In this document: positions 1-64,000 of the stretch, piece after piece
How the letters are laid out: each line of letters starts with the position of its first letter
Numbering within the stretch: the stretch's first letter is position 1
From: Pseudomonadota bacterium
GTDB lineage: Bacteria; Desulfobacterota; Binatia; Binatales; Binataceae
Assembly (NCBI GenBank): GCA_021323945.1
Contig: JAJPKA010000020.1
Span: 62,001-126,000 of the forward strand
DNA length: 64,000 nt
Direction: 5' to 3'
Notes under the pieces: generated by a model
The model's input: the letters and a program-made list of their open reading frames with translations, nothing else
Told to the model about the DNA's origin: nothing
The model's database searches: none
Position numbers and translations under genes: made by a program

Positions 1-708
1 GCCGGGCCAGTCGTAGGACCATAAGTGGACCATTGCTTCGCGCGTGATAGTCCACTGTCCGCCAAAGCGTTCGCGATTACGTTGGAGGAAAAAATCGACC
101 AGCAGGGGGATGTCAGAGCGGCGTTCGCGCAGTGGCGGGACCATCACCGGCACCACCTGTAAGCGATAATAGAGGTCCTCGCGGAACTTCCCTTTTTTGA
201 CCGCCGTCAAGAGGTCGACGTTCGTTGCAGCTATTACGCGCGCGTCGACTCTGACCGCCCGGTCCGAACCCACCGCTCGCACGAAGCCGTCTTCCAAGAC
301 GCGCAGGAGCTTCGCCTGCAGCAACAGAGGCATTTCGCTGATTTCATCCAAAAAGATCGTCCCGCGGTCGGCGAGACTGAACAGCCCATGACGCGGCAGC
401 GCCGCGCCGGTGAAGGCACCGCGTTGATGGCCAAACATTTCCGATTCCATCAACTCGTTGGGAATCGCCGCGCAATTAACTGGCACAAAATTGCGCATCG
501 CGCGGGGCGAAAGGGCATGAATCTCCCGTGCGACAATTTCCTTGCCGCTCCCACTCTCGCCGGTAATCAGAACGGTCGAATCAGTTGCAGCAACTCTTTC
601 GATCAAAGCGCGCAGTTTGGCGATCGTCGGGTGATTGCCAATCAGGTTGTGCTCGGGTACCGGGCGCCAAGCCGCATCCGCGGTGCTGAGCTGAGATGCC
701 ACTGCCAT
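1..708 (-). CDS. Sigma-54-dependent activator, PspF-like, partial (C-terminus outside window)
   Basis: An AAA+ bacterial enhancer-binding protein that would remodel sigma-54 RNA polymerase. The 236 visible residues hold Walker A GESGSGKE (about 50-57), the sigma-54 contact loop GAFTGA (97-102), Walker B GTIFLDE (116-122) and a sensor I-like run VIAATN, then the RxDLYYRL region. The start at 708 has a good GAGGGG ribosome site just upstream. Only about 20 residues precede the AAA+ domain, so there is no receiver, GAF or PAS domain, as in PspF. Regulation would then have to come from a partner protein or from the unseen C-terminus, where a Fis-type HTH is expected. The AAA+ call is certain; the target genes are unknown. 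Confidence 0.93.
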   Translation of the reverse strand, partial: MAVASQLSTADAAWRPVPEHNLIGNHPTIAKLRALIERVAATDSTVLITGESGSGKEIVAREIHALSPRAMRNFVPVNCAAIPNELMESEMFGHQRGAFTGAALPRHGLFSLADRGTIFLDEISEMPLLLQAKLLRVLEDGFVRAVGSDRAVRVDARVIAATNVDLLTAVKKGKFREDLYYRLQVVPVMVPPLRERRSDIPLLVDFFLQRNRERFGGQWTITREAMVHLWSYDWPG

Positions 709-901
709 ATTCCCCTCTTTATCTACCTTGCTCCTACACCGGATAAGAGTTTGTCATGTTTTTAGAACCGATGGCAAACAAGCAAGCCGTACGGCACGAC
801 TAGTTCCGCTAAAGCTTGCTTTGTGCGAATAAATCCTATTCTGTAGCAACAGAGAGGAATATAAGACGTTATCCTAGCCTGGTGAGGAAAAGTACCTAGG
901 A

Positions 902-1390
902 TTACGATATTTCTTCCCTATAGATCGCGGCTTGTCCCGGCCCTTCCGCCACCGAGACCTCCATCGCCCTGACGTCTTTGAGAGCGTCCCGCGCCATTAG
1001 CTCATTGCGCAGTTCGCGCCAGATGTAATGCGCCAGCTCCTCGGCTGAGCTATGTACAATCGGCAAAAGCGCTACGTCCGAACGCGGAAACACAAAGCAA
1101 TCGTCTTCGTACTTCACTGTGAGCCGAGTTCCCTCGTCATGGATGGTCAAGCAATCACTATGAGCCGGGATAAGTGTGTGCTCGTCGAGGGGGGCTACAA
1201 TCTGACGGGTGAGCTTTTTGACCAGCCCGAAATCGAGCACGTAACCAGTGCTGGTGAGACGACCCTCAACTTTCACGCCAACCTGGTAGTTGTGTCCATG
1301 CAGTGGCTCGCGAAATCCTCGGTAGGCGATAAAATGAGCCGCGGAAAATTTCAGATTTTCCTTCGCCACGTAAATCGAAAAGTCAGCCAC
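902..1390 (-). CDS. 6-pyruvoyl-tetrahydropterin synthase/QueD-fold protein with PTPS-III-like motif
   Basis: T-fold enzyme acting on dihydroneopterin triphosphate-type substrates. Zinc ligands are seen as AAH (His19) and HGH (His31, His33), with the pterin-anchoring Glu near the end in VAEGPGQAAIYR. The catalytic Cys that QueD carries four residues before HGH is absent. Instead the motif reads E-P-L-H-G-H, the E-x2-HGH pattern described for PTPS-III enzymes that bypass FolB in folate synthesis. So a folate role is at least as likely as queuosine; this is inference. The frame stays open to a TTG at 1438, but the GTG at 1390 (V-A-D-F-S) follows GAGG at a sensible distance and gives a normal-length 162-residue protein. 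It follows the GGCT-like gene region on the same strand. Confidence 0.85.
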   Translation of the reverse strand: MADFSIYVAKENLKFSAAHFIAYRGFREPLHGHNYQVGVKVEGRLTSTGYVLDFGLVKKLTRQIVAPLDEHTLIPAHSDCLTIHDEGTRLTVKYEDDCFVFPRSDVALLPIVHSSAEELAHYIWRELRNELMARDALKDVRAMEVSVAEGPGQAAIYREEIS

Positions 1391-1467
1391 TGTTCTCTGC
1401 CTCGGTGATCGCGTAGCGTTATCGCGGTCGGGCCGCAAAACACAACAGTTTGAGCGATACGCTGAGG

Positions 1468-2346
1468 TTATTCAAACAGAGCTTGCAAAGCCGCGCGTGG
1501 CGCACCGCTGAAATGTTTGCGGTAGGTCTGCTCGTCCAGTGAGGTGGCTTGCAAAAAGAGCTCGCGTTCGATGGGTGCGACCTCAGCGAGGCGGCGTGTG
1601 AGGCGCCTTAGCGTGTCGCCTTCCAGTGGCTTGTCGGCGACCAAATCACCGATGGCAAGCCCATGCATTCCACCGAGCAAACATTCGACAAAGTAGCCGA
1701 CCTGGCCCTCATGGTCGAGCCTGAAGGTTTTGAGGTTAAGGGCTTCGCTCAAGCAAAGCAGCCGATCCATTCCGAATTCGCTGCGCTTCGACCGCACCGC
1801 CGGATCGCCACTCCCGTCGAAACCGGACCCGATCGCTGCAATCGCCACCCGGCCGTCGCTCAGTGGGATTGGGTGGAAGATGTAGCCGTGCGAAGTGTAG
1901 TTGAGCAGCTCGCGCAATGCACAACGATAAGCGAGGAGGTTAAACCTGGCCCGTTCGGCGATTTGCAGGAGAAATTCGCCCAGTGGCTTGCGGGCCCGGT
2001 CAGCCAAATCTATCAATTGAAGAAACCTGGCAGGATCGTATTCCTCTCGACGGGCCAACCTTTCAGCCCATCGCCGATCGAAGATGAGCCCGAGCGCTCC
2101 GATACCGTTTTGTCCGTCGCCGCCCGCTTCGGCGACGATAGGCTGGTTGGGGTCGATCGGTTCAAGATCCATCGCAAGGTAGTTGCCATGGCTCGACGGT
2201 TTGGCAAGTCCGCGACGTGCGTTTCGCACTGTCACGGGGAAAGCATGGCTTGCGACCAGCTTGCTGCCGCCTCCACGGCGATGGGCTAGCATGCCGTAGC
2301 CACTAAGCAAGGAGCCATAGCCAATTACCAGCAGCGTCTGGTTCAT
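1468..2346 (-). CDS. GGCT-like (gamma-glutamylcyclotransferase fold) protein
   Basis: 292 residues starting MNQTLLVIGYGSLLSGYG. The beta-strand plus Y-G-S-L-L at residues 10-14 is the hallmark of the gamma-glutamylcyclotransferase-like fold, whose loop binds the gamma-glutamyl or similar acyl group. I do not recognise the specific subfamily, and the protein is longer than ordinary GGCT (about 150-190 residues), so the second half is unassigned. The open frame extends upstream to 2544, but that would overlap the helicase gene by 89 bases, and the YGSLL strand normally sits at the N-terminus, so the ATG at 2346 is chosen. No strong ribosome site is visible. It lies directly downstream of the AddA/AddB-like pair on the same strand and may be co-transcribed. 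Function unknown. Confidence 0.7.
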   Translation of the reverse strand: MNQTLLVIGYGSLLSGYGMLAHRRGGGSKLVASHAFPVTVRNARRGLAKPSSHGNYLAMDLEPIDPNQPIVAEAGGDGQNGIGALGLIFDRRWAERLARREEYDPARFLQLIDLADRARKPLGEFLLQIAERARFNLLAYRCALRELLNYTSHGYIFHPIPLSDGRVAIAAIGSGFDGSGDPAVRSKRSEFGMDRLLCLSEALNLKTFRLDHEGQVGYFVECLLGGMHGLAIGDLVADKPLEGDTLRRLTRRLAEVAPIERELFLQATSLDEQTYRKHFSGAPRAALQALFE

Positions 2347-2455
2347 CTCAGACGGCACTCGACCACCTCCCGCGTTCGATGCTCTCATCATATCGCTGAC
2401 GTCAGGATCGGTTAATGTCAGCAGGCGAACGAGCAAGCGGTCCGACACTCGACAT

Positions 2456-5400
2456 TTAGAGCCAGAGTATCGAGCCCCTGACCGGAGCCCCGGTGCTGGC
2501 GCGAATACCTCGAAGATAGAGTCCCAGCTGGGCGCGGTACTCATTCAGCCGGCGGTCAAGCTCGAAGTCGGTCTTGAAATCCACCACTGTCCAGCCTTCA
2601 GCCGCTTTGAAAGCGAGGTCGGCGACTCCTTCGACCATCAATCCGTCCTCCAAAGCAATAACAACAGGGGACTCGCGAAGAATCTCGGCGGCTTTCGCGG
2701 CTTGTTGCATTAACGAACTTCGGAGCGCGTTTTCGACAACCACTATCGCAGCCCGGATTTCCGTTTCTGAGGCCCCGAGAATCCGTCCGTGCATCGCGGC
2801 AAAGCCGGCAATCGAGCCGGCACTGGCGTTTGGCGGGATACTCATCAATAGAGCATGAACTAAAGTTCCGAAGCGGGGGCCAGTCGGGCGTCCCGGCTCA
2901 CGCGGAACTTCTTCGATTTGGATCTCCGCGGCCTCTGGAACTACCAACTTGCCGTCGGCAGCCACCCTCGCCAATTCGGTAACGGTTTGCAACCTGTGCA
3001 GCGGCGTGCGCCCGCGGCTGAGCACCGATTCGCGGTCAGTGAACCACGCTTCGTAAGCTCTGACGCTTTGCTCCGAAACGGTGCCGCTTTCGTCGGCGGC
3101 AAGCAGGCGATCCTGCCGCAGGCCAAGCGCCTCGTCCACCTCAAGGTTCAGACATGATGGATCCCACCAGACCACGCGATGGGTACCGACGGCTGGGGAA
3201 TGGAGGCCGGGCATGACCGATTTGGCCTTATTCGGCGCGTTAGGAGGACGTTGGCTGACGCTGTCGTCGCCGAAATTCGGGCAGCCTGGAACCGGTCTGA
3301 CAGGCGTGCGGCGCTGATCGGGGCTGGGATAGATGGCGTCCGCCAATTTACCCACCCATCCGTCGCACGGTTCATCACCGACGACCGGCACGACGAGCAG
3401 ATCGCGAGCACGCGTTACGGCAACGTATAACAGCCGTAGCGCCTCTTCGCGCTCACGGCGCAATTCCTCCTCGGCATGCTCAAGAAGTTCCTGCGGCGCG
3501 CAACCAGCGATTCGCACGGCGCACAGGCCGCGGTCAGGATCAATGTGGAATTGAACTTCGTCGCGGATTTCATTGCAGGTAATATCGGCGAGAATTACCA
3601 CCGGAAACTCGAGTCCCTTGGCCCCGTGGACAGTCATCAGCCGCACACCCTCGGTACCCTCTTCGACCAGTGGCGCGTCGGCAAAAGCGCCCATTTCCGC
3701 ATCGCGTTCGAGTTGGTCAATAAAACTCCTAAAGGAGGTTCCGCCGCGGCGCTCGAAGCGGCGAGCCTGATCGATCAGCCGCGAGAGGTTGGCAAGCGCC
3801 TGCTCGCCAGTCGGCCACACGGCGAAACCGGCGTGCGCGCGCGTCGCCTGGAGGAGCCGCGAGATGGTATCGGCGACCGGATGCCGATTGCGGCGGCGGT
3901 GCAAATCCCGCAAGATTTCCAGCGCTTCAGCAATCCGGGCGATAGACTCGGTTTTTTTCTCGCCGATGCGGCGAAAAGGGTGCAACGACCCGATTGTTTG
4001 CTTGAAAATCAGGAGCTCGCCATCGCTGAAAGCGAACAACGGTCCGCGCAGTGTGGCGTAGACTGACAGCTCATCGTCTGGACGTTCGATTGCGTTAAGC
4101 GCATTGCGCATCGCTTCGATTTCTTCTCGTTCCTGAAAAGAGCTGCCCTTGACTAACACGTGAGGGACATGGCGCGTTTCCAGCTCGCGGGCATAGTTGC
4201 GCGCGATGTCGGTGTCGAAATTCGTCATGCGGCGAAAGAGAATGCAGATATGGCGGGGCTCGATCGGGACCAGTTCCGCGGGCTTGGCGCTCTCGGTAAC
4301 TTTCCAACCGCTCTCTCGGACCAGCCATTGCACAAAGGCGCCCACGGCCGCTGGCAAGGACTCGTCGATTGCATACTTGGTAACCCGGCCATACCGGCCG
4401 TAGGGTTTCGGCACCGGCAACGCAATGATTGCGGGCTGCGGCGAATCTTCGCGCGCAGGTCCGAGCGCCTGGTAATGAGCCTGAGTTTTCGACTGGACCA
4501 TGAAGGGGCCAATAGCCGAGTTCACCATGCTTTGCAGCTCAGGGCGGGCGCGGAAACTGACGGTTAAATGCTCGAGTTCAGCGCCATTCTGCAGCAGTTG
4601 CGCTTTTATCCGTTGATACAACTCGAGGTCCGCGCGACGGAAACGATAGATTGACTGTTTCGGATCACCGACGATGAAGAGTTTGCCCGGCACCGGCCGC
4701 ACCTGGCGGAAGTCCTTCACTCGCGGATCGTCAGAGGCAAGCAGCAGGATGATTTCGGCCTGGAGCGGATCTGTATCCTGAAACTCGTCGACGAAGATGT
4801 GGGTGAAGCGCTGCTGCAGCTCCGCGCGAACGGCGTCACAATCGCGCAGCAGGTCGCGGGTAAGTAACAACAGGTCAATGAAGTCAAGCTTGCCAGCGCG
4901 CCGCTTCAATTGCTGGAAGCGCTCGATTACTGCACCAAGCTCTTCTCTGAGCAGCGGCGCCAGATCGGCCCCCAGTCTCATCGCCGCACTCTTGAGCCGC
5001 TGATGAAACTGGGCACGGCGCTGCAGGACGCTGGCGCGGGAATGTGGCCCGAAGTGCTCGCCGAATCCCTTCCAATTCCAGTAATTCTGCTTACCCCGCA
5101 GCAGCTTCAGCAGAGCCGCTTCGCGCGCGTCTGGATCGCGGCCGCGGAGCTTCTCCAAACGCACCGCCTCGCGCGCGATCAGCCGAATTTTGGCCAGCGA
5201 CTCGTACAGCCAGTCGCCCGGCGAACCGAGATCAGCCAGCGCGCCGATCTCAACCATTTCGGCGAATAACGCATCCAGCTCGGCCTCGCGATCAAAAACC
5301 GGGCGTGACCATTGAGCCGGAAAGTCGCGCCACCGCGACAGCTCCACCACGCTACTGAAAAGCGCCTCGGTGGGGCTTTCTCCCAGGCTATTGTCAGCCC

Positions 5401-5884
5401 GTGCAAGTATCCGCTTCAAAGCCGGGCCAGGGGCCTGCAGGGCCTGCTCGAACCAGCGATCGAAGGCCGCCCGCAGCATCGCGTCGGCTTCGTCCTGAGG
5501 CGCGATTTCAAATAGCGGATCAATTCCCGCCTCGACCGGCCGCTCAACCAGAAGATCGCGGCAAAAGGAATGAATGGTGCTGATGCGGGCCTCTTCCAAG
5601 TTCGCCAAGGCACCTTCAAGGCGAAGACGCTCGAGGTTGTCGTGCGTGCTTCGGCGGCGGTCCTCGATTTCCTGGCGCACGCGCAATTTCAGCTCACCAG
5701 CGGCTTTTTCGGTAAATGTTACGGCCACGATCTTGTCGAGCGTGCTTCTGCCCGAGGCCACCACGGCCACGATCCGCCTGACCAACTCGGTGGTCTTTCC
5801 GGTCCCCGCCGCTGCCTCGACGATCAAATTGATGTCGAGAGCGGTGGCGATGCGATCGCGCGCAGGCTGGTCGGGCAATGTCAC
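2456..5884 (-). CDS. addA: AddA-like UvrD-type helicase with C-terminal PD-(D/E)XK nuclease
   Basis: SF1A helicase-nuclease for processing double-strand DNA ends, predicted to work with the product of the upstream gene. Motif I is AAAGTGKTT (about 24-32), motif II VDEFQDTD (about 363), then FIVGDPKQSIYRFRR (about 400), VHGAKGLEFP (about 750) and LYVAVTRARDLL. The C-terminus carries a nuclease core: GVADLAF, VDFKTD (about 1098) and YRAQLGLYLRG. The frame opens earlier, but a GTG at 5884 overlaps the TGA of the upstream gene (GTGA) and removes an 85-base overlap, so it is taken as the start; 1142 residues is normal for AddA. Translational coupling fits a two-subunit AddAB-type enzyme. The exact orthology (AddA versus other UvrD-nuclease fusions) needs a tree. 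Confidence 0.9.
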   Translation of the reverse strand: MTLPDQPARDRIATALDINLIVEAAAGTGKTTELVRRIVAVVASGRSTLDKIVAVTFTEKAAGELKLRVRQEIEDRRRSTHDNLERLRLEGALANLEEARISTIHSFCRDLLVERPVEAGIDPLFEIAPQDEADAMLRAAFDRWFEQALQAPGPALKRILARADNSLGESPTEALFSSVVELSRWRDFPAQWSRPVFDREAELDALFAEMVEIGALADLGSPGDWLYESLAKIRLIAREAVRLEKLRGRDPDAREAALLKLLRGKQNYWNWKGFGEHFGPHSRASVLQRRAQFHQRLKSAAMRLGADLAPLLREELGAVIERFQQLKRRAGKLDFIDLLLLTRDLLRDCDAVRAELQQRFTHIFVDEFQDTDPLQAEIILLLASDDPRVKDFRQVRPVPGKLFIVGDPKQSIYRFRRADLELYQRIKAQLLQNGAELEHLTVSFRARPELQSMVNSAIGPFMVQSKTQAHYQALGPAREDSPQPAIIALPVPKPYGRYGRVTKYAIDESLPAAVGAFVQWLVRESGWKVTESAKPAELVPIEPRHICILFRRMTNFDTDIARNYARELETRHVPHVLVKGSSFQEREEIEAMRNALNAIERPDDELSVYATLRGPLFAFSDGELLIFKQTIGSLHPFRRIGEKKTESIARIAEALEILRDLHRRRNRHPVADTISRLLQATRAHAGFAVWPTGEQALANLSRLIDQARRFERRGGTSFRSFIDQLERDAEMGAFADAPLVEEGTEGVRLMTVHGAKGLEFPVVILADITCNEIRDEVQFHIDPDRGLCAVRIAGCAPQELLEHAEEELRREREEALRLLYVAVTRARDLLVVPVVGDEPCDGWVGKLADAIYPSPDQRRTPVRPVPGCPNFGDDSVSQRPPNAPNKAKSVMPGLHSPAVGTHRVVWWDPSCLNLEVDEALGLRQDRLLAADESGTVSEQSVRAYEAWFTDRESVLSRGRTPLHRLQTVTELARVAADGKLVVPEAAEIQIEEVPREPGRPTGPRFGTLVHALLMSIPPNASAGSIAGFAAMHGRILGASETEIRAAIVVVENALRSSLMQQAAKAAEILRESPVVIALEDGLMVEGVADLAFKAAEGWTVVDFKTDFELDRRLNEYRAQLGLYLRGIRASTGAPVRGSILWL

Positions 5885-8800
5885 GGCATCACTCGCAAAG
5901 CCTTTAATGGCTTCAAGGCAGAGAGGGGTTTTCGGGCAGCGCGCCGCTGTTCGTAAGGGCCGCACAGCAAACGGTAATCACACCAGCGGCACTCCCGGTC
6001 GTCGGGAGCTGCCGGCAGGAATCCGCTTTCCAGTGCCTGGCCGATCGTTTTGATCGCGATGGCAGCGGCTTGGCGAGTGATTTCATTCAGCTCAACTTCA
6101 CGTTCTTCGAATCCACCGGTCAAGGTGCAATAATACAGGCGGCCGGAATAGACTGGCTCGGCGAGCAGTTTTTCGGCGGCCAAGGAATACAGCAACGGTT
6201 GCAGCACCCGCCCCCCTCCGACAACGAGCTTCGTAGTCGCGCGTGGTTTGCCGGTCTTGTGATCGGTGATTCGAATGCGGCCGCTCTCGCAGTCGCGTTC
6301 GACCAGATCGATCGATCCCCGCAACTTAAGGCCCTCGGCAATCTCAACCGGTTCCTCGCGACTACTCGGATCGGCCTGCGCGCGGTCGCGGAGTCCAAAG
6401 GACAGCTCGAAGCGATAGGGTTGCCACGGCCCACGTTGCTCTGCCAGCCGGCGGAGCCATTCGGAGAGGTCGGCGGAAATACTTGCAATACCATCTTCCC
6501 ATACGCGCTCGATTGCTGGCGCCAACCTCTCGCGATAGTCCTCAGCGACCTGCTGGAGTTGGTCCGACACGAGTCGCAGCGCGGAGTCGAGGTTTGCCAT
6601 CGTTACAGGCAGACTGTCACGGTCACGAAGCGCTGAGAGGACCCGAAACTGGACTTCGTGAAAGATGGCACCGCGAACCACCGGGTCGATTGTTTCGATG
6701 GCCTCGATTTCCTCGCGCGGTTCCAGCCCCAGGATAGTGTACAGCGCGAAGCGATAAGGACATTCGGCAAACTTCTGGAGTGCAGTTGCCGAAAACGACC
6801 GCCGCGCAAACGTATGTTTGTCGAGGGCAGCCTTGAGCGCTTCGACGGGATAGTCTCTCTCGCGCTGGAGGTATTCCGCGTCGGGGCAAATGAGCCCGTC
6901 GTTAACGCTCCAACGCCGTCGCCATCTTCGCCCCCGGGCGCGCAAAGCACGCGCCAAATGCGGGTTGGAATAGGTCGAGGTCAACAGATACCGCGCCGCG
7001 CCCGTGGTGTGCTCGGCCGGTTGATCGATCAGCTTGTCGAGCAGTGCGAGATCAAACTCGGCATCATCAATTGCTTCCGCTGGATTCTCAGGAGCCGGCC
7101 AGCCCAGACGAAGTTCGCGCACATTTGAGGCAATCAGGCGCAGTTCCTCGAAACCACGCAAATACCCCTCCGCCGCGCGCATCGCTTCGAGCGCATAAAA
7201 AGAAGGTACTCGCGGTCGCCCCTGATCGATATCGATGCGGGGGTACGATAACACCAAGGCTCGTTCGGCGGCGCCAACTGCCAGCTTGAGCGCCAGGCGT
7301 TCGCGGATTCGACGGTCTTTCTGCAAAGTGAGATCGCCTCCCAGCTGTTCGCGCAGGCGGTCTGACAACAGCGGGTCCTGAACCAGTTTTTGCGGGAAGA
7401 CCCGTTCCACCAAACCAGGAATAAAAACCGTGTCGAACGAGAGCCCGCAGGCATCTTCCACCGGCGCAACATAAACGCTGCCATACCGGTGGCCAGGGGG
7501 GTGAGCGGTAAGCCTGCCCAGGCGCTCGGCCAGCACGAGCCGAACCTCGTCGAGATCGATCGGCCCCACCGGCGCCATCGGCGCCAGTTCCGCCAAGGCT
7601 GCCAGAACTGGCTCGCGGTCGCGAACCGCCAGCGTGGTAAGGGCAGTCAGTGCTTCAAGCCAATCTCCCCAACAGGCGTTACGCGGCAGCTGGTCGAGAG
7701 CATCGATAATGGGCAGTGCGATCTGCTTCAAATGGCCCAGGTCAACCAATCGCCGCTTAAGATAACCGGCGGCGTCTGTTTCGACTTCGGCAAGTTTTGC
7801 CCGGACCTCCTCCTCCAGCCCGTCGAGCCGCCGGCGCCATCGGTCGCGACCGCCGATCACCGAGGCCTCCACGATCAGCTCTTCCCATCGCCACGGCGCG
7901 CGGACGGTTCCCTCGACTACCGGCACCGGGTCATCAATTTCCACATGCTCGGCCGAAGTAGGCGGTGCGTTGTTCGCTGTACGATAGGCGACTGGCAACA
8001 AGTCATGCTCCGGGATCGTTGATTTGGGGGAATCGGCGCCTGTGCCCGGATCGGGCACTTGCGCCAACGAGAGATATTCAGCGAACCTTCGCGCCGACAG
8101 ACCCTCTGCGGCGCAATTTAACAGGGTAAGAAGAGCTCGCCCGCCGGGCTCGGGCCGCGTTGTGCCGCGTGCGAAGTAGGCTGGGATTCCAGCGCGCCCT
8201 AAGGCCTCCTCCAGCTGCGCATTGTAGGGGGCCGGGGCACGCAGCAGGATGGCGATACGATCGAATCCGATCCCGCGCCGCGCGCAAGCATGGATCTCAC
8301 GCGCGATCTCGACCGCTTCGCGCGCCTCTCCGGGCGCTGAGAAGATCTTGACTGACTCATCTTGCGCCTGCTGTGGCTGCATCGCTGTCTCGAACAGGTT
8401 GTCTTGCAGCCTGGCCAGTGATGATTGCAGGTTGGCCGAGGCGGTTCGTGCAATCGGTACGCCCAAAATCGTCTGAAGATAGTTCTCCGTCCGTTCGTCG
8501 CCCGAGGCCACGCTAAACAGTGGCTGCTGGGCACGAGCTGCCAAACGAGCTACGAAATCGGCCTCGGCCCGGCAACGAATCGGCACATCAAAGAACAGGG
8601 TTGGCAACCCAACGTAGCGCGGCGGAGGATCCTGCTGGATGTCCTTCATCGCCATCACGATCATTCCTGCTCGATCGATGAGCTGGGCATCGGCCAACTC
8701 CCGCTGATACTGCTCGAGCAAAGCCGCGAGCGGTGCCGCTTCGGCACCGGCAGCCCTAAGCCGATCGGGGGTGATCTGTGACAAGCGCAACTCCGTGATC

Positions 8801-9180
8801 GTACGGGCGGCAGCAGCGGCAAAACCGTGACGGTCAGCTATGGGCGCGAAATGGCCGAGCGCATTCCGACGGACCAGCTGATGGATCGCTCGGGCCGTGA
8901 CCGCAACCACCGTCAGCCCTGCGGCGGGTGCCAGTTTGTTTTGAGCCAAGCTTGGTGCGGCCAGAGTCGAGATAGCTTTATCCAGTGTCAGGCGGTGGAT
9001 GCCGAATAGATTGCGCCTTTGGTCGGCGACGAGTCGCAGCAGATCATCCGTCGCCTGCCAATTCGGTCCTATGATCAACGCTTCCGTCCCTGGCGTTAAG
9101 CTGCAAAGCCAGTCAACAGCGGCATTGATCCGCTCACGAGCGCGAGGCGATTTTACGACCCTGGCGGCGTTCATCGACAC
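5881..9180 (-). CDS. addB: AddB-like exonuclease subunit with Fe-S-cluster PD-(D/E)XK domain
   Basis: Large (1099 aa) partner of the following helicase gene. The C-terminal third is clear: FAECPYRFALY (Cys near 805), LRGSIDLVE (about 953), ITDHKTGK (about 970) and a closing CRWCDYRLLC (about 1062-1071). The four Cys match the iron-sulfur staple around AddB-type nuclease domains. The N-terminus has the usual helicase-like opening (ALIIGPNWQATDDLL) but no G-x-x-G-x-G-K, so the Walker A site seen in Bacillus AddB is lost, and ATP-driven motion would rest on the AddA-like subunit. Starts are GTG at 9180 or ATG at 9174; neither has a convincing ribosome site. The 3' end overlaps addA by 4 bases. 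Confidence 0.86.
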   Translation of the reverse strand: MSMNAARVVKSPRARERINAAVDWLCSLTPGTEALIIGPNWQATDDLLRLVADQRRNLFGIHRLTLDKAISTLAAPSLAQNKLAPAAGLTVVAVTARAIHQLVRRNALGHFAPIADRHGFAAAAARTITELRLSQITPDRLRAAGAEAAPLAALLEQYQRELADAQLIDRAGMIVMAMKDIQQDPPPRYVGLPTLFFDVPIRCRAEADFVARLAARAQQPLFSVASGDERTENYLQTILGVPIARTASANLQSSLARLQDNLFETAMQPQQAQDESVKIFSAPGEAREAVEIAREIHACARRGIGFDRIAILLRAPAPYNAQLEEALGRAGIPAYFARGTTRPEPGGRALLTLLNCAAEGLSARRFAEYLSLAQVPDPGTGADSPKSTIPEHDLLPVAYRTANNAPPTSAEHVEIDDPVPVVEGTVRAPWRWEELIVEASVIGGRDRWRRRLDGLEEEVRAKLAEVETDAAGYLKRRLVDLGHLKQIALPIIDALDQLPRNACWGDWLEALTALTTLAVRDREPVLAALAELAPMAPVGPIDLDEVRLVLAERLGRLTAHPPGHRYGSVYVAPVEDACGLSFDTVFIPGLVERVFPQKLVQDPLLSDRLREQLGGDLTLQKDRRIRERLALKLAVGAAERALVLSYPRIDIDQGRPRVPSFYALEAMRAAEGYLRGFEELRLIASNVRELRLGWPAPENPAEAIDDAEFDLALLDKLIDQPAEHTTGAARYLLTSTYSNPHLARALRARGRRWRRRWSVNDGLICPDAEYLQRERDYPVEALKAALDKHTFARRSFSATALQKFAECPYRFALYTILGLEPREEIEAIETIDPVVRGAIFHEVQFRVLSALRDRDSLPVTMANLDSALRLVSDQLQQVAEDYRERLAPAIERVWEDGIASISADLSEWLRRLAEQRGPWQPYRFELSFGLRDRAQADPSSREEPVEIAEGLKLRGSIDLVERDCESGRIRITDHKTGKPRATTKLVVGGGRVLQPLLYSLAAEKLLAEPVYSGRLYYCTLTGGFEEREVELNEITRQAAAIAIKTIGQALESGFLPAAPDDRECRWCDYRLLCGPYEQRRAARKPLSALKPLKALRVMP

Positions 9181-9526
9181 GGGTCAGCAACTCTTTGGGC
9201 GAACAGTTAGTCTTGGTCCCTAAAGTTTTTTTTAATTGCTAAATTCCACCTTCGGAGCACAGACAGGCAAGTCGCGTTCCGAGGAGAATCCACAGCTGAG
9301 AAAAACTCCCTGCAACCTCAGCTAGTCCTACCTCGGCACGAAGCCGAGACCCCTGGATAGGCACACGCAACGAACTGATTGCTGCCTCAAGGGTCGTGCA
9401 CCTCAACCTCGTGGTAGACGTGGGCTCGCATTCAGGCGTCGATTGCGCATGGGACCGTGTCGCCGGGAGGAACCGCCCGTCCGGTGATTGGGGCGAGCCG
9501 AACGGAAAACGCGTAGCTGCAATTGA
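9181..9526. other. Intergenic gap upstream of addB-like gene
   Basis: No supported gene. It holds an eight-T run just upstream of the addB start and a perfect 6-bp hairpin CTCGGC-acgaa-GCCGAG at 9332-9348. The hairpin has no following T-tract on either strand, so it is not called a terminator. Confidence 0.5.
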
Positions 9527-10348
9527 TCATGCCGGGCGGACAGTCACTGGTTGCTCATCAGCAACCACTTGCACTGAGGTTACTCCCTCGACCTGGCTTA
9601 CCACCTCGTTCACCAGGTCGTCCCAAGGGGGCACCAAGCCAGGACCGTTAATCTGGACCGCACCGTGTGCGCATTGCACCTCGACCGGTGCGTGCCCAAT
9701 CTTGGGATGAAGGATCAGGGCTGCGCGAATCTGTGCTTCGAGCACCGCATCCCGCATTCGGGCCCATTGTTCTGGCGGCGTAATTCGGTCCAGGTCGACA
9801 GCCAGCGCCGCCAGCAATGATGCAGCGGTCTCCAGCGGCATGGCAAATGTATTGAGCACGAGCGAGAAATTGGCCGGATCATCAAGATCGTAGTTGAACA
9901 GGGTCTGCACCCGAGCCCGTACTTCGCGGTCATAATCGCGCACCCGCCGTTCGGCTACCGCTTCGCTCAGCCCTTCTTCCTGGGCTATCAACTGGGCACG
10001 TTGCTTGAAGGGCCCTGTAAGCCGAACCCGGACCCCACAGCCGCATTCCGAGACCAGGTAGGTGACGGAACGACCGACGACTACGAGATTGTTTGCGGCC
10101 ATTTCCTTGAGCAAGGCGGCGCGAAAGAAGGCGACCACGCGCTGCGTGTCAGTCTTGAGTCGCTCCCAAAAGTGCGGCCGCCGCTCGTCGACTATAACCA
10201 ACTGTTCCGGCGTAACTCTGAATGCCTGGGCGGTCTGGGCAATCAACTGATCGGCGGTCAGAAAACGATAACCGAGCCGCTCGGCCGTCAACCTACCTAA
10301 TTCGAATGCACGCGTCCCCACGTGCTGCGTAAGCGCAATAATCGCCAT
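9527..10348 (-). CDS. Cytidylate-kinase-like protein (Cytidylate_kin2 type) with C-terminal BON domain
   Basis: 273 residues. The N-terminal 180 follow the cytidylate-kinase-like pattern: MAIIALTQ, LAERLGYRFLT, VVVGR, then VRLTGPFKQR and RRVRDYDREVRA, which resemble the CMP-binding and lid Arg-rich parts. The opening loop reads Q-H-V-G-T-R-A-F where the family normally has a G-S-G-G/K loop, so the P-loop is worn and kinase activity is doubtful. Residues about 200-270 form a BON-type domain (VEVQCAHGAVQINGPG ... EGVTSVQVV), which binds membranes or ligands in other proteins. Such Cytidylate_kin2 proteins often sit near redox or stress genes, but here the neighbour is the divergent DHS homologue. 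Role unknown; the fold call is fairly safe. Confidence 0.75.
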   Translation of the reverse strand: MAIIALTQHVGTRAFELGRLTAERLGYRFLTADQLIAQTAQAFRVTPEQLVIVDERRPHFWERLKTDTQRVVAFFRAALLKEMAANNLVVVGRSVTYLVSECGCGVRVRLTGPFKQRAQLIAQEEGLSEAVAERRVRDYDREVRARVQTLFNYDLDDPANFSLVLNTFAMPLETAASLLAALAVDLDRITPPEQWARMRDAVLEAQIRAALILHPKIGHAPVEVQCAHGAVQINGPGLVPPWDDLVNEVVSQVEGVTSVQVVADEQPVTVRPA

Positions 10349-10705
10349 CGGTGTCCCCTCGGCGGGCCGATCCCCGACCTAATCTTAAGAGCAGTCTGGT
10401 CAGCTGGCAAACTGAACAACGACCGCATACGGCTCGAGGCATCGGGTTGCCGCCGCAAATCGGGGTTATCGCCAGGCTAGAGCGGCTAGATTGAGGTCCG
10501 GGCGGCCGCAACAGCATCTGCCAATTGAAATTCTACCGAATAGCCAGGCACCATAACTTTGACGATAGTGCTCAGCCCTGCAGCCCTGCGTTCGCGCCGA
10601 CCTGGGGTCTGTATTCGTTACCGATTGGGAAATCGAAGTGGATTTGCGATTGTACTGTGGCGCGGTCACGGTTACCGTGATGGGGGCGTCGCAGACGCGT
10701 CAGAG
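10349..10705. other. Divergent promoter region
   Basis: This gap separates two divergently transcribed genes, so it must carry both promoters. No confident -35/-10 pair, operator or hairpin was recognised. The downstream reading frame is open back to 10559, so part of it could encode an N-terminal extension of the DHS-family protein, but that stretch lacks family similarity. Confidence 0.4.
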
Positions 10706-11842
10706 ATGGCACGAAAGGCTTCAACCAACCGATTCCTAAGAGGGCAGTCGATCGCACCGCCACCGGTGCGTGGCGATATGACCGCCGCCGAACTAATCGA
10801 CCAAGCCTTTATGGCATACAACGGTCGTCGCCTGCGTGACGCTTGCCGTTTATTCTGCGAAAAAATGCTCAATCCGGACACAATCGTCGGGATGAGTCTC
10901 ACTGGAGCGCTTACGCCCGCCGGACTGGGGATGTCCTGCCTCATTCCGTTAATCGAGAATGGGTTCGTCGACTGGATCGTTTCCACGGGCGCCAACCTTT
11001 ACCATGACACGCATTTCGGCATCGGGCTTCAGCTATTCCAAGGATCGGCTGAGGCCGACGACGTGGCATTGCGTAACTCACATGTGGTGCGGATCTACGA
11101 CATCTTTTTCGATTATCAAGTGTTGCTCTCGACCGACGCCTTCTTTCGTGAGCTGGCGGGCAAGCCCGAATTCCAGCGGCCGATGAGCACGGCGGAGTTC
11201 CATTACCTCGCCGGCCGCTATGTGGCCGAACGGGAGCGCGTACTTAAGCTCGCAGGGCGCTCGTTGTTGGCGGCGGCGCACGAACATGCGGTCCCGGTTT
11301 ACACCTCGTCGCCCGGTGATTCGTCGATCGGAATGAATCTGGCCTTGTTGGAGTTCGAAGGCTCCGGTCTGCGGCTCGATCCGCTGGCAGACGTCAATGA
11401 GACCGCGGCGATTGTTTATTCGGCCAAGAAGCGCGGAATGAAAAGCGCGGTGTTTATTCTTGGCGGAGGCTCGCCCAAGAATTTCGTGTTACAGACTGAG
11501 CCGCAGATTCAGGAGGTGATGGGAGTCGCAGAGAAGGGCCATGACTATTTTCTGCAGATCACTGATGCGCGGCCCGACACCGGTGGGCTTTCCGGCGCAA
11601 CTCCGAGCGAAGCGGTCAGTTGGGGTAAAATAGATCCGCGACGATTGCCGGATTCGGTGGTGTGTTATGTTGACGTAACGGTGGCGCTCCCATTGATTAC
11701 GGCCTACGCGCTGGCACGAGCGCGCCCGCGCAAACCGCGGCGGCTCTACGACCAACGGGAAGCAATGGTGCAGGAATTGAAGGATGCATACCAACGAGTC
11801 CGTCGGAGGCGGGCGCGCACCCAGCAGGTCAAAACAGCATAG
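10706..11842 (+). CDS. Deoxyhypusine synthase family protein (homospermidine-synthase-like?)
   Basis: 378 residues from the ATG at 10706. The family core is plain: [16 protein letters not shown] near the start, [35 protein letters not shown] and SEAVSWGKI. The Lys in S-W-G-K-I is the residue that forms the covalent enamine/imine intermediate in deoxyhypusine synthase, so NAD-dependent aminobutyl transfer from spermidine is plausible. Bacteria lack eIF5A, so the acceptor is not the eukaryotic one; characterised bacterial relatives make homospermidine or other polyamines. The start is uncertain because the frame is open to 10559 and the ribosome site is weak. The inositol-phosphatase-family gene follows after 13 bases, which implies one transcript. 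Confidence 0.88.
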
Positions 11843-11855
11843 GATAGAGTGCCGG

Positions 11856-12677
11856 ATGCCATCAGACCAAGCCAACCCACTCCCGACCAATTTGCGGCGG
11901 GAGCTTGACCTAGCGCGAGAAGCCGCCTTATCGGCTGGCGAGATTCTCGAGCGTTATTTTCGCAATCGCGGTTTTGCAATTGATCAGAAGGGCCGCGACA
12001 ATCCCGTCACCACCGCCGACTTCGATGCCGACCGGGAAATCAAGCGCCTGCTGCGCGGTCCCTTTCCCGATTACGGATGGTTATCGGAAGAGACGGCTGA
12101 CAACCCCGAGCGCCTTTCGTGCCGGCGCGTCTGGATTGTCGACCCGCTCGACGGCACCAAGGAATTCATCAAAGGTATTCCTGAGTTCGTGGTCGCGATC
12201 GCGCTGGCGGAGGACGGTCAGCCGGTACTGGGAGTCACCTACAATCCGATCAAACGCGAAATGTTTTGGTGTGCGCGCGGCAGCGGGTGCTACATGGATT
12301 CCGAACCAGTCCACGTCACGCTGACGCCGAGTCTGGCAGAGGCGACAGTGCTCGCCAGCCGCAGCGAGACTTCGCGCGGCGAATGGAAAAATTACGAGGG
12401 AAAAATCCGTGTCAACCCGATCGGCAGTGTCGCCTACAAACTTGCCTTGGTCGCGGCCGGGCGCGCGGATGCGACTTTTACCCGCACCCCAAAAAGTGAA
12501 TGGGACATCGCATCCGGCGCGGCTCTAATCCTCGAGGCCGGGGGGCGTATCACCGATATCGATGGCAGCGAGATGCGGTTTAATAAACCCTCGGTAAAAC
12601 TCAAAGGCTTCGTCGCGTCAAATGCTTTGCTTCACGAGCAGATCGAGCGCCTGATGCCACACGGCGACCGCCAATAA
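11856..12677 (+). CDS. Inositol monophosphatase family phosphatase (IMPase/CysQ-like)
   Basis: Mg2+-dependent, typically lithium-sensitive phosphatase of 273 residues. Metal and catalytic motifs are complete: LSEET (first metal Glu pair), WIVDPLDGTKEF (the D-P-L-D-G-T signature) and SEWDIASGAALILEAGG near the C-terminus. NPVTTADFDADREIK matches the N-terminal helix region. Family substrates include inositol phosphates, PAP (3',5'-bisphosphate nucleotide) and fructose-1,6-bisphosphate; sequence alone does not decide. A longer in-frame start at 11784 would overlap the upstream gene, so the ATG at 11856, 13 bases after the previous stop, is used. Its tight linkage to the DHS-family gene suggests shared expression but no obvious shared pathway. 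Confidence 0.92.
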   Translation: MPSDQANPLPTNLRRELDLAREAALSAGEILERYFRNRGFAIDQKGRDNPVTTADFDADREIKRLLRGPFPDYGWLSEETADNPERLSCRRVWIVDPLDGTKEFIKGIPEFVVAIALAEDGQPVLGVTYNPIKREMFWCARGSGCYMDSEPVHVTLTPSLAEATVLASRSETSRGEWKNYEGKIRVNPIGSVAYKLALVAAGRADATFTRTPKSEWDIASGAALILEAGGRITDIDGSEMRFNKPSVKLKGFVASNALLHEQIERLMPHGDRQ

Positions 12678-12749
12678 CTCCGAGCCTCACGGCTAAGACA
12701 ACCAGCTGCAAGTTATTTTGTACCAACTCTCATCAGCCCAGCGCCTCAA

Positions 12750-12822
12750 CCACAGCTGTGGCGATTCTTCATTGGAGAGCGCTTCGAGACCGGTCAGACT
12801 GTGCGACGGGTCAGCGCTCTCC
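12750..12822. terminator. Inverted repeats between convergent genes
   Basis: Between the ends of the phosphatase (+) and porin (-) genes lie a 12-bp perfect palindrome CCACAGCTGTGG (12750-12761) and a 9-bp inverted repeat GGAGAGCGC (12774-12782) / GCGCTCTCC (12814-12822). No T-run follows on either strand. The position suggests a bidirectional transcription stop, but the class is not proven. Confidence 0.35.
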
Positions 12823-12839
12823 TGACTCTGCGGGTTAGC

Positions 12840-14597
12840 TCAATAGGCGAACTCCATGTTGAGGAAAAATGCATGAGTATCGCGAGGCACCAGATTGGGA
12901 ATTACGGTGTTCAGCGAACCAGGCACCGCCTTATTACCAGGCAGCACTTGGCCGTTCAGCTTGCTACCCGGCACGTAGTTGAATCTTTGCAGAGCCCTGA
13001 CCGGTAATCCGAACTGATCGTGATAAAAGAGCAGGTTCTGACTATCCAGTGCGATTCGCAGATATTCATTAACCTGATAACTAATGCCGACCACGAAGCG
13101 CTGAAAGTCCAGCGGATTTTCAGGCACATGGTCGTTCGGCATGAACCATTGAAACATACCAAAGAGGGTCAACTTCGTGTGAGGAATATGGTAGTGACCC
13201 AGGAAATCAACTCCGATTTCCCGCGCGCGGCCGTTGTTCAGAAATGCCGAATATGCCGCAACCTGCGGTCCGTAGGTGCCGAACAGCGGATAGCAGGGCG
13301 TAGTCGTTGAGCATGAATTTCCCAAGTGTGTACCCGTAGTCAAGGCGCTTCCGGTGGCGGTACCGAAAGCGTCCGCCGGTCCCGACCCATTGTAGAGATT
13401 GGCGAGCTGAAACGCATTCTGACCGTAGTCGAATTCGCCCAGCAGGTTCCACTGCTCGGTGGCATAGTGGACCAGCGCGGCAATTCGGTTGAAATGAGAA
13501 TGGGCGCCCTTCAGCGGGGTCGCGAGGCTATTGCTGGCGGGGGCGACATTCCCCCACCCATAGTTGTAGAAGGCGGTCAGACCCAGGCCATCGTACCGCC
13601 AGCGCGCTCCGAAAGGGTATACCGTGAAGCGTCCCATCACCTGCTTCGTATCCGCCTGCTCCGCAGTGTTGAAGTTGCCACTGTCGAAAACGCCGAAATT
13701 GTAATCTGCGTAGGTCGCTTCGCCGCCGAATAGCCTGATTGGGCCTTGCAAGGTCACCCCGATCTGGCTCGATGACATGCCGAGGTAGTTCCACGGTGAC
13801 AGGTACACGTAACGAAACTGACCGAAGTCTTCTTCCCATGGCACAAGTGGATTCTGTTGTGCCCCAAAGGTGATCGCCGCGCCTTTGAGTGGTGTAATGT
13901 CGTCCAACAAACCTGTGTATTGAACGTAGGCGAATTTGATCCGGAGGTTAAGATCGCCAGTAAGATTGCTGCCGACTGCACTTGCAGGACCGACTTTGCT
14001 GGCGGGAACTGCTCCCCAACCGCGATAGAGTTCCGGTGTGACTCGCAGGGTGAGGTCCGGTCGCGGTGTGAAATATGCGTTAAGGTACAGTCGATTCAGG
14101 TCGAACGAATTGTACAAGTTATTACCCACGCCCGGCGTGTTGAGATTGTCCAGAAAGTAGGGACCATAGCCGGCGTGAGTCCAGGCCCCCCAGTTCAAAT
14201 AAGCCAGTGCTCCCAGACGAAATTTGTTTTGGAAATTGGCCAGATAGCTGCTCCAAGCGGGGTTCATCGCCGCCACTTGCCGTTGGAGCGCCTGTTGTCC
14301 GACGGCCTGCCGCGCCTGGCTTTCCGCCACCAGATTGAGAACCTCTTGATGGGTTCTATCACTGACTCGTTGCTCAACCTGAGCCGCGATGGCCTTGGTG
14401 TCCACTGCACCAAGAACCTTCATCGGTATACGGTTGGGACCGGGTTCGAGAAAAACCTGTTTGGTGCCCCGATCAACATACAGGGTTACGGTCGTCACTG
14501 CGGAGCCCGAGTTCTGCGCGAGTGATGGCTGGTCGAACCAGATCACGCAAACGACTATGGCTGTCACCGACAAAGTAATTTTCGAGTATAGTTTCAT
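12840..14597 (-). CDS. Outer-membrane beta-barrel porin-like protein
   Basis: 585 residues with an N-terminal signal peptide (MKLYSKITLSVTAIVV..., probable cleavage after SLA-Q). After a periplasmic stretch rich in Ala, Gln and Arg (about 70-125, possibly a short coiled coil) come alternating aromatic/polar strands with many Tyr, Asn and Gly, and the protein ends ...HAFFLNMEFAY. A C-terminal aromatic residue of this kind is the signal recognised by the BAM machinery. It looks like a phosphate-selective or carbohydrate-type porin, but no specific family motif was recognised. The ATG at 14597 is preceded by AGGAG; the longer open frame back to 14702 would overlap the lipoprotein gene. It follows the lipoprotein gene after 32 bases and is probably co-transcribed. 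Confidence 0.85.
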   Translation of the reverse strand: MKLYSKITLSVTAIVVCVIWFDQPSLAQNSGSAVTTVTLYVDRGTKQVFLEPGPNRIPMKVLGAVDTKAIAAQVEQRVSDRTHQEVLNLVAESQARQAVGQQALQRQVAAMNPAWSSYLANFQNKFRLGALAYLNWGAWTHAGYGPYFLDNLNTPGVGNNLYNSFDLNRLYLNAYFTPRPDLTLRVTPELYRGWGAVPASKVGPASAVGSNLTGDLNLRIKFAYVQYTGLLDDITPLKGAAITFGAQQNPLVPWEEDFGQFRYVYLSPWNYLGMSSSQIGVTLQGPIRLFGGEATYADYNFGVFDSGNFNTAEQADTKQVMGRFTVYPFGARWRYDGLGLTAFYNYGWGNVAPASNSLATPLKGAHSHFNRIAALVHYATEQWNLLGEFDYGQNAFQLANLYNGSGPADAFGTATGSALTTGTHLGNSCSTTTPCYPLFGTYGPQVAAYSAFLNNGRAREIGVDFLGHYHIPHTKLTLFGMFQWFMPNDHVPENPLDFQRFVVGISYQVNEYLRIALDSQNLLFYHDQFGLPVRALQRFNYVPGSKLNGQVLPGNKAVPGSLNTVIPNLVPRDTHAFFLNMEFAY

Positions 14598-14629
14598 TGC
14601 CTGGTTGCTTCTCCTGCGCTGCTGTGAAG

Positions 14630-14920
14630 TTACGGCTGGGTTTCTAACTGCGGCGCGGAACCGCGCCGGCTTTCGGATGGCGCGGCACCACCTGCGGTCC
14701 ACGACGACTCGTCAGGATGGCCAGATCGTATCTCGGACAGTTGGACCGACGTGTAAATCCTGCCGTCGCAGACATACTTGGTCGGCGTGGCCTGCTGAAT
14801 TAATGCGCAGTCTTCAACCCTTGGTCTCGGACCGGAGCTCAGCAAAGGGTTGTCGCGAGCTGAACATCCCGCACACAGTAAGACCACCAGCCCGCACGTA
14901 AGCCAATCCAACTTTCTCAT
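14630..14920 (-). CDS. Small lipoprotein
   Basis: 96 residues with a clear type II signal peptide: MRKLDWLTCGLVVLLCAGC, with lipobox L-C-A-G-C and lipidated Cys at position 19. The mature part is short, polar and Pro/Ser-rich, with two further Cys. The ATG at 14920 is preceded by an excellent TGAGGAGG ribosome site, so the longer frame back to 15118 is rejected. It sits 32 bases ahead of the porin gene on the same strand, so it may be a periplasmic or outer-membrane accessory to that barrel. No known family recognised. Confidence 0.82.
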   Translation of the reverse strand: MRKLDWLTCGLVVLLCAGCSARDNPLLSSGPRPRVEDCALIQQATPTKYVCDGRIYTSVQLSEIRSGHPDESSWTAGGAAPSESRRGSAPQLETQP

Positions 14921-15613
14921 GGCCTCCTCATGCGTTCGAACGACCTTAAGATTCTGTAGCCCCTGCTTGCCGCTGCTGGGGCGGTGAAAGTGACTTCGAA
15001 TTGCGACGTATCCCGAGGCAAAGGCCATCGAAGTCAACGGCTCTGGATTTGATTGAATTGTCGTTCCGGTTTGCGCCCTGACGGCGCTTTTAACGAGTAA
15101 ACCAATTGGATAAATCATCTAATTTGCCAAAATTTTTTAACACCGCTTGTCCGCCCTGCGGCAGCGACAAGCCATGGGGTCCGAGTTTGGTACGCTGACG
15201 ACCCAGCGTTCCGACGGTGAGCGAAGGCTGGGCTTCATCGTCATCACGAAACGCACCTCGAGGTAAATAGCACTTAATCAATCGACAAGCTAGACTATTT
15301 ATTGGCGGACAGTGGACTTGTCAAGCCCGTGACGCTATCAGTCCCGCGCAGAGCGGGCCTTACACCCCGGTTTTGTGACGACCATTAATCGGGTAAACAA
15401 ATGACAGCTTGTGCCTATTGGGAAAAGGCGAGCGCGCTCAGAAGGACCGCGGTTCGCATCCGCGCTCTGCATTAGGCTTCGGCATTCGTGCTCAAAGAAT
15501 ACACTGAGCAAGCCTTCGCTGCCGCTAATAGTTAAAGTACTAAACGTTCTGATTGCCCCGTATCAATGAGCGGCCTCTGAACTCGAGCTTGCCCGGGGGA
15601 GCGCAACTTGACC
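14921..15613. other. Long intergenic region with hairpins
   Basis: About 690 bases without a supported gene, between the Rrf2 gene and the lipoprotein-porin pair. It contains a 7-bp hairpin GCTTGTC/GACAAGC with a 14-nt loop (15145-15172) and a smaller CCCGC-gcaga-GCGGG hairpin (15343-15357). It should include the promoter of the lipoprotein-porin pair. A tRNA-like arm at 15429-15475 was examined and rejected. Confidence 0.45.
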
Positions 15614-16078
15614 TTAATGTGTCAGCGCAGCAACGCGATGCCCTTTTTTTGGTCGGGCTTCCCGCGAGAGTTTCAGCATATCCGCCAGGGTGGCCGAGTC
15701 GAGGATAGCAGCGGTCTGATCTCGGACCTCCTTCATCAATAGCCGGATACCACAAGTCCTTTCATCGCGACAATCGTCGCACTTCTCATAGGCCGTTTTG
15801 CTGGCGCATGGCAGTGGAGCCAGTGGTCCCTCGAGCATGCGGATAACGTGGCCTACAGAAATCTCGGCGGGAGGTCTACTGAGAACGTAGCCGCCGCCCT
15901 TGCCCTTCTTGCTGCGCAGCACCCCGTGGTTTTTCAGCTCGAGTAGGATCAACTCCAGGAACCGTTTAGGGATGTTGCCGCGTTCGGCAATTTCGGAAAT
16001 GAGCAGGGGGCCGGTTCCGTAATCCTCACTCATGACGAAGAGCGCCTTGAGCGCATATTTGGTCTTGTGCGACAGCAT
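15614..16078 (-). CDS. Rrf2-family transcriptional regulator with Fe-S-type cysteines
   Basis: 154 residues. The N-terminal winged helix is typical (MLSHKTKYALKALFVM, ISEIAERGNIPKRFLELILLELKNHGVL, GKGGGYVL). A cysteine cluster follows at 91, 100, 103 and 109 in the position where IscR and NsrR hold an iron-sulfur cluster, so it is probably a sensor of iron, oxygen or nitric oxide. The chosen ATG at 16078 begins the conserved helix; the frame stays open to 16201 but those residues have no family similarity. No suf or isc genes are nearby, so it is not obviously an IscR acting on a local operon. Possible targets are the lipoprotein-porin pair downstream, but no operator was recognised. Confidence 0.9.
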   Translation of the reverse strand: MLSHKTKYALKALFVMSEDYGTGPLLISEIAERGNIPKRFLELILLELKNHGVLRSKKGKGGGYVLSRPPAEISVGHVIRMLEGPLAPLPCASKTAYEKCDDCRDERTCGIRLLMKEVRDQTAAILDSATLADMLKLSREARPKKGHRVAALTH

Positions 16079-16324
16079 TTCTGCCCGAACACAGATTACG
16101 CCCGTTTGGCCGATTCTCCAAGGTGGACGGTGAATTGGCCACGCATCGTCTTCAGGCAAATGACGGCAGCAACGGTGGCTCGCGAGGGTCTCAAAATCCA
16201 CCGCAGGTTAATAGAGAACCGCTACCGCTGCTCCGTACCGGACCAATTCCGGGTGACTGATGGCTTTGCCGGTTGGATCAGTCGCTTGCAGGAATCGGTT
16301 ACTGACGCCGAGCACCAAGAAAGC

Positions 16325-17578
16325 TCAGCGTCCGGCTGCGGTGGCGGCCATTGTTAATCTGCGGCGACCCGGGCCAGTCTCCGGCAACAGGTACATTGCA
16401 ACTATTGGGAGAATTTGCAGGATTGCTGCCATCAGAAGCACGTTGTGGAGGCCCATTGAGGGCACCAGCAGGCCGCCGAGAATCGGCGAAATGAAGGCGC
16501 CCGTATAACCAACTGCCCAGATTGTGGCGAATGCCGGTCCCATTTTGGCCGGGGTCATTCCAGGCAGTTCCATCATCAGCGTGGCGACCGCGGCCAGTCC
16601 GCCCGATGCCCCGATTCCGATCAGGATGAGCCCCACTGAGATTCCGACGATATCGGTGAGAAGAATCGCGGCAAAATAACCAACCAGTGAGAGGATCGCC
16701 AACGGCCAGAGGAAGGGCTTACGCAGTCCGATCATTCCATTGGCAACGCCGCCTAGTCCCGCGGCAAAAATGCCGGTCAGCGGAAGCAGACCGGTCAGCG
16801 TGGAAGCTTCTTCGAGTCCCAAGCCCCGGTATTCCCGAAAGAATTCAGGTAGAAACGAGGTGTAGATCTGAAAAACCCACATGCCGCCGAACAAGGCGAC
16901 TGACATCAGGATCACCCCCCGCATTCGCAGCACCTCAGAGAGAGCGGATGGCGAGTTAGTTTGAGGACGGTGATTGGCGACGACGGTCGGTTGGCGTTGC
17001 CGACCGAACAGCGTCCATAGTAGTGCAGCCACTGCCGCGCTAAGCCCATAGCAGACCAGAGTGCGCCGCCAAGAGGAACCGACGGCATGATACACTCGAG
17101 GTGTGATGGCAAACAACGCTGTGAGTCCTACATAGGCGATCATCGAGTTGACCGTGTTGATATAGGGCCATTCGCGCTCGCTGAACCAATCCATCACCAG
17201 TGCTGCTGGGGGGCCGATCATGAGGCCGAAGCCTACTCCCTCGACCACCCGGCAGAGGAGCAGCAAGCTGTAACTATTAGTGAGCCCACTGGCGATCTCG
17301 CCAACAGCGAGGAGCCAGATGCCCACCAGCAAGACTTTAAGGGGACCGAAACGATCGGTCAGGGCGCCACCCAGAAAAGAGAACAGTCCGATACACAAGG
17401 AGATGATGGAAATTATCAGACCGAATTGGCCCATACTGATCCGTAGCGAGGCAACTATGGGCGCCAGGATTGGCGCTGGCGCCAGCCAGGCCATCACTTG
17501 AACGATGAGCATGAGAATGATCAGCCCTTCGATAACCCATCGATAAGATGACGAACCTGCTTCGATTCCATTTTCCAT
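16325..17578 (-). CDS. MFS transporter
   Basis: 417-residue major facilitator with about 12 membrane segments. The loop 2-3 motif A is visible as GGALTDRFGPLK, and a second-half counterpart lies after the central loop. GMTPAKMGPAFATIWAVGY and LPETGPGRRR fall near the C-terminal membrane end, as expected. Substrate unknown; the pattern is like CynX/NarK-type small-anion or sugar-acid carriers but this is not specific. The start at 17578 (MENGIEAG) follows GGAGGGG, better than the in-frame ATG at 17596. It is divergent from the FAD/Fe-S oxidoreductase gene, so the two may share a 2-hydroxy acid uptake and oxidation role. That link is inference. Confidence 0.9.
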   Translation of the reverse strand: MENGIEAGSSSYRWVIEGLIILMLIVQVMAWLAPAPILAPIVASLRISMGQFGLIISIISLCIGLFSFLGGALTDRFGPLKVLLVGIWLLAVGEIASGLTNSYSLLLLCRVVEGVGFGLMIGPPAALVMDWFSEREWPYINTVNSMIAYVGLTALFAITPRVYHAVGSSWRRTLVCYGLSAAVAALLWTLFGRQRQPTVVANHRPQTNSPSALSEVLRMRGVILMSVALFGGMWVFQIYTSFLPEFFREYRGLGLEEASTLTGLLPLTGIFAAGLGGVANGMIGLRKPFLWPLAILSLVGYFAAILLTDIVGISVGLILIGIGASGGLAAVATLMMELPGMTPAKMGPAFATIWAVGYTGAFISPILGGLLVPSMGLHNVLLMAAILQILPIVAMYLLPETGPGRRRLTMAATAAGR

Positions 17579-17764
17579 GGGTCCCCTCCATGTCAACGGA
17601 TAACTCGCCTCGCGAGCTTAGGCATAAGTGCGGGCGCTTTGCCAAGTGGCAGGATTCACAAAAATGAGTGATTGCGCAGACTTTGCGCTTCTGAGGATAG
17701 CGCGGACTGCAGTACAATCCGCTCAAGCGCGTCCCACGAGCGTGGAATCGGTGGCGAATGCCTA

Positions 17765-20647
17765 ATGGCTGCTATTAATCGATTTAAAGAGCAACTCGCG
17801 CGAGTTGTTGAGGGCGAAGTGCGATTTGATCCCGGCTCGCGCGCACTATACGCAACTGACGCATCCAACTATCGCATGGTGCCGATTGGTGTCGTCATCC
17901 CACGACACGCGGAGGACGTTCTCCGCACACTTCGGCTCGCTTATGAAAATCGTGTCCCGATTCTCCCCCGAGGGGGCGGCACCGCGCTGGCGGGGCAAAC
18001 GGTCAACACCGCCTTAGTCTTGGATTTTTCCAAGTACATGAACCGAATCATAGACATCGATCCGGGCGCGGGGCTGGCGGAAGTCGAACCTGGTGTCGTG
18101 CCGGCCCATCTGAATGCTGCTGCCGCCCAGTATGGTCTCTTTTTCGCGCCTGACCCGGCAACGAAGGACCGCTGCACCGTAGGTGGTATGATCGGCAACA
18201 ATTCCTGCGGTGCTCATTCCGCAGCCTACGGCAAAACGGTCGATAATCTGTTTGACCTCGACTTGCTGCTGTATGACGGCACCTGCCTTACACTGGGCGC
18301 TGGTGGTGAGACCGAATTTGCGAAGGGCCTGGCGCAAGGTGGGCGGGTCGCCGACCTTTATACCAAGCTCCGGCAAATCACTGAGCGATATGGCGATCTC
18401 GTGCGCGCGCGGTATCCCAAAATTCCGCGTCGAGTCTCCGGCTATAACCTGGACCAGCTGCTGGCTGAAAATGGCTTTAATACCGCTAGGGCAGTTGTCG
18501 GGTCGGAAGGGACTCTTGGCATCGTGCTTAAAGCGAGGCTCCGCCTCGTCCCGATTCCGCGCAGAATCGCCCTCATAGTTCTGGGCTTTGATGACGTCTT
18601 CACGGCAGCCGACCAGACCGCCTGGTTAATCGAAAATCAGCTCCAGGCGCTCGAGGGTTTTGATGAGCGGCTGCCCGATTTTGCTCGTCGAAAAGGTCTG
18701 CCCGGAGTTCGATATCTTCCGCAGGGCGCTGCTTACTTGCTCGCGGAAATCGGAGCGGAGAGTGACGAGGAACTTTCGACTACGGCGCAGGCAATCAGAC
18801 GTCAGGCTGAACGATGTGGCGCCTGCACGGGCATTACAGTCTTGCTAGAACCCGCAGAGCAGCGAGCCGTGTGGGGTATCCGGGAATCAGGCCTCGGTGC
18901 CGGCGCGCTAATTGCCGGGCAACCGCGCACCTGGCCGGGAGCCGAAGACTGTGCCGTACCGCCGGCTCGGCTCGGCCCGTTCTTACGCCGCATGGTCTCG
19001 TTGCTGGCACGCTACAAATTGGCGGCAGCAACCTATTATGGTCACTTCGGTGAAGGATGTGTCCATTGTCGAATCAACTTCGATTTCTTTACCGCGCCCG
19101 GCATCGCGACATTCCGTGCGGCGATGACTGAAATCGCGGATCTTGTGGCAGAGTTCGGAGGTTCGCTTTCCGGCGAACACGGCGACGGCCGCGCTCGCTC
19201 CGAGTTGTTGCCCAAGATCTACGGCGGGGAATTGGCTCGCGCCTTCAGCGAGTTCAAAGCCGCGTTCGATCCCGATCGAATGATGAATCCGGGAGTGCTT
19301 GCCGACCCCGAGCCGCTGGACACACATCTGCGCATCAGCGGCGGTTGGAATCCGCAAAAACCCCTTACTCATTTTGATTTCCGCGGTGAGGGCGGGCTGG
19401 CGGGTGCGGCTCTCAAATGTGTGGGCATAGGCAAGTGCCGCAAAACTGACGCTGGCGTAATGTGCCCCTCCTACATGGCAACTCGTGAGGAAGCGTACTC
19501 GACCCGCGGACGTGCGCACCTGCTCTACGAAGCGCTCACTCACAGCGTGTTGCCAGAGGGCTTTGCCGATGTCGCACTGCGGGACGCCCTGGAGCTTTGC
19601 CTGTCATGCAAAGCCTGCAAAACCGAATGCCCAGCCTCGATAGATATGGCGGCCTACAAGGCCGAATTTCTTGCGCACTTTTACCGCATGCATCGCCGTC
19701 CACTCCCAGTGCAATTCTTCGGACAGATCCACGAGATTGCACGGGCAGGGTCGCTCCTACCGGTCGCCTTGAATGCTCTACAGGATGGGTCGGTGGGTTT
19801 AATATTAAGACGCGTATTGCGTTTGCATCCTGAACGTAAGTTGCCCAAGTTTGCGCAGCCGACATTCCGAAGCTGGTTTGCGCGCCGTTCGGGTGGTGGC
19901 GAGGGTCGTCAGCACGTCCTGTTGTTCCCCGACACTTTCACCAATTTTTTTGAACCTGAGGTCGGGATCGCGGCAACTCAGGTGCTGGAGCGCGCAGGAT
20001 TCAATGTGCTCCTGCCAGCAGGTGATCTTTGCTGTGGCCGGCCGCTGTACGAGGCGGGCAAGCTGGAAACGGCGCGTTTACGGTTGCTGGAAATCGTCGC
20101 GGCGCTCGGTCCATTTGTCGACCGCGGCATCAGAATCGTCGGGCTGGAGCCGAGTTGTCTTTTAACCCTGCGTGATGAGCTGCCGGCGTTTTTCCCTCGA
20201 TACAAGGAGGCACGCAAAATCGCCGCGAACGCAATGCTGTTGGGTGAATTTCTCGACAATCACGCTGAGCAATTTGAGCCCCCTGATCTTGAAGCAGCTG
20301 CGCTCATCCACAGCCATTGCCATCAAAAGGCACTGGTGGGATTGGATCACGAGATGGCATTGTTTAAAAAAGCTCGGGGAATTCGGGTTGAAGCGCCCGA
20401 TACAGGATGTTGCGGGATGGCGGGCGCCTTCGGCTACGACATCCGACACTTCAGCGTATCGCGTGCCATTGCCCAGCGCGTTTTGATCCCGGCCATAGAA
20501 AAGACCCGGCACGATACTTTGATCATCGCGGATGGGTTTGCCTGCCGAGCGCAAATCCGCCAATTTTGCAAGGGGCGCCGCCCGATGCATCTGGCACAGG
20601 TGCTTAATCTTCAGCCACGATCTCAGGGTTCAATTGCTCAGTTTTGA
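17765..20647 (+). CDS. FAD-binding and Fe-S dehydrogenase fusion (GlcD-GlcF / YdiJ-type)
   Basis: 960-residue fusion that would oxidise a 2-hydroxy acid such as glycolate, D-lactate or D-2-hydroxyglutarate and pass electrons through Fe-S clusters. The N-terminal FAD_binding_4 domain has PRGGGTALAGQ (about 68) and VGGMIGNNSCGAHS; the FAD-oxidase C domain ends in SGEHGDGRARSELLP. Two ferredoxin-like cluster motifs follow (CVGIGKC...C about 551; CLSCKACKTEC about 611), then two CCG-type cysteine-rich repeats (DLCCGRPLYEAG about 754 with HSHCHQK about 848; DTGCCGMAG about 879). All canonical parts are present and in order. The ATG at 17765 is chosen over 17672 because the domain begins directly after it. 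Substrate unproven. Confidence 0.93.
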   Translation: MAAINRFKEQLARVVEGEVRFDPGSRALYATDASNYRMVPIGVVIPRHAEDVLRTLRLAYENRVPILPRGGGTALAGQTVNTALVLDFSKYMNRIIDIDPGAGLAEVEPGVVPAHLNAAAAQYGLFFAPDPATKDRCTVGGMIGNNSCGAHSAAYGKTVDNLFDLDLLLYDGTCLTLGAGGETEFAKGLAQGGRVADLYTKLRQITERYGDLVRARYPKIPRRVSGYNLDQLLAENGFNTARAVVGSEGTLGIVLKARLRLVPIPRRIALIVLGFDDVFTAADQTAWLIENQLQALEGFDERLPDFARRKGLPGVRYLPQGAAYLLAEIGAESDEELSTTAQAIRRQAERCGACTGITVLLEPAEQRAVWGIRESGLGAGALIAGQPRTWPGAEDCAVPPARLGPFLRRMVSLLARYKLAAATYYGHFGEGCVHCRINFDFFTAPGIATFRAAMTEIADLVAEFGGSLSGEHGDGRARSELLPKIYGGELARAFSEFKAAFDPDRMMNPGVLADPEPLDTHLRISGGWNPQKPLTHFDFRGEGGLAGAALKCVGIGKCRKTDAGVMCPSYMATREEAYSTRGRAHLLYEALTHSVLPEGFADVALRDALELCLSCKACKTECPASIDMAAYKAEFLAHFYRMHRRPLPVQFFGQIHEIARAGSLLPVALNALQDGSVGLILRRVLRLHPERKLPKFAQPTFRSWFARRSGGGEGRQHVLLFPDTFTNFFEPEVGIAATQVLERAGFNVLLPAGDLCCGRPLYEAGKLETARLRLLEIVAALGPFVDRGIRIVGLEPSCLLTLRDELPAFFPRYKEARKIAANAMLLGEFLDNHAEQFEPPDLEAAALIHSHCHQKALVGLDHEMALFKKARGIRVEAPDTGCCGMAGAFGYDIRHFSVSRAIAQRVLIPAIEKTRHDTLIIADGFACRAQIRQFCKGRRPMHLAQVLNLQPRSQGSIAQF

Positions 20648-20759
20648 TTTTGGCAATCCCATGTCCGAAAACACCTCTCTTCGGGCATTGCAGCGTAGCC
20701 GCGTCAAGGCTATTGCCGGCGGCTGGCTGCTGTGAAAGCGTACGGAGCTGAATTCTCTT

Positions 20760-21764
20760 ATGCGGTTAGGCATCACTATTCCTCTCGATGGATTTCAGGA
20801 TCGTCATTTCGTTGAATTGGTCCGACAGGCGGAAAAACTGGGATTCACTGACGCCTGGAGCTACGAAACCTCTTCGGGCGACGCCTTCACGCCGGTTGCG
20901 GCTGCCGCAACGGTGACGGAACGAATTCGTCTGGGAACCGCGATCGTGCCCGTCTTTACCCGTCCAGCCGCTTTGATCGCATTATCAGCGGCCGGGGTTC
21001 AGCAGTTTTCCGGGGGGCGATTTATCCTGGGTATCGGTATTTCAACTCCGACAATTGTCGAGCAGTGGATGGGGATTCCGTACAAGCTGCCGGTCACTCG
21101 GCTGCGCGAAACTGTCGCTGCCTTACGCGCCACGTTTGGCGGGCAAAAAGTGACGACCGCTGGCAAAGCAGTGCGAATCAATGGCTTCCGGCTCGGCACA
21201 CCGCCCGCGGTTGCACCTCCAATCTATATCGGCGCCCAGGGTCAATTGATGCTCCAGACCGCGGGCGAACTCGGGGACGGCGTCATCGTGAATTACATCA
21301 CTCCGGAGACATTCCCGCGAATGCTCGATGAAATACGCAAGGGCGCGCGAAAGGCCGGTAAAAGTGCCGACTCACTTGATATCGCTTGCCGCATCCTGGT
21401 AGCGGTCGACGAGGAGTACGAGACAGTCCGCGAACACCTAAGGCGCGAACTGACGGCTTATCTGACTGTTCCGCAATATAATCGTTTCTTTCAATGGATC
21501 GGCTACCAAGATGAGGCTCAGGCAGCTCTCGAGGCATGGAATGCGGGCGATCGACGCAAAGCCCTGTCACTGGTGCCCGACCATATGCTCGAATCTATTT
21601 TCGTCTTTGGCACGGTTTCACAGATCGTGATGCGGTTGCGCGAGTACGAACGGGCAGGAATCACTACTACGGCGCTGCAATTCACTTCGTTTCAAACCGA
21701 CCCCGAACGGAAGCGGCGACGTATAATGGCAGCGATGGAGGCGTTAGCCGGTTCCTGGTCCTAA
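20760..21764 (+). CDS. LLM-class flavin/F420-dependent oxidoreductase
   Basis: 334-residue luciferase-like TIM-barrel protein. MRLGITIPLDGF, RIRLGTAIVPVFTRP, GVQQFSGGRFILGIGIS and APPIYIGAQGQLM are the usual strand and loop markers for the flavin or F420 site. It is one of three LLM proteins in the window, and the three differ clearly from each other. The gene lies 112 bases after the FAD/Fe-S dehydrogenase on the same strand but no shared transcript is certain. Whether the cofactor is FMNH2 or F420H2 cannot be told from motifs alone; no F420 biosynthesis gene is in the window. Confidence 0.88.
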   Translation: MRLGITIPLDGFQDRHFVELVRQAEKLGFTDAWSYETSSGDAFTPVAAAATVTERIRLGTAIVPVFTRPAALIALSAAGVQQFSGGRFILGIGISTPTIVEQWMGIPYKLPVTRLRETVAALRATFGGQKVTTAGKAVRINGFRLGTPPAVAPPIYIGAQGQLMLQTAGELGDGVIVNYITPETFPRMLDEIRKGARKAGKSADSLDIACRILVAVDEEYETVREHLRRELTAYLTVPQYNRFFQWIGYQDEAQAALEAWNAGDRRKALSLVPDHMLESIFVFGTVSQIVMRLREYERAGITTTALQFTSFQTDPERKRRRIMAAMEALAGSWS

Positions 21765-21816
21765 TTTTTAATTTTTATGCGCTTCGATGGCGAAGGTCCT
21801 TAGTCCCTTTAAAGTC

Positions 21817-22755
21817 TTAGAGGCTCGATAGGTAACCGGACTGCCTGGTGAGCATCATTGCGAGCGCGGTAAGGTCCTCGTCGCTGTAGTATTCGAGCTC
21901 GATGCGGCCCGGGGACTTGCCTCTGCGATTAATAATCCGGACTTTGCGCTTAAGCGCGCGCTGCATGGAATCGCGCAGCGCCTGAAGATTGGGATCAGAG
22001 TCAGGTCGTTGGCTCGATGGCGAATTCGATACGCTGTTGACCGTCAGTCGCCGCCTGGCTGTCAATTGCTCCACGTCGCGCGCAGACAGGCCCCGTTCTG
22101 CTATAAAACGGGCCTGCCTCATTTGTTCCTCAGCTGATTGCAGTGCAAGCAAAGGGCGAACTTGACCAGCGGTTAGCACCCCGCTGTTCACCATCTCCAG
22201 GATGGCGGGGGGTAGCTCGGTAAGCCGGATCATATTGGTGACGTATGTTCGGCTCTTGCCTATTCGGCCGGCTATTTGTTCATGTGTCAGGCCGAATTCC
22301 CGGTTGAGCCGTTCAAAGGCGCGACCTTCCTCCACGGGATTGAGGTTCTCGCGCAATAAATTTTCGACCAACGACAGCTCCAAAGCTTCCTGGTCATCCA
22401 ACTGACGAACGATCACCGGCACTCTTTCGAGCTTGGCTATGCGCGCAGCACGAAGCCGTCGCTCACCTGCAATCAGCTCGAACGCGCCAGTGGCAAGCGG
22501 CCTCACTATCAGCGGCTCAATGACGCCCTGGGTCTTTATCGCTGCCGCTAGTTCTTCGAGAGCTTTTTCGTCGAAGATCTGGCGGGGTTGAAACCGGCTC
22601 ATTACGATTTGGTCTGGTTCGATCAGCAAGACTGGGGAAGAAGGGCGTTGCCTGGCGTCGCCTTCGGCGTCGTGGTGGCCGTTGGATGCAATGGTCAATT
22701 CGCTGCCAGGGCTGATTAAGGCGTCGAGTCCGCGACCCAAAGGCCTCCGTGTCAT
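21817..22755 (-). CDS. parB: Chromosome-partitioning protein ParB
   Basis: 312-residue CTP-dependent clamp that loads at parS and spreads. The N-terminal CTPase is visible with LIAGERRLRAAR and ENLLRENLNPVEEGRAF, followed by the HTH with HEQIAGRIGKSRTYVTNMIRL, a linker, and the C-terminal dimerisation end GRIELEYYSDEDLTALAMML. It starts inside the stop of parA (4-base ATGA overlap). Two near-perfect parS sites lie upstream in the same operon at 23678-23693 and 24510-24525. Canonical length. Confidence 0.97.
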   Translation of the reverse strand: MTRRPLGRGLDALISPGSELTIASNGHHDAEGDARQRPSSPVLLIEPDQIVMSRFQPRQIFDEKALEELAAAIKTQGVIEPLIVRPLATGAFELIAGERRLRAARIAKLERVPVIVRQLDDQEALELSLVENLLRENLNPVEEGRAFERLNREFGLTHEQIAGRIGKSRTYVTNMIRLTELPPAILEMVNSGVLTAGQVRPLLALQSAEEQMRQARFIAERGLSARDVEQLTARRRLTVNSVSNSPSSQRPDSDPNLQALRDSMQRALKRKVRIINRRGKSPGRIELEYYSDEDLTALAMMLTRQSGYLSSL

Positions 22756-23657
22756 CCGTTTCTCCTTACCCGCTCATTGTCACGTCCAAACAGCGCTCGG
22801 AGATTCCAACTTTTCCGAGTCTGTTCGCCAGAAGCTTCAATGGGATCCTGAGGCGAGATGTGAGTAGCGCCGGTTCGCAGCGCTATCTCTGCGGCCAAGG
22901 CGCGATAGGCCTCTGCTCCGGCTGATTTAGCGTCGTATTCAATGACTGACAATCCATGGCTGGGGCTTTCAGAGAGGCGAACATTGCGGGGGATCACGCT
23001 TTGAAAAAGCTTGTCTGGAAAATGACGGCTCACGTCGCGAGCTATCTCGTGGCTAAGGCGGTTGCGGGAGTCGAACATTGTGAGGACGATCCCGTCGATC
23101 TCCAAGTCGGGGTTCAATACTCTGCGAACCCGAGCGATGGTTCCAAGCAACGCGCTCAAGCCCTCAAGCGCATAATACTCGCATTGCATCGGAACGATGA
23201 CCGAGTCGGCTGCAACCATTGCATTAAGCGTCAGCAAGCCGAGAGAGGGTGGCGTGTCGATTAGAACAAACGAATAGTGATCCTTGATCGGGTCAAGGAT
23301 CTCCTTTAAACGCCGCTCCCGATGATCCGCCCCTGCCAGTTCGACCTCTGCGCCGACCAGGTTCGCACTTGAGGGCAACAGGAAAATCCGGTCGCGAATT
23401 CTGCGTAAAGCCTGGGTCACTTCAACAGTGCCCACAATCGCCTCGTAAACAGTCGCCCCCGATGCTTTGATTTCGCTGAGTTCCGCCTGCGGAGTCAGCC
23501 CAGAGGTAGTATTACCTTGAGGATCGAGATCGACGACAAGTAACGGAAGGCCGGCGGCATCGCCATTGGCTTGCGCAAGTGCGACCGCGAGATTAATGGC
23601 GGTCGTGGTCTTACCGACACCGCCTTTCTGATTGGCTATAGCAACCAACCGCCCCAC
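22752..23657 (-). CDS. parA: Chromosome-partitioning ATPase ParA/Soj
   Basis: 301-residue deviant-Walker ATPase. KGGVGKTTTAINLA (about 11-24), DLDPQGNTTSG and LIDTPPSLGLLTLNAM are the Walker A, A' and B elements. It forms ATP-bound dimers on DNA that ParB complexes release. The C-terminal 40 residues (after ALRTGA) are a polar tail longer than in Soj of Bacillus. It overlaps parB by 4 bases. One parS-like palindrome sits 21 bases upstream of its start, so ParB binding there could affect parAB expression. Confidence 0.97.
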   Translation of the reverse strand: MGRLVAIANQKGGVGKTTTAINLAVALAQANGDAAGLPLLVVDLDPQGNTTSGLTPQAELSEIKASGATVYEAIVGTVEVTQALRRIRDRIFLLPSSANLVGAEVELAGADHRERRLKEILDPIKDHYSFVLIDTPPSLGLLTLNAMVAADSVIVPMQCEYYALEGLSALLGTIARVRRVLNPDLEIDGIVLTMFDSRNRLSHEIARDVSRHFPDKLFQSVIPRNVRLSESPSHGLSVIEYDAKSAGAEAYRALAAEIALRTGATHISPQDPIEASGEQTRKSWNLRALFGRDNERVRRNG

Positions 23658-23677
23658 AACGTCCCGCCTCCTCCCGA

Positions 23678-23693
23678 TGTTTCCCGTGAAACA
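23678..23693. promoter_or_regulatory. parS: parS site (15/16)
   Basis: TGTTTCCCGTGAAACA, one mismatch to the consensus parS palindrome TGTTTCACGTGAAACA. It lies just upstream of parA in the rsmG-parA gap, where ParB sites are common. The single change breaks the central symmetry and may weaken binding. Confidence 0.88.
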
Positions 23694-23806
23694 TCGTCGA
23701 GCGTCAAGCCATGATTATAATAAGCGTCGGCCTAGCCAAAGGCAAAATGTCGCCCGCATGATCGGTTGCCGGTGAGCTTCACGGGTATCGTTGAACTTAT
23801 AAGCCT

Positions 23807-24547
23807 TCATGCCCGTCGCCACATGGCCAAGATACGTTCAAAAACCGCGGCTTTTCTTGGAACCTTGTAGGAGACCGCTCGAAAGTCAATGAGCTCCTTG
23901 TTCGCTGCCTCACTCAAGGCGAGATCCTGGCCGATATTGGCATACAGAATAGCCACGCCGCCCGACCTCAATACCGACGAGGCTACAGAATGGAACAACG
24001 GAGCGCGGGCGAATGCCCTGGCGGTAACGACGTCAAATTTGGCCGACGGAAGGGACTGCCGAACCGCCACATTGGCCAAGCCCAGCTCAGCGGCAGCGAT
24101 GCTGAGGAAGCTGGCACGCTTGCGGCGACCTTCAAGCAGCGTGAAATTTGCCGATGACGCTGAGGCCAGAATCAAGCCCGGGAACCCGGCGCCAGTACCC
24201 AGATCGAGAATACGGCTTTCGGGACCGAAGGCTTTAAGCAAGCGGTCATCCGATACAGAAAGCGACAGTGGCGCCAAGCTATCGAGAATATGGAATGAGA
24301 GCTCATGCGAATTATGCGGCTCGGCGGTTAAATTGACTCTGGTACCCCACCAACCAACTAGCTCAGCGAGCCTTTCTATCCGGTTCAGCAAGGTCCCGCG
24401 CTCGACTCGCCAGAAATCACAACTCAGGTGTTTACCAACGATGAGACGAACTTCCGCACCGATTTCTGAATACTCTTGCTGACTAGTCGAGCTGCCGGAC
24501 GGCAGATTATGTTTCACGTGAAACGGCGCCATCCATGTCTGGATCAT
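23807..24547 (-). CDS. rsmG: 16S rRNA (guanine-527-N7) methyltransferase RsmG
   Basis: 246-residue SAM methyltransferase for G527 of 16S rRNA. SAM motif [16 protein letters not shown], then [12 protein letters not shown] and [10 protein letters not shown] are characteristic. The ATG at 24547 follows GAGG at about 11 bases; a second ATG at 24532 lacks a ribosome site. The start overlaps the end of mnmG by 41 bases. Residues 9-13 (FHVKH) are encoded by the parS palindrome at 24510-24525, so the site has constraints from two reading frames. Order mnmG-rsmG-parA-parB is the ancestral one. Confidence 0.94.
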
Positions 24548-26420
24548 CAGCTCTCATCCTCAAGCTGCGTCGCGAACGAATGTGAACCGCTAGCAGCGCA
24601 ACAGCTGCCGGTGTGACACCGGGAGCGCGAGCTGCCTGACCGAGCGTGGCAGGCCGAAGTTGCGACAGGCGTTCCCGCACTTCGGTTGAGAGCCCAGGTA
24701 CAGCGTAGAAATCGAGGGAGGGGGGAATGGCAGTGTCTTCGAGGCGTTTGTTACGCGCAACGGCCTCGCTCTGTTTACGCACATAACCCTCGTACTTGAC
24801 CTCAGTTTCAAGAGCCGCTGCTTCATCCGTGTCGAGCGTGGATGGAATGCCAATCACGCTCAAGAGCGCTTGATATGGCACCTCAGGTCGCCGTAGCAGG
24901 TCGATCGCCCGAACAGTACTCGTGATCGACACCGAACCCAGGCTGGAAAGGAAGGTGTTCACTTCCATCGAGGGCTGAACCCGCAATTCTTTCAAGCGCT
25001 GAATCTCGGCTTTGACGGACTCTTCTTTTGAATGGACTCGAGCAGTGGCTTCTGCGCCGAGCAGCCCAAGTTGCTCGCCTAATGGAGAGAGCCTGCGATC
25101 GGCATTGTCCTCCCGCAGCAGCAAACGATATTCAGCCCTTGAAGTGAACATCCGGTAGGGTTCCCCGCCGATGCCACGAGTGACGAGATCATCGATCATC
25201 ACTCCAATGTAGGACTGGTCTCGGCGCAGAATAAGCGGAGGCTCACCACGGATCCTCAGCGCGGCGTTTATTCCGGCAATCAACCCTTGAGCAGCGGCTT
25301 CTTCGTAACCGGTGGTACCATTCAACTGACCTGCAAAGTACAGCCCTCGCACGAGCTTGGTCTCAAGCGAGGGATAAAGTTGGGTGGGATCAGAAAAATC
25401 ATATTCGATAGCATAACCTGGCCGCATAATCTCAGCTTGCTCCAATCCCCGGATGGAGCGGACCATCGCGAGTTGTACATCAAGCGGGAGACTGGTCGAG
25501 AGCCCGTTGGGATAAACCTCGACCGTGTCGCGTCCCTCAGGTTCAAGGAAGATTTGGTGGCGCTCCTTGTCGTGAAACCGCATGACCTTATCCTCCACCG
25601 ACGGGCAATAACGCGGTCCACGGCTTTGAATGACCCCGGAATACATCGGCGAACGGTCGGCTGCACTGCGTATAAGTTGGTGTGTCGTAGCGTTGGTGTA
25701 GGTCAGATGGCATGGCAATTGTGGGCGTTCGATTCGTCGTGTGCGGAAGGAAAAAGGGGGCGGCGGGTCGTCGCCAGGCTGAACTTCGAGCTCCGAGTAA
25801 TCAATCGTTCGGCCATCGAGCCGAGGACAAGTACCGGTTTTCAATCGCCCGATCCTGAAACCGAGCTGCGCCAGACTCTCACTGAGTCCCATTGCCGCGA
25901 AATCCCCGGCTCGCCCCGCATTGTAATTTCGCAGTCCGACGTGTACGAGACCCTTCAAAAATGTGCCTGTGGTCAGAATGATGCACGGCGCCTCGAAGAT
26001 TTCGCCCATTTGGGATTCGACGGCCTTGACGGCCCCATTGTCGACGATGAGCTTCTCAACGGTTGCCTGACGGACAGCGAGATTGGGTGTGGTCTCGAGT
26101 ATGCGCTTCATCCTCGACCGATAAGCGGCCTTATCTGCCTGCGCTCTGCGAGCGCGCACAGCCGGCCCCTTACGTGTGTTCAAAAACCTGAATTGTATTC
26201 CGGTTTCGTCAATCGCGAGCGCCATTTCACCGCCAAGCGCATCAATCTCACGCACCAAATGACTCTTGCCAATACCTCCGATTGCGGGGTTACAGGACAT
26301 TTGACCTATGTGGTCGAGGTTCAATGTCAGTACGAGTGTCTGGGCTCCCATTCGGGCCGCTGCTAGCGAAGCCTCGATACCAGCGTGACCGGCCCCAACG
26401 ACAATAACGTCGTAACGCAT
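24507..26420 (-). CDS. mnmG: tRNA uridine 5-carboxymethylaminomethyl modification enzyme MnmG
   Basis: 637-residue FAD enzyme that works with MnmE on the wobble uridine of several tRNAs. [19 protein letters not shown] is the FAD Rossmann motif, [27 protein letters not shown] is the family signature, and [18 protein letters not shown] lies near the expected place. The C-terminus runs over the parS site: the final residues VSRET are the palindrome itself. It is separated from mnmE by almost 500 bases, unusual for this pair, so it must have its own promoter. Confidence 0.97.
24510..24525. promoter_or_regulatory. parS: parS site (15/16) inside mnmG/rsmG overlap
   Basis: TGTTTCACGTGAAACG, with the full inner 14-bp palindrome GTTTCACGTGAAAC and one end mismatch. 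It lies inside coding sequence of both mnmG (last codons, VSRET) and rsmG (FHVKH) on the minus strand. Confidence 0.92.
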
Positions 26421-26914
26421 CGCATCTATCCTGTTTTATTCGACTGTGAAGACAAGTGGCGAAAAGGCTAAAGTTATTAACATGTATGTAAGAAACGACG
26501 AAAATAAAAGTCAGTCATCTCAAGGATGCCGGTCGGATTGAGCTTTCTTTGGCATCACCTTTGATCATAGGATTCAGTGACAGCGAAGCAGCTGTGGCAA
26601 ATTCGAATGGGCGGTCCTAAGGTACGCCAGCGGGCTTCCCCCCCACCGTTTGGTGTACTAACGCCTTGCGGCGGACCGCCCACCCTTAAACATCTAGAAG
26701 CGCCTGAGAGCACACGTAAACATCTATATGTTCGCCGTCTGCGCTGGTTCAAGAGCAATCAGTCGCCGTCCCGACCGGTTTTGATGGAGCTCGCAAGGCC
26801 TTAGCCGAATCGGCCTTGAGTCCGCCACGAATGAAAGCAGATTTTCAAAGTAGTATCATTTTTTGGCTCTCGGGGCAGCGCCGCTTTCGCCAAGCACTGC
26901 GTGCGAGCTCCGGA
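26421..26914. other. Long mnmE-mnmG gap with structured element
   Basis: Almost 500 bases with no supported gene between two genes that are normally adjacent. The part next to mnmG (26421-26580) is AT-richer and should carry the mnmG promoter. The middle holds a perfect 9-bp inverted repeat GGGCGGTCC (26609-26617) / GGACCGCCC (26673-26681), with a further AAGG/CCTT pairing inside it, and a direct repeat TAAACATCTA (26687-26696 and 26717-26726, 30 bp apart). A third element, CAAGGCC/GGCCTTG with an 11-nt loop, is at 26794-26818. None has a T-tract. Confidence 0.6.
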
Positions 26915-28303
26915 TTATTTGCCAATACAGAATTCCCGAAAAATCGCATCGAGCACGTCTTCACTCGTAACCTCACCGGTTATCGAGCCCAGGGACTCGG
27001 ACGCAAGGGCAATTTCCAGCGCCACGATCTCGGGCGGCATGTGCTGGGTCAGCGCAGCCTCGGCAGCCGTGAGCGCAGCCAGAGCATGACCTAGCGCGTC
27101 ACGGTGACGTTCGCGCGAGATGACGATTCGGTCCTCCGGGTTACCGCCCGTATCGACCAGCTGCTGAACTTCTCGAGCTAGAGCTTCGCGACATTCGCTC
27201 AGACCTTGGCCCGAAACCGCGGAGAAATCTATTACGGGCATTGTCAAACCCGCAGCTTGGAGGTCCGTGACACATATCTGTTGTCGCAGGTCGCGTTTGT
27301 TTAGTAGCGCAACGCCTCTTCGGCCGCGCGCCAGATCGATTACTGTCAGGTCGTCAGCCTCGAGCGGTCGCGATGAGTCGAAAACCGCAATCAAAAGATC
27401 AGCCTGCCGGGCGCTCGCATTCGCACGCCTGATGCCGATTTGTTCGACTTCCTCGGAAGATTCCCTAATTCCCGCTGTGTCGATCAAGACCACAGAGCAC
27501 TCACCCAGGTCGAGGGATTCTTCGATAAGATCGCGGGTAGTGCCTGGGATGGCCGTAACGATAGCGCGTTCAACTCCGAGTAGAAGATTTAAGATGCTTG
27601 ACTTACCGACGTTGGGCTTGCCGATAATAGCGGCACGTGCGCCTTCACGAACCATCCGCCCGCGCGCAAAGCTCTGATAGAGACCCGCAATGCTCTCGCT
27701 GAGCGATCGCACTTGGGCGGCGATCTGGTCGCGGGATGGTAGATCAATATCCTCTTCGCTGAAATCGATTTCGGCCTCCAGATGAGCCCGAATAGAAATC
27801 AGAGGTTGCCGCAGACAGTTAATGCGCGCCTGCAGGGCACCTACCATCTGAGCCACGCTCTGATCCAAGGCGCTGGCGTTGCGCGCATCAATAAGATCAG
27901 CAATTGCTTCCGCTTCGGTGAGGCTGATTCGGCCGTTAAGGAAAGCACGGCGGGTGAACTCGCCAGGCTGCGCCGTCCTGGCACCTTCGGCCGTGGCCAG
28001 GGCCACGATTCGGCGAACGAGATAGCTGCCTCCGTGACAGTGCAATTCGGCTACATCTTCGCCGGTAAAGCTTCGCGGCCCGGGCATCACCACGCACATT
28101 GCACGGTCGAGCATTTTGTTAGTCGCGGGATCTCGAATTTCTCCGAGATACAGGCGACGCTCGATCATACGGTCCAATGCCCGCCCGGGACGCCAAAGTC
28201 TCTTAGCTATCCGTATAGCTTCAGGTCCCGAGAGGCGCACAATCGCCACCGCCCCGCGGCCAACGGGTGTTGCTGGTGCAACGATGGTGTCTTGAGCATA
28301 CAT
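26915..28303 (-). CDS. mnmE: tRNA modification GTPase MnmE
   Basis: 462-residue GTPase, partner of MnmG. DTIVAPATPVGRGAVAIVRLSG opens the folate-binding domain; the G domain has GKPNVGKSSILN (G1), DTAGIRESSE (G3) and NKRD (G4). The C-terminus ends in C-I-G-K, the conserved catalytic C-x-G-K tail. Complete and of canonical length. It is transcribed leftward, divergent from rpmH, instead of following jag in the same direction as in many bacteria. Confidence 0.97.
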   Translation of the reverse strand: MYAQDTIVAPATPVGRGAVAIVRLSGPEAIRIAKRLWRPGRALDRMIERRLYLGEIRDPATNKMLDRAMCVVMPGPRSFTGEDVAELHCHGGSYLVRRIVALATAEGARTAQPGEFTRRAFLNGRISLTEAEAIADLIDARNASALDQSVAQMVGALQARINCLRQPLISIRAHLEAEIDFSEEDIDLPSRDQIAAQVRSLSESIAGLYQSFARGRMVREGARAAIIGKPNVGKSSILNLLLGVERAIVTAIPGTTRDLIEESLDLGECSVVLIDTAGIRESSEEVEQIGIRRANASARQADLLIAVFDSSRPLEADDLTVIDLARGRRGVALLNKRDLRQQICVTDLQAAGLTMPVIDFSAVSGQGLSECREALAREVQQLVDTGGNPEDRIVISRERHRDALGHALAALTAAEAALTQHMPPEIVALEIALASESLGSITGEVTSEDVLDAIFREFCIGK

Positions 28304-28484
28304 CGGGCTGCTACTGTCACCGGTATCAATGCTAATCCGCCGGGATGCTTGCCCGCACTGCCGGCTTATGGTGTTATGAAAGCGTCGAGATCCAGCACAA
28401 TCTCTACTACATCAGCTCTAATAGCAACGATCGAATCGTAGGTGAGAGCTTTAGCACGAGTTCACCGACTGCAGTTGGCAACCG

Positions 28485-28643
28485 ATGAAACGAACTTACC
28501 AACCCCACAATCGCCGGCGCAAGCGTACCCATGGCTTTCTGGCCCGGATGGCGACTCCGGGAGGGCGCAACGTGCTTCGGCGGCGTCGTGCCAAGGGCCG
28601 GCGACGGTTGACCGTCACGATACCGCCCAAGCAGCCGGGCTAA
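28485..28643 (+). CDS. rpmH: 50S ribosomal protein L34
   Basis: 52 residues: [18 protein letters not shown], then the Arg/Lys-rich [27 protein letters not shown] core, so identification is secure. It ends in an extra I-P-P-K-Q-P-G tail, a few residues longer than usual (about 44-47). It opens the rpmH-rnpA-yidD-yidC-jag operon, with rnpA starting 8 bases after its stop. No strong ribosome site is visible upstream. Confidence 0.96.
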
Positions 28644-28651
28644 AGGCTAAG

Positions 28652-29026
28652 ATGCAGACCTCGCGGTCGACGTTCACGGCCGCCGACAGATTACATCGTA
28701 GAGCTGAGTTTGTTCATGTGCAGCGTGTAGGTGTGCGATCGCAGACGGCTCATTTCGTTCTTTACGCGGCGCGCACCCACGACGCACCGACTGTCCGTTT
28801 AGGCACCACGGTACCTCGCAAATTGGGCAACGCTGTCGTACGGAACAAACTGAAGCGGCGCATTCGTGAATGTTTCCGGCTGCAATTGCGATCTCTGTTC
28901 GACTTGGGAACGTCATTAGTAGTCATCGGCCGCAACGGTGCCCAGAGTTTAACTACGTCTGCGGTGGCTGATGAGCTGGGGAATGCGGCGGGACAACTTA
29001 GAGCACGTTTGGAATCCCGAGTATGA
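28652..29026 (+). CDS. rnpA: Ribonuclease P protein component
   Basis: 124-residue basic protein that assists the RNase P RNA in 5' tRNA processing. The RNR signature R-N-K-L-K-R-R-I-R-E is present, preceded by VPRKLGNAVV, and TAADRLHRRAEFVHVQRVG matches the N-terminal strand and helix. The ATG at 28652 is used, since the longer open frame to 28442 overlaps rpmH. AAAGG lies just upstream. It overlaps yidD by 4 bases. Confidence 0.95.
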   Translation: MQTSRSTFTAADRLHRRAEFVHVQRVGVRSQTAHFVLYAARTHDAPTVRLGTTVPRKLGNAVVRNKLKRRIRECFRLQLRSLFDLGTSLVVIGRNGAQSLTTSAVADELGNAAGQLRARLESRV

Positions 29027-29328
29027 ATGGTGTACCAGTCAGCAATTCTACGTTCGTGACGATCTTCGATTATCCGCTCCGATGGCTTGCTTGGATCGCA
29101 CTACGGTTAATATCGGCCTATCGGGCTTTCATCTCACCGATCGCTATGACCGCCTGGGGTCCAGCGTGCCGATTCGAACCAACCTGTTCTGTTTATGCGG
29201 CCGAGGCAATATCACAACATGGAATAATCCGCGGTGGCTTGTTGGCAATTAAACGAATTTTGCAATGTCGACCACTTGGTGCGTATGGCTTTGACCCAGT
29301 TCCCGCGAAAATAGCAACGAGAAGCTAG
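29023..29328 (+). CDS. yidD: Membrane protein insertion efficiency factor YidD
   Basis: 101 residues. The compact family core is clear: L-I-S-A-Y-R-A-F-I-S-P, CRFEPTCSVYAAEAI, then RILQCRPLGAYGFDPVP, with the three conserved Cys. The start ATGA overlaps the rnpA stop. The N-terminus is about 20 residues longer than many homologues. It acts with YidC, encoded next. Confidence 0.94.
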   Translation: MNGVPVSNSTFVTIFDYPLRWLAWIALRLISAYRAFISPIAMTAWGPACRFEPTCSVYAAEAISQHGIIRGGLLAIKRILQCRPLGAYGFDPVPAKIATRS

Positions 29329-29366
29329 TCTGCAGGGAATGCTGAAGAATTTGAAACGGAGTTTCG

Positions 29367-31040
29367 TTGGACAACAACCGCCTTCTCATATCGATCATAG
29401 CTGTTCTCGGGATACTTTTACTGTACCAAGAGTTGCTCCAGTGGCGATATCCCGAGCTATACGCTCCTAAAAGCAAGCAACCGCAAAAATCAACTGTTTT
29501 TTCGGGCTTGAGCCCGTCGCCGCAGACCTTGGCGACGCCCGTCAGCGCGGTTGCTCAAAACGGCTATGTGCGAAGTTCACCTACTGGCAAGCTCGCCGGG
29601 GGAGTCGCACGTACCGTAACCGTTGAGACCAACGATTGTGAGGCTGTATTCACGACTCAGGGAGGGCGGTTGCAAAGCTTGAAACTGAAGAAGTTTAAAC
29701 AGAACAGCCAGCCCAATAGTCCCAGTTATGAGATGATCCGCCCCGGAGTGAGGCTCCCAATGGGGGTAATCATCAGTTACGGTGATAAAACCGAAGATGA
29801 CGCAGACGTTGTTTACTCGACCGAGGCGCCCGCAGCCATTCGTGCTACGCGTAGTAATCCTGCGACGCTAATTTTTACGGGCAATACTCGGAAAGGAGTG
29901 TCGGTTCAGAAAACCTTTGTCTTCTTCGATTCTGGTTACGTGTTCAGCTTAGCCGTTCAAGTCAAAAGCGCCACCCTAAAGCCCGACGGGATTGGGCTGA
30001 CGATGAGTCAACCGCTAACCGAACTTTCGGGTTACCGGGATTATCCTACTCTGCAATCCTATGTAAACGGAAAGGCGGCGAGCTTTGGCGAAAAGCAACT
30101 ACAAAAAGCTCCAGATACCTTGAATGGCACAGTTACCTATGTCGGCTTTGGCGACCGGTACTTTCTGGCCGCATTCCTGCCCATCCATCCATGGCATGCG
30201 ACCGTGGCAATGGATTATGTCGGCGATGAGGCTGACGCAAAGCTTTTTTTCCCTGGCTTAACGGCTGTCAGCACCAAGGTTTTCATGGGTCCGAAAGAGT
30301 TGCAGATTCTTGAAGCCGTTAACCCGGCGCTCAGCACGGCGCTAAATCTCGGATTTTGGGGAATAATCGCGATCCCGTTTCTGCGTCTGCTCAAGCTTTT
30401 TTATCGGATTGTGCCGAATTATGGCGTTGCTATCATCCTGCTTACAGTGCTAGTGCGGCTGTTGACGCTGCCCATGTCGATTAGAGGACAGCGTTCGATG
30501 ATGAAAATGCAGCGCTTACAGCCGCAGGTTGAACGCATCCGGGAGCGGTACAAGAACGAGCAGGATAAGCTTCATCACGAAATGATGGAGCTGTACAAGC
30601 GAAATCATGTCAACCCGCTCGGCGGATGCCTCCCGATGCTGATCCAATTTCCAGTATTTATTGGGTTGTACGAGGCTCTGCTTAATGCGGTTGAGTTGCG
30701 AAATGCGCCATTTATCGGGTGGATCCGTGACTTGGCGGCGCCGGATTGTCTGCCAATTCCTGGGGTTACAGTGCCATTCACAGACTTGCACGGAATTCCG
30801 GTGCTAGTCATCTTGATGGCTATAACCGCGTTCGTCCAACAGTGGATTTCGCCACGCAATCCCGATCCGAGCCAGCAGAAAATGATGATGTATATGCCAG
30901 TAATTTTCAGTGTGATTTTTATAGAATTGCCGGCTGGCTTATCTCTCTACTATTTCTTTTCAAACCTGCTTGGCGTAGTTCAGCAACTTATCCTTAACCG
31001 TGAATTCAAGCAGTACAGCCCTGTCACAACGGCCACATGA
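29367..31040 (+). CDS. yidC: Membrane protein insertase YidC
   Basis: 557-residue Oxa1/YidC insertase of the Gram-negative type. It has an N-terminal membrane anchor (LLISIIAVLGILLLYQELL), a large periplasmic beta-domain (about 60-310), then the conserved five-segment core with YGVAIILLTVLVRLLTLPM (after which a hydrophilic cytoplasmic loop follows), NPLGGCLPMLIQFPVFIGLYEAL and YFFSNLLGVVQQLI. The start codon is TTG at 29367 with GGAG just upstream. It overlaps jag by 4 bases. Confidence 0.97.
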   Translation: MDNNRLLISIIAVLGILLLYQELLQWRYPELYAPKSKQPQKSTVFSGLSPSPQTLATPVSAVAQNGYVRSSPTGKLAGGVARTVTVETNDCEAVFTTQGGRLQSLKLKKFKQNSQPNSPSYEMIRPGVRLPMGVIISYGDKTEDDADVVYSTEAPAAIRATRSNPATLIFTGNTRKGVSVQKTFVFFDSGYVFSLAVQVKSATLKPDGIGLTMSQPLTELSGYRDYPTLQSYVNGKAASFGEKQLQKAPDTLNGTVTYVGFGDRYFLAAFLPIHPWHATVAMDYVGDEADAKLFFPGLTAVSTKVFMGPKELQILEAVNPALSTALNLGFWGIIAIPFLRLLKLFYRIVPNYGVAIILLTVLVRLLTLPMSIRGQRSMMKMQRLQPQVERIRERYKNEQDKLHHEMMELYKRNHVNPLGGCLPMLIQFPVFIGLYEALLNAVELRNAPFIGWIRDLAAPDCLPIPGVTVPFTDLHGIPVLVILMAITAFVQQWISPRNPDPSQQKMMMYMPVIFSVIFIELPAGLSLYYFFSNLLGVVQQLILNREFKQYSPVTTAT

Positions 31041-32038
31041 ACCCGAATGATTCAATTGAAGTAAGCGCGCCGACTATTGAAAAGGCGATCAATCAGGCAC
31101 TGGAACAACTCGGTGCCCAACAGGACGACGTTACTATAGAGGTCCTCAACACACCTCGTGCGGGCGTCTTGGGCCTCGGAGCTCGACAAGCGCGGGTTCG
31201 AGTAACGCGTCGCGCTCCAGAGGGTGCGAGCAGCGGGGTGACCTCTCCGCCACCAGCTCCCCCGGCTGCACCAAAGCCAGGCGATGCCGCTTCCGTCGCG
31301 GATACGTCACCTGCTGAGACGACCCATCTCGAGACTTCGGCAGAAGAGGATTTGCAGAGCAAATCTGAGCCGGCTGAGGCCGAGCAGGAAAGCGAGCTCG
31401 AGGAAGTGCCTCCGGGCGCCGAGAAGCGTTCGCCGCAGTCTACCGCTGACCGCGACCTAGTCGCCCGCGAAGCTAGTGAACTCATGTCGCGGATCCTAGA
31501 ATTGATGGGCGAGAAAGCCACGGTCGAGATCGCTCACGGCGGGGGCGCCAGCGGGCTCGAGCTAAATATCAAAGGTGACGGGTCCGGACTGCTGATTGGA
31601 CGCCATGGCCAAACCTTGGACGCTCTCGAATATGTTGTTAACCGAATACTCGCCCGCAAACTGAAGGATGCCGCCCTGCCGGTGTCTATTGATACCGAGT
31701 CCTATCGAGCCCGGCGACGTCGCCAACTCCATCGAATGGCACTCGCCAAAGGGGAACAGGCGAAGCGGGAGCATCTCACGGTTGCACTTGAGCCGATGCC
31801 GCCGCGCGATCGCCGGATAATACATCTCGCTTTGAAAGACGATCCATTAGTTACAACCCGGTCTTCGGGAGAAGGGTTCCTGCGTTCGGTTGAGATAATG
31901 CCGGTCGATGATCGGCGAGAGGGGGCAGGAACCCGTGGCCGAGAGCGACGTCGCGAACGAGCTACAGAAGGCACACGCGAACGTAACCCGCCCGGTCAGC
32001 AGGGAGGGTTCAAGCGCGGCCAGAAGCGGATCGTTTAA
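31037..32038 (+). CDS. jag: Jag/KhpB RNA-binding protein (Jag_N-KH-R3H)
   Basis: 333 residues. The Jag_N domain (SIEVSAPTIEKAINQALEQLGAQ ... GVLGLGARQARVRVTRR) is followed by an acidic, Pro/Ala/Glu-rich linker (about 60-135), a KH domain with the loop LLIGRHGQTLDALEYVVNRI, and an R3H domain (SIDTESYRARRRRQLHRMA, PMPPRDRRIIHLAL). The last 35 residues are Arg-rich and disordered. It is the usual last member of the rpmH-yidC operon and probably binds RNA. ATGA overlap with yidC. Confidence 0.95.
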   Translation: MNPNDSIEVSAPTIEKAINQALEQLGAQQDDVTIEVLNTPRAGVLGLGARQARVRVTRRAPEGASSGVTSPPPAPPAAPKPGDAASVADTSPAETTHLETSAEEDLQSKSEPAEAEQESELEEVPPGAEKRSPQSTADRDLVAREASELMSRILELMGEKATVEIAHGGGASGLELNIKGDGSGLLIGRHGQTLDALEYVVNRILARKLKDAALPVSIDTESYRARRRRQLHRMALAKGEQAKREHLTVALEPMPPRDRRIIHLALKDDPLVTTRSSGEGFLRSVEIMPVDDRREGAGTRGRERRRERATEGTRERNPPGQQGGFKRGQKRIV

Positions 32039-32746
32039 AACCCATCGATTGCGTACCACGGCAACGACAAATCACTACCCGATGGGCAAGTCCCATCGAG
32101 TTTTGGGAGCGCAACCTCTCAGAACAAGCGGACTTCCAGGCAGAAAAGCCCAAAACCCTTTTCCGCAGCTACGAGTCTTCCAGCCATGAGCCTACAGGGT
32201 ATCACCGGGTCCGCCTATGGAAGACAACTCTGGCCTCAGCGGGTTGCGGAATTCTACAGCGTTTTGGCCAACGTGATCCAAGGGCTCGACAATCGGGGCG
32301 AATCATCAGGCGCGGTTACCTTGTGATGACTGAATGCCTCGAAAGACTTTGGTCAAGGGAGCTGCTCCTGGTGATGGCTAGCTTGAGCTCCCTTGGCGTC
32401 TTTTGGTTGTAAGCTTGCAAGACTACGCTCCGCGTCTCGCGCCGAGTTCTCAAACCCGTTCGGTCCGCGTTCGGCACGCCTGCGCCTCTGCCGGGTCTTT
32501 CTGCTAGCGGTCGCGCCTCACGGCTCTTAAGGTCAGCAGCGATGCAAGCCAGGTGGCGGACTAAAAAATGACGGGGACTTGGCTGAGGGAGTCTGCCAAC
32601 CTTTTCGACTGCGCTCAAAGCTCCACCACGAAGACCCGAACAATAAGCAAGCCAAACCTGTTGACTGAAGGTTCGAACTGCTGGCAGCTACTCGCCCACC
32701 CCTACTGATTCGTCCCAACACTGTTGCGCTCGGGTCGCGCACCCGG
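32039..32746. other. Intergenic region downstream of jag
   Basis: About 700 bases without a convincing gene between jag (+) and the ferredoxin gene (-). A 46-codon frame at 32186-32326 was examined and not accepted. It contains the strong stem-loop listed separately. Confidence 0.45.
32354..32395 (+). terminator. 10-bp stem-loop, possible terminator
   Basis: Perfect stem CAAGGGAGCT (32354-32363) / AGCTCCCTTG (32386-32395) with a 22-nt loop, followed by GCGTCTTTTGG. The T-run is short and offset, so this is a possible intrinsic terminator for the jag operon or for an RNA made from the gap. Confidence 0.4.
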
Positions 32747-33103
32747 TCAACCTTCGGTCCAACCCCATTTCGCTTTATTCGCAGCCACCTGCTCGGGTGT
32801 TGGGTGCTCCTTGGACTCGAAGGTTTTCACCTTGAACACCTCCGGATGGTCAACGGTACGATGGTTCAACTCTATATCGTCCTTGAAAATCTCGGGTACC
32901 GCAGGTTCCTCGAAGATTGCCTGCCATGGGCATTCGGGTTCGCAAGCGCCGCAGTCGATGCATTCGTCCGGATGAATGTAGAGCATGTTGGGAAAATTCT
33001 CGTGGTCGTCACCAACATATTCATAAATGCAGTCTACAGGGCAGACGCTGACACATCCCGTGTCGACACAATCGATGCAGAGCCGGGTTATGGTCCAAGG
33101 CAT
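32747..33103 (-). CDS. Ferredoxin with two Fe-S cluster motifs
   Basis: 118 residues; small cytoplasmic electron carrier. The first cluster site [14 protein letters not shown] (from Cys9) has an enlarged C-x2-C-x4-C-x3-C-P spacing; the second is [12 protein letters not shown] with normal C-x2-C-x2-C-x3-C-P. The spacing change and extra Cys after the first site fit the 7Fe (FdxA-like) or similar two-cluster ferredoxins. The C-terminal 50 residues are polar, ending [13 protein letters not shown] at 33103 preceded by AGAGGA. Partner enzyme unknown. Confidence 0.92.
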
Positions 33104-33587
33104 ACGTTCAAATCCTCTTCTAGGCGTAGCTCCTTCCTGCTAGTTACCCGCTAAGTTTTCAGGTCGAGGAGCGAAGCCGGGTTTTTACATTCATTCCGTC
33201 TCGTTGCGACAGGAAGATGTCGTTTCTCCGCAACTCATTTCCAGCCGGGCAGTGGCTGTGGGTACTTGAGTCGGATGATTCGTCATCAAATTTGTAATTT
33301 ATCTGGCACGACTAATCCAGCAAAGCAGGCAATAAGGCGCATTTCCCTTCTGACTTTTGGCGCTTCCTCGCGAAAAACGTGCGAGCGCTGTTATGCGAAA
33401 GACCAACAACCTTTGATGCCAGAAAAACATTGAGATCAGCAACTCCGCCAAGTACGTTTCAAGGTACGTCCGGTCAGTTGATTATGACCAAGCCGCTCGA
33501 CGCGCACGTAATCAATATCGTTGCGAAAAAATTTCAGGGTGCGTAGTCGCCCTAAGCCTCAACTCGTGAGTAGCAGGAGAAAAAACC
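33104..33587. other. Divergent promoter region (ferredoxin / fumC)
   Basis: About 480 bases between the divergent ferredoxin and fumarase genes, so both promoters should be here. No operator or promoter pair was recognised with confidence. Confidence 0.4.
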
Positions 33588-34994
33588 ATGGGCACCGTGG
33601 ACCGCAAATTCCGAATCGAAACCGACAGTATGGGCCAAATCGAGGTCCCAGCAGACCACTATTGGGGGGCACAAACTCAGCGTTCACTGATCCATTTCGC
33701 CATCGGTCATGAAACCATGCCGCGCTCGATCATTCGAGCTATCGGCATTCTGAAGAAGGCCGCCGCCGAAGTTAATCGCGAGCTGGGCAAGCTCGACCCC
33801 GACAAAGCTGAGTTGATCGTGCGTGCCGCCGACGAAGTCATCAGTGGCAAACTCGACGCCGAATTCCCGCTGAGAATCTGGCAGACCGGCAGTGGTACCC
33901 AGACAAACATGAATGCGAACGAGGTCATTTCCAACCGCGCTATCGAGCTCGCCGGCGGTGAAATGGGCAGCAAAAAACCAATCCACCCCAACGACCACGT
34001 GAACATGTCCCAGTCCTCAAATGACACCTTTCCGACCGCGATGCACATAGCCGCTGCCGAAGAGATCACACATCGTCTCTTACCCGCTCTTAAGACGCTC
34101 CGTGCTTCACTCGACCGCAAGCGAGCGGAATTCGAGCCCATCGTCAAGATTGGCCGCACGCACTTGATGGACGCGGTACCGCTCACGCTTGGCCAGGAGT
34201 TTTCAGGGTATATTGCGCAGTTGGATCAGGACATAGCTCGGATCGAAAGGGCATTGCCAGACGTGTTCGAATTGGCCATCGGCGGTACAGCTGTCGGCAC
34301 CGGGCTCAATACCCATCCCGAATTCGCCGACCGATGCGCATCGCGAATCGCGCAGCTTACAGGCCTCCGCTTCACCGCAGCCTCGAACAAGATCGCGGCG
34401 CTGGCCGCCCATGATGCCTTGGTGATGGTCTCAGGCGCACTAAAAACTTTGGCGTGCTCGCTCATGAAAATTGCCAATGATATTCGCTGGATGGGTTCGG
34501 GGCCGCGTTGCGGCCTGGCCGAATTGTCTCTCCCCGAAAATGAACCTGGCTCATCGATTATGCCCGGAAAGGTAAATCCGACCCAATCCGAAGCCATGAC
34601 CATGGTCTGTGCTCAGGTGATGGGCAATGACGCGGCCATCGGCTTCGCTGGTTCGCAGGGCAACTTTGAACTAAACGTGTTCAAACCGGTAATTATTCAC
34701 AACTTGCTTCAGTCAGTGACGCTGTTATCGGACGCGTGTACCTCCTTTGCGAAGTACTGCGTCGACGGGATTCAACCCAATCGAAGCCAGATTGAGCACT
34801 ATTTGAAGAGCTCATTAATGCTCGTCACCGCCCTCAGTCCCCACATCGGCTATGACAATGCGGCGAAAGTGGCTAAGCTGGCTCACCAGCGAGGCATTAC
34901 CTTGCGCGCAGCGTGCGAAGAACTGGGGATGATGAGCGGCGCTGAATTCGATCGGTTAGTGCGGCCGGAAAAGATGATTCAGCCCGGCGATTAG
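33588..34994 (+). CDS. fumC: Class II fumarate hydratase
   Basis: 468-residue TCA-cycle enzyme interconverting fumarate and malate. [51 protein letters not shown] and the flexible-loop signature [16 protein letters not shown] are intact, including the catalytic Ser of the SS loop. The ATG follows AGGAG with a seven-base spacer. Normal length. Confidence 0.97.
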
Positions 34995-35088
34995 GTTATC
35001 GGTCAGGCGATGGTCGCCAGGTCTGTCTGCTTGCGTTGAGCGCGTGCCATACAACCGTCCGTGCGGAGAAGTTCTTGGCTAGCCGGTT

Positions 35089-35949
35089 TCAGTTAACCTG
35101 CTCCCAGGCATGATAAGAGCTGCGTACCAAAGGACCAGCCTCAACATGCCTGAAGCCAAGAGCAAGCGCTTCGTTTTTCAAATCTGTGAATTCTGCTGGC
35201 GGGACATAGCGGACTACTGGTAAATGCCGGAGCGAAGGCCGCAAATACTGGCCGAGCGTCAGGATGTCACAGTCCTGAGCCCGCAAGTCGTTAAAGACCT
35301 GCAAAAGCTCGCTACGCTCCTCGCCGAGCCCCAACATGATGCCGGCCTTAGTCAAGATCTTGCGCCCCAAGGCCAGCGCCGTTTGCTTGGCATATCCCAA
35401 GACCTCTAAAGAGCGGTGATAATGCCCACCCGGACGACACTTCCGATAGAGGCTCGGGACGGTCTCAATATTATGGTTATAAATATCGACCGGCGAGCGG
35501 ATGACGGTTTCAACGCTCTCATGCGAGCCTTTAAAATCCGGTACCAAGACTTCGATCCGCGTGGACGGAGCCGCCTGTTTGATAGCGAGAGCGGTCGCGG
35601 CGAAATGCGCAGCCCCACCATCTTTGAGGTCATCGCGATCGACCGATGTCACCACAACGTGCTTTAAGCTCAGCCGACAAACGGCTTCCGCGATTCGCCG
35701 CGGCTCGTCCGGATCCAGCGGGCGAACACGCCCATGACTAACTGCGCAGTACGGGCAATTACGAGTGCACACATCGCCCATCAACATAAACGTGGCTGTT
35801 CGGTGGCTGAAGCATTCACCGATATTTGGGCAGCAAGCCTCTTGACAAACCGTGTGCAACTTCAGTTCGGCCAACAGTGCGCGGGTCCGGAAGTACTCCG
35901 GCGACAGGGGTGCACGCACCTTGATCCAATCAGGGTGTTTTCGTTCCAT
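35089..35949 (-). CDS. lipA: Lipoyl synthase
   Basis: Radical SAM enzyme that inserts two sulfurs into octanoylated proteins. The auxiliary cluster C-x4-C-x5-C is CQEACCPNIGEC, and the radical SAM cluster C-x3-C-x2-C is CTRNCPYC. The C-terminal Ser ligand of the auxiliary cluster is in RSSYHAW. The start is ATG at 35949 (or the adjacent 35952), giving 286-287 residues; the longer open frame to 36057 would extend far into lipB. The overlap with lipB is about 20 bases. Last gene of the pdh-lip run. Confidence 0.96.
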   Translation of the reverse strand: MERKHPDWIKVRAPLSPEYFRTRALLAELKLHTVCQEACCPNIGECFSHRTATFMLMGDVCTRNCPYCAVSHGRVRPLDPDEPRRIAEAVCRLSLKHVVVTSVDRDDLKDGGAAHFAATALAIKQAAPSTRIEVLVPDFKGSHESVETVIRSPVDIYNHNIETVPSLYRKCRPGGHYHRSLEVLGYAKQTALALGRKILTKAGIMLGLGEERSELLQVFNDLRAQDCDILTLGQYLRPSLRHLPVVRYVPPAEFTDLKNEALALGFRHVEAGPLVRSSYHAWEQVN

Positions 35950-36727
35950 CATCAGCCGTTGCAATCGGCAACTCCGCCGAGATGTTAGGTTGCATGAACT
36001 GACTAAAGTAGGTCGGATGGCGCCTGAAGATTTCGTGGTAGCCGAAAACCTGGGCAAACTGGTAAGCGACGACCTCGCTGCACGATTCGCACGTCAGCGT
36101 TGGCAGCCCTTGCGCCGCAATCGAGGTCATCCGACAATCGGCGATGCCGCATGGCACGATGGCATCGAACCGTTTTAGATCGGTAGTGACGTTAAGAGCG
36201 AAGCCGTGCAGCGAAACCCATCGGCGGAAACCAACTCCGATGGATGCGATTTTTTCCAACCCTACCCAGACCCCAGTCAGTCCTGAGCGACGTTGCGCTG
36301 CGATTCCCAAGGTCGCAAGGGCATCGATTAAAACCTGCTCGAGGCCTCTCAGATAACGCAGCACATCGCGTTCCGCGCCTTCAAGTTTCAGGATTGGGTA
36401 ACCGACCAGCTGGCCTGGCCCGTGATAAGTAACTTGGCCGCCGCGTGAGACTCGAAAAACCGGCACATTGCCCGGATCGAGCACAAAGCGCTCGTCTGCG
36501 CCACGCCCCAGAGTGTAAACATGAGGATGCTCAAGCAGTAAGAGACAGTCACCAATTGCGTTGCAAAGCCGGGCGGTGACCAGGCAATTTTGCAAGGCTA
36601 GAGCTGTTTGATATTCAACGCTACCCAGCCAGGTGACGTTTAAGACGCGTGAAGGAACGGATGGGCGAGGGCAGTCAGCCTGAACCGTGAGCTCATTCAC
36701 ACCGTGTCCGGTCAACATATTGAACAC
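35930..36727 (-). CDS. lipB: Octanoyltransferase LipB
   Basis: 265 residues. Moves octanoyl from ACP to lipoyl domains, making LipA's substrate. Signatures are TLGRGADERF, RGGQVTYHGPGQLVGYPILKL and SLHGFALNVTTDLKRFDAIVPCGI, with the catalytic Cys in P-C-G-I and the Lys equivalent near KIASIGVGFRR. The start is GTG at 36727 or ATG at 36718; neither has a clear ribosome site. Sits between lpdA and lipA. Confidence 0.95.
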   Translation of the reverse strand: MFNMLTGHGVNELTVQADCPRPSVPSRVLNVTWLGSVEYQTALALQNCLVTARLCNAIGDCLLLLEHPHVYTLGRGADERFVLDPGNVPVFRVSRGGQVTYHGPGQLVGYPILKLEGAERDVLRYLRGLEQVLIDALATLGIAAQRRSGLTGVWVGLEKIASIGVGFRRWVSLHGFALNVTTDLKRFDAIVPCGIADCRMTSIAAQGLPTLTCESCSEVVAYQFAQVFGYHEIFRRHPTYFSQFMQPNISAELPIATADDGTKTP

Positions 36728-36786
36728 AATCCGCTGGAGTTACCGTTACGGACTCCCAGTGTCTGATGTTGCAATCACGGTTCGAG

Positions 36787-38199
36787 TCAAAAATTTATAG
36801 CTTCGCCGTCGGCTGCAAGCGCGGCTTCCATAATTGCTTCAGAAAGGGTTGGATGCGGATGCACCGAGCGGCCGAGCTCAGCCGTTGTGGTTTCGAGCGT
36901 CTTTCCCAGCACAACTTCCGAAATCAGATCAGTCGCGTGATGTCCGATAATTTGGCATCCAACCACTTCACCATATTGTCGGGTAGCAACGATTTTAACA
37001 AAACCCTCAGTCTGATTTACTGCTACGGCCTTGCCGTTGGCGCGGAAAGGGATCCGCCCGACCTTAACATCGAGACCACGCCTCTTGGCCTCTGCCTCGC
37101 TGAGCCCCACGCTGGCAACTTCCGGTTCGCAATAAATGCAAGCTGGTATTGACAGCAGGTCGAAGCCCGGCTGACGGATACCGGCCATAATCTCAACCGC
37201 CGCGACCCCCTCGGCGGAAGCTTTGTGTGCGAGCAAGGGCGGCCGCACCACGTCGCCGATCGCGTACACGCTCGGACACGAAGTTCTAAACGACTCGTCG
37301 GTCTTGATAAAGCCGCCTCGTTCGAGCTCAATGCCCAGCTTGTCGAGACCAAGTTCGTGAGTGACCGGGCTGCGTCCGACAGCGACTAACACGGCGTCAG
37401 CATCGACGGTTGTTTCGCTCCCATTGGCATTTAGCCCGACGCTCCAACCGCTTCCTTTGCGCTTTGCCGACTGATAACTGTGTCCGAGTAAAACCGTAAC
37501 ACCTTTTTTGACAAACTCTTTGCGCAGCTCTTCAGCGATCTCAGCATCCATTCCAGGCAGCATCTGCTTTTCGAGTTCCACGATTGTCACCTTGGAACCG
37601 AATGCCTGATAGAAGTAGCCGAATTCAGCACCTATCGCGCCGGCGCCGATGATAACAATGCTGCCCGGCAAGCGATCGTTAAGCAGCGCTTCTTTGCTCG
37701 TCATCAGATTGTCGCCGATTGTCATGCCCGGCAAAAGCCTTTCTGCAGATCCGGCAGCGATGAGGATGCGCTCCGCCTCCAGGGCTTCGGCTGGCGGCGG
37801 GCTTTTGCCTGCAACAGGAGTCAGGGCAACGGTATGTGGACCGAGCAACGACCCTTGCGCCTCGATATAGTCGACTTTGTTTTTGCGCAATAAAAAGCGT
37901 ACCCCTTTGGAAAGCTTATCTGCAGCCGCGCGGCTGCGGGCGATAACTCGCTTAAAATCAAAGCGAATTTCGTCGGTTTGGATGCCATGCTCCCGAGCTG
38001 CTCCTCGGATCAATTCCATAGTCTCCGCCGAATTGAGCAGGGCCTTGGATGGGATGCAGCCCCAATTGAGGCAAACCCCTCCCGGTAAGTCGCGCTCAAC
38101 CACCGCGACTCGCATTTTGAGCTGGCTCGCCCGAATGGCTGCCACATAACCACCCGGTCCGGAGCCGATTACTACAAGATCGTAACGTGAAGCAGCCAA
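36787..38199 (-). CDS. lpdA: Dihydrolipoamide dehydrogenase (E3)
   Basis: 470-residue FAD disulfide oxidoreductase that regenerates lipoamide with NAD+. VIGSGPGGYVAAIRASQL (FAD), the redox pair in GGVCLNWGCIPSKALL, the NAD motif IVIIGAGAIGAEFGYFYQAFG and the C-terminal active-site HPHPTLSEAIMEAAL with the His-Glu pair are all present. Second in line after the E2 gene. Confidence 0.96.
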   Translation of the reverse strand: MAASRYDLVVIGSGPGGYVAAIRASQLKMRVAVVERDLPGGVCLNWGCIPSKALLNSAETMELIRGAAREHGIQTDEIRFDFKRVIARSRAAADKLSKGVRFLLRKNKVDYIEAQGSLLGPHTVALTPVAGKSPPPAEALEAERILIAAGSAERLLPGMTIGDNLMTSKEALLNDRLPGSIVIIGAGAIGAEFGYFYQAFGSKVTIVELEKQMLPGMDAEIAEELRKEFVKKGVTVLLGHSYQSAKRKGSGWSVGLNANGSETTVDADAVLVAVGRSPVTHELGLDKLGIELERGGFIKTDESFRTSCPSVYAIGDVVRPPLLAHKASAEGVAAVEIMAGIRQPGFDLLSIPACIYCEPEVASVGLSEAEAKRRGLDVKVGRIPFRANGKAVAVNQTEGFVKIVATRQYGEVVGCQIIGHHATDLISEVVLGKTLETTTAELGRSVHPHPTLSEAIMEAALAADGEAINF

Positions 38200-38276
38200 A
38201 ATTAACCTCTCGGGCCAGACAAGCAGTGCTCGAGGACAGGATTGTTTCGTGTCCTGATTCTTCTAGCTGGCAGAAA

Positions 38277-39803
38277 CTAGACGAGAAGGCTCGCCGGATT
38301 TTCCAGGAATCGCTTGACCTCGTTTAAGAAGCGCGCCCCGACCACGCCATCTATGATTCGATGATCGCAGGCAACCGTAAGCATCATCGTTTTACCAACC
38401 ACGACTTGTCCATTTCGAACTACAGGTTTGTCCTTGACGGCACTGACCGCCAGAATTGCGGCCTGGGGAGGGACAATAACTGCAGCGAAATGCTCGACCC
38501 CGAGCATCCCCATGTTTGAAATAGTAAAAGTGGCGCCGGAAAGATCGTCGCCGCTAAAGCCGCCGTGGGCCGCCTTCGAAATCAGCCGATGCGCCGCCCG
38601 CGAAATTTCCGGCAGGGTCTTCTGCTCGCACTGATGAATTACGGGCACGATCAACCCGTCCTCAACCGCAACCGCCATGCCGATGTTAATGTTTGGGTAG
38701 ATGACGATCCCGTCATTTTCAAAGCTCGCGTTCATCCGCGTGTAGCGGCTTAACGCCAGCGCGGTTGCCTTAATGATGATATCGTTGTAAGTGATGTCTT
38801 CTTCGAAGATCTCGGTTGCCTCAAGCGAGTTCTTGAATTTCACCGCCTCTTCCATATCGACTTCGATGGTGACATAGAAGTGCGGAATTTCCCGCTTGGA
38901 TTGCGCCATGCGATGCGCTATGGTCTTGCGCATCTTTGACAGCTCTTCACGCGAGCCCGGCAGACCTTCGCGGGGCGCAATCAGGCGGCGGAATTTGAAC
39001 AGCTGCTGCTCCCGCAGAAAGTTGTCAACGTCACGCTTCGTGATCCGGCCCTCCGGACCTGTACCACGAATCTGCGATAAATCGATTCCGGCTTCTTCCG
39101 CCGCGCGTCGTGCCAGCGGCGACGCTCGCAACTTGTTCTCGGCAGAAAGGGAGGTTTCTTGGCCTCTGGTCTGGGTCGGGGAGAGCGGCGGCGGTGGCGC
39201 AGCAGCGATGGCGGTAGGTGCTGCCGACTGGACTGCACTCACCGCCGGGTGGAAGCGGGAGGAATTGTCGCCAGCATGTTGCTCCGCACCGGGTTCGGTT
39301 TCACTTTGGCGCGAAACGTCCGAAAACGAAGTTTTGTCTACGGAAACCTCTGCCGGCTCTTCCTCGGGCCGCCGACGGCGAATCTGGCGCACTGACGCCA
39401 CTCGAGGCCGCTGAGCCTCGGCGGATTGCGTTTCTGCCTGCTCTGCTTCTAAGGCCTGATTTTCCGCCGACTGCGATGTGTCGCCTTTGGTGGCAGTGAA
39501 TGGTCCCGGCGAACCTCGCTTAGCCGCAGCCGAACTCGCGGACTCACCCACGCGTGCCTGCTCGGCAGCGCTACGCAAAACGGCAATCACGGCGCCGACT
39601 TTGACACTTTCGCCCTCATGGACCAGGATTTCATCAAGCAAACCATCGTCATAAGCCTCCATCACCATGTCGGCCTTGTCGGTTTCGATCTCAGCAATGG
39701 GCTCCCCATGACGAACCTGATCACCGGGATGTTTAAGCCAGCGCAGAATTTTGCCCTCCTCCATCGTGTCGGAGAGCTTGGGCATTGTGATTTCGGTGCT
39801 CAT
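38277..39803 (-). CDS. pdhC: Dihydrolipoamide acyltransferase (E2) of pyruvate dehydrogenase
   Basis: About 508 residues with one N-terminal lipoyl domain (MPKLSDTMEEGKILRW, lipoylated Lys in ETDKADMVME), a long Ala/Glu/Pro-rich linker, a peripheral-subunit-binding domain (RASPLARRAAEEAGIDLSQIRGTGPEGRITKRDV), and the catalytic domain ending in DHRIIDG, which contains the active His and Asp. The ATG at 39803 is preferred to the GTG one codon earlier. It follows pdhB in a four-gene complex operon. Confidence 0.96.
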   Translation of the reverse strand: MSTEITMPKLSDTMEEGKILRWLKHPGDQVRHGEPIAEIETDKADMVMEAYDDGLLDEILVHEGESVKVGAVIAVLRSAAEQARVGESASSAAAKRGSPGPFTATKGDTSQSAENQALEAEQAETQSAEAQRPRVASVRQIRRRRPEEEPAEVSVDKTSFSDVSRQSETEPGAEQHAGDNSSRFHPAVSAVQSAAPTAIAAAPPPPLSPTQTRGQETSLSAENKLRASPLARRAAEEAGIDLSQIRGTGPEGRITKRDVDNFLREQQLFKFRRLIAPREGLPGSREELSKMRKTIAHRMAQSKREIPHFYVTIEVDMEEAVKFKNSLEATEIFEEDITYNDIIIKATALALSRYTRMNASFENDGIVIYPNINIGMAVAVEDGLIVPVIHQCEQKTLPEISRAAHRLISKAAHGGFSGDDLSGATFTISNMGMLGVEHFAAVIVPPQAAILAVSAVKDKPVVRNGQVVVGKTMMLTVACDHRIIDGVVGARFLNEVKRFLENPASLLV

Positions 39804-39907
39804 CACTTTTTCTCGATGGCGAGTGCTGGACCGTTAGCTTAACGGTCATCTCAAATGATAGCCGATTCGACCTGATGAAAGCGCCATCGACCCGGCCACA
39901 AGCAGAC

Positions 39908-40879
39908 TCAGAGCATGTGCTCTGCAACCTGGATGATTTTGGCGGGACTTGGCAGGGCTGCCCGCTCCAGCTTGGCATTGTAGGGCATCGGGGTATCGAG
40001 GGTCGCGACCCGCTCCACAGGTGCGTCCAAATGGTCAAAGGCTGCCTCCTGAATCCGGGCCACAATCTCGGCACCGGCCCCGCCGGTGTACCATCCTTCG
40101 TAAATGACGATCGCCTTGCCCGTCTTGCGAACCGAGTCGAGAACCGTGTTCATATCCAGGGGATTCAGTGAACGCAGGTCAATGACTTCGGCATCGATAC
40201 CTTGATTTTCCAGAGCATCTGCCGCCGCCAACGAGTCGTACACGCATTTCGAATATGAAATAAGGGTCAAATCCTTGCCGTTTCGAAGGACATTGGCTCG
40301 ACCGAGAGGCACCAGGTATTCTTCTTCGGGAACCTCACCTTTAACTCCATATAACGATTCATGCTCTAGGAAGATGACCGGATCATCTTGCCGAATGCAG
40401 CTTTTGAGCAAACCCTTGGCGTCGGCCGGAGTTGCCGGCAGTACTACGCGGATGCCTGGACAGTGGAGGAAATAGGCCTCAAGGCTTTGACTGTGCTGCG
40501 CACCCAGCTGATGGCCTCCTCCCTGCGGCGCCCGGATCACGAGAGGAACCTTGGCGCGGCCACCGAACATGTAATGAATTTTGGCGGCGTTATTGACGAT
40601 TTGGTCCATTGCCAGGAGACCAAAATTGATCGTCATCAATTCTACAATTGGCTTCAGTCCGCCCATTGCGGCACCGATGCCAGCCCCAACTATCGTAAGC
40701 TCGGAGATCGGCGTATCGCGCACGCGCTTTTCGCCGAAGATCGCCAGCAAACCGTCAGTGACTTTAAATGCGCCACCGAAATAGCCGACCTCTTCGCCCA
40801 TGATAAACACGCGCTCGTCCCGCTCCAGTTCCTCACGCAGTGCCTGATTCAAAGCCTCACGATATGTTATCTGGGCCAT
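39908..40879 (-). CDS. pdhB: Pyruvate dehydrogenase E1 component, beta subunit
   Basis: 323 residues. The thiamin-diphosphate partner fold is recognised by MAQITYREALNQALREELERDERVFIMGEEVG, RVRDTPISE, RAPQGGGHQLGAQHSQSLEAYF and VIYEGWYTGGAGAEI. The ATG at 40879 follows GGGGAGG; the frame open to 41002 overlaps pdhA. Works as an alpha2-beta2 heterotetramer with the preceding gene product. Confidence 0.96.
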   Translation of the reverse strand: MAQITYREALNQALREELERDERVFIMGEEVGYFGGAFKVTDGLLAIFGEKRVRDTPISELTIVGAGIGAAMGGLKPIVELMTINFGLLAMDQIVNNAAKIHYMFGGRAKVPLVIRAPQGGGHQLGAQHSQSLEAYFLHCPGIRVVLPATPADAKGLLKSCIRQDDPVIFLEHESLYGVKGEVPEEEYLVPLGRANVLRNGKDLTLISYSKCVYDSLAAADALENQGIDAEVIDLRSLNPLDMNTVLDSVRKTGKAIVIYEGWYTGGAGAEIVARIQEAAFDHLDAPVERVATLDTPMPYNAKLERAALPSPAKIIQVAEHML

Positions 40880-40937
40880 CCGCTGATGCCTCCCCAGGAG
40901 CTTCGCCCAACTGAAACGGTACGTCCTGAATCGTGAT

Positions 40938-41945
40938 TCATTCTTCGACGTACACGTGTTTGCCAAGTTCTTCGAGTGCAGGCTCGGGACTTTCCTCGGC
41001 AAACTTTACGGCGTCGTCGATTACTGCCGCGACTTCGGCCTCGATCTCGTTGAGTTGATTTTCGGTGGCTCGGCGATCGTGAAGGATTTTGCGGCGCAGT
41101 GCCTTGATCGGATCACGCTCCTGCCAGATTCGCTCCTCGCGACGCGAGCGATATTCGGCAGGATCCGACATCGAATGACCACGGAAGCGATAGGTAACGG
41201 CCTCAATAAGCGAAGGTCCGTCACCTTCTCGTGCGCGAGCAGCAGCTTCAGTTACCGCGCCGTAAACATCCAGCACGTCCATCCCGTCAACCCGCACGCC
41301 GGGCATTTTGTAGGGCTCAGCAAATCGATACAGCTCTTCCTGACAGATGGCATTCTGGACGAGCGTACCCATTCCATAAAAGTTGTTTTCGCAGATGAAG
41401 ACGACAGGCAATTTCCATAAAGAGGCGAGATTCAGGGTTTCGTGAAAGGCCCCCTGGGGCAGCGCCCCGTCGCCAAAAAAACAACAGACCACCTCGGGCT
41501 CTTCTTTATACAAAATGGAAAGTCCGAGCCCTGCCGCAAGCGGCAGCCCGCCGCCCACGATGGCGTATCCGCCCATGAAGCGCAGATTGGCATCGAACAG
41601 ATGCATCGAACCGCCATGTCCTCGTGAAATGCCGGTCGCCTTGCCAAAGAGCTCGGCCATCACCACCCGTGGTGAGGCGCCTTTGGCCAGGCAGTGGCCA
41701 TGCTCGCGGTAGGTTGAGACGACATAATCTTTGTCGTAGAGCGCAGCGATTGCGCCAACCGCGACCGCTTCTTCGCCGGCGTAGAGATGACAAAATCCGG
41801 TGATCTTGCCACGCGCGTACATTTCGGCGGTCTTTTCCTCGAAGCGACGTATTAAGGACATGCTGCGGTAGAGGGCGAGGAGTTGCGCCTCGTCCATCGT
41901 CAGCAACGCGCGCTCAGCTATGTGTTTGTCTCGTTCCAGGGCCAT
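40938..41945 (-). CDS. pdhA: Pyruvate dehydrogenase E1 component, alpha subunit
   Basis: 335 residues. The TPP/Mg2+ motif is GDGALPQGAFHETLNLASLWKLPVVFICENN, and the loop YRFRGHSMSDPAEYRSRRE contains the position of regulatory serines in eukaryotic homologues. The in-frame region upstream to 42218 runs into rnhB and is not E1-like, so ATG at 41945 is used. First gene of the complex operon; a promoter is expected between 41946 and 42187. Confidence 0.96.
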   Translation of the reverse strand: MALERDKHIAERALLTMDEAQLLALYRSMSLIRRFEEKTAEMYARGKITGFCHLYAGEEAVAVGAIAALYDKDYVVSTYREHGHCLAKGASPRVVMAELFGKATGISRGHGGSMHLFDANLRFMGGYAIVGGGLPLAAGLGLSILYKEEPEVVCCFFGDGALPQGAFHETLNLASLWKLPVVFICENNFYGMGTLVQNAICQEELYRFAEPYKMPGVRVDGMDVLDVYGAVTEAAARAREGDGPSLIEAVTYRFRGHSMSDPAEYRSRREERIWQERDPIKALRRKILHDRRATENQLNEIEAEVAAVIDDAVKFAEESPEPALEELGKHVYVEE

Positions 41946-42187
41946 AAAGGCAAATCCCCCGGCGCCCGGCAGCGCCAAGCTCTCAATAACAACATTAACC
42001 AAAATAGAGACGTAAGTAAGCAAGGGTGATTGCGGGAACTTCAGGAAATACAGGCAGCTGGCCCATCTGATGCCGAGCGCCTGACACGGGGAAGCTCGTG
42101 GTTGTGCGGCAAGTTCAACTGGCCCCGGTTTCAGCACATCGTTCCCAGCAAAATAGAGCAGCAGTGCTCGATTTGACGATGCCCGTT

Positions 42188-42823
42188 TCAGAACAATTTG
42201 CGCTGTGCAGCTTCCCATACGGGGGCAAAGGAGAGGCGATGCAACGGAGACGGGCCCAATCGTTGAAGCACTGCGAGATGCTCGCGAGTGCAGTAGCCCT
42301 TGTGCTGGGCAAAACCATAGCCGGGAAACTGGGCATCGTAGCTAATCATCATACGGTCGCGGGTGACCTTGGCTATAATCGAGGCGGCGGCGATACAAAA
42401 ACTTTTGCGGTCTCCGCCAACGATCCTGGTCTGCGGCACCGGCAAATCTGGAATCAGGCGACCATCGACTAACACATGATCGGGTTTCCGTAGCAGCGAT
42501 TCGACTGCCCGTCTGCTGGCGAGCATGGTCGCCCAAAAGATGTTAAGTTTGTCGATTTCCTGCTGACTGGCGACGCCGACGCCAATGGCCAGGGCATGTT
42601 GCTGAATTTTGGCGAAATATGCTTCGCGTTCTTCCGGTCTGAGTTGCTTGGAGTCGTTGACGCCTTTGATGAAGGTGTTCGGTTCGAAAATAACCGCCGC
42701 AGCCACCACGGGTCCGGCCATCGGACCGACGCCCGCCTCGTCCACCCCGGCGACAGCCAGTAATCCATCGCGCCATAATTTGCGCTCATAACGCAGGCTC
42801 GGATGAGTGGCCACGGTTAGCAA
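42188..42823 (-). CDS. rnhB: Ribonuclease HII
   Basis: 211 residues; removes RNA from RNA-DNA hybrids and single ribonucleotides. GVDEAGVGPMAGPVVAAAV holds the catalytic Asp-Glu pair; VDGRLIPDLP and KSFCIAAASIIAKVTRDRMM give the remaining metal Asp region and the conserved Ser/Lys patch, and GYFAQHKGYCTREH-like residues (YGFAQHKGYCTREH) follow. The TTG at 42823 has GGAGGG five bases upstream; an in-frame GTG at 42814 is the alternative. Confidence 0.95.
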   Translation of the reverse strand: MLTVATHPSLRYERKLWRDGLLAVAGVDEAGVGPMAGPVVAAAVIFEPNTFIKGVNDSKQLRPEEREAYFAKIQQHALAIGVGVASQQEIDKLNIFWATMLASRRAVESLLRKPDHVLVDGRLIPDLPVPQTRIVGGDRKSFCIAAASIIAKVTRDRMMISYDAQFPGYGFAQHKGYCTREHLAVLQRLGPSPLHRLSFAPVWEAAQRKLF

Positions 42824-42914
42824 CAGTGCCCTCCGGACTGATTATCCAGCGCGCCCGCGGCGGCGCAACGCCAAAATCGCCACGCTACTTTAGTTTATTC
42901 ACAAATGAAGCGCA

Positions 42915-43454
42915 TCAGGCCAAACGCTTGAGCCGCGCTTGACGCAACAGCTCAGCGACGTGTTCAGGGTCGGGAACATCCCACAGCTGGATCATAAAAT
43001 CAGCACTTGCAGCCGATGCGATGAGGACGTTCCCAATCCCCAACAAACGCTGGGCGAAGGAGCGATCGACTTCGATTGAGCGGACGTCCGCGAGCTCCAT
43101 TTCGCGTCGGTGCGTGGCAACCAGCCCGCGACGCTCAATCAAGCGATCAGAGGTCAGGCTCCAATTTGTGCTTTGACGTCGCAGTGTGGCCGCCGCAAGT
43201 GCGAGCGCAGCCGCTACAACCAAGCCCACCCCGACCCGGTAGTCAAGCTGCAGCGTGAACAGGACATATATCCCGGCGCCGGTTAACCCGACCGCCAGCA
43301 AAATTTCCCGCACGAAATGCCACCACGAAGGAAAGATCCGGATCAGGGCATATTCTCGTTGCGCTGCTGGACGCAGTGACAATAGCCGCGTGCCGCAGCG
43401 CGAACAGAACGCCGCGCCCTGCGCACTTTCGAAGCCGCATTGGGGACATCGCAT
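42915..43454 (-). CDS. Zinc-ribbon, two-TM, PH-domain membrane protein
   Basis: 179 residues. The N-terminal zinc ribbon M-R-C-P-Q-C-G-F...FCSRCG has two Cys pairs. Two close hydrophobic segments (ILLAVGLTGAGIYVLFTL and VGLVVAAALALAAATL) form a membrane hairpin. The rest resembles the bacterial PH domain (bPH_2, YdbS/YdbT-like): W-S-L-T-S-D-R-L-I-E-R-R-G-L ... RREMELADVRSIEVDRSFAQRLLGIGNVLI. Function of these proteins is unknown. Upstream of rnhB on the same strand with 91 bases between. Confidence 0.83.
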   Translation of the reverse strand: MRCPQCGFESAQGAAFCSRCGTRLLSLRPAAQREYALIRIFPSWWHFVREILLAVGLTGAGIYVLFTLQLDYRVGVGLVVAAALALAAATLRRQSTNWSLTSDRLIERRGLVATHRREMELADVRSIEVDRSFAQRLLGIGNVLIASAASADFMIQLWDVPDPEHVAELLRQARLKRLA

Positions 43455-43536
43455 GGCGGTAGATCTTCAATCACTATCGCCGAAGCTGAGCAAGTACGGC
43501 TGGCCCGATGCGCCAGTTTAGTGTAAACATCGCGCC

Positions 43537-44379
43537 ATGAAGATCGCCCTGTTCGGAATCAACACTGGTCCCTGCGCAAATCCCGGCGTCGCTGCAGCCG
43601 TGGCCAGAGCTGCCGAAGATGCTGGTTTCGAAAGTCTCTGGACCGGCGAGCATATCGTCTTGCCGGAACCGCAGGTCCCACCCTCTCCCGTCCCTGCCGA
43701 CACGCCGTTTCTTGATTCTGCGATTGCTTTGGCATTCGTCGCCGCACATACCCAAAACGTGCGTCTGGGGACTGGGATCATCATTCTCCCTCAGCGCAAT
43801 CCCGTGGTACTGGCGAAGGAGTTGGCCTCGCTCGATGTATTATCGAGCGGGCGTCTGATTTTCGGGATCGGCATCGGCTACCTGCGACCTGAATTCGCCG
43901 CTATTGGTGCACCCTTCGATCATAAAGGAGCGCGGACGGAAGAGTTTCTGGCCGCCATGATAGCCCTATGGTCGATGGAAAAGCCGCAATATAAGGGCCG
44001 CTTCGTTTCATTCAGCGGTATCAATGCCATGCCGAGGCCAGTCCAGCAACCGCATCCTGAGATCGTCTTCGGTGGCCATTCGCCGCACGCTTTCAGCCGA
44101 GCCGCGCGTTTAGCAAGGGGCTGGTTCGGTTTCGCCCTCGATTACGAGGGGACCGCTAAATGTATCGAGGGACTGAAACGCGCATGTGATGCAATCGGTC
44201 GCGACTTCGCCGATCTGGAGGTAAGTGTTACTCCACGCGGCAGGATTGACGCCGAGGGCGCCAAACGATTTGCTGACTTGGGCGTCAGTCGGCTGATCCT
44301 TCTTCATCGAGCCCGCGACCGGGATGGCATTCTGGAATTTATTCACCAGACAGAGAAGAACCTCATCCGTAAGACGTAA
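43537..44379 (+). CDS. LLM-class flavin/F420-dependent oxidoreductase
   Basis: 280 residues, second of three luciferase-like proteins. NVRLGTGIIILPQRNPVVLAKELASLDVLSSGRLIFGIGIGYLRPEF is the typical barrel strand and loop run, and GGHSPHAFSRAARLARGWFG follows. The block TLDVLSGGRL-like sequence (LDVLSSGRLIFG) matches the TIGR03619-type F420-dependent class, but cofactor is inferred. Single gene, divergent from the zinc-ribbon protein. Confidence 0.88.
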   Translation: MKIALFGINTGPCANPGVAAAVARAAEDAGFESLWTGEHIVLPEPQVPPSPVPADTPFLDSAIALAFVAAHTQNVRLGTGIIILPQRNPVVLAKELASLDVLSSGRLIFGIGIGYLRPEFAAIGAPFDHKGARTEEFLAAMIALWSMEKPQYKGRFVSFSGINAMPRPVQQPHPEIVFGGHSPHAFSRAARLARGWFGFALDYEGTAKCIEGLKRACDAIGRDFADLEVSVTPRGRIDAEGAKRFADLGVSRLILLHRARDRDGILEFIHQTEKNLIRKT

Positions 44380-44848
44380 CCACGAGTTATCTTCCGCTGA
44401 TTTCCAGTCTGATCGAGGATATGGCGATGCGGATTTACGGGTCGAAGCCCGCGAAGTGGATGTCATGACTTTGCACAGCGTTGGGCGAGATCAGAAAAAT
44501 TGCAAGGAGTTAAATTGACTGCTCATGTATAAGCAGCACATAGGGTGAGATTGCTAAATTGAAGCTGGCAACACATTAAATTGTATTGAGCTGCGACAGC
44601 GTCTCGATTGTGCAACGCTCTCATTGCACGATTGGAACATGTTGAGTTTTTCTACCGGCTCGAATTGCGTAGCTAAGAGCCAAAAGAATGGCTTGCGACG
44701 CAATTTGGCCATCATTCTCGCTATCTCTCGAGCATTTCTAACCGTTTCATAAGAGTTAATTGGGCGAATCGCTGGGGCATGCAAATTGCTTTCGGTCGTT
44801 ACAGTCACGCTGTGGGCAGCTCGCCCCGTTATGGAGGGAATTGGGAAA
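44380..44848. other. AT-richer intergenic region with phased heptamers and a hairpin
   Basis: No supported gene. TAAATTG occurs at 44511-44517, 44555-44561 and 44577-44583, with start-to-start distances of 44 and 22 bases. An imperfect 11-bp stem CGATTGTGCAA/TTGCACGATTG, two pairs being G-T wobble, with an 8-nt loop lies at 44605-44634. Both are upstream of the HTH gene and could be its regulatory region. Confidence 0.5.
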
Positions 44849-45049
44849 ATGAAGGTCGATAACAGTCGGGTTATGACCGTAAAGGAACTATCTGACTATC
44901 TCAAGGTGCATCCATCGACCGTTTACCGTCAGTTAAAGCGCGGCCAACTACCGGCCTTCAAGGTCGGTAGCGACTGGCGGTTTAATATTGAATCCATCGA
45001 CCGCTGGCGCCTTGAGCAGGACAGTTTCGCAAACGACGGTCGCCAATAA
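44849..45049 (+). CDS. Small excisionase-type helix-turn-helix protein
   Basis: 66 residues (from ATG at 44849): MTVKELSDYLKVHPSTVYRQLKRGQLPAFKVGSDWRFNIESIDRW is the MerR-like winged HTH of the excisionase/BldC-type family (HTH_17). The remaining C-terminal part is short and polar. GGAGG lies about 13 bases upstream of this ATG; the in-frame ATG at 44831 is possible too. There is no integrase nearby, so it is more likely a stand-alone regulator than a phage excisionase. Target unknown. Confidence 0.85.
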   Translation: MKVDNSRVMTVKELSDYLKVHPSTVYRQLKRGQLPAFKVGSDWRFNIESIDRWRLEQDSFANDGRQ

Positions 45050-45143
45050 CCCGGTGTTGAATCAGTATGATTCGGGTTCGAGAATGGCTCAGCCGAGAAT
45101 CAGGCGGTCGCGGAATCTTTACCGAGACCACAGCAGGAAAAGG

Positions 45144-47102
45144 CTAGCCTGCCCCGCTCAGGGTTTGGACGTATTCCAAGGCTAGCGAGCCGCGCAACGG
45201 TTCCGCGCGCGCTATTCTCACCAGAATCCGTGCATTTGTGGCAAGGTTGGGAGCACCGTGCAGCGTTCCGCGGACCGCATAGGCCTCGAGCTCTGCACTG
45301 GTGCCGCCACGCTGAACAACCGCCTCCAACTGCTTATCGCGTAGGTACTGCTGAAAGTAACGAAGCAGCCAATACCGCTTGGCCCGCCGCTCGAGCTCGC
45401 GTCCCGCTGCTTCGGCATTTTCCGCCGCCGCCAGTAACCTGAGCAGCTCGTCGGCTCCGTAAACGGTCCTAGGTTCATTGGCTAAAACCGCAACCAATTG
45501 GCGCTGCAGGGCGAGGTCCATATAACGGCGGATCGGCGAACTCAGCTGGGTGTAGCAATCGAAGCCCACACCGGTATGGGCTTCTGGATACAGTGATAGG
45601 CGTGCCCGTAGCTGCCCGTTTTCATTGCTGGCAGCTGGCTGGGTCCTATAGATCATCGGTACGCCGTGATCGGCGGCAAAACGCGCTGCACAGTAGTTGC
45701 TCAAAATCATGAACTCAGCAACCAGCTGGCGGCTGCTTGATGCATTGTCGATTATCTTGACTTCGATTTCGCCATCGTGCACGCGGATTTTCGGTTCACG
45801 TCGTTGCACCAGCGTCGCCCCGGCCTCTCTGCGGCGCGCCCGCAACTTGGACGCCGCCTCATGCAGCCTCCGCAGAGTCCGCCTTCTCTCATCCAGTTCC
45901 TCATCACTGCTCACGTCGAGAAGACGGTCGGCTTCATCATAACTAAGACGGGCTTTGACCCTGATTACACCAGGATAAAGCGAGAAGCTGACCACCTCGC
46001 CCGAGGGCGAAAGCACTACCTCGGTGGTGAAAACATGTCGCTCGCGACCTGCAATCAGGCTCGCACGGTCAGTCGAAACCGGATCGGGCAGCATCCGAAT
46101 CGTAGATTCGGGAAGATAGAAGGTCGCTCCGCGGGCTGCGGCCTCTTCGTCCATCGGTCCTCCCGGCCGAACGAAATCCGCAACCAGTGCAATATGGATT
46201 CGCAGACGTATGTGACCGCTCGGCAGGGTCTGGCATGAGATCGCATCGTCGATTTCGAGCGTCTCCTCGTCATCAATTGTGATGGCCTCGTCGTCGTCTA
46301 CGGGAGGTCTCTGAGGTGGCACTACCGTCGCCGCTTCCGTGAGAGTTGCCTCGGTAAAAACGTTGCGTACACCGCCGATGACCGCGAAACGTGGTCCCGG
46401 AGGCGCTGCCCCCAAACGTTCAAGCACTTCGTAAGCCGCTTCCGCTGGCGCAACATCGCTTATCGCACTTTCGAGCAATAAGGTCAGATCGCGACTACGA
46501 GTGTGCGGGTTGTCAAGATAGCGTCTCAGTTCAGTGACGAGTGGTGCGGCTTCCTCGGCGCTGGGGACGGCATCACCACGCAAAACCGAATGAAGCAGGC
46601 TGGTTAAACGCCGGCCGCTCTCACTGCGTAAACGGATGCGTTCATATTGAGTTTTCAGCCGCTCTACTTGTTCAGCGCTGCGGGCGAGGAAATTTAAGTG
46701 ACGACGAACGAAATAGAGCCGGTCGCCCATCAATGCTTCGAGCATTACGGCTACAGCCACCTGTGACCGGCGGCCAAAAAATAGCTCGGATAGTTCCTCG
46801 GCTGTGTAGCTTCGCTCTTGCTCCCGCACAACTTCCCATAACAGGTTCAAGTCCAGTTCCGCCGCCAACTGTGCGCGTTCCTCTTCCAGCTGCTGCAGAG
46901 CTTCGACAACCGTCTCGCGCCGCGGGCGGCGCTCAGGGTAGTGAATTAAGACGAGATCGCGCGACACGGTACGTTCGCGCCCAGTCTTATCCACCACAGC
47001 GACCTGGTTGCCCGATTCGCGCACTACCAGGGCTGGGCGCAGGCGTCCTTCGTCGAGGTATTCAATCAACATACCGGCGTATTTCTCAGGTACGTGCACC
47101 AA
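45144..47102 (-). CDS. RNB-domain exoribonuclease (RNase II/R family)
   Basis: 652 residues. The RNB core is clear: ITIDDEETLEIDDAISC (metal Asp cluster, with Glu where E. coli RNase II has Asp before I-D-D), RIHIALVADFV, TFYLPESTIRMLPDP, SPIRRYMDLALQRQL near the C-terminal end. The Glu variant and length match cyanobacterial/plastid-like and some other bacterial members. It lacks an obvious S1 domain at the end; the N-terminus has a winged-helix or CSD-like part. The start is uncertain: TTG at 47102 or ATG at 47072. Confidence 0.88.
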   Translation of the reverse strand: MVHVPEKYAGMLIEYLDEGRLRPALVVRESGNQVAVVDKTGRERTVSRDLVLIHYPERRPRRETVVEALQQLEEERAQLAAELDLNLLWEVVREQERSYTAEELSELFFGRRSQVAVAVMLEALMGDRLYFVRRHLNFLARSAEQVERLKTQYERIRLRSESGRRLTSLLHSVLRGDAVPSAEEAAPLVTELRRYLDNPHTRSRDLTLLLESAISDVAPAEAAYEVLERLGAAPPGPRFAVIGGVRNVFTEATLTEAATVVPPQRPPVDDDEAITIDDEETLEIDDAISCQTLPSGHIRLRIHIALVADFVRPGGPMDEEAAARGATFYLPESTIRMLPDPVSTDRASLIAGRERHVFTTEVVLSPSGEVVSFSLYPGVIRVKARLSYDEADRLLDVSSDEELDERRRTLRRLHEAASKLRARRREAGATLVQRREPKIRVHDGEIEVKIIDNASSSRQLVAEFMILSNYCAARFAADHGVPMIYRTQPAASNENGQLRARLSLYPEAHTGVGFDCYTQLSSPIRRYMDLALQRQLVAVLANEPRTVYGADELLRLLAAAENAEAAGRELERRAKRYWLLRYFQQYLRDKQLEAVVQRGGTSAELEAYAVRGTLHGAPNLATNARILVRIARAEPLRGSLALEYVQTLSGAG

Positions 47103-47423
47103 ATCTTTATTTTGATCCGCAACGTTGACCTACACTACTCGGGGATTGCATGGCGCGTGCGCCAAAGTGGTAACGGTCCAGACTCGTACTGCTACCCTGC
47201 CTCACAGCCGCTTCGGTCCAGCTGGCGAAACAGGGGGCCAGTTCCCAGGTACGAAGCAGCTCAAGGCGGACAAGCGCCGCACGCAGGCACCGGAGGGTAA
47301 GAAGATACTGCTCTGCGGGACCAACTCACCCGTCGGGATTGCCAACAACCAAGTACCCGCCTGGAACTTCTGGCGATCCGAAAGCCGGTATCGTCCGGGC
47401 CGATTCGGCCGCGAAACACAGCT
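47103..47423. other. Intergenic region
   Basis: Gap between the esterase gene end and the RNB gene start, both on the minus strand. I see no gene, hairpin or recognisable promoter. Confidence 0.4.
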
Positions 47424-48308
47424 TCAAGCTAGATGGTGACTTATGAATTGGCCGACGCCATCCACTGCCTGTTGACCCTCTGGCAGAAATCCAGCGAACA
47501 GCTGAAAAACGTGGATCATCTCAGGCCACACTTCGAGCTTCACTTCCACCCCTGCGGCACGCGCTCGCTGAGCCAATCGGTTGGAGTCATCCAAGAGGGT
47601 TTCGGCATCTCCGACCTGAATCAGCAATGGCGGCAAGCCGGTGAGATCGGCATACAGCGGGGCGGCGAGCGGCGTTCGCGCATTCTTGCCGCCGAGGTAT
47701 GCTGCCGCCATTTGGGTTAACATGTCGCGACGGACAACCGGGTCTGCATGCTGGCGGGTCTTCATCGATTCCCCGATTCCTTCCAAATCCACCCACGGGG
47801 AAAGGCAAACTCCGGCTGCGGGGAGCGGCAATTTGTCGTCCCGAATCGCGACCAGCGTTGCGACGACCAAGCCACCACCGGCTGAATCGCCCGCAACCGC
47901 GATCCGGGATGCGTTAAGGCCCCGTTCCAACATCCATTTGTATGCAGCAACCGAGTCTTCAACTGCGGCCGGGAACGGATGCTCTGGAGCAAGCCGATAA
48001 TCGAGTCCTAACACCCGAGCCTTGGCCGCTCTCGATATACGGCCCATCAGGTCGCGATGCGTCTTAATCGAGCCAACGACATAGCCACCACCGTGAAGAT
48101 AGAGCACGGCCCGTTCGGGATTAGCGCCGGGTGCAAAGATCCACTCAGCCGGGACGCCGCCGGCGGTCACTGGCTCGCTCTTTATATCTGCTTCTGCAGG
48201 AGCGGCCATTTGTTCGAATAAGGCGCGCATTTCCTGCGGAGTCGAGGCCTGCGCTTGTGACAATGCCTTCATGGCAGCAATCGCCTGTTGTAGTTGGGGA
48301 CTCGCCAT
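47424..48308 (-). CDS. Alpha/beta hydrolase, HSL-type esterase
   Basis: 294-residue esterase or lipase of the hormone-sensitive-lipase group. The oxyanion motif H-G-G-G (LYLHGGGYVVGS), the nucleophile elbow G-D-S-A-G-G-G, the family Asp in QVGDAETLLDDS and the His in PEMIHVFQLF are present. ATG at 48308 follows AGAGGAG at a good distance. Last of the leftward series from the LLM gene. Substrate not predictable. Confidence 0.93.
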   Translation of the reverse strand: MASPQLQQAIAAMKALSQAQASTPQEMRALFEQMAAPAEADIKSEPVTAGGVPAEWIFAPGANPERAVLYLHGGGYVVGSIKTHRDLMGRISRAAKARVLGLDYRLAPEHPFPAAVEDSVAAYKWMLERGLNASRIAVAGDSAGGGLVVATLVAIRDDKLPLPAAGVCLSPWVDLEGIGESMKTRQHADPVVRRDMLTQMAAAYLGGKNARTPLAAPLYADLTGLPPLLIQVGDAETLLDDSNRLAQRARAAGVEVKLEVWPEMIHVFQLFAGFLPEGQQAVDGVGQFISHHLA

Positions 48309-48896
48309 CGCCGATTCTCCTCTACGTCGCTGATCCTTGGTAAATGGGCGTGACTGGGAGCCGCTTCCGGTGCTGCCGAGCAACCCGTGTGCTGAAGCGC
48401 TGGCTTGCATCGACCGCGCTGGAGTCGGCCGTGCAGAACAATGCATCACACGACACCGATCATCGCACCCCGTAACCTCAGCGGAGCTTAACTGAGTCGA
48501 GCTTCGATAGCCAGATTAGACGCTGGCACTCGTCGAAAGCAGTTTCCGACTGGTCCACTATGGGTGGCTAAGAGCAGGACCACCATCAGGTTGTATGACA
48601 ACGTAGGAGATTTCAAATCTTCAGCATGTCAGGCTGGTTCTTTGCGCGATGCGAAGCGCCTCCGACTTTCACGGGTAACCAAATTTTGGTTTGAACCCAC
48701 CCCATAGACCATCCGAGCGGAGCGCGCCGACTTTGCTGCTCGCCATTTCGGTCTCTCGTCGAGTGCGGCCCTGCTGAGCCAGACCTCAGACCTCAACCCT
48801 GAATTTTCGCAGCGCCCGGCACAGTTCGCGCATCGGCGTAACATCCAGTCGACAGGAGGGTAATCACCGAAGCCTTACCGTAATCCGTACTACCAC
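48309..48896. other. Intergenic region
   Basis: About 590 bases between the esterase and LLM genes. Short open frames exist but none has a family resemblance or a ribosome site; nothing else recognised. Confidence 0.4.
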
Positions 48897-49811
48897 TTAC
48901 TTGAAGGCGGGAACGACTTCCTCAGCAATCAGCCTCATGTTCTGCTCGATATCTTCCTGACGACATGCCCAGCTCACCAGCACGGTCCGCGCACCGGCGT
49001 CGACGTACTCTTTTAGTCGTTTACGGCAATCGTCAGGATTGCCGTAAAGCGTGTACCGTCCGGCAATTTTGGAAAAGTCCTGCGCGTAATTCTTTCCCAA
49101 AGCCCGTGCCGCCTGCTCACGCGCTTCATCCCGGTTCGGATAGACTGAAGCGAAGATAAACAGCCCTGGCCGAAACGCGCTCAAGTCGCGCCCAACTTCC
49201 TTGGCGAATTGATGAATTTTTTCGATGCTGTCGTGCAACATCTCCGGCGTGTACATGTAAGGTATCCAGCCGTCCGCATAGAGCGCCGCCCGACGCATCG
49301 CCGATTCTTTGCGTCCCGCCACCCAGATCGGAGGATGCGGTTGCTGAACCGGATGCGGGTCGAGAGTGACTCCGGAAAATTTGGAGAAGCGCCCTTCGAA
49401 GCTAACGTTCTTTTCGGTCCAAAGCTTTTTGATGACTTGCAACGCCTCATTCGCTCGCGAGCCGCGCTGCTTGACCGGTACGCCGCAGGCTTCGAATTCT
49501 TTGGGAAATTCGCCGCCTACTCCGATGCCCAGGTGATATCGGCCGTTAGAAGCAACGTCGAGCACCGAGGTCATCTTTGCCAGAACCATCGGTGTGTAGA
49601 GTGGCAGCAGTACCACCGTACTCATTAGTTTGATTTTCGAAGTCGCCCCTGCCGCCACCGCCAGCGTTATAAGGGAGTTGGGAACCGCTCCGTGAAACAT
49701 CATGTGCTCCCCGGAGCACAAGTAGTCATAACCCAGACTCTCGGCCATCTTGGCCGCTTTTGGAATGTCCTTCATCGAAGCCAGTGCTGCGCCGAAGTCA
49801 ACCGATGTCAT
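48897..49811 (-). CDS. LLM-class F420-dependent oxidoreductase
   Basis: 304 residues, third luciferase-like protein. KIKLMSTVVLLPLYTPMVLAKMTSVLDVASNGRYHLGIGVGGEFPKEFEACGVPVKQRGSRANEALQ is typical of the TIGR03619-type class, and the terminal region RYTLYGNPDDCRKRLKEYVDAGARTVLV is also family-like. The ATG at 49811 follows AAGGGAGA. Near the CoA-transferase genes on the same strand, after a gap of 310 bases, so it could act in the same pathway. Confidence 0.9.
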   Translation of the reverse strand: MTSVDFGAALASMKDIPKAAKMAESLGYDYLCSGEHMMFHGAVPNSLITLAVAAGATSKIKLMSTVVLLPLYTPMVLAKMTSVLDVASNGRYHLGIGVGGEFPKEFEACGVPVKQRGSRANEALQVIKKLWTEKNVSFEGRFSKFSGVTLDPHPVQQPHPPIWVAGRKESAMRRAALYADGWIPYMYTPEMLHDSIEKIHQFAKEVGRDLSAFRPGLFIFASVYPNRDEAREQAARALGKNYAQDFSKIAGRYTLYGNPDDCRKRLKEYVDAGARTVLVSWACRQEDIEQNMRLIAEEVVPAFK

Positions 49812-50121
49812 CGTGCGTCTCCCTTGCAATTGATGGCTTGTTTCATCGCATCAGATCAGACTGAGCAATTTGCGTTAGCCGGCAAAGATCTTGTCGTAGA
49901 TCAAGGGCCGTTCCAAGGTTGCTTTTGGGCAAAGCGAACGACTCAACCCGATCGCATCTGCGGCCTCGGAGCGGTCCCGGAAACCCAGTTGTAGCCCCGG
50001 GTCTCGCTTAAACGAACGAGCGTGGATCATCTTGATATGCCTTGCCGTGGACGGTTTGAACCGACAACGACAGCGATTTATGACCGCCGTTCGCGCAGCG
50101 AGGATGCTGCCCGTTGTAAGC
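49812..50121. other. Intergenic region
   Basis: Gap between the second CoA transferase and the LLM gene, both leftward. No gene or recognisable signal seen. Confidence 0.35.
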
Positions 50122-51372
50122 TCAACCCAGTGCTCCGCTGCTCACCAGCTCGGCGATGCGAACCTCGTCGTAACCAAGGATTTGCTCTAGCACGTATTGA
50201 TTATGCTGGCCCAACGTGGGTGCCGCACGCTCAACCCGAGCAGGGGTGCGAGACAGCTTGAAACGCGAGTTCTCGACCCACGTTGTACCGAGCTCCGGAT
50301 GAGGCACTTCGACGAAATGCTTCCGATGCTGGAGCTGTTGATCCTGATACAAATCAACGGCGGTCTGGACCACGTGGGCGGGCACGCTGCGAGCTTGTAA
50401 AAGTCGCTCGATTTCATGTGCATCGAGCCTGCAAGTCCATTGATTGATGATGCGGTCCAATTCGTCGCAGTTCACCTGACGCGCCTTAAATGTGCTGAAA
50501 CGGGCATCAGCTGCCAGTTCCGGGACATTCATCGCGGCACATAACGCTAACCACTCCTGCTCAGTGCGACAGGCGATCGCCACCCATCGATCCTCGCCAG
50601 CCGCGGCGTATACGCCGTGTGGCGCACAGTACAGGTCTCGGTTGGCAACCGGTTCGTAGTTTCGACCGTTAGCGGTGAAGTCAGCGATTGGCAGAGCCAG
50701 AAACTGCAGAGCGGATTCCGCCTGCGCCTGATCGATATACTGACCTTCGCCAGTCAGACGCCGGTGAATTAGCGCCGCCATAAGCGCGCAAACGCCAAAG
50801 CGAGGAGCGATGTAATCGGTGTAAGCGCTAAACGGCCCAGACGGTTGGCGGTCCGGCCATCCGACCAGATAATAAAACCCGCAGAGCGCAGCGGCCAGAT
50901 TGCCGAATCCGGCAAATTGCGATAGCGGACCGCTTTGGCCCATCAAGCAGGTGCTCAGCATGATCAGATCGGGCTTGACTTGTCTCAGAGACTCATAATC
51001 AAGGCCCCAGGCCCGCATAGCCTTGGGTGAAAATGCTTCGCACACCACGTCGGCCCAGCGTACCAGATCCAGGACGATTGTCCGCGCTCCGGGAGTAGAC
51101 AGGTCAAGTGTGATTCCGAGCTTCCCGGCATTGTTATTAGCCCATAGGCCCGAGCTCTCTGAACCACTCTTGCCGTCCTTGAACGGGCCCACGGTCCGGA
51201 CGGGATCGGTACGGCTCACTGATTCCACGCGGACCACGGTTGCCCCGTAGTCGGCTAGTGTTCGCGTGATGCCTGGCCCTGCCAGCACCCACATAAAATC
51301 CAGAATCTTTACATCTTCTAAGGGTAGTCTGGCTGCCAGCTGCCCGGCTTCCTTTGATGCCATCCCCGTCAC
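50122..51372 (-). CDS. Family III CoA transferase (CaiB/BaiF), second of pair
   Basis: 416 residues. LEDVKILDFMWVLAGPGITRTLADYGATVVRVESVSRTDPVR is the standard N-terminal Rossmann opening; NNNAGKLGITLDLSTPGAR and SGPLSQFAGFGN are family motifs. The conserved region around the catalytic aspartate in formyl-CoA transferase reads GEGQYIDQAQAES here, so the Asp appears replaced by Glu. The GTG start at 51372 overlaps the TAG of the upstream CoA-transferase gene by one base (TAGTG); ATG at 51363 is the alternative. The tight pair suggests a two-subunit enzyme. Confidence 0.92.
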   Translation of the reverse strand: MTGMASKEAGQLAARLPLEDVKILDFMWVLAGPGITRTLADYGATVVRVESVSRTDPVRTVGPFKDGKSGSESSGLWANNNAGKLGITLDLSTPGARTIVLDLVRWADVVCEAFSPKAMRAWGLDYESLRQVKPDLIMLSTCLMGQSGPLSQFAGFGNLAAALCGFYYLVGWPDRQPSGPFSAYTDYIAPRFGVCALMAALIHRRLTGEGQYIDQAQAESALQFLALPIADFTANGRNYEPVANRDLYCAPHGVYAAAGEDRWVAIACRTEQEWLALCAAMNVPELAADARFSTFKARQVNCDELDRIINQWTCRLDAHEIERLLQARSVPAHVVQTAVDLYQDQQLQHRKHFVEVPHPELGTTWVENSRFKLSRTPARVERAAPTLGQHNQYVLEQILGYDEVRIAELVSSGALG

Positions 51373-52613
51373 TAGACAACCCCTTGCCTCTGCAATTGGT
51401 CAAACTCGCGATCGCTAATCTGCAGCTCCCCAATCAGAACTTCTCGGTTATGTTCACCGATCCTCGGCGGAGGCCGCCGAAACCCGATCGGGCTCGCGCT
51501 AAAGCGAGCAAACGGGCCAGGATAGGTGATTGTGGCACCTGTCTCCGGATGATTGAGTTTTTGCCAGCACTCGCGTGCGATAAATTGAGGATTATGCAGC
51601 ACGTCGTCGATCGTCGATACCGGCGCAATTAAGAGGGTGCGCTGCCGCGCGGCTTCAAACAACTCGGCCTTGGTCTTTTGCTGGAAAAATTCAGCGATTA
51701 CGCGTTTGCAACGTTCGTATTCCTGAAGCGGCCGACGGCCCGAGAGCAATTCGGCGCCGTAGCCGACCCAATCTGTGTCGCGCATCGCCCGGTCGCACCC
51801 ACCCTGTTCATACAGATAATCCATAAACTTGCGTGTGAACGGGCCCAGTGCCGAACCGAACAAAAAGACAAACGTGATCAGCCCGTCCTTGGCTTTCCAG
51901 ACCAACGGCACTCGAAGCGAACCGAGCTGGGCTCCGCCCGCCATTCGACGGGTCTCCTCTCCTCGAAGTGGAGCTGTCAGTGCGGTGGATTGGTTGGCGA
52001 GCCCCACGCTCTCCTGTGCAGCTACATCAACATGTTGGCCGATTCCCGAGTTGAGCCGTTCATAGTACGCAATCAAGGCGGCCCCGGCAGCATCGACGCT
52101 CGCATGAAGGTACGCCTGAGGGACGCTCATTCTAATAGGTGGGCGATCTTCATCGCCGTACAGGATTAACACACCGCCGGCCGCCATGATTATCAAATCG
52201 CTATCGGCATAACTGGCCTTGGGACCGTGCTGACCGAACGGGGTAATCGACACCATCACCAGCTTTGGGTTGAGCGCACTCAACGAATCGTAGCCGAGGC
52301 CCCGCGCGCTCCAATAGCCCGGATTTGCCGATTCGATCACGAAATCCGCGTTACGAACCAATTGTCGGAAGATGTTGCGGCCTTGTTCTTGTTCCAAGTC
52401 CAGTGTGATTCCCCGCTTGTTGCGGTTATACGCCCACCAATAGACCGAGCGCTCAGTTACAGCGCCGTCCTTAAAGAATGGTGGAAGAAGCCGCTCACGT
52501 GCTCCCCCAACCGGCTCGATCTTGATAACGTCAGCTCCAAGATCAGCCAATACCTGCCCACAGAGGAAGCCTCGCTCAGTCGTCAGGTCAAGTACTCGGC
52601 AATGGTTCAACAT
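51372..52613 (-). CDS. Family III CoA transferase (CaiB/BaiF), first of pair
   Basis: 413 residues. RVLDLTTERGFLCGQVLADLGADVIKIEPVGGARER opens the fold, followed by NRNKRGITLDLEQEQGRN and TPFGQHGPKASYADSDLIIMAAGG. The catalytic-Asp position is GIGQHVDVAAQES, again with Glu instead of Asp. It differs clearly from its neighbour, so the two are paralogues rather than a recent duplication. Probably transfers CoA between carboxylic acids in the surrounding catabolic cluster. Confidence 0.92.
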   Translation of the reverse strand: MLNHCRVLDLTTERGFLCGQVLADLGADVIKIEPVGGARERLLPPFFKDGAVTERSVYWWAYNRNKRGITLDLEQEQGRNIFRQLVRNADFVIESANPGYWSARGLGYDSLSALNPKLVMVSITPFGQHGPKASYADSDLIIMAAGGVLILYGDEDRPPIRMSVPQAYLHASVDAAGAALIAYYERLNSGIGQHVDVAAQESVGLANQSTALTAPLRGEETRRMAGGAQLGSLRVPLVWKAKDGLITFVFLFGSALGPFTRKFMDYLYEQGGCDRAMRDTDWVGYGAELLSGRRPLQEYERCKRVIAEFFQQKTKAELFEAARQRTLLIAPVSTIDDVLHNPQFIARECWQKLNHPETGATITYPGPFARFSASPIGFRRPPPRIGEHNREVLIGELQISDREFDQLQRQGVV

Positions 52614-52782
52614 TTTTCGTCAGCGGGGCTCTGTCACACGATGCCCCAGACTCGACATCCGCAGGGGTCAGCGCTTTTTTCCCGTTTCGCGGAACTTGAG
52701 AATGTGAATCTACTGGTCACTCGGTCGGCAGCTTCTGGCAGGGCATTCGCTACTCGTCTGCGAAACCCAATCGGCATTGTGG

Positions 52783-53247
52783 TTAGCTATCGACTCGTTG
52801 ATCCAGCTGCAGCATGATCCCGTCTGGATCCTCGAAGAGGCAGGTCAGATATTTCCGCCCAGAGGTTTCGCCATAAGCGCCGGCATCGGTCTCGTATGGA
52901 GGAACGAGGATCTTTACGCCCGCCGCCTTGAGCTTTTCATGAATCGCCCGAATATCATCGACCCACCAGGAGATGTGAGAGATCCCTACTTGGTCGAGCT
53001 TGATTGCCTCGCCCGGCGTACCACCCGGCATCTCAGTCAGGACGAGAAAGCCGCGGCCTTCGCCTTTGCCGTAATGAAGATGCACCGCGCGGCGCTGGCC
53101 CTTTTGTGGATTAGCGTACAGGTTGGCCATTCCGCCGATGGGCTGCATCTGATCGTATCTGACTTCGAGACCCAGCAGGTCGCGGTAAAATTTCAGCGAC
53201 CGCTCCATGTCACGCACCCCGATCGCAACATGCGAGATTCCATTCAT
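52783..53247 (-). CDS. VOC-family (glyoxalase/dioxygenase fold) protein
   Basis: 154 residues. Two beta-alpha-beta-beta-beta halves: ISHVAIGVRDMERSLKFYRDLLGLEV and GISHISWWVDDIRAIHEKLKAAGVKIL ... CLFEDPDGIMLQL. Metal-ligand positions are His5, the His of ISH and the Glu of F-E-D-P-D-G. It is closely related to the next gene upstream, so a tandem duplication is likely. ATG preceded by AAGGAG. Possible isomerase, lyase or dioxygenase; substrate unknown. Confidence 0.9.
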   Translation of the reverse strand: MNGISHVAIGVRDMERSLKFYRDLLGLEVRYDQMQPIGGMANLYANPQKGQRRAVHLHYGKGEGRGFLVLTEMPGGTPGEAIKLDQVGISHISWWVDDIRAIHEKLKAAGVKILVPPYETDAGAYGETSGRKYLTCLFEDPDGIMLQLDQRVDS

Positions 53248-53274
53248 ACGCTGCTCCTTGTTCTCAGCTGGTGC

Positions 53275-53733
53275 TTATAGTCGCTGATCGAATTGCACAA
53301 TGGTGCCGTCGGGGTCTTCAAATAGCGCAGTCAGTACCTTGCCACCAGGAGGCTCACCGTAGGCAACCGTATCGGTTTCAGTCGGCGGCAAAAGAATCTT
53401 GACGCCAGCGGCTTTGAGCTTCTCGACACGCTCGCGCAAGTCGTCGACCCAAAACGAAAAGTGATGCAGCCCGACCTGATCGATTTTCAGAGGGCGGCCG
53501 CTGGGTTCGCCGGGGTTTTGAGACAGCACGATGAAGCTGGCGTGAGGTCCATCTTCGAATCGCATGTAAACTGCTCGTCGCTCGCCTTTCCGCGCGGTGG
53601 CGAACAATGGGCCGGAGCCTCCGATGCGCTCCATCGTATCCAGAGTGACGCGCAACCCCAGTAGATCGCGATAGAAATGAAGCGCACGCTCCATGTCACT
53701 GACGCCGATGGCGATATGGGAAACCGCTCGCAT
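53275..53733 (-). CDS. VOC-family protein, paralogue of the next gene downstream
   Basis: 152 residues; VSHIAIGVSDMERALHFYRDLLGLRVTLDT and LHHFSFWVDDLRERVEKLKAAGVKILLPP ... ALFEDPDGTIVQF. Same metal-ligand pattern as its neighbour. The ATG is preceded by AAGGG. It and its neighbour are separated by 27 bases and run with the amidohydrolase and CoA-transferase genes. Confidence 0.9.
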   Translation of the reverse strand: MRAVSHIAIGVSDMERALHFYRDLLGLRVTLDTMERIGGSGPLFATARKGERRAVYMRFEDGPHASFIVLSQNPGEPSGRPLKIDQVGLHHFSFWVDDLRERVEKLKAAGVKILLPPTETDTVAYGEPPGGKVLTALFEDPDGTIVQFDQRL

Positions 53734-53840
53734 CTTTTTTACCCTTGTTCTGCGGCCTTGCTTCGGTTCTCTCCTGGTCAGGCATCGATGGGTTACACCA
53801 AAGCTCGGCGTTCGACCAAATCAAAACCGCCGCGAGCGTG

Positions 53841-55319
53841 TTAAGCTCGCGCGCCTTCTCGGTCCGGACTCTCACTTGCGGGTTGCGCTGGCCTGACCTG
53901 TTCCTCAACCAGGGTACCCTTGAAGAAATCACGATTTGTGCCTGTCCAAAACTCAACCGGATAGGTACAGACAAAGTCACGGAAGTCTTCGGCAGAGATC
54001 AAACCCTCTTCTACCAGCTCATGCGCCTCGACCAGCACCTCCCGCATGTTGGGAACGTCGAAGTGCCCAATATCAGAACCGAACAAAGGCTTGAGCCGTG
54101 CTCCGTAGGGATTCACCCGGGTGTTGAAGGCCCATGCATTTATCGGATCGTCTGCTTCGCAACCAAAATAGAAATTGCGGGTGAACAGCTCGCGAAAGTC
54201 CTCCGGGTGCTGAATGCCGCAGGCCGCATAATCATCGATCATATCTCGGCCACGCGCTGCCCAAGCGGCCGCGAATTCCTCGCCTTCTGATACCGATTGC
54301 CATTGGTCGAGCTTTTCAGCTGCTTCGCGACCGCAATACCTGGCGAACATCTCCCGCAAAAGAGAGCGGTCCAGGTTGGCTGGATTTACCTCGGCCAGAG
54401 CATCGTAGTTTCGCTTTTTCCAGTGACCAATAAGGTCCGCGTAAAGCTGGCAGGCCCAGCCTACGCCTCCTTCAAGAAAGGCAAATTTCAAGTTTGGAAA
54501 TCGTCGGGTAACGCCACCCAGGAACAGAGCCTTGCACACCGCCTCGCCTGCGCTGGCAAAATGACCGATGTGGTTATAGGTGAAATTCGAGGGCGACATG
54601 CGCAAACCAAGGCCCCGTCCCGCGCTATGAAAAGTTGGCGCAAAGCCGAGATCCAGACATTTCTGCCACACCGGATCGTAGTCATACTCACTGTCCAGCC
54701 CCAGGACGTCATACCAAACTGCCGTGCGATGCCCACCGTTTCCGGCATACGCGGGGATCGGCCGTCGAATCAAACTACCCATCACGACGGCCTTAAGCCC
54801 GAGGTTTTTTACGTGCTCCAGCTCGGCGATGGCCTCTGCCGGCGTATTCATTGGAATGGCGGCAGCTGGCGTCAGGCGGTCGGCAAATTCGCGAAAGGTC
54901 TCAGCAATATATAGGTTGAACGCATGGCAGGTTGCCTGACGGATTTCATCGTTCCGAATGGCGTAAATACCGAGTCCTTGAGTGGGATAGAGCACGGCGA
55001 AGTCGAAGCCCAGTTCATCCATCCGCTGATACAATAACCTCGGGATCATGGCGGTGGCCCGATCAAGGGTGTTCCTGGTCGGAAACGGCCACCACGATTG
55101 CTGGGCCCGGCGTTCATTGCGCCGTTGCTCCAATGACATTCTGACAATCCGGCCAACGATCTCGTCGCCCGCTTTCATGCCCTCAACCGCTTTGGTGCCG
55201 GCCACGCGTTGAAGGTACTCAAGCAACAGCGGAAAATATTCGACCCAATGGCCATCGGAATCAATCACGGGATGATTAAGGCTTGCACGGATCTGCGCGG
55301 GATCATGATTGCTCGACAT
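53841..55319 (-). CDS. Amidohydrolase family (amidohydrolase 2 / decarboxylase-like) protein
   Basis: 492 residues from the ATG at 55319, which follows GGAGGG; the open frame continues to 55757 but that part has no family features. HPVIDSDGHWVEYFP matches the first metal-binding strand (D-x-D-G-H, a variant of D-x-H-x-H/D-x-D-S-H), AVLYPTQGL, PTFHSAG (metal or catalytic His) and AFLEGGVGWACQLYADL are typical of the ACMSD-like amidohydrolase_2 group. SDIGHFDVPN gives the late Asp-His. Members act as decarboxylases or hydrolases on aromatic acids; this is a family inference. Confidence 0.9.
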   Translation of the reverse strand: MSSNHDPAQIRASLNHPVIDSDGHWVEYFPLLLEYLQRVAGTKAVEGMKAGDEIVGRIVRMSLEQRRNERRAQQSWWPFPTRNTLDRATAMIPRLLYQRMDELGFDFAVLYPTQGLGIYAIRNDEIRQATCHAFNLYIAETFREFADRLTPAAAIPMNTPAEAIAELEHVKNLGLKAVVMGSLIRRPIPAYAGNGGHRTAVWYDVLGLDSEYDYDPVWQKCLDLGFAPTFHSAGRGLGLRMSPSNFTYNHIGHFASAGEAVCKALFLGGVTRRFPNLKFAFLEGGVGWACQLYADLIGHWKKRNYDALAEVNPANLDRSLLREMFARYCGREAAEKLDQWQSVSEGEEFAAAWAARGRDMIDDYAACGIQHPEDFRELFTRNFYFGCEADDPINAWAFNTRVNPYGARLKPLFGSDIGHFDVPNMREVLVEAHELVEEGLISAEDFRDFVCTYPVEFWTGTNRDFFKGTLVEEQVRPAQPASESPDREGARA

Positions 55320-55750
55320 CACAGCCCTCCGCTGGGCGCGATTGCGCTTGTCTCTAGCAAGCACTAGCGACGGCCGGTCAGGAATGTCAAGGCTTGCGGT
55401 CCCTCTCGCCCCGAACTGAAAGCTGCCGGCTCGACTTTGCGCCATGCGCAAACCCTGATGCTTCACCGCTTCAGACGCTTGCCGACTGGATCGCGGCCTT
55501 TTATTCGCAAAAAAATCAGGAGCACCCTCGAATAGTCTGGAGTCGGAATTCGTCTTTTGGGCAAAGATGGGGAGCAGGCCGGGCCGCCAGGCATTTGAGA
55601 GAAGGGTTTTGAACTTGTTATAAGCGAAGTCCTGTATTTCGCGCCGGGAGCGCAAGCGAGCGGAGAATGTTATGCGCGCTGGCGTACCCTTTCCCCTGCC
55701 TGACAACCTCGGCTTGGCTTCCGGCCCGGCGTAACCCTGGAGGACGGGAA
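55320..55750. other. Divergent region between amidohydrolase and SnoaL-like genes
   Basis: Carries the promoters of both divergent genes. No clear promoter motifs were recognised. Open frames run into it from both sides but lack family similarity. Confidence 0.4.
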
Positions 55751-56176
55751 ATGACATCTGAACTGGAAGACAAAGAGGCGATTCGCGACTTGATGTCAGC
55801 TTATTGCTTCCACGTCGATAATGGCGATTTCGAACAATTCGCGGGACTGTTCACCGAAGACGCCGTCTTCGAGGCTGGACCGTTTGGCAAGCTTCAGGGA
55901 CGCCGCGCCATATACGATTTCATCAATGCGCAAGTTCCCCGCCCCGGCGAAGGGCCGGCGCGCAAACACTGCACGCTTAATCACATCATCCGGATCAACG
56001 GCACCGAGGCGCGAGCCGACAGTTATATCGTAGTCCTACGCGAATCGACTGCCGGCATAATAGCGTCACTGGCCGGCCGCTACGAAGATCTGTTGGTCAA
56101 GCAGGGCGATGAATGGCGTTTTAAAGTGCGTCGGGTGCATTTTGACATATCCGGCGACCTAGGACTGAAGCATTAA
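55751..56176 (+). CDS. SnoaL-like/NTF2-fold protein
   Basis: 141 residues. EDKEAIRDLMSAYCFHVDNGDFEQFAGLFTEDAVFEAGPFGKLQGRRAIYDFI is the classic NTF2-like cone opening seen in SnoaL, ring-hydroxylating dioxygenase small subunits and steroid isomerases. HCTLNHIIRINGTEARADSYIVV and GRYEDLLVKQGDEWRFKVRRVHFD follow. ATG at 55751 has GGAGGACGGG just upstream. Likely catalyses or binds a small aromatic or polyketide-like molecule; substrate unknown. Confidence 0.9.
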   Translation: MTSELEDKEAIRDLMSAYCFHVDNGDFEQFAGLFTEDAVFEAGPFGKLQGRRAIYDFINAQVPRPGEGPARKHCTLNHIIRINGTEARADSYIVVLRESTAGIIASLAGRYEDLLVKQGDEWRFKVRRVHFDISGDLGLKH

Positions 56177-56188
56177 CCGTGCTTGCCC

Positions 56189-58606
56189 TTAACCGCGAGC
56201 TGCGGCCCTATCACTCCGCGGCTGTACGCGCTCGTAACGCCCGATGAATGCCGGATGCTGCCAAGCAATAAATGCGGGCAGAATTAGCACGCCAGCAATC
56301 ATGTTTGTCGCCATTAGAAAAATCAGCAGCACACTCATCTCATTGTGAAACAGCAGGGGAGAGAAGGCCCACGGTACAATTCCGCCTATCATGACCGCGA
56401 ATGTGCTGAAGACCGCGGCTCCTGTGGTCCGCAAGGCGGTCGAAATCGCCTCATCAATTGATGCTCCATTAAGCACTTCATCCTCGATGCGGGCAACTGT
56501 GTATATACCGTAATCGACCCCCAACCCAATACCGAGGGAAATTACCGGGATAGTATCAATCGTGAGCCCAATACCTCGGGCGTTCATGTAAACAAAGGCA
56601 CCGAAATTGGCCATCACGCAAGAAACAATGAATAGAACTCCAGCAATGAAAGAGCGAAAGATAAAAGCGCAGCACAGGTAGATAACCAATAGCACGAAAG
56701 TGATATTGATGAAGTCGAGTCTTTTAAGGACGTCGTTGGCTGCCAGATAAAGGCCGGCTGCCCCACCAAGGTAGCTGATCCTGACTTTGTTCAAAGCGAT
56801 GTCGGGCTCAACCCGCTGATTAATGAAGGTTTGGATGTCGCTGCGAAGATTATTGAGCCGAGTATAGGTGTGGTCCGGTAAGAGCAACCTCATGCAGGCG
56901 CTGGTCATCTTCGGAGAGAAAGCGAAAAAGCGTTCGATTTCTCCCGGCGCCGTGCCGGCCAAGAACATGTACCAAAGATTGCCGCCCAGTTCCGTTCCGC
57001 CAGGAATGCTGCGGTATTTGGGGAAGCTGTAGTGAAAGAGCTGATTGAGCGGCTCGATCGCGATATTGGCAAACGAGACTGTGCCGGCCACGTCACCTCT
57101 GCGCGTGAGATATGCTCCCAAGTCATCTTGCATGCGCAATACTTCTGGACCGATACTCGATTGAGGGTCTGGATAGTTCGGAGTACTTAAGACGATCCAG
57201 CCCTCGTCGGTGGGGAAAAAGCGGCTGACCATTGCGATATCACGATTGACTTTCGATTCGGGGCGATACAGCGGAGTTCCCGGTGTCTCGTAGCCGATGC
57301 GCGCATGCAATCCCGAGATGATACCCCATAAAATAAACAGGGCGCCGCCAGCCAATAGCCCACCCCGCACCGGGCCCGGTGTTACCGGTACATTCAACAG
57401 CCATTCGATTGGGCTTGACCAAAACCCGCTCTTGAGTCGTCGCAAGGGTAGTCGTCGCGGTCTGATTCGAGGTCGCGGCAAGTAACTCATGAAGATTGGC
57501 TGAAATACAAAAACCATCAGCAGACTTGACGCGAGCCAGACGGCACCACCAAGACCGATCTCCTTTAGCACCGGAATTCCGCCGAAGGAGATGAAGACGA
57601 TGCCCGCGATATCCGCCAGAATCGAGAGCAACCCCGGCGGTAACATGACGTCCGTTGTGGTTGCGCATGCGAGCAGCTTGTTATCGAGACGGTCGAGTTC
57701 GTCATAATAGCGGCCTTGCCACTGAATGCCGTGACTGAGGTCGCGAGCGGTCAGAATAAAAGGGATGACCAACATTACGGGATCGAAGTTGTAACGCATG
57801 ATACTGACGAAGCCGAGGCCCCACAGCGCCGAAAACGAACCCGTCACAATCGGTGCCCACCAGCTGCTGCGTCGCCCTAGGCTCAGATATAAGATAAGCA
57901 GCATCAGCGCGATGGAACTGAAGAAAATCACTGTGATGCGCGGCAAGTAGTAATAACCCCATCCTGAGATAACTGGCTGTCCAACGATGTAAAGTTGAGT
58001 TTCGCTGTCGGTAAACTGTCGGACCAGTCTCTGCAGGTCGTCAAACAATTCCCGGTAGTCGAGCCGGTCCTCATTGAAGCTAGCGGTGACCAGCGCCCCT
58101 TTATTATCAGCGGTGATCAAACCCGCTACTTGCTCGAAATGAGCGGCGACATTAGCACGGAGCTGCGACAGAGCCTCCGCCGTTCGCGGTACCTTGGGAT
58201 ACATGAAATTGGTTGAAATTATCGCGCCAGGTATGACCTTGGGAAACGCAACTCGATACGAGGCGAGCGAAAAGATTTCGTTGTGGTCAACGCCGGGAAG
58301 GATATTTACCGCTCCCGTGAGTTCCTGAATCTTGGTCAGGGTCCGCACCGTATAGATGTCTCCGTGCCGTACGCGAAGCAGCAGCATCAGAGTTTGTGCC
58401 CCACCATAGCGGTACTGATACTTGCGGTAGAGCAGCGTATCGGGATGATCCGCGGGGAAGAAATTCTCAAACTTGGTCGCGATCTGGACACGCGCCGCCC
58501 AAAAAGCCATTACCAGCGTTACCGCGATCAGAACGCTGCCAATAATTGCGCGGTATCGTAGGATGTATCTGCCCGGCCGCCAAGTTTCAAACCCATCCGT
58601 GGGCAT
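56189..58606 (-). CDS. MMPL/RND-superfamily exporter
   Basis: 805 residues with about 12 membrane segments and two periplasmic loops (about 50-200 and 420-600). Each half contains a relay-type Asp in the TM4-equivalent helix: FILTARDLSHGIQ and SLGIGLGVDYGIYTVARIEDE. It is a single-polypeptide transporter of the MMPL/HpnN/predicted-sterol-carrier type; the cargo, often lipid or hydrophobic, is unknown. ATG at 58606 follows GGGAG; the frame open to 58633 is not needed. Convergent with the SnoaL-like gene. Confidence 0.93.
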   Translation of the reverse strand: MPTDGFETWRPGRYILRYRAIIGSVLIAVTLVMAFWAARVQIATKFENFFPADHPDTLLYRKYQYRYGGAQTLMLLLRVRHGDIYTVRTLTKIQELTGAVNILPGVDHNEIFSLASYRVAFPKVIPGAIISTNFMYPKVPRTAEALSQLRANVAAHFEQVAGLITADNKGALVTASFNEDRLDYRELFDDLQRLVRQFTDSETQLYIVGQPVISGWGYYYLPRITVIFFSSIALMLLILYLSLGRRSSWWAPIVTGSFSALWGLGFVSIMRYNFDPVMLVIPFILTARDLSHGIQWQGRYYDELDRLDNKLLACATTTDVMLPPGLLSILADIAGIVFISFGGIPVLKEIGLGGAVWLASSLLMVFVFQPIFMSYLPRPRIRPRRLPLRRLKSGFWSSPIEWLLNVPVTPGPVRGGLLAGGALFILWGIISGLHARIGYETPGTPLYRPESKVNRDIAMVSRFFPTDEGWIVLSTPNYPDPQSSIGPEVLRMQDDLGAYLTRRGDVAGTVSFANIAIEPLNQLFHYSFPKYRSIPGGTELGGNLWYMFLAGTAPGEIERFFAFSPKMTSACMRLLLPDHTYTRLNNLRSDIQTFINQRVEPDIALNKVRISYLGGAAGLYLAANDVLKRLDFINITFVLLVIYLCCAFIFRSFIAGVLFIVSCVMANFGAFVYMNARGIGLTIDTIPVISLGIGLGVDYGIYTVARIEDEVLNGASIDEAISTALRTTGAAVFSTFAVMIGGIVPWAFSPLLFHNEMSVLLIFLMATNMIAGVLILPAFIAWQHPAFIGRYERVQPRSDRAAARG

Positions 58607-59026
58607 TGCTCTATCTCCCACTAAGTCTCGCAAGCCGATGCAAAGGGTCCCCAGTTTCGCATCGGAGCGTTGTCTAAAATCACACGCCGCGCAACTCTAG
58701 CAAAGGGCACTCGCCAAAGCACAAGTGGCGAAAAACAGGGACAAACGACTCTCTATATGCCCCTCAGCTTCCTAAAGTCGTCGTGGCTGTTAGTCCGGTG
58801 TGCACGAAATGAAATTCGATTTGACAGCACTTCATTTGACCGCTGTTTGATGTTCTCGCGATGAAAGTTCGATTCCCGCCGTCTTACCATGAAAATTGGC
58901 GACACTTGTGCATTCGATATACGCGGTTATAAGTGTACAGCACAGCTGCGTTCGAACCCTGGCAGAACCAAAAAACGTTAAGCCGGGCGGATCAACCTCG
59001 CTTTCGCGATAAGATGTCCCTTTAAG
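58607..59026. other. Intergenic region
   Basis: Divergent gap between the MMPL gene and the small membrane-protein gene. A TTGACA box lies near 58820 but lacks a clear -10 at the right distance. No gene seen. Confidence 0.4.
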
Positions 59027-59506
59027 ATGAATCAGCGGATGCCGTTAGTGTACCGTTTGCGCATGGCTCTTGGTCTTTTGGGCGGTGGAACACTCGCTCT
59101 GGGGACCTATGTCCCGCTTGTCCATATCCCCATTGTCGGCACTATAAGTTATTTACATCATCCCGGTGATTTCACTTCTTGCGCAATCGGGTCAGTGGTA
59201 ATCCTGATCGCAGCGATGGTGTCAGTCGTCGGTGCTGCTCTGCGTCGCTTCAGAGTCTTGTGGCTGGCTGGAGCTGCAGCGATTGTTCAAATCATCGTCA
59301 CTGTCGAAACTATTCGGCACACTACTGCCGAAGTATTGGCTAAGACCAATCAGCCCGAGCTGGTCGACCCCGGCCTGATGTGGGCCGCCGCTGCACTACA
59401 GCGTGCTCACATCGAATGGGGTGTTGGATTGATCGCCGCTGGCTCCGCCCTCGTTTTGAGCGCTGCCGCGTTGGAGTTCGCACCAGTTCGCCAGCAGCGA
59501 GACTGA
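59027..59506 (+). CDS. Four-TM membrane protein of unknown function
   Basis: 159 residues with about four hydrophobic segments: LGLLGGGTLALGTYVPLV, CAIGSVVILIAAMVSVVGAAL, VLWLAGAAAIVQIIVTVE and WGVGLIAAGSALVLSAAALEFAP. It is predicted to sit in the inner membrane. No family recognised. The ATG has no strong ribosome site; upstream is ...TTTAAG. Convergent with the nitrile hydratase operon. Confidence 0.75.
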   Translation: MNQRMPLVYRLRMALGLLGGGTLALGTYVPLVHIPIVGTISYLHHPGDFTSCAIGSVVILIAAMVSVVGAALRRFRVLWLAGAAAIVQIIVTVETIRHTTAEVLAKTNQPELVDPGLMWAAAALQRAHIEWGVGLIAAGSALVLSAAALEFAPVRQQRD

Positions 59507-59664
59507 CGAAGAAATGGTCGTATCCGCGACAAAATGGTGGGGACAATGAAGCCACGCCCTGCGTAAGGCTGCTGGCTCGCTTGCTGGGTCATGCAGTACT
59601 GCGGCAACCTGGTCAAGCTTGAGAGTCGCGGATCGGAACCAGGAACAAAGTCAGTTGGAATCAA

Positions 59665-60045
59665 TTATGAAGGCTTGTCTGCCTGCTCCATTTTGATCTT
59701 TTGCGCGATCTCAGTGGTGGCGCAGATGCCTTTATCCACCAGTAAGTGTTCGAGGGCAGCGAGGAAATGCTCGTAATAGTCGTTTCTTCTCTCTCCCGAG
59801 ACTGCTCCTGCCGCCTGCGCGTCGGCTGCTGCTATTTCCGCAATTAGTCGCTCGCGGAATTCATTCCATTCGAAATATCCTTGCTCACAAAGCACGACGG
59901 CCAGCCCAAAAATTCGGCTCTGCCATGGCTCCTCAAAGACGGGTTCGCCGTTGCGGCGTGGAATCGCAGCGGGACCGCTGGTGTCAAGAGCAACCCTGCC
60001 AGCAAGCGCTCTGGCATTGGCAGTCAAGCTCTGGTCATTAGCCAT
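59665..60045 (-). CDS. Nitrile hydratase accessory protein
   Basis: 126 residues. NGEPVFEEPWQSRIFGLAVVLCEQGYFEWNEFRERLIAEI resembles the N-terminal helical part of the beta subunit (PVFHEPWERRVFGMAL), the recognised feature of the TIGR03889-type activator/metal-loading proteins. It follows the alpha gene on the same strand with a 12-base gap. In cobalt-type systems such beta-like proteins help insert cobalt into alpha. Confidence 0.86.
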   Translation of the reverse strand: MANDQSLTANARALAGRVALDTSGPAAIPRRNGEPVFEEPWQSRIFGLAVVLCEQGYFEWNEFRERLIAEIAAADAQAAGAVSGERRNDYYEHFLAALEHLLVDKGICATTEIAQKIKMEQADKPS

Positions 60046-60057
60046 GGTAACCTCTCA

Positions 60058-60675
60058 CTACGGCAGCTTGACAAGACCCACACCTACTAGCGCATCCCGC
60101 GTCACCAGTGAGGCGAGCTGTGCTTCACTCAGTTTCGCCGATCCTGGCGGTCGCTGGGGCAGCACCATGTAGCGAATTTCAGCGCTGCTGTCCCAAACGC
60201 GAATTTCCACCGAGTCCGGCAGATCGAGGCCGAACTCGTGTAGCACGGCACGAGGTTCGCGCACAATGCGCGACCGATACGCCAGCGACTTGTACCAAGC
60301 CGGCGGCAGGCCCAGTATCGGCCAAGGATAACACGAGCAAAGCGTGCAACATATGACGTTGTGCACCCGAGGGGTGTTCTCTACCACCACCATGTGCTCG
60401 CCTTGCATTCCGCCGAAGCCGAGTTCAGCAATTGCTGACGTGCCATCCCGAAGTAATCGCCGTTTGTATTCAGGATCACACCATGCGCGAGCCACCACCT
60501 TCGCACCGTTAAGTGGCCCCACTTCGTTCTCATATATTTCGACCACCCGGTCGATAGCATCGCTGGCGAGCAGACCCTTTTCGACCAATAAGGACTCGAT
60601 AGCTTTGGTTCGCAGTGCCGGCCCAGACAAAGAACGCGGATGATGATGCCCTTGCCGTGACTCCTGTTTGCTCAT
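60058..60675 (-). CDS. nthA: Nitrile hydratase alpha subunit, cobalt-type
   Basis: 205 residues; catalytic subunit of nitrile hydratase, which turns nitriles into amides. The metal claw C-T-L-C-S-C is at 110-115; Thr after the first Cys indicates the cobalt-binding type (iron forms have Ser). [15 protein letters not shown] and [31 protein letters not shown] match well. An extra Cys (C109) precedes the claw. The ATG follows AGGAGTGTT. Thiocyanate hydrolase gamma subunits are related but this matches NHase more closely. Confidence 0.96.
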
Positions 60676-60890
60676 AACACACTCCTGACGTTCTGCTTAG
60701 CCAGGTTTACGCGCGCGCTATTGTCATTCCTCGAGGCTCGTCTTTCTGCTTCGTCGCTCGCTGTGAGCAGTAGAACAAAACGACTACCGGCGAGTCCAAA
60801 CGTCCGCCGTTCGGACGACTCGGCTATTCTGCAACCCAGTACCCCGCCTTCGAGTGCGTTTCGACGCATTTCTTCTTGGAATCGGTTCAA
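60672..60890 (-). CDS. Doubtful small ORF between nthB and nthA
   Basis: 72-codon frame that overlaps both neighbours by four bases: TTGA with the nthB stop and ATGA with the nthA start. The product is Arg-rich with no recognised family. Third-position GC is near half, not clearly higher as expected for a coding frame, and the start is TTG, so the frame may be accidental. Kept because of the symmetrical overlaps. Confidence 0.3.
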
Positions 60891-61570
60891 GCCTTGTCAG
60901 GTTCGAGGTAGCTTTCCCAGAGATCGAGGTGCACGTGGGCTTTTACCTGCGCAGTGTCGCCCCACAATTGCCGCGCTGAGATACGGACTGTGTACAGGTG
61001 CTGAGGATTCTCGCCCAGTCCATGCGCATTGGAGTCGGGGAAAACGTGTGCGCCATGATGCGCTACGATGACTCCGCGCTTGCCACGCGCATAGCGTGGC
61101 AGGCGGGTGTGGCCGCGCGGATTGAGGTTGCGCGTGATTATCTTGTCGCCAATCGCGAAGCGAGGCTTGTGCCGAACCCGCCGTAAAGTCGGTCTTCCCG
61201 TCCGCAGGGCATGAGCGATTTGCCGCGTTCGTTCCGGATCTTCTAAACGAGGGACAGGCTGCTCGGGATCCGTGGTGAACAGCTTGATTCGGTCAGCGAT
61301 CTCGTCGCGGCTGAGCAGGCCAGCCTCGATTGCAGCATTCTCGATCCGGGCCAGCCACCGCTCGTAGTAGCTCGAAGACAGGTACTGGAGCGGATCGAGC
61401 CGCTCCAGTTCGTGACGGAGAGCATCAAGCGATTTTGGCGGCACTCCGGCACCCGTAAGCGCCATCCCAAAAACCCTGCGCTCCCATGGCTCATGGAAGA
61501 CAGGCTCGTTGGCCTCATATTCGATACGGCCAAAGCCGTCCATTCCACCGACGTCATGTACCCCGTTCAA
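60887..61570 (-). CDS. nthB: Nitrile hydratase beta subunit
   Basis: 227 residues, first in the operon. MNGVHDVGGMDGFGRIEYEANEPVFHEPWERRVFGMAL is the characteristic start, and FAIGDKIITRNLNPRGHTRLPRYARGKRGVIVAHHGAHVFPDSNAHGLGENPQHLYTVRISARQLWG is the C-terminal SH3-like barrel. Beta-alpha-accessory order is the pattern of cobalt-type operons. No amidase gene is in the window, so the amide product would be handled elsewhere. Confidence 0.96.
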   Translation of the reverse strand: MNGVHDVGGMDGFGRIEYEANEPVFHEPWERRVFGMALTGAGVPPKSLDALRHELERLDPLQYLSSSYYERWLARIENAAIEAGLLSRDEIADRIKLFTTDPEQPVPRLEDPERTRQIAHALRTGRPTLRRVRHKPRFAIGDKIITRNLNPRGHTRLPRYARGKRGVIVAHHGAHVFPDSNAHGLGENPQHLYTVRISARQLWGDTAQVKAHVHLDLWESYLEPDKA

Positions 61571-62312
61571 AGCGCCGCCTCGCTAATTCTTGCCATATCT
61601 TTTGTTCAGGATTGTCGCAACCAACCAGACTTGGCAAAGCCTACTATCAAAAAGACACGCTGGGCCAGAATTGCTGTAAAGCCACGCCGTATACAAGTGA
61701 TGCACATCGAGCAGACAGACTCTCCTTCGCTTCCAAGATTTACCGGCCTGTCGCTGTTCGGATTTCAATTTGTCTTTCTATGGTTCAGTTGCAGCATGGG
61801 CAACCGTTAAATCGCAGCCTGTTGCTGAGCAATGGGGCAGGATGCTGCGCCCCTGTGTCTGAGCTTAGCTCTCGTTTCTGTAACTGGAAGCGTTGCAGAC
61901 GCCGCTTTCGAGATTTCGATATCGAGCACTGAAGGAATATCGCCACACTGGCGCAACGAGTCACTTTCCGGGATCTCAATTATCGGAATGCCAGCTCTTA
62001 ACATTCGGCTGGGTGACGGCATAATGAGCGAAATTGCAGCTGCGAGCTCAGTGGCACAGTGAGCTGGGCCTTGGCGCATTTCCGGCGCAGCCGTTTGGCC
62101 GTCATATCTTAATCTCGGTTGAACCATTTAGGCCGGGCTGATGCCAATTTGACAAGGACTGGCACTTGCGGCTCGTAAATCTATGCCCTGCTTTACTATG
62201 ACGAAGACCTATCTAAAGCTAACCGCATAGAGCCGAAAATTTCAGCGACACTATTTGGAGAAGGCATTTCACTAGATGTTTTTCAGTCGGTATCGCCGTG
62301 GAGAGCGAGCAA
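61571..62312. other. Long divergent region between nthB and the acyl-CoA dehydrogenase
   Basis: About 740 bases that should hold both promoters. Short frames at 61807-62127 (-) and 61832-62062 (+) overlap each other and lack ribosome sites or family features. No sigma-54 or riboswitch pattern was recognised. Confidence 0.45.
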
Positions 62313-63467
62313 ATGGATTTCGTGTTCGACGCTGACCAGGAATTGCTCCGTCAAACTTTGGCCGATTTCGCCGCACGGGAACTCGCCCCCTTTTACCTGG
62401 AGCGGGATACAGACGAGGACCTTCCACGGGAAGTTGTTCGCAAACTTGGTGAACTCGGCCTGTGCGCACCCATGGCCGAAGCCCGCTATGGCGGCCAAGG
62501 TCTGGATTACGTATCCCTGGGTATCGCGCATGAGGAGATCGCTCGCGGTGATTTTAATGCGGCATATGTGCTGCTGCTAAGTGCGCTTGTCGGCGCAATT
62601 ATTTCGGCCCACGGCAACGAACGTCAAAAACAAATGATGCTGCCGCCAATTTGCCGCGGTGAACACGTTGTTGCACTTGCAGTTACCGAACCGGGTGGTG
62701 GATCGGACGCCGCGCACGTCAAGCTGAGCGGTCGGCGGGACGGCGACTCCTACGTACTTGACGGAGAAAAAACCTCGATTTCGTTTGCCTCGTGGGCCGA
62801 TACCGCCTTGGTGATGGCTCGAACCGGCAGTTATGAAGCGGGCGCACGAGGTGTTAGCACTTTTTACGTCGATTTGCATGCCCCCGGTGTTACCCGAAGC
62901 CGATTCAAGGACCTGGGATCGCGCGCCATCGGCCGTGGTCAACTCTTTTTCGATTCGGTCCGAGTGCCGTCAGACGCACTGATTGGGCAGGAAGGCGCCG
63001 GTTTTGTCGAGGTGATGCAGGGCTTCGATTTCAGCCGTGCCCTGATTGGTTTGATGTGTATCGGAGCAGCGCAGCAGAGCCTCGATGAGACCTGTAAATA
63101 CGTCAGGGAGCGCAACGCATTCGGAGGACCGCTGGCCCGCTTCGAGGGCGTCTCCTTTCCGTTGGCAGAGGCAGCCGTGAAGCTGCGGGCAGCGAGGTTG
63201 TTGTGCTACGAGGCGTTATGGCTCAAGGATCAGGGTCGACCGCATGGATGGGTCGCGGCCGGCGCAAAATGGTGGGCACCGGAATTAGCAGCCCAGGTGT
63301 TACATCAGTGCTTGCTGTTGCACGGCCATCTCGGCTTCAGTCTGGATCTGCCGCATCAGCAACGGCTGCGCGACGTGATTGGTTTGGAGATTGGCGATGG
63401 TACCGCACAAATCATGAAACTGCTGGTCGCGCGCGAGATTATCGGGCAAGTCGCGCGCGGCTATTAG
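62313..63467 (+). CDS. Acyl-CoA dehydrogenase with Asp at catalytic position
   Basis: 384 residues from the ATG at 62313, which follows GGAGAG; a GTG at 62298 is in frame. Flavin and substrate motifs include ALAVTEPGGGSDAA, YVLDGEKTSISFASWADTALVMART, FGGPLARFEGVSFPLAEAAVKL, and a C-terminal LEIGDGTAQIMKLLVAREI. In most members the base is Glu (I-Y-E-G-T); here Asp stands at that place, which is reported for cyclohexanecarboxyl-CoA dehydrogenases. The overall run is consistent with an alicyclic substrate, but it is not proven. The stop overlaps the convergent methyltransferase by four bases. Confidence 0.93.
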   Translation: MDFVFDADQELLRQTLADFAARELAPFYLERDTDEDLPREVVRKLGELGLCAPMAEARYGGQGLDYVSLGIAHEEIARGDFNAAYVLLLSALVGAIISAHGNERQKQMMLPPICRGEHVVALAVTEPGGGSDAAHVKLSGRRDGDSYVLDGEKTSISFASWADTALVMARTGSYEAGARGVSTFYVDLHAPGVTRSRFKDLGSRAIGRGQLFFDSVRVPSDALIGQEGAGFVEVMQGFDFSRALIGLMCIGAAQQSLDETCKYVRERNAFGGPLARFEGVSFPLAEAAVKLRAARLLCYEALWLKDQGRPHGWVAAGAKWWAPELAAQVLHQCLLLHGHLGFSLDLPHQQRLRDVIGLEIGDGTAQIMKLLVAREIIGQVARGY

Positions 63468-64000
63468 ACGACACGAGCCGCAAATCGCAGTCGAATGTAG
63501 TCGCCGGTCCAACGTCCGCGCTCGTCGCATAATACCGCCCGCAACAGGTCGATGACCTCGTCTCGCGCCGGCGCTCGTTGCTCGGCGGTTAGATGCCCAA
63601 AAAACGACTCCGCAAACACCTCGAGCCAACCCGCCATGTCAGTCGGGAGCGGCGTCGGGCGAGGGATCAGTTCGATGTAATCCACAATGAATCCCTGGCG
63701 CTCTAGGCGCCCCCGATACGCGTCAACCGTGGGGAAGTACCATGGTATGAGCGGTCGAGCATCGATTCCGTAGCGCCGCATCACGGCAATGATGGCTACC
63801 GTGATTGCCGCTACACAGCCGTGTCCGCCCATCTCAGCGACAAAGCGGCCGCCGGGTTTAAGGGCACGCGCGACTCCGGCAATCACAGCATCCGGATCGG
63901 ATTTCATCCAATGAAGCGCAGCATTCGAAAAAACCGCATCGAATTCATGCTTAAAGCTTAGTGCGCTACCATCCATCAGATTGACATCCAGGCCGCGCTT
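63464..64000 (-). CDS. Class I SAM-dependent methyltransferase, partial (N-terminus outside window)
   Basis: 179 codons visible, running off the end. FDAVFSNAALHWM and VARALKPGGRFVAEMGGHG are the motif IV and post-motif strand of trans-aconitate methyltransferase-like or Methyltransf_11/25-type enzymes. The reading frame continues upstream (KRGLDVNLMDG...) so the SAM motif I is outside the window. Substrate unknown. Confidence 0.88.
   Translation of the reverse strand, partial: KRGLDVNLMDGSALSFKHEFDAVFSNAALHWMKSDPDAVIAGVARALKPGGRFVAEMGGHGCVAAITVAIIAVMRRYGIDARPLIPWYFPTVDAYRGRLERQGFIVDYIELIPRPTPLPTDMAGWLEVFAESFFGHLTAEQRAPARDEVIDLLRAVLCDERGRWTGDYIRLRFAARVV

Follow-up and report, generated by a model that had tools for sequence, protein, structure and literature searches.

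What chemistry would bring an apparent amidohydrolase, two VOC proteins, two CaiB-type CoA-transferases and an LLM-class oxidoreductase together on one strand of a metagenome-assembled genome that, judging by its nearest named relative, belongs to Candidatus Binatota? The locus lies in a stretch of 64,000 nucleotides (the window), and we addressed the question through its layout, the two enzymes that could be placed in known families, the recurrence of the genes in other genomes and the repertoire of the genome as a whole.

Layout of the locus

The cluster runs on the minus strand from AHY, the amidohydrolase-family gene (53841-55319; PF04909, 4.5e-10; 55319 is the likely start, in a frame open to 55757), through VOC2 (53275-53733) and VOC1 (52783-53247; both VOC superfamily, PF00903), CaiB_E (51372-52613; PF02515, 2.6e-77) and CaiB_F (50122-51372; PF02515, 1.7e-103). 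The LLM-class oxidoreductase gene (48897-49829, minus strand; PF00296; likely start ATG 49811) falls outside the range 50122-55319 given to the cluster in the earlier note, the gene positions of which were all confirmed by open reading frames and Pfam matches. A single base is common to the CaiB_E stop and the CaiB_F start, and intergenic gaps of 169 bp (VOC1-CaiB_E) and about 310 bp (CaiB_F-LLM) may interrupt the transcript. Scans of the locus gave 3 promoter signals versus 3.0 in shuffles (that is, none above shuffle level) and 12 terminator signals versus 8.5 (standard deviation 3.1), close to shuffle level.

A putative two-subunit CoA-transferase

In the family III CoA-transferase mechanism an aspartate does the covalent chemistry. 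CaiB_F bears this residue (Asp186), and CaiB_E, also a family III subunit, has a tyrosine at its position. The top PDB match of CaiB_F is 9fn0_B (2.5e-76; second-best match 2.2e-49) and that of CaiB_E is 9fn0_A (4.3e-64; second-best 7.3e-38), so that each is nearest a different named subunit of the benzylsuccinate CoA-transferase BbsEF, in which the aspartate is likewise confined to a single subunit (the chain was read from alignments). In a 72-row tree (midpoint root), E-type and F-type sequences form well supported sister clades, with BbsEF chains A and B inside. The aspartate is present in all 29 aligned F orthologs that cover the site and is replaced in the E orthologs, by tyrosine in 30 of 31 and by tryptophan in the other. 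A same-strand F match is the next gene at 30 of 31 E loci (at L173 the contig carries the F start only, and at L171 F is split); at the remaining locus, L180, the contig ends within E. The genes bbsE and bbsF are also adjacent. Because the PDB matches differ by chain, the aspartate pattern is partitioned and the clades are sisters, CaiB_E and CaiB_F are best read, on sequence grounds that support both the two-subunit transferase and its aspartate pattern, as two subunits of one BbsEF-type heteromer. A literature search, mostly of sources other than subscription journals, returned nothing on BbsEF subunits or inactive family III subunits, and nothing on Binatota together with CaiB, CoA transferase or amidohydrolase.

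A candidate dinuclear oxygenase

AHY contains all six metal ligands of the amidohydrolase-related dinuclear oxygenases (AROs) AibH2 and LynB7 (D22, H24, H231, E283, D416 and H419), plus D421, although such a ligand set does not establish that the site is dinuclear or that the chemistry uses O2. All seven site residues are present in 88 of 91 AHY-group rows, the other three being cut-off fragments; the rows were collected with patterns including H24 and H419/D421, so the conservation of these residues is favoured. The predicted AHY model (pLDDT 88) has PtmU3 as its closest fold (first by both Foldseek and VIA; Z 34.7, about 4 Z ahead of the next at 30.9), at 16% identity over 340 aligned residues.

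We regard it as unlikely that AHY is instead a conventional PF04909 enzyme with a single metal, decarboxylating or hydrolysing a compound that the CoA-transferase branch yields. Outside the AROs, the PF04909 enzymes characterised so far carry one metal or none (PMC10811679). ACMSD, LigW/5-carboxyvanillate and dihydroxybenzoate decarboxylases score Z 28-30 against the AHY model; the Z range of the AROs other than PtmU3 (29-31) runs into that of decarboxylases (27-30.0), and DitZ (8uyr) ranks 37th; with the smaller profile A1 PtmU3 (3.9e-6) ranks under the decarboxylases, its second place being reached with a 31-row profile only. Against the mononuclear reading stand the first rank of PtmU3 in both fold searches and the ligands themselves, as E283 and H419 are invariant among the AHY rows covering them and the E283 column holds histidine in ACMSD and in two PF04909 copies of the same genome (L278 and L287). 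As judged from its sequence, which supports the ligand set, AHY is probably not a hydrolase but a metal-dependent oxygenase with a dinuclear site, working as a hydroxylase. A nearby Rieske reductase gene has been reported for AibH2 and SfbO and is not known to be a requirement; Rieske genes give 11 matches in the genome and 0 within the window.

VOC proteins

VOC1 and VOC2 fall short of the family cut-offs of TIGR03081 (40.9 and 36.8 bits against 114.95) and TIGR00068 (31.3 and 28.9 bits against 120). In glyoxalase I and methylmalonyl-CoA epimerase the C-terminal metal ligand is a glutamate; the column that aligns with this residue in a glyoxalase I chain holds glutamine in VOC1 and VOC2 (Gln147, invariant in 10 of 10 rows). 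Methylmalonyl-CoA epimerase, glyoxalase I and the listed extradiol dioxygenases were ruled out as identities by family cut-offs. The predicted model of VOC1 (four rows, pLDDT 66) was too poor for a fold search. These results and the oxygenase-like AHY leave the 'ring or bond cleavage' of the earlier note without support.

Conservation across genomes

The complete gene set was found in at least 2 of 57 genomes searched, namely the genome itself and G001 of the same genus (counts from the genome search are lower bounds, as the candidates scored per genome were capped, for example at 27, 34 or 40, and gene calls in relatives come mainly from tblastn with the window proteins), and at one of 80 named AHY loci (L029, on the same contig as G001:C375), many of which are truncated where their contig stops. 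Having detected the full set in no other genus, we dropped its conservation as the argument.

This distribution would suit a cluster in which a VOC1-CoA-transferase unit and an AHY-VOC2-SnoaL unit are functionally separate and have been joined by chance in one genus: in most cases AHY is not linked to E-F outside the genus, and in g6 and g7 the two lie at separate loci. We nevertheless hold chance joining to be improbable. Orthologs of CaiB_E and of the LLM protein were both found in 16 of the 57 genomes and one without the other in 11 (Fisher test 1.2e-5 with genomes treated as independent, and 0.0018 by genus, the one level at which relatedness was removed). The E-F-LLM order recurs in G028, where two PF04909 genes are no more than about 10 kb away, and AHY, LLM and HSL-type esterase genes lie within 7 kb of each other in L030 and L031/G030. 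VOC1, directly upstream of the transferase pair, is linked to it in all eight genomes of g1, g6 and g7; VOC2 adjoins AHY, with a divergent SnoaL gene, in G021 as well (L240), and is about 1 kb from AHY in G007. The earlier note would have taken a set that is not conserved to mean accidental proximity: the set indeed fails to extend beyond the genus, and accident is still unsupported, because other genera share parts of it in arrangements of their own, as recurrent modules that the sequences support.

Flanking genes

The LLM protein is probably F420-dependent, as far as its family assignment goes: it passes the cut-off of the F420 subfamily TIGR03619 (189.8 versus 166.9), and the genome has an F420 pathway gene (CofD equivalog, 304.3 over 257.45). 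On the 3' side of the LLM gene lies an alpha/beta-hydrolase esterase of the hormone-sensitive-lipase (HSL) type (47424-48449, minus strand; PF07859), for which the best NCBIfam model is under its cut-off; such an esterase is near the LLM gene in at least 7 of 22 genomes with an LLM ortholog. An acyl-CoA dehydrogenase gene (62298-63467, plus strand) is 10 kb off and its membership in the cluster is doubtful; relatives of it (77-78%) are found about 2.5 kb upstream of E-F, on the same strand, in G029 and G019.

At the other end, AHY is flanked in both genus members by a divergent SnoaL-like gene (55667-56176, plus strand) and an MMPL-family transporter gene (56189-58633, minus strand; PF03176). 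These two genes would fit a biosynthetic cluster whose product, a modified lipid acid, is exported, and PtmU3 is likewise a biosynthetic enzyme; among the loci examined, however, MMPL is linked within the genus only, and G021 keeps SnoaL without MMPL, so that we assign biosynthesis and export a low probability.

Genome-wide repertoire

The genome encodes ten BbsEF-type pairs, two of them fused, and three of its PF02515 arrays are one open frame each (814, 830 and 868 amino acids). Copies of PF02515 that lack the aspartate make up 10 of 25 tandem copies versus 1 of 32 single ones (Fisher tests on these counts treat tandem copies as independent); exactly one such member occurs in 10 of 12 tandem arrays, so that, as the sequence suggests, subunits without catalytic activity occur in this genome as a natural series. 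Both subunits keep the aspartate in 2 of the 10 E-F pairs. E-type subunits number up to at least 25 in a relative.

The ARO ligand set is present in 31 of the 34 PF04909 copies examined in the genome, and the copy L265 (= L021) carries the site residues in the correct frame. PF04909 genes show no clear enrichment near CaiB genes (6 of 38, 3.3 expected, p 0.11) or near LLM genes (7 of 38, p 0.27), and LLM-CaiB proximity gives p 0.011. Three of 31 ARO candidates have a CaiB gene as well as an LLM gene at a distance of up to 3 kb (0.28 expected, p 0.0018; the present cluster is not among the three), which also speaks against chance joining; p ranges from 0.0018 to 0.020 over six settings, uncorrected for six, and the lengths of three small contigs were guessed in all proximity and triad tests.

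E-F could also be a true BbsEF in an anaerobic pathway that adds fumarate to toluene or an alkane; the position of both subunits inside the BbsEF clades and a BbsG-like step for the distant acyl-CoA dehydrogenase would fit. We hold this reading to be very improbable, as ten paralogous pairs suggest a wide range of substrates and PF02901 (PFL-like glycyl-radical enzyme) has 0 matches in this 95.5% complete genome (3 of 14 control genomes match). Both results argue against anaerobic toluene degradation, and the missing PF02901 match led us to rule out a true benzylsuccinate pathway.

Proposed pathway

We give roughly an even chance to the reading that the cluster is part of an aerobic acyl-CoA pathway, in which an E-F heteromer loads CoA on an acid and the AHY oxygenase hydroxylates the acyl-CoA. 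CaiB_E and CaiB_F would assemble to move CoA from a donor, by analogy with BbsEF succinyl-CoA, to the acid; the aspartate of CaiB_F would do the covalent chemistry, with CaiB_E as a catalytically dead partner. AHY, as an Fe/Fe or Mn/Fe dinuclear oxygenase of the PtmU3/AibH2/LynB7 type, would then hydroxylate the acyl-CoA with O2, in parallel with the action of PtmU3 on a diterpenoid-CoA, and could open acids closed to ordinary acyl-CoA dehydrogenation. The VOC proteins (each perhaps a metal-dependent isomerase or lyase), the LLM protein and the esterase may act before or after AHY; we infer this order, and any role of the SnoaL-like protein. The suggestion in the earlier note that an acid is activated as its CoA thioester is supported and sharpened to one heteromeric BbsEF-type transferase, and our results agree with its view that the genes match no standard pathway.

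Routine annotation may mislead here at two points: it reads as two enzymes a CaiB pair that looks like a single heteromer, and it labels as an 'amidohydrolase' what is probably an oxygenase. If this is right, many similarly annotated Binatota genes carry a wrong assignment, and a phylum known from uncultured members acquires enzymes that attack CoA-activated acids with O2. A possible, if doubtful, extension is that aerobic metabolism in Binatota is built from modules: many dedicated BbsEF-type transferases would load unusual acids, a large set of unrecognised dinuclear oxygenases annotated as amidohydrolases would hydroxylate the acyl-CoAs, and LLM proteins would follow. The present cluster would then be one such module, with a new substrate class. 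The main text of a Binatota paper (PMC8262859) does not mention CoA transferase, luciferase, benzylsuccinate, amidohydrolase or aromatic.

Comparison with known systems

BbsEF is a succinyl-CoA:(R)-benzylsuccinate CoA-transferase (PMC10818641; PDB 9fn0). It resembles the present pair in having two different family III subunits, one with the aspartate and one without, in the same clades (chain A like CaiB_E, chain B like CaiB_F); it differs in its setting, as this genome combines ten paralogous pairs with no detected glycyl-radical synthase and has VOC, LLM and PF04909 genes as neighbours. PtmU3 (PDB 6omp), described in PMC10127204 and PMC7782822 as a diiron hydroxylase of a diterpenoid-CoA in platensimycin/platencin biosynthesis, shares with AHY the closest fold, conserved metal-site residues and an acyl-CoA substrate logic, whereas AHY is longer (492 versus 356 residues), has Asp421 at the position of Glu313 in PtmU3, and lies in a neighbourhood that looks catabolic. 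AibH2 and LynB7, according to the same two papers, share with AHY the six ligands (D-x-H, H, E, D-x-x-H) plus an aspartate two residues further; in comparison with AibH2, SfbO and LynB7, the window of AHY holds no Rieske gene, and no AibH1-like partner was noticed beside it.

At the level of the lineage, the nearest parallel is the expansion of CaiB and flavin monooxygenases in SAR202 (PMC5395668), which describes many CaiB-type transferases and many oxidoreductases in one lineage; a term search of its main text returned neither amidohydrolase nor VOC nor glyoxalase. The Binatota genome stands out from SAR202 by its tandem heteromers and PF04909 candidates, and the cluster is of interest as an entry to this expanded repertoire of transferases and oxygenases, not as a new kind of system.

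Organization of the gene cluster

The window corresponds to C8:62001-126000 of a 3.74-Mb genome (G000, 95.5% complete). Open reading frame and domain searches recovered every gene of the catabolic-looking cluster listed in the earlier note, with the domains stated there. An amidohydrolase (AHY), two VOC-superfamily proteins (VOC2, then VOC1) and two PF02515 genes (CaiB_E, then CaiB_F) occupy 55319-50122 on the minus strand in that order, with a PF00296 oxidoreductase (LLM) and then an esterase (HSL) beyond CaiB_F, a SnoaL gene divergent from AHY, and an MMPL gene beyond SnoaL. The E and F genes overlap by one base; wider gaps separate VOC1 from E (169 bp) and F from LLM (about 310 bp if LLM starts at the ATG at 49811; 92 bp in G001, a relative in the same genus). 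The best named AHY match (L029, 85%) comes from Candidatus Binataceae Bin.006_Pasture, and the remaining matches are labelled Binatia/Binatota or more broadly (Deltaproteobacteria, Proteobacteria); assignment of the window to Binatota is inferred from L029. Past MMPL lie nitrile hydratase alpha and beta genes (60058-60675 and 60887-61570, both on the minus strand); a more distant AHY relative in L092, from another Binatia MAG, has similar genes (65% and 51%) nearby, along with a SnoaL-like match.

A probable paired CoA-transferase

Sequence comparison indicates that CaiB_E and CaiB_F are probably one CoA-transferase rather than two. CaiB_F (P0001) matches PDB chain 9fn0_B (2.5e-76) and CaiB_E (P0002) matches 9fn0_A (4.3e-64), both named as subunits of benzylsuccinate CoA-transferase (BbsEF). 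Asp186 of F aligns with the active-site Asp of other chains, and E has Tyr at the same site. Matches to P0002 reach 402 bits or more at 31 loci in 21 of 57 genomes (our own counted), and the next match scores 328 bits; Asp is present in all 29 F orthologs covering the site, and the E orthologs have Tyr (30/31) or Trp (1/31). The next same-strand gene after E is an F match at 30 of these 31 loci (L173 has the F start alone, L171 has F in two pieces, and L180 ends within E). The earlier proposal that the cluster activates an acid as a CoA thioester is well supported.

The same arrangement recurs genome-wide. All 57 PF02515 copies in the genome were read, 25 in 12 tandem arrays and 32 single; 10 of the 25 tandem copies are Asp-less versus one of the 32 singles (Fisher 0.0006, tandem copies being treated as independent), with exactly one Asp-less member in 10 of the 12 arrays and none in the other two. 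In a midpoint-rooted tree of 72 rows, BbsEF and 10 own-genome pairs split into two sister clades (E-type, 18 rows; F-type, 17 rows), each pair having one partner per clade; two of the ten E-F pairs have Asp in both subunits. Arrays C1:180998/182177 and C8:470999/472253 fall outside these clades on long branches and apparently lost Asp separately. Three arrays are each one open frame (814 and 830 aa, E-F type; 868 aa, other type), which fits obligate partnership of the subunits. An E-type profile found at least 311 copies in the 57 genomes (median at least 4, maximum at least 25, at least one copy in 53), scoring up to 34 candidates per genome at a cut-off of 1e-98. An orphan E-type copy at C8:309762 keeps its Asp and has no adjoining PF02515 gene. 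A second kind of heteromeric pair is possible: the singles C6:44117 and C22:458068 lie apart in our genome, and their relatives by site motifs adjoin in G022 (L180, about 106-2840), one of them Asp-less.

Conservation of the cluster

The complete set was found in two of 57 genomes (our own and G001). Function seems to hold its parts together, with linkage that is not constant. VOC1-E-F is present in all eight genomes of genera g1 (our own), g6 and g7, with gaps of 3-169 bp. In G028, of another genus, E, F and LLM follow one another at intervals of 17 and 108 bp. This locus also has a SnoaL match, weak at 33%, and, no further than about 10 kb away, two PF04909 genes, of which one is a 57% relative of AHY; no VOC gene was found there. 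AHY is followed by VOC2 in g1. In G021 no more than about 85 bp separates the two, and SnoaL is divergent at a distance of about 1 kb; in G007 they are about 1 kb apart, and the VOC2 match there has one internal stop. A different CaiB gene (30-31%) adjoins LLM in G013, G022, G025 and G031, and, of 22 genomes with an LLM ortholog (60% or more), at least 7 place HSL no more than 6 kb from LLM, several loci ending early. AHY, LLM and HSL occur together, with other genes interspersed, in L030 and L031/G030, and weak CaiB pairs (24-29%) lie near AHY relatives in L088 and L098. Relatives (77-78%) of the window acyl-CoA dehydrogenase are upstream of E-F in G029 and G019. Between these genes G029 carries an alpha-L-rhamnosidase-like gene (L164, 7466-9949, minus strand), and G019 one that belongs to the same cluster family.

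Presence was correlated across genomes treated as independent (E-LLM, 1.2e-5; E-AHY, 6.7e-7; LLM-AHY, 4e-11) and by genus, which handles relatedness crudely (0.0018, 0.0018 and 4.6e-7, respectively); AHY presence was called at 1e-170, paralogs included.

AHY as a candidate dinuclear oxygenase

AHY matches PF04909 weakly (40.2 bits). Of 91 rows (the window protein, own-genome paralogs and relatives), 88 have the full set D22, H24, H231, E283, D416, H419 and D421, and the other three are cut-off fragments; conservation of H24 and H419/D421 is favoured because two peptide patterns used to collect relatives contain them, and H231, E283 and D416 lie outside those patterns. Of 38 PF04909 matches in the genome, 34 were inspected for ligands: the six ligands are carried by 27 of 30 PF04909 copies and all four of the AHY group, and their incompleteness in L278, L287 and L293 indicates that the test discriminates. 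An acid (Asp/Glu) follows in 21 of the 27 ligand-complete copies and all four of the AHY group.

Three of the 31 resulting candidates have CaiB and LLM genes (82 PF00296 matches in the genome) within 3 kb, versus 0.28 expected (p 0.0018); the count is 3 at 4.5 kb (p 0.020) and 4 at 6 kb (p 0.014), the window cluster being included only at 6 kb. Same-strand runs of a candidate, LLM and single CaiB genes, resembling the window cluster in concept, lie at C14:92565-97405 and C15:204323-206853. A first look at G004, G018 and G028 gave 116-144 unconfirmed AHY-like candidates each, with at least 19-25 E-type subunits.

For the AlphaFold model of AHY (pLDDT 88, pTM 0.89) the nearest structure is PtmU3 (Z 34.7, rmsd 2.6, 340 residues), followed by TruffO, SfbO and AibH1H2 (Z 29-31), which overlap decarboxylases (Z 27-30); DitZ ranks 37th by Z, yet second by Foldseek. 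A 31-row AHY profile places DitZ (5.4e-12) and PtmU3 (1.2e-10) on top, and a 6-row profile places PtmU3 (3.9e-6) below decarboxylases. PMC10811679 introduces the class of amidohydrolase-related dinuclear oxygenases for such proteins and reports them next to Rieske genes; the genome has 11 Rieske matches, none in the window. PtmU3 hydroxylates diterpenoid-CoA intermediates at C-5 (PMC10127204). As the best reading, we infer that AHY hydroxylates the acyl-CoA formed by the transferase. Six residues of AibH2 bind its two metals (Asp25, His27, His211, Glu265, Asp337 and His340), and Asp342 belongs to the second sphere (PMC7782822); the corresponding account of LynB7 gives D11, H13, H197, E252, D320 and H323, plus D325 (PMC10127204); AHY resembles both in ligand order and local spacing (D-x-H, D-x-x-H-x-D), and its H-to-E spacing is 52 residues versus 54 by the published AibH2 numbering.
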